Of a DNA stretch of 21,436 nt, positions 1-21,436 are shown one piece after another (within the stretch, counting starts at the first letter, position 1; each line of letters opens with the position of its first letter). The stretch spans positions 1 through 21,436 of IMG/VR virus record IMGVR_UViG_3300032677_000190, one strand, 5' to 3'. The position numbers and the translations under genes are program-made. This stretch comes from a virus. Below the pieces are notes generated by a model. The model did not search any database, was not told the origin of the DNA, and saw only the letters and a list, made by a program, of their open reading frames with translations.

Positions 1-2
1 AT

Positions 3-77
3 GGCAACAGATATGTTTACAAATCTGGACTTAACGTAGTAGCAACAGCTAACTGGGCAAACGTTGCTACTAACTAA
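3..77 (+). CDS. C-terminal end of an upstream protein (partial)
   Basis: An open frame enters from the left edge and stops at TAA 75-77, giving 24 residues that end ...ATANWANVATN. The composition (Asn, Ala, Val, Thr) matches the fibre-type proteins that follow. A rho-independent terminator begins 16 bases after the stop, which supports a real gene end. The product is not identifiable. It is probably another virion protein, judged only by composition and position. Confidence 0.55.
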   Translation, partial: GNRYVYKSGLNVVATANWANVATN

Positions 78-92
78 TTTAATTTAGTTAAG

Positions 93-121
93 AAAATAGC
101 ACCTTAGGGTGCTATTTTTTT
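93..121 (+). terminator. Rho-independent terminator
   Basis: A perfect 11-bp stem (93-103 with 108-118) closes a TTAG tetraloop (104-107). The stem is GC-rich at the loop end, and its 3' arm runs into a T tract to 121. It lies just after the stop at 77 and before the late promoter at 144, so it separates two transcription units. Confidence 0.9.
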
Positions 122-143
122 GTCTCTAGTGTTGAATAAAACT

Positions 144-151
144 GATAAATA
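144..151 (+). promoter_or_regulatory. Probable T4-type late promoter (GATAAATA)
   Basis: GATAAATA differs from the T4 late consensus TATAAATA only at the first base. It sits between the terminator and the ATG at 172, where a promoter for the structural operon is needed. A start about 6 bases downstream would leave a short leader containing the GGAAG ribosome site at 161-165. Confidence 0.55.
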
Positions 152-171
152 ATAGAAACTGGAAGATTTAA

Positions 172-828
172 ATGGCAATCGTTAAAAAACTTGGTGCACC
201 TTATACCATAACAACTACCAACAATAGCGATACTATCACGCTGGCAACCACATCACCTCTTGGTGTGATCATTACTGGTAATTTAACTGTGCTAGGTAAT
301 AGTACACAAGTAGAATCAAACGTTACTAGTATCACAGATAATTTTGTAACATTAAATGCAGGTGAAAATGGTAATGGTGTTAGCATCCTCGGAACAACAT
401 CAGGACTTATAATTGATCGCGGCACAGCACCTGGTGGCAACGTTAAACTACAATGGAACGAGCCATTAAAGGTTTGGCAAGTCAGTGGAATTACTAGCGG
501 AAGCCCAGGTGATGGTACGCTGTTTTCAAACCTAGCAACATCTAGTACAGGTGGTACTGTGGTATTTGATGACAAAGCACCAGTACTAGGTGGCAACTTA
601 AATGCCAATGGATTCACTATCTACGCAAACGCCACAGTAAACTTTGGTGCAAATTTATTATTAATTAATCCAGCAACTACACCAAACGTAGCAGTTATCA
701 ATGCCACCATAGTTTATGCAAGTACACCTTCATCAGGTACTTCAGGCATTTATGTATTAAACAGCCAAGCTGCTAACCAAGAATTAGTTACCAAAGCTCG
801 CGCCCTGGGCTTTTCATTATTATTATAG
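172..828 (+). CDS. Tail fibre / virion structural protein
   Basis: This 218-residue protein is rich in Asn, Thr, Gly and Val and low in charge, as expected of fibrous beta structure. Residues about 33-105 carry a module common in marine T4-like phage fibres: a GNLTVLGNSTQ strand, a DNFVTLNAG turn, GLIIDRG, then an LQWNE...WQV segment. The same order occurs near the N-terminus of the 1191-residue fibre at 14453. The C-terminus (about 180-218, through QAANQELVTKARALG) is different and looks globular. The ATG is preceded by GGAAG at 161-165. It is the first gene of the operon after the terminator and the NATAAATA promoter. The fibre class is clear from composition and module, but the exact virion position is unknown. 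Confidence 0.75.
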   Translation: MAIVKKLGAPYTITTTNNSDTITLATTSPLGVIITGNLTVLGNSTQVESNVTSITDNFVTLNAGENGNGVSILGTTSGLIIDRGTAPGGNVKLQWNEPLKVWQVSGITSGSPGDGTLFSNLATSSTGGTVVFDDKAPVLGGNLNANGFTIYANATVNFGANLLLINPATTPNVAVINATIVYASTPSSGTSGIYVLNSQAANQELVTKARALGFSLLL

Positions 829-836
829 GAACAAAC

Positions 837-1148
837 ATGTCAATTCAGTCTACACTATTAACAACAACACCTAGCAACATCTATGTTAGCTCTGGCAACA
901 CAGTGGTTAGCACTATGTATTTCTGCAATACCTACACTTCCGCTGTAAATCTAAACGTTTATTTAATTTCAGCACCAAATAGCATTGCTAATGTAACCAC
1001 ACAAATTTATGCTAACATACAATTAGCATCAAATGACACTTACGTTGCAGATTGGGAAAAACTAGTATTAGGCCCTGGTGATCAAATCCGTGCTAGTGTT
1101 GGTATAGCCAATGTAGTAAATGCTACAATCACTTACGTAGGAATCTAA
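837..1148 (+). CDS. Small beta-rich virion protein, unrecognised
   Basis: The product is 103 residues, dominated by alternating hydrophobic and polar stretches with many Val, Thr and Asn, as in a single beta sandwich. There is no signal peptide or membrane segment. The end of the protein contains KLVLGPGDQIRASVG, a 'GD' turn also seen as VMIYGDSLQFSAN in the 110-residue protein at 6935, so the two may be distant relatives. The ribosome site AGGA overlaps the TAG stop of the preceding gene, so translation is probably coupled. Its place among fibre genes suggests a minor virion or adaptor protein. No family could be assigned. Confidence 0.6.
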   Translation: MSIQSTLLTTTPSNIYVSSGNTVVSTMYFCNTYTSAVNLNVYLISAPNSIANVTTQIYANIQLASNDTYVADWEKLVLGPGDQIRASVGIANVVNATITYVGI

Positions 1149-1150
1149 CG

Positions 1151-1588
1151 ATGGGACGCTTTATTAAAAACGCAGGCCCAAAAACAGCCAGCCATGCTTT
1201 TGCCTTACCAATTGGTACCAGTGCCATTGGTCCAGATAGTCCTGTAGTAGGGCAAACACGCTGGAATACAACTACAAGCCGTTTTGAATATTACAGTACT
1301 GGTAATGTTTGGCAGGCAACAGCACATGAAGGATTTGCTAATCTTATTGTATCAACATTTACAGTGAGTAATGTCAATCAATTGTCTTATGGACCATTGA
1401 GTACGACCTATACAGCAGGTCAAGAAAAAAGATTATTAGTGCATCTAGCAGGTGTTTATCAAATTCCTAACACCAATTACACATGTAATGGTACAGCTAA
1501 TATCGCTTTCCAAGCCGGTAGTTTAAGTAGTTATAGTGGTGCAACTATCGCTATAGTTGAGGGGTTAGGAAGCACGAGTGCTGTCTAA
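1151..1588 (+). CDS. Small fibre-module protein
   Basis: This is a 145-residue protein starting at ATG 1151, with AGGA at 1139-1142 and 2 bases after the previous stop. Residues about 30-55 read G-Q-T-R-W-N...R-F-E-Y-Y...W-Q, the adaptor motif (G-x-x-R-[YFW]-N...E-[YF]-[YW]...W) found again in the proteins at 4556 and 14453. The following 80 residues, with LLVHLAGVYQIPNTNYTCNG, resemble the VSINGTLQQP...Y.VSG beta module that follows the same motif in those two proteins. It therefore looks like that two-domain fibre segment encoded as a separate small gene. It is most likely a virion protein; its partner is unknown. Confidence 0.6.
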   Translation: MGRFIKNAGPKTASHAFALPIGTSAIGPDSPVVGQTRWNTTTSRFEYYSTGNVWQATAHEGFANLIVSTFTVSNVNQLSYGPLSTTYTAGQEKRLLVHLAGVYQIPNTNYTCNGTANIAFQAGSLSSYSGATIAIVEGLGSTSAV

Positions 1589-1613
1589 TCTTTTGTAAAT
1601 TAAGGATTCGTAG

Positions 1614-4556
1614 ATGGCAATCAGTCAGGTCCCAGGGTATGCGTTATTAACAACATTAGATCGTCAAGGTACAGATCTTTCGTTTGTTAGTACCACCAAC
1701 ACGAACCCAAATGGTACCGGTTCTACTTTATTATATTTTGATTATGCTAATTGGACCATCGGTATCAATGAACCTAATCCTTATCGATATAATCAAAGCC
1801 TAGTAGTCACAGGTAATATCTTATCCAACGGTGGCGGTGTATTAACCACTGGCAATCTACAGCATGACCTAGGTAACGTCACCAATCAATGGAACAACGT
1901 TTGGGCTAACAATCTCTACGGCACAATACAAACCGCTACACAACCAAATATTACCACTGTTGGTAACATCACTAACTTAAATGTCCTAGGTAATCTAACA
2001 GTTGGCGGTCAGACGATTACGAATACCACAGGTAATTTAAATGCTGCCAATAATCAAATTATCTGGGTGGGTTCACCAATCCAAAGCACAGATGCCGCAA
2101 CCAAAGGTTATGTTGATGCACAAATAGCTGGAGGAAGCAAAGGTAATTTAATTCCTTTAGGTACTCCAACAGACGGTAATCTAGCTGACAACAATGCAGC
2201 TTACCTAGGATTTACAACCAGTACCACAGTGACAGATGCCATTGACATATTAAACTCAGTAACTGAAAACCTATTTACCAATACATTTGTACGCACTGTG
2301 TCATTCTCAAGCAATGTCACAGCAGGTGGTGCAGGACAGACTATATTGTTGACTATGGTACCACAAGGTAATGTCAACCAATATGTCATACAATGGGGTG
2401 ATGGCACAGCCAACACAACCACCAGTTCTACAACTGCTACACATACATACACTACTAACGTTGGTACACCATTTACTATCATAGTGCAGGCAAGTAATAC
2501 CAATGGTGCTAGTCCAAGCAACGTAGCCAATGCTGTGCGCACTAACTATATACAAATCTATGGTGCTAACCCAGTGATGGGCTTTAGCATGTTTAGTGCC
2601 AACGTCAGCGGCACACCACTAAGTGGTAATAGTTTATACAGTGTGCAAGGTAATGTGATTTATCTACAAAATACCACAACCAATACCAACACTTCAACAG
2701 TGACTTGGAGTATCAATTGGGGTGATGGTACTTATGCCAACGTGCCCAATAACACATCATCAGGTGGTGTGTTGGGTCCTTATGCTAATCACACATATTC
2801 ATCAAATTCAGGTGCCAGCACATTCGCAGTTAACCTAGCACTGTTGTCAGACAATATCGCCAACCCCAGCATCCTTCCACTATATACCGCGACTAATCTT
2901 AAAGTATACAGTCCTACTCCACCAGTGCCATTTGGTGTGTCTACAAGATCATTGACCTATGGTACTAGCGTAGGTAATAGCCCGTATCTAGCTGCCAGTG
3001 CCACAGACAACACAGGCGGAACAACACTAACAGCAGGTGCTACAGTTAATCGTGCTACGTACAATCAAGGCGTTATCAATGCCAATGCAGGTACTATAAC
3101 TAATACATTAACCTATAATGGTAACACTGGTGTATTAAGTGCTATTGTTAATGGTACCAATGCTGGCAATGTAAACTTAGCTACGCCTCAGACGACAGGA
3201 TTGACAGGTAATCTTTGGATTACTTCACTCAGTGATTATAATCTATTTGCTCAATCAGGTGCAGGCACAACTTTTGCCAGCTCAATATACTATCCAGGTT
3301 GGGGCTACGGATTTACAGCCAACGTCACAGCCACTGGCAGCAAGTTACCAGTTGGTATAAACAGATTTGGTATCAATCATACAACCACAGGTGCGACCAG
3401 CAATGTAGAATTCGTAGTTGATAATATCATTACAACACCAACATTTACCTGGGGAAATATCGCTATAGGTACACCTGGCACTTATCGTTATATCTCAGGT
3501 ATACCATACTTTAACACAGGTAGTCCAACACTGACCATATCAGGAATAACCATTGGCCCAAATTGGATTGGACAAACCTACACTGGTGCAACAAATCCAG
3601 TACAGATTAACTCAGGACAGAACCAAGAAGGTACTGCGTCAGCAGTGATTACCAACACTGGTTATAATTATTCTAGCCTGAACAACGCAGCCAACGTCAT
3701 GCTCAGTGGTGGCGTACCAATTGCTAACACAGGCGCATATTCACCATATACCGTAGCCAACCTAACATTGTCAATCACCGCAAGCTCAGTGCGTAGCGTA
3801 GCTAACCTTTTAATGTATGTGACTAACTGTACTAATTCAACAGCATTTGTCTACACCATTGGTGCCAATGCTAACATACAAGTACACACAGCAGCACAGA
3901 GTGGTATCAGTGAAATCGCTATCTCAGCTAACACCAGTGCCAACACCAACCCAGCGGTGCGCAGCACATATTTCCTAGCCAACACTACTAATACGCCAGC
4001 GTATGTTAGTTCAACTAACTTTATGTCTACAGCAAACACCTACAATGAATCAGCAGATCCAGGTGTAGCAGGCACACGTGAAGCAACCATACGTATGGGT
4101 GTACTAAAATTTTCTGCTAACAACTACAGCACTGGTTACTTACCAATTGGTCCTAATCGTTCAGGTGATGGTGCTAATAATCAATACTTTACCATGGGTG
4201 TACAACGTGTAGGTATTTCATCATTTAACCTAAATATCGTAGCACCAGCGGGTGTCGTTGGTGTATGGGTAGCGGCACCAGGAACCTATATCGATCAAAC
4301 CAGCGGACTCAATGGTTGGTTAGATGCCACAGTCAGTTATGCTGGTAGTGGACGTCCAGGATCAAATACTGGTGCAGGTGGTAATGGATCAAATGGTTGT
4401 GGCAGTGGAGCATTGATAGCAGCCAACGTGGCTCTTAATGCGGCATATACGATAACCTTAGGTAACGTTAGCTTGACTAACGCTACTAACAACGTAGCAC
4501 TAATTAGAATAGCTCTAGCAAGTGGACAAACAGTTTCCACATTGGCGGTGTCATAA
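1614..4556 (+). CDS. Large tail fibre/adhesin with two PKD-like domains
   Basis: This 980-residue protein is rich in Asn, Thr, Ser and Gly. The N-terminal 190 residues hold fibre segments (NITNLNVLGNLTVGGQTI, then DAATKGYVDAQIAG, a common phage fibre helix motif). Two PKD-type beta sandwiches follow, marked by the WGDGT signature at residues 261-265 with a later THTY, and at 369-372 (WGDG) with a later NHTY. The remaining ~540 residues are low-complexity beta-rich repeats without a family I recognise. The C-terminus is Gly-rich (about 900-940) and then hydrophobic. PKD domains are typical of surface glycan- or protein-binding modules, so a role in host contact is inferred. AAGGA lies at 1600-1604 before the ATG. 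The stop overlaps the next ATG as TAATG, giving translational coupling. Confidence 0.75.
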   Translation: MAISQVPGYALLTTLDRQGTDLSFVSTTNTNPNGTGSTLLYFDYANWTIGINEPNPYRYNQSLVVTGNILSNGGGVLTTGNLQHDLGNVTNQWNNVWANNLYGTIQTATQPNITTVGNITNLNVLGNLTVGGQTITNTTGNLNAANNQIIWVGSPIQSTDAATKGYVDAQIAGGSKGNLIPLGTPTDGNLADNNAAYLGFTTSTTVTDAIDILNSVTENLFTNTFVRTVSFSSNVTAGGAGQTILLTMVPQGNVNQYVIQWGDGTANTTTSSTTATHTYTTNVGTPFTIIVQASNTNGASPSNVANAVRTNYIQIYGANPVMGFSMFSANVSGTPLSGNSLYSVQGNVIYLQNTTTNTNTSTVTWSINWGDGTYANVPNNTSSGGVLGPYANHTYSSNSGASTFAVNLALLSDNIANPSILPLYTATNLKVYSPTPPVPFGVSTRSLTYGTSVGNSPYLAASATDNTGGTTLTAGATVNRATYNQGVINANAGTITNTLTYNGNTGVLSAIVNGTNAGNVNLATPQTTGLTGNLWITSLSDYNLFAQSGAGTTFASSIYYPGWGYGFTANVTATGSKLPVGINRFGINHTTTGATSNVEFVVDNIITTPTFTWGNIAIGTPGTYRYISGIPYFNTGSPTLTISGITIGPNWIGQTYTGATNPVQINSGQNQEGTASAVITNTGYNYSSLNNAANVMLSGGVPIANTGAYSPYTVANLTLSITASSVRSVANLLMYVTNCTNSTAFVYTIGANANIQVHTAAQSGISEIAISANTSANTNPAVRSTYFLANTTNTPAYVSSTNFMSTANTYNESADPGVAGTREATIRMGVLKFSANNYSTGYLPIGPNRSGDGANNQYFTMGVQRVGISSFNLNIVAPAGVVGVWVAAPGTYIDQTSGLNGWLDATVSYAGSGRPGSNTGAGGNGSNGCGSGALIAANVALNAAYTITLGNVSLTNATNNVALIRIALASGQTVSTLAVS

Positions 4557-6904
4557 TGGCAATACAGAATTCACCAGATAATCAAAAAATTGACTACCTT
4601 TGGAAAAAGTTAGGTTATGGGGTCGCCAAGACTGACATAGCTGGCAACATTGACGCCACACAAGAACCCTATGCTAGTCCATTGTTAATTCGTGCTGATA
4701 CTATGTGGCAACAGTCAGGAACGATTCCTGCGGTATTGCCAGCAAGTAATAGCAGTGTGGTTACAGTATATCCTACTACGTTCCCAATACAGTGTACCAA
4801 TGACGCAGGTATTCCTACTCCACAGCTAACCTGGGTCACGGGAGTTACTAACTGGATTCCACCAGAGTTTGGATCAACATATCAGGTAAAGGTTTATATC
4901 GCGCCAGCAGGACAAGCTGCCAACGTCACTACCAAAGGCACACAGGTATTTGCCACAGGTTCAGGTAATAATGATGAATGGTTCTTTGACTACAAAGCGG
5001 GTATCTTAAACTTCAACAGCAACAACACACCATACAGTGGTGCCAGCCCTATCAGCTTTGCTGGTAACGCTGTCTACATCAGCGGTGGTGTTTATTCAGG
5101 TGCATTTGGGTTATCAAACACTTCCGCTGTATTAGGCAATCTTACAATTAATAATACAACAATATCTACAGCCACAACCAATGCTAACATTTACCTAACA
5201 GCTACAGGCACTGGCATAGTACAGATATCTGGTAGTAATGCAGTAGGTATTCCTTTTGGTAATAATTTCCAACGACCAGCAAATCCAACTACTGGGTATT
5301 TGCGATATAATACTGATGCATCAGATATTGAGTTTTGGACTGGTAATGCCTGGCTCATACCTGGTACTGCTACGATCATTTCAGAAATCATCAACCCAAA
5401 TGGTACTGGCAATACTTTCACTTTAAGTACCAGTGGAACCACAGAAGGCGTGCTAGTCAGCATCAATGGTACTTTACAACAACCATTTACTGCATATACT
5501 GTATCTGGCACTAGTATAACATTTGCTGAAATTCCTTTAGTTTCAGATACAGTTGAAGTTCGCCACTTGATCCAAGGTGAATCTGTAATTACTTCAAGTT
5601 CACTACAGTTTGGTAATACCACAGTAGTCTTAGACACAGCCAATGTTACTGTAAATGCCACATCACTAAATGTTGAAGGTGTACTACAAGTGGTTGGAAA
5701 TATCACTTCTGGAACACTACAAACTGGTGTTACTCATATTCCAACGTCAGCCAACGTAATTTATGTAGGAAAAAATGGCAGTGATAGCTACGATGGCACT
5801 ATTAATGCGCCATTATTAACGATCAATGCAGCGATGGCAGTGGCGGCAAATATATCCTCAACCGCTGGAGTCAGTGTACACGTCGCTCCCGGAATATATT
5901 ACGAAAACAATCCAATAACTATCCCACAAAACGTAGCATTGATGGGTGATAACATACGTAATATTACAGTCATACCAAACACACCTAATGCTGATTTATT
6001 CTACATGACTAATGGCACTTACGTTTGGGGTATTACAATTAAAAACTATCTAGCCAACGGATTTAGTTATAGTTCAGCGACCAGTAGCCAAAATGTATTT
6101 GTTAGTCCTTATATACAAAACGTAACATCTAGTACCACAACAGGCACCGCAGTTTATGTTGACGGTAACAACACCAGCAGTATCAGTACCAAAGCAATGA
6201 TTGTAGGGTTCTTTACTATTATCAACCAAGGCGGTGTTGGTGTGCGATTAAGCAATGGTGCTTATGCACAGTTAGTTAATATTTACACTATTGGCGCTAA
6301 TGTTGGTATTTGGAGTGATTCAGGTAGCTTCTGTACCTTAAACGGATCAGATAACAGTATTGGTAATATTGGACTGCGTGCTGATGGATATGGAACACTG
6401 CAAAGTTACGGCAACTCATACGGATATAGCACTTTTGGTTCGTTTACAATAAAAAATCCTATAGCCCAACCACATGTCAACACAGTGATGATCATCAACG
6501 GTGATCCGGCTTATTATAGCATTGACAAGATTAATAAAGTAGATGCTACTACTTACACTATCACAATTCAACAAACATATTTAGGCAATCTAGCACCTAA
6601 CACTAACATTGCATTTTATAATCGCAGTGAAGTAGTAGCCAGCGCACATACATTTGAATATGTAGGTGCAGGTATTATCGCAGCCAACGCACTACCACAA
6701 TATGGTGGCATACCAAATGCTAATCTAAATGTTATTACCACAGGAGGTGGCAGTGTAACCTATACAGCCACAGATGAAAAAGGACAATTTTGGATTGGAC
6801 CTAATTTAGTTATTAATCAGGCAACAGGTACGATCAGCGGTGCGGCATTTAGTAAGAGTTTATTTGCATTAATGACACCATACATTTTAGCGTTGGAAAC
6901 ATAA
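4556..6904 (+). CDS. Beta-helix tail spike/fibre protein
   Basis: This is a 782-residue multi-domain virion protein. Residues about 240-340 contain the G-Y-L-R-Y-N...E-F-W...W adaptor followed by the VSINGTLQQP/YTVSG beta module. From residue 402 (IYVGKNGSDSYDGT) it has a pectin-lyase-like right-handed beta-helix: a VHVAPGIYYENNPITIP strand, NVALMGDNIRNITVIP, and then rungs with conserved Gly and Asn. The same domain occurs in structural proteins of T4-like cyanophages. The C-terminus (DEKGQFWIG...INQATGTISG...MTPYILALE) also resembles those proteins. Such helices bind or cut surface polysaccharides; no catalytic residues can be assigned from sequence alone. The start is fused to the preceding stop (TAATG). 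Confidence 0.8.
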   Translation: MAIQNSPDNQKIDYLWKKLGYGVAKTDIAGNIDATQEPYASPLLIRADTMWQQSGTIPAVLPASNSSVVTVYPTTFPIQCTNDAGIPTPQLTWVTGVTNWIPPEFGSTYQVKVYIAPAGQAANVTTKGTQVFATGSGNNDEWFFDYKAGILNFNSNNTPYSGASPISFAGNAVYISGGVYSGAFGLSNTSAVLGNLTINNTTISTATTNANIYLTATGTGIVQISGSNAVGIPFGNNFQRPANPTTGYLRYNTDASDIEFWTGNAWLIPGTATIISEIINPNGTGNTFTLSTSGTTEGVLVSINGTLQQPFTAYTVSGTSITFAEIPLVSDTVEVRHLIQGESVITSSSLQFGNTTVVLDTANVTVNATSLNVEGVLQVVGNITSGTLQTGVTHIPTSANVIYVGKNGSDSYDGTINAPLLTINAAMAVAANISSTAGVSVHVAPGIYYENNPITIPQNVALMGDNIRNITVIPNTPNADLFYMTNGTYVWGITIKNYLANGFSYSSATSSQNVFVSPYIQNVTSSTTTGTAVYVDGNNTSSISTKAMIVGFFTIINQGGVGVRLSNGAYAQLVNIYTIGANVGIWSDSGSFCTLNGSDNSIGNIGLRADGYGTLQSYGNSYGYSTFGSFTIKNPIAQPHVNTVMIINGDPAYYSIDKINKVDATTYTITIQQTYLGNLAPNTNIAFYNRSEVVASAHTFEYVGAGIIAANALPQYGGIPNANLNVITTGGGSVTYTATDEKGQFWIGPNLVINQATGTISGAAFSKSLFALMTPYILALET

Positions 6905-6934
6905 TAAAATAAGTAATTAATAAGGAAATAAAAT

Positions 6935-7267
6935 ATGGCAGCTGCAATCAATAATTTTACCACAGTGACAGCTAATCTGACAGCTAACATAGCTTCAGTT
7001 TACAGTACACCTGTTGGATATTCATCGGTGATATTGCTATGCCAAATTAGTAATATTAGTAATAATGCCATAGCGACCAGTGGGTATCATTTAAGATCAG
7101 GTACCCCTACAGCACTATTACAAAATTATCCGGTGCCAGTCAATGACGCTGTGAGTATGCTGACAGGTAGATTGGTTATGATCTATGGTGACAGTCTACA
7201 ATTCAGTGCCAACGTTAATACTGGTGCACAATTACTATTAAGCATTCTAGAGACCAGCACATCATAA
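6935..7267 (+). CDS. Small beta-rich virion protein, unrecognised
   Basis: The product is 110 residues and is mainly beta by pattern, with a central run of hydrophobic strands (SVILLCQIS, RLVMIYGDSLQFSAN) and a C-terminus LLLSILETSTS. It has the same general plan as the 103-residue protein at 837: an N-terminal polar arm, a mid-protein strand with a single Cys, and a 'GD' turn near the end. Distant common ancestry is possible but not provable by eye. AAGGA precedes the ATG in a 30-base spacer. It lies between a beta-helix spike and a G2-like fibre, which suggests an adaptor, cap or head-decoration role. Confidence 0.6.
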   Translation: MAAAINNFTTVTANLTANIASVYSTPVGYSSVILLCQISNISNNAIATSGYHLRSGTPTALLQNYPVPVNDAVSMLTGRLVMIYGDSLQFSANVNTGAQLLLSILETSTS

Positions 7268-7268
7268 T

Positions 7269-8234
7269 ATGGCAATAGTTACTACCCATTTAGTCAGCGG
7301 TCGTGTTCCGGTAGTTGCGCCAACTAGCGTTACATCTGATCGTTACACATATCTAGGACTTAGCCAAGCAGAGCCTAACCTTGGCTACAGTGGTAATGGT
7401 AATGTATTAACAACAAATATCTATGGACAACGTATTTGGTCCAGTAATATAACTTTATCAAACATCACAGTCACAGGTACAGTCATCGCAGGTGCAGTAC
7501 AAGCTGGAGGTATTAATCAATATGTCAGCAATACTGTACCTGCATCAGCCGCAGTAGGTGATCAATGGTATGATATCAGTACTGATATCTTATTCCAATA
7601 TGAGAATACTGGTACCAGTAACGTTTGGGTAGATGTATCATCAGTGGCTATGAATACCAATGTAGCCACTATATTAGGCACCACCCTCAGCATTACAGGC
7701 AATGGTACAATCACCAACGGATTAACAGTTGGTAGCCTTACTATCAATAGTAATAATCCAACAGCCATCATCAACAGTGGCACAAGCGGAGTTGGAAATA
7801 TTGGTTCAGTGGGCACAACATTTAATACTGTATTTGCCAAAGCCACAACTGCACAATACGCTGACTTAGCTGAAATTTACTCTGGCGATAAACCATATCC
7901 ATCTGGTACTGTAGTGGTTTTTGGAGGCCCGGCTGAGGTCACTATCAGCACAGCTAATCACGACTCAGCGGTAGCAGGTGTAGTATCTACTAATCCAGCT
8001 TATTTAATGAATACAGCATCTGCAGGCGCAGCAGTAGCACTACAAGGACGAGTACATTGTTCTGTAAAAGGCCCAATTTGCAAAGGTGAACTGGTAGTTA
8101 CCAGCGACATTCCAGGAGTGGCACAGCGATTAGATCCTACTTTATGGAAACCAGGATGCGTTATAGGTAAGAGTTTAGAAACGATCATTGACGATCAAAT
8201 AGCGACTATTGAAGTTGCAGTAGGGAGAGACTAA
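7269..8234 (+). CDS. Tail fibre with G2-peptidase-like C-terminal domain
   Basis: This 321-residue protein has an N-terminal half of fibre repeats (NITLSNITVTGTVIAGAV; QWYDISTDILFQY, the W/Y adaptor type). Residues 192-321 begin TTAQYADLAEIYSGDKPYPSG and continue with GTVVVFGG, VAGVVSTNPAYLMN, VALQGRVHCSVKGP and GCVIGKSLE. This order resembles the C-terminal domain of viral fibres related to peptidase G2, an intramolecular chaperone that trims itself after trimer folding. I cannot identify the self-cleavage site, so autoproteolysis is inference. The gene begins 2 bases after the previous stop, and its own stop overlaps the next ATG (TAATG). The next gene ends in another chaperone class (S74), so the two are probably distinct distal fibres. 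Confidence 0.7.
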   Translation: MAIVTTHLVSGRVPVVAPTSVTSDRYTYLGLSQAEPNLGYSGNGNVLTTNIYGQRIWSSNITLSNITVTGTVIAGAVQAGGINQYVSNTVPASAAVGDQWYDISTDILFQYENTGTSNVWVDVSSVAMNTNVATILGTTLSITGNGTITNGLTVGSLTINSNNPTAIINSGTSGVGNIGSVGTTFNTVFAKATTAQYADLAEIYSGDKPYPSGTVVVFGGPAEVTISTANHDSAVAGVVSTNPAYLMNTASAGAAVALQGRVHCSVKGPICKGELVVTSDIPGVAQRLDPTLWKPGCVIGKSLETIIDDQIATIEVAVGRD

Positions 8235-9046
8235 TGGGATTTCCACTTAATCCACTCAATGGTAATGTAGCAACAGTAAATGGTATTACCTATACCTATA
8301 ACAGTGCTAAGACTGCTTGGTTGAGAGCCAGCACCACAGGTGCTAATCTCACTGCTAATAGCATGACATTAACATCAAATGCTATCTCTATATCTTCAAC
8401 ATCAGGGGCACTGATAGTCACAGGTGGTGCAGGCATAGGTGGCAATTTGTATGTGGCAGGATCTCTGTTTGGTAACATCACAGGTAACATCAACAGTACT
8501 GGAGGTAGTATAAATTCTAACACTGCTACGTTTAGTAATTTAATTTCAACGTCAGCAACCATTACAGGTAATATCACAGCTGGTAATGTGAATGCTACTT
8601 ATTTTGTAGGTACCCAATTACAAGGTAATCAACCTAATATCACCACATTAGCTAATATACAAATATATTCATTGGGTGTAGGAACCACTCCCTCACAGAC
8701 CCAAGGTGAAATACGTGCTACTAATGCTATCACATCATACTACTCAGATGAACGACTAAAAACACGTTTAGGTAATATTGAAAATGCCCTAGACAAAGTA
8801 GATCAAATCAGTGGATTCTATCATGAAGCTAACGATCTAGCATTAAGTTTAGGGTTTTCTAAAACACGTGAAGTTGGTGTAAGTGCGCAGGAAATACAAG
8901 CTGTGTTACCAGAAGTGGTAACACAAGCTCCAATTGATGAGCGATATTTAACAGTGCGTTATGAAAGACTAGCACCATTGTTAATTCAAGCGATCAAAGA
9001 ATTACATCAAGAAGTTAATGCTATTAAAAAACAGCTTGGTGGATAA
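8234..9046 (+). CDS. Tail fibre with S74 endosialidase-type chaperone domain
   Basis: This is a 270-residue protein. The N-terminus has the GITYTYNSAKTAWLR adaptor. The middle has the GALIVTGGAGIGGNLYVAG repeat, which also occurs several times in the fibre at 14453, and an NITGNI triplet region. Residues about 168-270 form a peptidase S74 intramolecular chaperone: SDERLK at 171-176 supplies the Ser171/Lys176 pair expected for self-cleavage, followed by VGVSAQEIQAVLPEVV, Y-L-T-V-R-Y, and a long C-terminal helix (LAPLLIQAIKELHQEVNAI) that forms a coiled coil. In this family the domain helps the trimer fold and then cuts itself off. The gene is the last in the fibre operon before the oxygenase island, and its start is coupled to the previous stop. 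Confidence 0.85.
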   Translation: MGFPLNPLNGNVATVNGITYTYNSAKTAWLRASTTGANLTANSMTLTSNAISISSTSGALIVTGGAGIGGNLYVAGSLFGNITGNINSTGGSINSNTATFSNLISTSATITGNITAGNVNATYFVGTQLQGNQPNITTLANIQIYSLGVGTTPSQTQGEIRATNAITSYYSDERLKTRLGNIENALDKVDQISGFYHEANDLALSLGFSKTREVGVSAQEIQAVLPEVVTQAPIDERYLTVRYERLAPLLIQAIKELHQEVNAIKKQLGG

Positions 9047-9047
9047 A

Positions 9048-9608
9048 ATGACTTTTGATCAATTCAAAGTCATAGACAATTTCATACCTTTATCATTACA
9101 AGAACAAATAAAGTCAACACTGCTGGGATCAAAATTTGCCTGGTACTACAATGTAGACGTGACATATGATGCTGATGCTCCGATGGATCGTAGGAATCCT
9201 GGATTTAGCTACTTGTTCAATCCAAATGATAATATAGCATCAGACATAGCAACATTAGCCTACACTGGTGCAATAACAGCAGGTATACAATACAAAAATA
9301 TCCTACAAGCTCGCGCATTCTTACAACTACCATTAAGTGAAACATTTTTAACCGCAGGTATTGATCCTTTACACATTGATACACAGACTACACATTTAGT
9401 AGTGCTGTATTATGTTATAGATTCAGATGGAGATACACTGTTAACTGACAGCACCCACTGTGATAGTTTTGAGGTTGAAGATCATACTATCATAGCACGT
9501 GTCACACCTAAACAAGGGCGTGCTGTGTTATTTGATGGCGGCTTGTACCACACAGCAGAACAACCAAAAAACAATGTTCGCTGTGTTATCAACCTGGACC
9601 TAGCTTAA
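9048..9608 (+). CDS. 2OG-Fe(II) oxygenase (prolyl-4-hydroxylase-like)
   Basis: This 186-residue protein is read from ATG 9048, one base after the preceding TAA. An in-frame ATG at 9018 lies inside the S74 gene and is less likely; GGTGG at 9038-9042 fits the 9048 start. The iron-binding triad of the double-stranded beta-helix fold is visible: H109-x-D111 (DPLHIDT) and H168 (LYHTAEQP), with R178 (NVRCVINLD) for 2-oxoglutarate. GRAVLFDGG before the distal His is typical. These enzymes hydroxylate protein side chains or small molecules with Fe(II), O2 and 2-oxoglutarate; the substrate is unknown. It sits between the S74 fibre and the Cys-tail genes, so a virion protein is a reasonable but unproven target. 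Confidence 0.8.
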   Translation: MTFDQFKVIDNFIPLSLQEQIKSTLLGSKFAWYYNVDVTYDADAPMDRRNPGFSYLFNPNDNIASDIATLAYTGAITAGIQYKNILQARAFLQLPLSETFLTAGIDPLHIDTQTTHLVVLYYVIDSDGDTLLTDSTHCDSFEVEDHTIIARVTPKQGRAVLFDGGLYHTAEQPKNNVRCVINLDLA

Positions 9609-9616
9609 AATAAATA
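9609..9616 (+). promoter_or_regulatory. Probable T4-type late promoter (AATAAATA)
   Basis: AATAAATA begins at the base after the oxygenase stop codon and differs from TATAAATA only at the first base, as does the 144 site. A start near 9622 would give a short leader with AGGAG at 9620-9624 ahead of the ATG at 9632. The sequence is AT-rich, so a chance match is possible. Confidence 0.4.
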
Positions 9617-9631
9617 AGGTAGGAGACTGAA

Positions 9632-9919
9632 ATGGCAACAACGATAGGCAACGGTATAGTAACATTTGGAGACGGAACCCGGCTGGGATCCGCTAATATC
9701 GCTTATGGTAATATCACTAACCCTAAAACCAATCTCAGTCAATTTACCAATGATTTAGGTAATTATGGTAGTTGGGTGACTGGAGCAACTATCAACACGA
9801 CCCCAGTCAGCACGGGTGCGTATGCAGATTTATGGTTGACAGTAGTAGGCACAGGTTCTAGTGCTACGCTAACTCTAAATCAAGATAACTGTAATTGTAA
9901 TTGTGCTTGTAACTGTTAG
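9632..9919 (+). CDS. Small fibre-like protein with Asn-Cys tail, copy 1
   Basis: This is a 95-residue protein. Residues 1-46 share a conserved block with the next two genes: IGNGIVTFGDGT, then a variable linker, NLSQFTNDLGNYG. Both pieces resemble phage tail-fibre motifs (FxDGTxxxxA and PTxLSxFTNDxGY). Residues 47-84 are unlike the other copies. The C-terminus from 85 is D-N-C-N-C-N-C-A-C-N-C, with cysteines at 87, 89, 91, 93 and 95, the last being the terminal residue. There is no other Cys and no signal peptide. All Cys codons are TGT. AGGAG lies 7 bases before the ATG. The tail could hold metal, form disulfides or be modified by the nearby radical SAM enzyme. I know of no named family with this ending. 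Confidence 0.8.
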   Translation: MATTIGNGIVTFGDGTRLGSANIAYGNITNPKTNLSQFTNDLGNYGSWVTGATINTTPVSTGAYADLWLTVVGTGSSATLTLNQDNCNCNCACNC

Positions 9920-9927
9920 GAACAATA

Positions 9928-10206
9928 ATGTCAACTACATTAGGTAATGGGATAGTAACTTTTGGAGATGGAACTAGCTTACACAGTTCACAGATCCAGC
10001 TGGCTAATGTAAGTGGAGTGCCAACGAACCTCAGCAGTTTTACTAATAATCTAGGTAACTATGGTGGGTTCTTTGACAGCACTTATTTCAGTGCTACAAA
10101 GTCAGGCAATGCTGGAGGTGGTGAGTATGGCCCAAGATTTTTATATTGGAACGGAAGTCAATTACAGATAACAGCCAGTAACTGTAATTGTAATTGTAAC
10201 TGTTAG
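9928..10206 (+). CDS. Small fibre-like protein with Asn-Cys tail, copy 2
   Basis: This is a 92-residue paralogue of the preceding gene. The N-terminal block is nearly the same (LGNGIVTFGDGTSL...NLSSFTNNLGNYG, residues 5-46). The middle (47-84) is different and includes a Gly-rich NAGGGEYGPR stretch and FLYWNGSQLQ. The tail is N-C-N-C-N-C-N-C, with cysteines at 86, 88, 90 and 92 and none elsewhere. The AGGA ribosome site overlaps the TAG stop of copy 1, 8 bases before this ATG, so translation is probably coupled. The pattern is a conserved head and tail around a divergent middle, which suggests a common attachment and a common tail function with variable surface sequence. Confidence 0.8.
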   Translation: MSTTLGNGIVTFGDGTSLHSSQIQLANVSGVPTNLSSFTNNLGNYGGFFDSTYFSATKSGNAGGGEYGPRFLYWNGSQLQITASNCNCNCNC

Positions 10207-10214
10207 GATAGAGC

Positions 10215-10544
10215 ATGTCAGAAATATTAGGCAATGGCAGTATTACATTTGGTGACGGGACTACGATGAGCAGTGCCATCGTCCCTTGGACTAATTTAAC
10301 CAATAAACCAACACAGTTAAGCCAATTTACCAATGACCTAGGTAACTACGGCAATTTTATAACTATTGCTAATATACAACAAGGTAGCCCAGGATATTAC
10401 GACAATCCCAACGGAGCCATTAATGCCTGTGGCAGTGGTCGTGGCGGTATAGGTCACTTGACCAGCGGTAGTTGGGGGCTTGAATGGAATAGCAATCTTA
10501 TCAAGCTGGCCTGTTATAATTGTAATTGTGCTTGTAACTGTTAA
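10215..10544 (+). CDS. Small fibre-like protein with Asn-Cys tail, copy 3
   Basis: This is the 109-residue third member. The head is LGNGSITFGDGTTM...WTNLTNKPTQLSQFTNDLGNYG (residues 5-46), the fullest match to the phage-fibre 'LTNKPTxLSxFTND' motif. The middle is longest here (47-98) and contains NACGSGRGGIGH, whose Cys72 is the only Cys outside a tail among the three proteins. The ending is A-C-Y-N-C-N-C-A-C-N-C, with cysteines at 100, 103, 105, 107 and 109. The last 26 coding-end bases are identical to those of copy 1 (9893-9918 and 10518-10543). A TTAGGA at the end of copy 2 serves as its ribosome site. The three genes form one cistron group, probably transcribed from the 9609 promoter. 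Confidence 0.8.
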   Translation: MSEILGNGSITFGDGTTMSSAIVPWTNLTNKPTQLSQFTNDLGNYGNFITIANIQQGSPGYYDNPNGAINACGSGRGGIGHLTSGSWGLEWNSNLIKLACYNCNCACNC

Positions 10545-10555
10545 AAAATAGGTAC

Positions 10556-10571
10556 ATCTTAACAATAAGAT
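10556..10571 (+). other. Short hairpin in the spacer before the 254-residue gene
   Basis: ATCTTA (10556-10561) pairs with TAAGAT (10566-10571) around a 4-base loop, followed by an alternating TA run and the AAAGGA ribosome site of the next gene. The stem is only 6 bp and AT-rich, so it may have no function. No ATAAATA-type promoter is present in this 52-base spacer. Confidence 0.25.
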
Positions 10572-10596
10572 ATATATATATTAAAGGACTTGTAGT

Positions 10597-11361
10597 ATGG
10601 ATTTTTATGCATTAACCACAAATAGAGATTTACCAACAAATGACATCACCATCACTGGAGATACATTAACCATCAACATTGTTGATTCTACTATGGCCAA
10701 TATATTTGGTAATACTAGTACCAGTGATAGTTTTAGTCTGAGTAGTTTGGTAACAGATTATGCCCAAGACCATGGATGTATAGCTATAATTCCACAAGGT
10801 ATGCAGGCTAATGCTAGAATGATGATTATAGAAACTACACAATTAAGTTATCCAGAACGTGCTACTCCAGGGGACAGTTACACATCATATCAAACCACTC
10901 CTGGTAAAAACTATGCTGGTAGTCCTTATAGTGTTATTGACAGTAGATATCGTTCATACGGATATGTTTATATCTTAACCCCAACAGCAACTTGTTCAGT
11001 AGATGATTGTACGGTTATTTACAGAGCTGCCAATGCTAATGTAGTAATGAATGGATCTACCATATCACCTATAGACACTATAGAGTCAACACATGCATTC
11101 CTACACAATTGGTTACCAATTACTATCACAGGTGCTGCAACAATCACAGCAGGATCAACGGCTACTTATACAGTTACAGGCACAGCTAACACCACAGTGT
11201 ATTTGTCTACAGACATTGGTGTAATTAATCGTAGTCGTGTTACAGAAAGCAAAACATTCCAATTGGATACTACTGGTCTTGAAGCTGGAGAAACTGTGAC
11301 TATCAAAGCTGGTTACAAGTATTGGAGCGGTGTGACTAAAATGGTGATCACACTTGAATAA
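10597..11361 (+). CDS. Unrecognised protein with Ig-like C-terminus
   Basis: This is a 254-residue protein preceded by AAAGGA. Residues about 165-254 have the alternation of an Ig-like/invasin-type beta sandwich: ITAGSTATYTVTGTANTTVYLS, then TFQLDTTGLEAGETVTIKAGY and a final KMVITLE strand. The first 160 residues are not recognised; they include IAIIPQGMQANARMMIIETTQ, a Tyr/Ser/Gly-rich stretch (about 85-125) and two close cysteines in TCSVDDC. Its 3' end overlaps the start of the next oxygenase by 8 bases, and that gene is coupled to the radical SAM gene, so all three are probably made from one message. It may be a virion protein that is the client of the two enzymes. That is inference from position only. 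Confidence 0.65.
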   Translation: MDFYALTTNRDLPTNDITITGDTLTINIVDSTMANIFGNTSTSDSFSLSSLVTDYAQDHGCIAIIPQGMQANARMMIIETTQLSYPERATPGDSYTSYQTTPGKNYAGSPYSVIDSRYRSYGYVYILTPTATCSVDDCTVIYRAANANVVMNGSTISPIDTIESTHAFLHNWLPITITGAATITAGSTATYTVTGTANTTVYLSTDIGVINRSRVTESKTFQLDTTGLEAGETVTIKAGYKYWSGVTKMVITLE

Positions 11362-11992
11362 CATAGTTTCACTATGGCCGACTAATGTTCTTTATGAAGC
11401 ACAAGCACCTGAAGCTACACAGGAATTTTTATCTGAAATCTTAGCCATTGGCGAAGAGTATGAAGCAGCTCATCCAGAAGCACATGTGCCAGCGGCCATG
11501 CGCACGAACAAAGAAAACGTTTACAACTTATTAGCAGATCCTCGCCCAGCATGTCAACTATTTAAACAGATGCTAAAGTCACGTATGCTAGACCTAGCAA
11601 GAGCAGAAGGATTTTTAAACAGTGTAGCGTTTGAAGCAGTAACTAGCCTGCGTAAGTTTGCGCCAGGAGAATATGCCAAACCACACAATCATCGCAGTGT
11701 TGACTATGTGGCAGTGTTGTGGATAGCCTTAGAAGACACAGACCCACCAAATAACAACACACATCAACGAATGACGGGTAATCGTTTACATTTAATTGAT
11801 CCAATGCCCTCACGCAGTCGTTTCTTAAACCATACCATGTTGTTTCCCATCAGCCCACGTGCTGGTACACTGCTGATACACCCAGCATCAACATTCCATA
11901 CCACAGAAGCTAATCTAGGTTCAGTTGATACTATAGCATTGGCTACTAACATTAAAGTTGTTGATCCAGCTAGGAACTATGTAACCTTATAA
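11354..11992 (+). CDS. 2OG-Fe(II) oxygenase, PF13759-like
   Basis: The product is 212 residues if it starts at TTG 11354, which overlaps the previous gene by 8 bases. GGTG at 11343-11346 is a usable ribosome site, and the family usually begins close to the 'LWPT' motif seen at residues 7-10. The core matches the putative 2OG-Fe(II) oxygenase family PF13759: HNH at 111-113, a following SVDYVAVLWIALEDTD strand, HLIDP at 146-150, a GTLLIHPAST strand and the distal His182 (TFHTTEAN). The usual Arg of the last strand is not obvious, since ALATNIKV takes its place. The stop overlaps the radical SAM start (TAATG), so the two are made together. The substrate is unknown; protein hydroxylation is the usual guess. 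Confidence 0.75.
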   Translation: MNNIVSLWPTNVLYEAQAPEATQEFLSEILAIGEEYEAAHPEAHVPAAMRTNKENVYNLLADPRPACQLFKQMLKSRMLDLARAEGFLNSVAFEAVTSLRKFAPGEYAKPHNHRSVDYVAVLWIALEDTDPPNNNTHQRMTGNRLHLIDPMPSRSRFLNHTMLFPISPRAGTLLIHPASTFHTTEANLGSVDTIALATNIKVVDPARNYVTL

Positions 11993-13341
11993 TGGCTAAG
12001 TTTACTATCCGTGCAGTTAAACCTATCACTAACGAAGAACACACATTTGTCTATGATAATCTAACATCTGAAATATTTGATGAACAGGGCAATTTAATCA
12101 AAGTTAAAAGTGATGAACAACCTAATTACAATGCTGTGTTTGCTACAAGCCAAGCAACTCCAGCAGGTAAAACAAAAGATATTAAAGTGTTAAAAATACA
12201 ACTAGGACTTAGTTGTAACTATGAGTGCGTTTACTGTAGTCAGAGATTTGTGCCGCGTGCTGATGAAACCAATAAAGATGATGTAGGCCCTTTCCTAGAA
12301 GAATTACCAAATTGGTTCCACCCTACAGATGATGTCAAAGTAGAATTTTGGGGAGGAGAACCTTTCGTCTATTGGAAAACCCTTAAACCATTGGCAGAAG
12401 GTATTCGTGCCAGATATCCCACTGCTAGATTTGGCATAGTTACCAATGGCACAGTATTAGATTTAGAAAAGAATGCTTGGTTAGACGAACTAGGATTTAC
12501 AGTGGGCATCAGTCACGATGGCCCTGGATACCATGCCAGAGGGTTAGATCCGTTTGATAACCCAGAACAGCTTGAGATGATTTTAGATCTGTGGCATAGG
12601 TTAGGCTCCCAAGGGCGTATGAGTTTTAATGCTATGATACACAAAAATAACGCTAGTCGCGGTGCTATAGTTGAGTGGTTTAAACAACGACTAGGATTTG
12701 ACGTGCCCATTGGCGAAGGTGGGTTTATTGACCCATACGATGAAGGTGGTGCTAGTGTTTGTATGACTGAAGCTGCGGATCATATTAATTATCGTAGTGC
12801 TAGTTTTGGTGAACTGCGCAAAGGACAAGCCAGTCATATAGACGCAGTTAACCGTAAGATTAATGATTTTATCAAAAGTATAGTAACACGTCGTCCCGCT
12901 ACGGCACTAGGACAAAAATGTGGTATGGATCGTGCGGACAATATTGCTGTAGATTTAAAAGGACAAGTGCTGACCTGTCAAAATGTATCAGCTGTAGCTA
13001 CTAGTTTTAACGGTGCTAGTCATCTAATAGGTAATGTAGCTGACTTTGACAATATTAAACTTACCACATCAACACATTGGAGTCATAGAGCTGAATGCCC
13101 TAACTGCCCTGTGCTACAACTTTGTCACGGTAGTTGTATGTTTTTAGCAGGCGACATGTGGGAACTAGCTTGTGATAACTCATATAGCGACAATATTCCA
13201 TTCTTTATGAGTGCTTGGGAAATATTAACAGGAACTATTCCCTACTATATTGATGGCCCACAAGCAGATGCACGCAAAGACATCATTGGTGCTGTTAATG
13301 GTGTACCTAAAAAGAAAGTTATTCCTATTCTAAGCGTCTAG
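11992..13341 (+). CDS. Radical SAM/SPASM enzyme, sulfatase-maturase or peptide-maturase type
   Basis: This is a 449-residue protein. An N-terminal extension (1-65) precedes the radical SAM core, with C75-x3-C79-x2-C82 for the SAM-binding 4Fe-4S cluster and GGEP at 121-124. The C-terminal SPASM domain is complete: C310-x13-G324-x4-C329, then C369-x2-C372-x5-C378-x3-C382, then C394, the pattern that binds two auxiliary 4Fe-4S clusters in anaerobic sulfatase maturases and RiPP enzymes. Members oxidise or cross-link Cys, Ser or other side chains of proteins or peptides. The start is coupled to the upstream oxygenase, and the Cys-tail genes end about 1.4 kb upstream. No recognisable peptide-binding RRE domain is seen in the N-terminal extension, though I cannot exclude one. 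The last 17 bases overlap a convergent gene. All metal ligands are intact, so the enzyme is probably active. Confidence 0.88.
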   Translation: MAKFTIRAVKPITNEEHTFVYDNLTSEIFDEQGNLIKVKSDEQPNYNAVFATSQATPAGKTKDIKVLKIQLGLSCNYECVYCSQRFVPRADETNKDDVGPFLEELPNWFHPTDDVKVEFWGGEPFVYWKTLKPLAEGIRARYPTARFGIVTNGTVLDLEKNAWLDELGFTVGISHDGPGYHARGLDPFDNPEQLEMILDLWHRLGSQGRMSFNAMIHKNNASRGAIVEWFKQRLGFDVPIGEGGFIDPYDEGGASVCMTEAADHINYRSASFGELRKGQASHIDAVNRKINDFIKSIVTRRPATALGQKCGMDRADNIAVDLKGQVLTCQNVSAVATSFNGASHLIGNVADFDNIKLTTSTHWSHRAECPNCPVLQLCHGSCMFLAGDMWELACDNSYSDNIPFFMSAWEILTGTIPYYIDGPQADARKDIIGAVNGVPKKKVIPILSV

Positions 13342-13765
13342 CCCAAGGATTAATACTGACCGCAATGCGGGTTCCTGTGTATGGGTCAACTTTGTGCATT
13401 AACCCTGCACTAAACAATACCAATCTATTTTCCACTGGGCGTATTATTTCGCTATTTGAAATAAATTCTCCCCCTGCTAGGTCTTGTATTTTAGCATAAT
13501 AGACCATACTGCACAACGGTAATTCTAACTGGCCTGATGTATGAAATAATTTTTCGTCTTTGTCTGTGTGCCAATCTAATCCCTGTTGATTACTATTACA
13601 CCAATACTCATAGCCAATCATACTAGATAAATCAATATATTGACCAGCAATAGCTAATAATGGCTGTAACGGACTACTGCCTTCAACCCAGCCATCAGTT
13701 TGAATATAATCTAAGACTTTTTGATTGTCGTTGTCAGATAATACATTATCTAAAACCACTAACAT
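13325..13765 (-). CDS. 2OG-Fe(II) oxygenase
   Basis: This is a 146-residue minus-strand protein, compact for the family. The iron triad is clear: H66-x-D68 (LDWHTDKD) and H124 (GLMHKVDP), with R133 (GTRIAVSINPW) for 2-oxoglutarate. LAGGEF at 96-101 is the usual strand between them. Its ATG lies inside the last codons of the upstream oxygenase (7-base overlap), so the two are co-translated. The 3' end overlaps the radical SAM gene by 17 bases in convergent orientation. It is only distantly similar by eye to the other three oxygenases here, so it is not a recent duplicate. The substrate is unknown. Confidence 0.8.
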   Translation of the reverse strand: MLVVLDNVLSDNDNQKVLDYIQTDGWVEGSSPLQPLLAIAGQYIDLSSMIGYEYWCNSNQQGLDWHTDKDEKLFHTSGQLELPLCSMVYYAKIQDLAGGEFISNSEIIRPVENRLVLFSAGLMHKVDPYTGTRIAVSINPWARRLE

Positions 13766-14301
13766 TTATTAAACACCATGGCCAAAGTAAATCTATAATG
13801 TGGTGCAGTATGTGATTGCGGGCGTATAGTGTGCGGAATCGTAGCATCAAACACAGTGATACGACCTGGAGTATATGGGGTAGCTAACACAATATTTTTT
13901 TCTGTTTCATCAAAAAACAGTGTTTCGCCATACCAGCAGTTATTCCAATGTAGATTAGCATAGTATAGCACAACTTTGTCTTCTGGGTGAGTGTGAACAA
14001 AGTGTGTGTCGCTTGGGGTGGAGAGATTTAATACTACCTTGCTGATTTTGTAATCATTTATTTCTTGTTGAACGGGAGACCTTGCAATTTTTTCTAATAA
14101 TTTCAAATAATCTAAATCTGCTTGATTAAATTCAGAATATAGATATTTGTGCTGTTGACGTTCTATACTATCTCCATCAGTCCACCCAATACTAAATTTA
14201 GCCTTAGTTACCGCGTCATATAGAAATTCTCTATAGTGTAGGTCAAAAACATCGTCGTATACGACGATTTTCTTACCCAAATCAACTGTATATTCTTTCA
14301 T
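13759..14301 (-). CDS. 2OG-Fe(II) oxygenase
   Basis: This is a 180-residue minus-strand protein. The proximal ligands lie in VHTHPED (H103, H105, E107); either an H-x-E pair at 105/107 or H103 must act, since no plain H-x-D is present. VVLYYANLHWNN, YGETLFFDE, PGRITVFDATIPH with H157 and HYRFTLA with R170 follow in family order. There is no ribosome site before the ATG. A consensus promoter lies at 14307-14336, so its transcript may start at or next to the start codon. The gene heads a two-oxygenase minus-strand unit set between plus-strand fibre and accessory genes, like an inserted moron. The substrate is unknown. Confidence 0.8.
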   Translation of the reverse strand: MKEYTVDLGKKIVVYDDVFDLHYREFLYDAVTKAKFSIGWTDGDSIERQQHKYLYSEFNQADLDYLKLLEKIARSPVQQEINDYKISKVVLNLSTPSDTHFVHTHPEDKVVLYYANLHWNNCWYGETLFFDETEKNIVLATPYTPGRITVFDATIPHTIRPQSHTAPHYRFTLAMVFNKC

Positions 14302-14306
14302 AGTTT

Positions 14307-14336
14307 ATTATACTATAAATCACTATATTATGTCAA
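14307..14336 (-). promoter_or_regulatory. Consensus sigma70-type promoter
   Basis: On the minus strand TTGACA (14336-14331) is followed after 18 bases by TATAAT (14312-14307), both hexamers exact. Transcription is expected about 7 bases downstream, at 14300-14301, which is the first base of the oxygenase ATG. Host RNA polymerase could read it without phage late factors. Confidence 0.75.
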
Positions 14337-14356
14337 ATTTTTTTTTGGCTATCTCG

Positions 14357-14364
14357 TATAAATA
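14357..14364 (+). promoter_or_regulatory. T4-type late promoter, exact TATAAATA
   Basis: TATAAATA at 14357-14364, followed by C, is the full T4 late consensus, read by RNA polymerase with a gp55-type sigma factor. It points to the long tail fibre gene, as expected for a late product. A start near 14370 gives a leader of about 80 bases. Confidence 0.85.
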
Positions 14365-14452
14365 CTACTAACAACACACGTCTAAGCCCCAGGGGAATAT
14401 GGAACCGCAGGCTGTAACAATAGTGTAATAATTATTATTGCGGAGCAAACCC
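14365..14452 (+). other. Leader of the long tail fibre gene
   Basis: The leader contains a locally GC-rich patch with CCCCAGGGG (14387-14395), an AGCC/GGCT pair (14385-14388 with 14410-14413) that could close a small hairpin, and a 12-base AT palindrome at 14426-14437. GGAG at 14442-14445 is the ribosome site for ATG 14453. No RNA family was recognised. Confidence 0.4.
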
Positions 14453-17400
14453 ATGTCAAGCGGTTCATTAACCAGAATTCTTAACAATCAGATCTATAAT
14501 CAAACGATTATAGCTAGCCAAAAGATCCAACCAGGATCTATCGTAGGCTCATTATTTGCCAGTAATGTAACAGTCCCAGGTGACTTGTTAATTGCAGGTA
14601 ACTTGTTCGTTCTAGGTAACAGCATACAAACTACGATTTCCAGTACCAATACCTATGTTAACGATCCATTGCTAACATTAAACAATGGATTCGCTGGCAC
14701 CAATACCTATGATGAAGGTTTGATATTTAATCGTGGCTCAGCAACTAACCAAGCATTTATTTGGAGCGAAACATTTAAAGAATTCCGTGTTATTGCTACC
14801 TCAGAAACGGGTACAACCTACGGTAACGTAAACGCCTCAGACCTAGCTAATTTAAGCGTAAAGAATTTTTATACCAGCGGTACAAATAACACTGACGGTA
14901 ATATCAACCAACGTGGTACTGGTGCGTTTGGAGCGACGTTTGCAGGTAATGTTGGGTTAAACGGACCTTACTTAACTACCAGCCAAGCTACTATCAGCGT
15001 ATTTAACACTGCTGCTACTACTGTAAATGAGTACGGTGCTGCAACAGCAATCTATCTAGGTGCTACATCTGGTACAGTCGTAGTTAATAATCCAACGATA
15101 GTTGGCACACAAACAACACAAAATGTATTCAATGCCAATGCTACCACAGTCAACGCATTTAATTCAGCTACCACATTAAATCTTGGACAGTTGGCTTCTA
15201 CAGCCAATGTTGGTGCTACAACTGGTACATTCCAACTGAACAATCCAACAGTAGTTGGTTATAATACCACACAAAATTTATGGAATACTCTAGCCACAAC
15301 AGTTAACGCATTTGGTGCTGCAGGTAACCTTAACTTAGGTAGTGGTGCCGGCGGTAGTATTGCTACAATCAATAACCAAGCTATCTATCTTCCATCTGCT
15401 ACTAATATTGCCGTTGGTGGTAGTAGTTTAACATTTGCTAACACTGTAGTCACAACCGTTAACGAATACGGTTCAGCAACTTCAGTGTTCATTGGTGCTA
15501 CTAGCGGTGTGGTTACTGCTAGAAGTGCATTATCAGCCACAGGTACATTCTGGGCTAACTCAAGTGCAGGCTCTACACAACAAAACCAAGGTATTGGTGC
15601 TATTGTAGTACCAACTGGTGGTATCAGTGTAGGCGGCACAGCTAATATCGCTGGCGCAACAGTGATTGGTGGTGCAACACAAATTAACAGCACACTAGGT
15701 GTTGGTGGCGTAACTTCAATCACTAATACTACGAATGCAACTGGACAATCAACTGGCGCATTACAAGTAGCAGGCGGCGCTAGCTTCACACAAGATGTTT
15801 GGATTGGTGGTAACTTATTTGTCAGCAACATTATAGGTGTTCAAGCTAACATCATCACAGTGACAGATCCGTTATTGTACCTAAGAAATTCTAACGTAAG
15901 TGTATACAATTATGATATTGGTTTCTACAGTGCATTCACTGGCACAGGATTAGGCACGATAAATCAATATCAACATACTGCTGTTTTCCGTAATCCGTTA
16001 AATAACACATGGAATTTCGTAAGTAACCTTGCAGAACCCAGTGCAAGTTATATCACTATTGATGGTACTACTGTCTACGATCCAATCAAAGCTGGTAACT
16101 TGCAACTAACAGTTACTACAGACAGTACAAGTACAACAACAGGTGCGTTAATAGTAGGTGGTGGTGCTGGTATTGGTGGCAACATATTCCAAAGTGGTGC
16201 GTATCACGATTCAAGTTCTAGCAACTTTATCAATATGCCAACACCAACAACGGCTAATAATCTCTCAGCCGCTACGACGATATTCTACGGTGCAGCAGCT
16301 GGTGACTTTACTATCCGTAACCCAAATATCAACAGTGTACAAGCATCATTGAACTTATTCAATGCTAATGTAACAACACTAAACTTTGCTGGTGCCGCAA
16401 CTACCATCAGCGTAGGTGCCGCAACTGGTACAACAACATTTAATTCAGCTACTAACGGCGCAACGTATAGAGCAGGAGCAGTGGTAGTAGGTGGCGGTGT
16501 AGGTATCAATGGTAACTTAAACTTATCTAGAAGTAACTACATAACACTTGGCGCTGACTGGAACAGCAACGTTGTTTATCCAGAAAATGTTGTCCAAATA
16601 GTTTCAAACGCTAATGTAGCAAATAGAATTTCAATACAGAATCTTAACAATGGAACTTTTGCAACATCAGAATTCCAAGCTATCGCTGATATTGGATCTA
16701 ATATTAATAGCTATATCAGCACTGGTATTTCTAGCAGTACCAATGGTTTAAATATCATTAAACCGTTAGATGGATACACATACACATCAGCAGGTAATTT
16801 AGTAATATCTAGTGCAATAAGAAAAGATTTAGTTTTAGCAGCCAATGGTATAAGTCAAGTTGGTGTAAGAATCAGCAGCCAATACAGTAACGTTGGTGTG
16901 CAGTATTCAACAGCCGCAACATCAAGCACCACTGGTGCATTGACATCAGTTGGTGGCATCAGTACTAAAGCCAATTTATATGTTGGTCGTGGTGTGACAA
17001 TCAACAGCGACAACAGCATTGAAACATTTACAGTTAAGAGTTCTACTTCAGGTAACGTAGCGATATTTGCCAACGTAGTAGGCACTGCTGGAACATCAAC
17101 TACAGAAACTGTGATCATTGGTGGTAGTAACCTAGCAGTACAAACTGGTGTAATATTGAAAGTCAATGGCCAAACATCAATGATGTTACCAGTTGGTCCA
17201 CAAGCTGCTCGACCAAGTAGCCAAGGTGGTGTTGACGTAGCAGGTATGATACGTTTCAATAGTACATCTAACTTGCTAGAATATTATGACGGTAGTGTAT
17301 GGCAAGTTGCTGGTAGCACATTTACAGTCATCAGCGATCGCCAATTCCAAGGTAACGTAGGTGGTGGTTATGGTAACGTTGACGGTACTAACACAACGTT

Positions 17401-18028
17401 TACTATACAATCTAATGCAACAACATCAGGTACATTAGTTGCTATCAACGGTGTGATGCAGTTCCCAACACTGGCTTACTCAGTAAGCGGTTCAACACTG
17501 ACATTTACAGAACCACCAGCACCAGGTGATGTCATTGACGTTCGTGTATTAACCACAACAGCAACAGTTAGCTCAATTGCCAACGGTAACGGTGTAAATC
17601 AGTTAGTAGCTGATAATACTGGTGTTAGCTTTTATACTGGAACAACCTCTACAGTAGAACAAGTATTAATTGACCCAGCAGGTAATTTTAATTTCCTCAA
17701 TCAAAATCACATTACTTATACACAAGCACCAACTAACGTTCCTACTACAGCTAGCCCAGTTGTGATTGATACATTCAGTCAAAGCAGTTATAGCAGTAGC
17801 AAATACTTAATCCAAGCTAAAGTTGGCGTAACGAACTTTGAGTCATATGAGGCTCGTGTAATAACTGATGGTGCAGGTAATGCTTATATTACTACCTACG
17901 GTATTATTAATAACGGTACTTCATTTGGTACAATTAGTGCTAACGTGGTCAGTGGTAATGTGAACGTTTACTACACATCAACTATAGCACAGGCTAACGT
18001 TAAAGCATTTGGTACTTACATTGTATAA
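14453..18028 (+). CDS. Long tail fibre protein with internal repeats
   Basis: This is a 1191-residue protein. The ATG at 14453, 7 bases after GGAG, is preferred to a TTG five codons upstream that overlaps the ribosome site. The N-terminus has the fibre module LFVLGNSIQ...DPLLTLNNG...GLIFNRG...W, shared with the protein at 172. Next come four or five ~40-residue repeats (NVFN-x-x-ATTVN-x-[FY]-x-x-AT...LG...NNPTVVG) and several TGAL-[IQ]-V-x-GG-[AG]-x-x-x-GN-L-x-V repeats. Near the C-terminus are the GMIRFN...LEYY..VWQV adaptor and the AINGVMQFP/YSVSG module, then a final ~150 residues that are probably the receptor-facing tip. The late promoter at 14357 is just upstream. This order is typical of long fibres in marine T4-like phages. 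No chaperone domain is present. Confidence 0.85.
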   Translation: MSSGSLTRILNNQIYNQTIIASQKIQPGSIVGSLFASNVTVPGDLLIAGNLFVLGNSIQTTISSTNTYVNDPLLTLNNGFAGTNTYDEGLIFNRGSATNQAFIWSETFKEFRVIATSETGTTYGNVNASDLANLSVKNFYTSGTNNTDGNINQRGTGAFGATFAGNVGLNGPYLTTSQATISVFNTAATTVNEYGAATAIYLGATSGTVVVNNPTIVGTQTTQNVFNANATTVNAFNSATTLNLGQLASTANVGATTGTFQLNNPTVVGYNTTQNLWNTLATTVNAFGAAGNLNLGSGAGGSIATINNQAIYLPSATNIAVGGSSLTFANTVVTTVNEYGSATSVFIGATSGVVTARSALSATGTFWANSSAGSTQQNQGIGAIVVPTGGISVGGTANIAGATVIGGATQINSTLGVGGVTSITNTTNATGQSTGALQVAGGASFTQDVWIGGNLFVSNIIGVQANIITVTDPLLYLRNSNVSVYNYDIGFYSAFTGTGLGTINQYQHTAVFRNPLNNTWNFVSNLAEPSASYITIDGTTVYDPIKAGNLQLTVTTDSTSTTTGALIVGGGAGIGGNIFQSGAYHDSSSSNFINMPTPTTANNLSAATTIFYGAAAGDFTIRNPNINSVQASLNLFNANVTTLNFAGAATTISVGAATGTTTFNSATNGATYRAGAVVVGGGVGINGNLNLSRSNYITLGADWNSNVVYPENVVQIVSNANVANRISIQNLNNGTFATSEFQAIADIGSNINSYISTGISSSTNGLNIIKPLDGYTYTSAGNLVISSAIRKDLVLAANGISQVGVRISSQYSNVGVQYSTAATSSTTGALTSVGGISTKANLYVGRGVTINSDNSIETFTVKSSTSGNVAIFANVVGTAGTSTTETVIIGGSNLAVQTGVILKVNGQTSMMLPVGPQAARPSSQGGVDVAGMIRFNSTSNLLEYYDGSVWQVAGSTFTVISDRQFQGNVGGGYGNVDGTNTTFTIQSNATTSGTLVAINGVMQFPTLAYSVSGSTLTFTEPPAPGDVIDVRVLTTTATVSSIANGNGVNQLVADNTGVSFYTGTTSTVEQVLIDPAGNFNFLNQNHITYTQAPTNVPTTASPVVIDTFSQSSYSSSKYLIQAKVGVTNFESYEARVITDGAGNAYITTYGIINNGTSFGTISANVVSGNVNVYYTSTIAQANVKAFGTYIV
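14977..15530 (+). repeat. Tandem fibre repeats inside the long tail fibre gene
   Basis: About four degenerate units of roughly 40-50 codons, each with ATTVN-x-[FY]-[GN]-x-A followed by a LG(A)..G strand and NNPT-[IV]-VG. They start near 14977, 15106, 15259 and 15440; a further diverged copy is near 16338. These are protein-level repeats of a trimeric fibre shaft and have diverged at the DNA level. Confidence 0.6.
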
Positions 18029-18037
18029 AGGTAAACA

Positions 18038-18772
18038 ATGTTAAACATTTCAAAACAGTATCGTACGAACTACACTGGTGAGGACATAATCACTGAACGC
18101 AAGCATGAAAATCGCATGTGGAGTGAAACTGTTGAAACAGTGCCTAATGCTGTTACCAACAATCAAATTTCAAATCGTGCTGTTATCATTGGTAATAGTC
18201 CAACTAGGTTAGATTTTGATTTAAACAATCTAAAACATGCCAGCGGTTTGTTAGGTGCTAATACTTTACAAACCTATGGGTGTAATGCGCTATATAGAGA
18301 TTTTACACCTGATTTTCTAGTAGCACAAGGTAACGACATGGTTGATGAGTTGGCCAAAAGCTCTTATCCAAGAAATAATATCGTCTATACCAATGCTATA
18401 AATTTATTAGCATATCCAAATACATTTTATCTTATTCCATACAATCCTTATGCTGACAGTGGTACAACTGCTGCCTACATAGCTGCATTTGATGGACACA
18501 AAAAAATCTATCTATTAGGCTTCCATGGACAGGATACACCAGGAATAAACTTTAATGTCTATTCTGGAACCAATGCCTATGACGCTGAAGAATCTGATGT
18601 AGGTAGTGATAAATGGACAAACAATCTCACACAATTATTCACAGTCTATGATGATGTTGATTTCGCTTGGGTTACCAACCGTGGTACCAGCACAGTACCA
18701 GACTGCTGGAAACCTTGCCAAAATTTACGTCAAATATCATTTAGAGATTTCGTAGTAGAAGCTGACTTATAA
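18038..18772 (+). CDS. MptE/DUF115-like Rossmann protein, possible glycan-linked enzyme
   Basis: This is a 244-residue protein with AAAGGT before the ATG. Residues 47-65 (AVIIGNSPTRLDFDLNNL) match the nucleotide-binding start of the MptE-like/DUF115 fold, also used by GT42-type sialyltransferases (G-N-x-P-S/T). This is followed by Y-G-C-N-ALYRDFTPDF (80-93) and by SGTTAAYIAAFDGHKKIYLLGFHG (141-164), the 'SG..A...A...G...I.LLG.D' segment. Such proteins are linked to glycan or pterin metabolism and to flagellin glycosylation, so a role in sugar decoration is possible. The position right after the long tail fibre hints at a fibre or surface target. The first 45 residues are not recognised. The family is moderately sure; the reaction is unknown. 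The 3' end overlaps the convergent Nudix gene by 6 bases. Confidence 0.55.
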   Translation: MLNISKQYRTNYTGEDIITERKHENRMWSETVETVPNAVTNNQISNRAVIIGNSPTRLDFDLNNLKHASGLLGANTLQTYGCNALYRDFTPDFLVAQGNDMVDELAKSSYPRNNIVYTNAINLLAYPNTFYLIPYNPYADSGTTAAYIAAFDGHKKIYLLGFHGQDTPGINFNVYSGTNAYDAEESDVGSDKWTNNLTQLFTVYDDVDFAWVTNRGTSTVPDCWKPCQNLRQISFRDFVVEADL

Positions 18773-19246
18773 GACTGATTCTAATGTCTTAATCTTTGCA
18801 CTTACCGCATCAAAATTAATAGTACGCCAAACACCAGGATGTAAAGGTTTAGGATGATCCTCTAATGCTACCCAGCAAAAGCCACGATGTTCAAAATTAA
18901 GTTTGGGTGTGAATTCTTCGTCTACTGGAATTAAGAAAGTATTGTAACTGAACTTACCGTTGTCACTGGTAAATTTTTCTATGGGGATGACTTTGACATC
19001 TTGGAAGTTGTAGCCCAATTCTTCGCTGAGTTCTCTATACAAGCTGGTTAACAGCAGTTCACCAGCATCAATCTTACCACCAGCCAGGCCCCAAGTACCA
19101 CTATACTTGTCACCGTCACGTAATAGGAAAAGATAACGACCTGTTGAAACACTGTAGATGAAAGTGCCTACACCTTCTATAAGACCAGTGTCCAAAGACC
19201 GTTTTTGTGTTGAAGTTAGCATAAAAATTAAAGAACTAAAGTCCAT
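18767..19246 (-). CDS. Nudix hydrolase
   Basis: This is a 159-residue minus-strand protein. The Nudix box is complete: G57-x5-E63-x7-R71-E72-x2-E75-E76-x-G78-Y79. The glutamates bind Mg2+ for hydrolysis of a nucleoside diphosphate linked to another group. A YLFLLRDGDKYSGTWGLAGG strand precedes it, and a C-terminal GFCWVALEDHP segment is also typical. The start at 19246 overlaps the gp15-like gene by 19 bases; an internal ATG (Met9, 19222) is possible but has no better ribosome site. The substrate cannot be read from sequence; phage Nudix enzymes act on ADP-ribose, dNTPs or cap-like ends. It sits downstream of a tail gene and is probably co-transcribed with it. Confidence 0.85.
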   Translation of the reverse strand: MDFSSLIFMLTSTQKRSLDTGLIEGVGTFIYSVSTGRYLFLLRDGDKYSGTWGLAGGKIDAGELLLTSLYRELSEELGYNFQDVKVIPIEKFTSDNGKFSYNTFLIPVDEEFTPKLNFEHRGFCWVALEDHPKPLHPGVWRTINFDAVSAKIKTLESVL

Positions 19247-20652
19247 CCACCATTTTTATATTCGCCTTCAAAACTCTTCACCCATTGATTGAGATTCCAT
19301 TTATATTGAGTTCCAGTTGTTAGATTGCTTACATATTGTACATTAGCTTGATTCTGGCTGTCAAATGAAACAGTCCAATGTACGCCAGTATATTGTATGA
19401 TGTCGTTCGCATGACAGACTAAATCTACCCCATCAGTACCGCGCCATAGTGTTGGTCCGCTGCTTGGGGCAGCATTGGCACTACCAACATCACCTAGGAT
19501 CAAATATCTGGTACCAGCTGATGGATGAGTGATACTGGATGTTAAACTTGAACTAGTTGGGTTGATGATAGCATTGATTGGAGTTAGTGTGTTACCTGGG
19601 ATAGTATCAATGTCTACGTTAAATAACATCAGCGTAGGATCTGTTGGGTGATAGCTGACGGTACCAATGACTTCTGAGACGCCATCTGGTTGTAGCAAAC
19701 GCACTTCACTGATGCCAGGACTTAGATTACCATAGATGTTGACAAACGCCGCCCAATTATCAGGAGTACCAACTTTGACTGGAGTACCAGAGATATCTTC
19801 GCCACCAATGTCACGGGGTGTTTCTATATCCTGTTGTTTCAACAGTGTCAAGGTGTTGCCAATCAACAGCGTACCATAGTTCAATGGAGTGAAGTATTGG
19901 CGATTACCTAATAGATTATCTTCGTTTAATACACTGTCGCTGAGATTACCATCGCTGTCATGTATGCTGGCAACGATCTTTTGGATGACACCAAGTTTCT
20001 TAACTTTAGCTGGAGGACTAATCCACACAGGTAGTTTGAATGTTAATGTAGCAACATCAATGGGATTATCTGTACCAATAGGCACTGATCTTGTATTCCA
20101 ATTTGGACTTTCTAAATAAACAACGCTTAGGCTAGTCCAATCAATGTAGTTGTCTGTTGACTGTATCTCCATGGCTGGATTAAACAATACTATCAACTGT
20201 TCTAATAACTGTAATTTTTGTTTGGTGTTACTAGTCCAAATATCTAACTTCAATTCTATAGTATAAGGCACAGGCATGCTGCGTTCAATGGTAAAAGCAT
20301 TGCCCTGTTTGTCTTCATACTCCATGGTGTCTTCATTGTAATACTTTTGGCGTATCTGCATCTTGCCAACAAAGTCAGGTTGTTGCACGCGATCTCTATC
20401 ATAGGTAATATTATTGATATACACAGTCATAGCTGGTGTTGCATTCATGATATTTGGTGCACTATTCTGTGTGATAATCTGTGCTACTTGGCGACTACCA
20501 TCACCCCAATAAACAGGCACACGTTGTAGAGTTTGATGCCCATTACGATCAAATCCAAACTCAACTTGGAAACCTGATACCATACGAACAAACTGTGCTA
20601 GGAATCGTTCTATCTGAGCGTCATAAAAGAAGCTCTGATTAGCAGTTGTCAT
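19228..20652 (-). CDS. 15: Tail completion/sheath stabiliser protein, T4 gp15-like, extended
   Basis: This is a 474-residue minus-strand protein. Residues 1-240 follow the order of T4 gp15: FFYDAQIERFLAQFVRMVSG (compare T4 YFYN..FRRY), QRVPVYWG, MTVYINNITYDRDR, PVPYTIELKLDIWTSNTKQK, LLEQLIVLFNPAMEI and LTFKLPVWISPPAKV. In T4, gp15 caps the tail tube and sheath and joins the tail to the head. T4 gp15 is 272 residues, so this protein has about 200 extra C-terminal residues, beta-rich and ending with a W/Y-rich block (IIQYTGVHW...TGTQYKWNLNQWV...GGWTLVL). A strong AAGGAG inside the upstream endonuclease gene precedes its ATG. The gp15 assignment rests on motif order remembered from T4, not on an alignment. 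Confidence 0.75.
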   Translation of the reverse strand: MTTANQSFFYDAQIERFLAQFVRMVSGFQVEFGFDRNGHQTLQRVPVYWGDGSRQVAQIITQNSAPNIMNATPAMTVYINNITYDRDRVQQPDFVGKMQIRQKYYNEDTMEYEDKQGNAFTIERSMPVPYTIELKLDIWTSNTKQKLQLLEQLIVLFNPAMEIQSTDNYIDWTSLSVVYLESPNWNTRSVPIGTDNPIDVATLTFKLPVWISPPAKVKKLGVIQKIVASIHDSDGNLSDSVLNEDNLLGNRQYFTPLNYGTLLIGNTLTLLKQQDIETPRDIGGEDISGTPVKVGTPDNWAAFVNIYGNLSPGISEVRLLQPDGVSEVIGTVSYHPTDPTLMLFNVDIDTIPGNTLTPINAIINPTSSSLTSSITHPSAGTRYLILGDVGSANAAPSSGPTLWRGTDGVDLVCHANDIIQYTGVHWTVSFDSQNQANVQYVSNLTTGTQYKWNLNQWVKSFEGEYKNGGWTLVL

Positions 20653-21178
20653 TTGCTAACTCCTTTGATAATTTTTTATTTTTTTGATACTCTGACATTC
20701 TGATTGAATGCATAGCTTTAGCCTCCTCACTCCATTTAGTAGACGGTTTACCTTTCTTTGGATGAGGTTTACTAAATTTATATCCACTTTTTTTATTAAC
20801 AGTTTCTACACCACCATTTGCTTCACGACGTCTGGTATGGGCTGCCTTTTGTGCGATGCGCATTTTTTCTATACTTTCTTGGTTATGTGTTTTATTATTA
20901 CCACCGTTTCTAATATTGAAGCCATTCTCAATACTATTATATTCTTTAATATATTTTGTTTCTAATAAATTTAACTCATCTAAATTAGATGCAGTATCAA
21001 TAACTTCAAATGTAAATGCATCTTTGCCATATTTTCTTAATGCATTATGAAAACGATGAGTTCTTTTTGTATATCTGCTGTCTGATAGATGTTCTAATCT
21101 ACGACGATTGGGTTCTTGTATAGTTTGCCCTATATAAACTCTACTAGTATCAATATGAGTAAATTTATAGATATACAT
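20639..21178 (-). CDS. GIY-YIG homing endonuclease
   Basis: This is a 179-residue minus-strand protein. The nuclease domain (1-90) has YIYKFTH and VYIGQT (the GIY-YIG pair), RRRLEH at 25-30, and the catalytic Glu in LLETKYI (E73), followed by NGFNIRNGG. The C-terminal part is very basic and contains SGYKFSKPHPKKGKPS and SEEAKAMHSIRMSEYQ, which look like NUMOD-type DNA-binding motifs. It is a free-standing homing endonuclease with no intron visible around it. Its ATG overlaps the preceding stop by one base (TAATG), and its end overlaps the gp15-like start by 14 bases, so it has no promoter of its own. It would cut alleles lacking the gene near this site. Confidence 0.87.
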   Translation of the reverse strand: MYIYKFTHIDTSRVYIGQTIQEPNRRRLEHLSDSRYTKRTHRFHNALRKYGKDAFTFEVIDTASNLDELNLLETKYIKEYNSIENGFNIRNGGNNKTHNQESIEKMRIAQKAAHTRRREANGGVETVNKKSGYKFSKPHPKKGKPSTKWSEEAKAMHSIRMSEYQKNKKLSKELANDNC

Positions 21179-21435
21179 TATTGATTATCCGCTGTTGGAC
21201 GTAAGGCTTGACTCAAGCTCTGACGTTGTGGTACTACACGACTGTAGACTGTATATTCTATCGTATCACCTATATGATACAAGGTGTTGCTGACAGTAAA
21301 GCCAATGTTGCCTGTAGTATTGGCAATGGTGATATTGTCTAGTGCACCTGTGATTAATAAATTGTTAATTTTAACTTTAACACCGTAGCTGCTTACATAG
21401 TGTAATGTAGTAACAACATTACCACTGGTGTAGCT
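21178..21435 (-). CDS. C-terminal part of a structural protein (partial)
   Basis: An open minus-strand frame enters from the right edge and gives 86 residues before TAA at 21180-21178. It reads as beta strands (VVTTLHYVSSYGVKVKI, NIGFTVSNTLYHIGDTIEY) and ends VVPQRQSLSQALRPTADNQ. It is probably an Ig-like or tail/neck protein domain. In T4 the genes before gp15 are the neck genes 13 and 14, but I see no motif that makes this call. It is translationally coupled to the endonuclease. Confidence 0.65.
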   Translation of the reverse strand, partial: SYTSGNVVTTLHYVSSYGVKVKINNLLITGALDNITIANTTGNIGFTVSNTLYHIGDTIEYTVYSRVVPQRQSLSQALRPTADNQ

Positions 21436-21436
21436 G

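Follow-up and report, generated by a model that had tools for sequence, protein, structure and literature searches.

Alternating (X-Cys)n tails on phage fibre-like proteins and a linked radical SAM/SPASM enzyme: a probable substrate and its maturase

The locus and its genes

The window, by which we mean the whole stretch of DNA analysed, is a 21,436-base IMG/VR virus fragment from a contractile-tailed phage. Its minus strand matches the tail sheath stabiliser family phrog_227 as well as phrog_11196 ('tail sheath'), and its plus strand encodes a series of fibre-like proteins. No direct nucleotide match was found among cultured phages. Three adjacent plus-strand ORFs encode mini-fibres with Cys-rich C-termini. 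Downstream of them lie c1, c3 and a radical SAM gene, each overlapping the next (Table 1).

Table 1. Mini-fibre genes and cassette genes of the window
Feature	Coordinates	Strand	Length	Remarks
Mini-fibre 1	9632..9919	+	95 aa	tail NCNCNCACNC; first of conserved tandem triplet; presumed substrate
Mini-fibre 2	9928..10206	+	92 aa	tail NCNCNCNC; presumed substrate
Mini-fibre 3	10215..10544	+	109 aa	tail NCNCACNC; presumed substrate
c1	10597..11361	+	254 aa	beta-rich, Ig-like C-terminal half
c3, 2OG-Fe(II) oxygenase-like	11354..11992	+	212 aa	TTG start, overlaps both neighbours
Radical SAM/SPASM enzyme	11992..13341	+	449 aa	PHROG 1802; presumed maturase of tails

A first-pass annotation, made from the sequence alone, had described three ORFs of these positions and lengths, each with a conserved fibre-type head, an unrelated middle and a conserved tail under selection, each ending in Cys, in a window whose structural proteins otherwise nearly lack Cys. 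It also knew of no named family with such an architecture. All of these claims held. The three heads share the motif (I/L)GNGxxTFGDGT...PTxLSxFTNxLGNYG. In an alignment of 24 members the heads are well conserved and the middles cannot be aligned; N102, C103, C105, C107 and C109 of the tail are invariant and N104 is nearly so. Cys is the C-terminal residue of all three mini-fibres and makes up 4.4-5.5% of their residues, against 10 of 4125 (0.24%) in the other plus-strand structural ORFs. The tails consist of N, A and C only, and mini-fibre 3 has two additional Cys beyond its tail. Searches of Pfam, NCBIfam and PHROG gave nothing above sub-cutoff noise for the mini-fibres, and no tail-fibre PHROG was matched. 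The fold could not be predicted, the AlphaFold model of a mini-fibre being unusable (pLDDT 46). The first-pass claim would have been refuted by homologues that lack the tail as often as they carry it; six head relatives were retrieved by a search that ignored the tail, and every one terminates in (NC)3 or more, two of them at only 38% identity.

The tandem triplet is present in all ten genomes of the window's lineage that were examined, and additionally at locus L381. Best matches between genomes keep the triplet position in 71, 49 and 73 of 90 comparisons for the three members, where 30 are expected. In 8 of 10 genomes the first member carries five X-Cys pairs; the other members have four. 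This conservation of position and of pair number suggests three non-interchangeable subunits, and it is possible, by inference, that the mini-fibres of this lineage form a hetero-trimer.

The product of c1 is found in 58 of 79 non-redundant cassettes and merges with cluster 22 by profile comparison. Its AlphaFold model is confident (pLDDT 88). Foldseek searches with this model returned only local Ig-like matches in the PDB, and the only full-length matches were uncharacterised phage proteins; c1 could be a scaffold or a recognition factor. The oxygenase-like protein c3 is present in 44 of the 79 cassettes. It scores 26.5 bits against the PF13759 cut-off of 27, 16 of 26 members match that family, and the putative iron ligands H111 and H182 (H-x-H/E/D...H pattern) are invariant. 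An obligatory 2OG partner was considered and rejected, as such a protein is missing from whole groups of loci (e.g. L004 and L006).

Several further genes were observed around this and related cassettes. In the window, the cassette is flanked by a further three proteins of the 2OG-Fe(II) type, at 13759-14301 (-), 13325-13765 (-) and 9018-9608 (+). The first resembles NCBIfam FlmC (E=5e-18, below cut-off); FlmE/OhkG is the NCBIfam name of a family of radical SAM/SPASM peptide maturases. The last matches PHROG 274 'DNA endonuclease V' but is weakly a 2OG-Fe(II) oxygenase by Pfam, and the PHROG 274 label may be wrong. At four other loci (L135:4298-5818, L139, L160 and L198) the interval from the NC fibre to the radical SAM gene holds proteins with histidine boxes like those of membrane fatty-acid desaturases, together with several 2OG-like proteins. 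A TRAP-transporter solute-binding protein DctP (PF03480, E=4e-40) is encoded shortly downstream of the radical SAM gene at L004:4014-4961 and at 7 other loci. Elsewhere in the window are a GIY-YIG homing endonuclease-like protein at 20639-21178 (-), MYIYKFTHIDTSRVYIGQT..., and a Nudix hydrolase-like protein with sub-cutoff NCBIfam matches at 18767-19246 (-).

The repeat and the proteins that carry it

The tail is kept at the level of protein and is not a DNA microsatellite. This follows from codon changes among position-matched relatives, where 270 synonymous and 73 non-synonymous changes were counted in tail codons, compared with 517 and 495 in the head codons of the same relatives. As a background figure, 4 of 2467 opposite-strand ORFs have an (X-Cys)n tail. 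Among 159 distinct repeats the residue X is Asn in 65%, Ala in 16% and Asp in 8%; Arg, Gln, Val and Tyr occur there only rarely, and the constancy of Cys is built into the repeat definition used. In fibre bodies Asn precedes 105 of 142 Cys, against a background of 9% Asn. Some repeats contain no Asn at all (ACACDCVCDCACAC, at L333, L337, L338 and L340) and accompany the same enzyme family. These are useful for telling possible chemistries apart.

Beyond what the first-pass annotation had described, the same tail is borne by large and otherwise different tail fibres of many phages. Its carriers range from 72 to 726 aa. The collagen-like fibre L137 (Pfam Collagen, E=1e-33) is one of them, and long tail-bearing relatives match several PHROG tail-fibre families (L137 matches phrog_5073, E=2e-70). 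The tail therefore acts like a tip module that can pass from one fibre to another. Clustering the fibre bodies by single linkage told us nothing useful, because most of them were chained together through shared modules.

In 138 of the 159 distinct repeats the repeat ends no more than 8 residues from the C-terminus. Nearly all of the others lie before a Hint domain or before a second Cys-rich run nearer the end. A Hint domain directly follows the repeat in Achromobacter phage JWF gp028, in phage 2-1 and in others. The families tested were PF05203 and PF01079; in JWF gp028 the match is to PF05203 (E=3e-12, residues 308-344), and the last Cys of the junction, ...KPRQNCNCDCNCNCSCFPAGTMVLMADG..., is the start of the Hint domain. 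A Hint domain of this type cleaves the chain at the domain's own first Cys, and the mature end would therefore again be the repeat. At 15 or more enzyme loci the repeat abuts such an autoprocessing domain, which could possibly re-expose it. Since the repeat is at the C-terminus or could be re-exposed there, its position at the chain end seems to matter. Providencia phage PSTNGR1 has the Hint form without the repeat and without an annotated radical SAM gene nearby.

A different repeat was observed at L274, L370 and L372 (Parasutterella and related viral contigs), where a divergent relative of the radical SAM enzyme adjoins a protein with (NCTTV)n repeats. This is perhaps another repeat grammar for the same enzyme family.

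The enzyme and its linkage to the tail

The operon neighbour of the mini-fibres passes the thresholds for both domains of a radical SAM/SPASM enzyme: it scores 33 bits against PF04055 (gathering score 29.5) and 32.9 bits against the SPASM model TIGR04085 (cut-off 27). The CxxxCxxC motif (C75, C79 and C82) is invariant in 27 diverse relatives, as are the seven SPASM cysteines of two auxiliary clusters (C310, C329, C369, C372, C378, C382 and C394). It belongs to PHROG 1802 (E=7.6e-65), 'radical SAM domain-containing protein', which was previously without an assigned substrate or role. The phage 2-1 enzyme, which is annotated by reference to the JWF gene, is also a member. The two best-scoring NCBIfam models are PapB (best E=7.6e-21) and QhpD (2.7e-19), each matched by all 27 enzymes. 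These maturase matches are all far below the family cut-offs, and the reaction cannot be read from them; naming the enzyme as an anSME, PapB, QhpD, DynA or SCIFF maturase was rejected on this ground.

The linkage was established in both directions. IMG/VR was scanned with a DNA pattern that covers the final five Cys codons plus the stop and is blind to the enzyme. It matched 115 stretches, 48 of which are in frames that are not genes and served as an internal control. In 33 matches the pattern closes a gene in frame and at least 4.5 kb of sequence follows; for 32 of them a script found a same-strand radical SAM gene no more than 6 kb downstream of the tail. At the 33rd (L088) the gene is present and was missed when its over-extended ORF start overlapped the tail ORF, so that the hand-checked count is 33/33. 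None of the 48 control loci, where the pattern was not at a gene end, has a radical SAM/SPASM gene (Fisher p about 2e-23).

The opposite search began from relatives of the enzyme, with 425 in viral contigs (best 80 kept), 99 in bacterial genomes and three further seeds. It yielded 176 distinct phage and prophage loci with at least 4 kb upstream. At least 168 of these have an (X-Cys)n fibre upstream of the enzyme, 153 as C-terminal (X-Cys)n ORFs and 15 as repeats followed by a Hint domain. The linkage extends to bacterial prophages and to enzymes just 32-45% identical. Six to eight of the 176 loci have no tail within reach. Among the eight left over, L341 carries the repeat plus Hint, L172 has a short ACNC...ACDCG end and L369 contains only an enzyme fragment. 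The radical SAM genes of Campylobacter phages belong to another family, and no tail of this kind lies close to them. Comparative genomics thus shows that the fibre tails are co-inherited with the enzyme across great evolutionary distances, the pattern of a substrate and its maturase. The first-pass annotation had suggested looking for co-occurrence with radical SAM or 2OG genes without naming this partner. The radical SAM association is strongly positive, and the 2OG association held in part, being common and not obligatory.

Interpretation and comparison with known systems

The mini-proteins are likely tail-fibre tip proteins whose (X-Cys)n C-termini are the substrate of the radical SAM/SPASM enzyme, possibly with thioethers as the product. 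We give this reading a probability of about 0.75, and no biochemistry or proteomics supports it as yet. Its parts are not equally secure. That the tail and the PHROG 1802 enzyme form a substrate-maturase pair is very likely, although action on the repeat is inferred from genomics. A location at the tip of the tail fibre is likely, the place in the virion again being an inference. That the product consists of Cys thioethers is also inferred, and it could as easily prove wrong as right. The thioether reading rests only on PapB and QhpD, both formers of Cys thioethers, heading the list for 27/27 enzymes. A PapB-type link from Cys to Asx cannot be the whole story because Asn-free repeats exist and Ala is a poor beta-carbon acceptor.

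In the mechanism we propose, the cassette of substrate fibres, Ig-domain protein, 2OG-type oxygenase and radical SAM enzyme would be a phage RiPP maturation system acting on a part of the virion. The enzyme would modify the tail before or during assembly. Less certainly, it would form thioether links from Cys to neighbouring residues, as in PapB and QhpD; the 2OG-type oxygenase, where present, may hydroxylate or otherwise tailor the same region; and the product may be a rigid, redox-stable, covalently stapled fibre tip for adsorption. One RiPP-like trait is met in that the substrate gene adjoins a conserved modifying enzyme. No leader-removing protease was recognised among the commonest cassette genes, and Hint would cut after the repeat, not before it.

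Four other explanations were considered. In the first, the radical SAM enzyme epimerises residues of the repeat, and the resulting alternating D/L peptide forms a beta-helix tip without thioethers. The strict two-residue period with variable X (N, A, D, V, Q) would fit action on every second residue, and the epimerase YydG is among the structural-database matches of the enzyme. However, the YydG match (4.8e-7) is far weaker than those to PapB, QhpD and anSME, the enzyme has the full SPASM cysteine set, and the fixed residue is Cys and not X. We consider epimerisation unlikely. In the second, the tail binds a metal or Fe-S cluster, or forms a disulfide knot, without the help of any enzyme, and the radical SAM neighbour serves another purpose. 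CxC strings are good metal ligands and three chains would gather 12-15 Cys. This is hard to reconcile with the near-absolute two-way linkage to a single enzyme family, which holds across great divergence and across phages of different types, and with the unrelated radical SAM genes of Campylobacter phages that lack the tail; it too is improbable. In the third, the mini-proteins give rise to a modified peptide that is released (a phage RiPP, e.g. one directed against competitors) and are not virion parts. Their size (81-121 aa), a head that could be a leader and the adjacent modifying enzymes speak for it. We doubt it, given that the same tail closes collagen-like and other fibres of 300-700 aa inside tail operons, the head resembles fibre modules, and the commonest cassette gene clusters include no recognised protease or exporter. 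The fourth, that the short, regular repeat is a DNA artefact of microsatellite slippage or misassembly, is all but excluded, as synonymous codons vary where residues stay and the repeat occurs in hundreds of assemblies, cultured phages and bacteria.

Under the substrate-maturase reading, the PHROG 1802 enzyme gains a clear candidate for its substrate, namely the end of a tail fibre that probably faces the receptor. Radical SAM genes of phages are usually filed under auxiliary metabolism. Tail and enzyme are found paired in hundreds of environmental phages, and also in cultured bacteria as part of their prophages. Radical SAM/SPASM maturation of repeat peptides is known; to judge from what we could find, applying it to the tips of phage tail fibres is new. 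No published description of the system was found in the literature searched, which left most subscription journals outside coverage; a paper on pelagimyophages only mentions radical SAM cassettes in the host-recognition region (PMC7029224). If true, the reading would mean new virion chemistry and an explanation for PHROG 1802. Achromobacter phages JWF and 2-1 and Limnohabitans prophages would be tractable systems for the effect of a crosslinked tip on adsorption, and the family would supply enzymes for modifying large proteins that carry simple X-Cys tags. A bolder version, on which we would bet slightly against, is that many types of tailed phage carry a dedicated radical-SAM machine that covalently staples the C-terminal (X-Cys)n tips of tail fibres, with Hint as an alternative means of exposure and a three-chain hetero-trimeric tip in the window's lineage. 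That would be a post-translational modification not known for any virus particle.

The nearest likeness is the PapB/freyrasin ranthipeptide system, in which a radical SAM/SPASM enzyme acts on a Cys-repeat peptide. PapB joins Cys to Asp or Glu via thioethers (PMC9413430). The window enzyme fails the PapB model NF047865 (55.6 bits against a curated cut-off of 340). PapB substrates pair Cys with Asp/Glu acceptors, whereas the window tails hold only N, A and C, and Asp is 8% of X overall. The phage substrate further differs in being an alternating X-Cys run at a fibre end, with X mainly Asn and Ala, and in having no small leader peptide. The quinohemoprotein amine dehydrogenase maturase QhpD puts Cys thioethers into a structural protein and not a natural product. 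It is a host enzyme acting on a dehydrogenase subunit, its substrate is not known to carry (XC)n, and the phage enzyme matches it below cut-off. Anaerobic sulfatase-maturating enzymes (anSME) resemble the phage enzyme as SPASM proteins that modify Cys or Ser of large proteins, and the JWF copy is so annotated in GenBank; none of the tails listed contains their C/S-x-P/A-x-R target motif, and the window enzyme reaches 37.6 bits against a cut-off of 349. The His-Xaa-Ser (HxsA/B/C) and Cys-every-fifth systems also set a short-period repeat protein beside radical SAM maturases, but their repeat is different, matches to them are below cut-offs and they have no known link to phage fibres. Peptidase_S74 chaperone and Hint auto-cleavage systems likewise process the C-termini of tail fibres. 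Those systems remove a domain, whereas here the exposed end is itself the conserved repeat.
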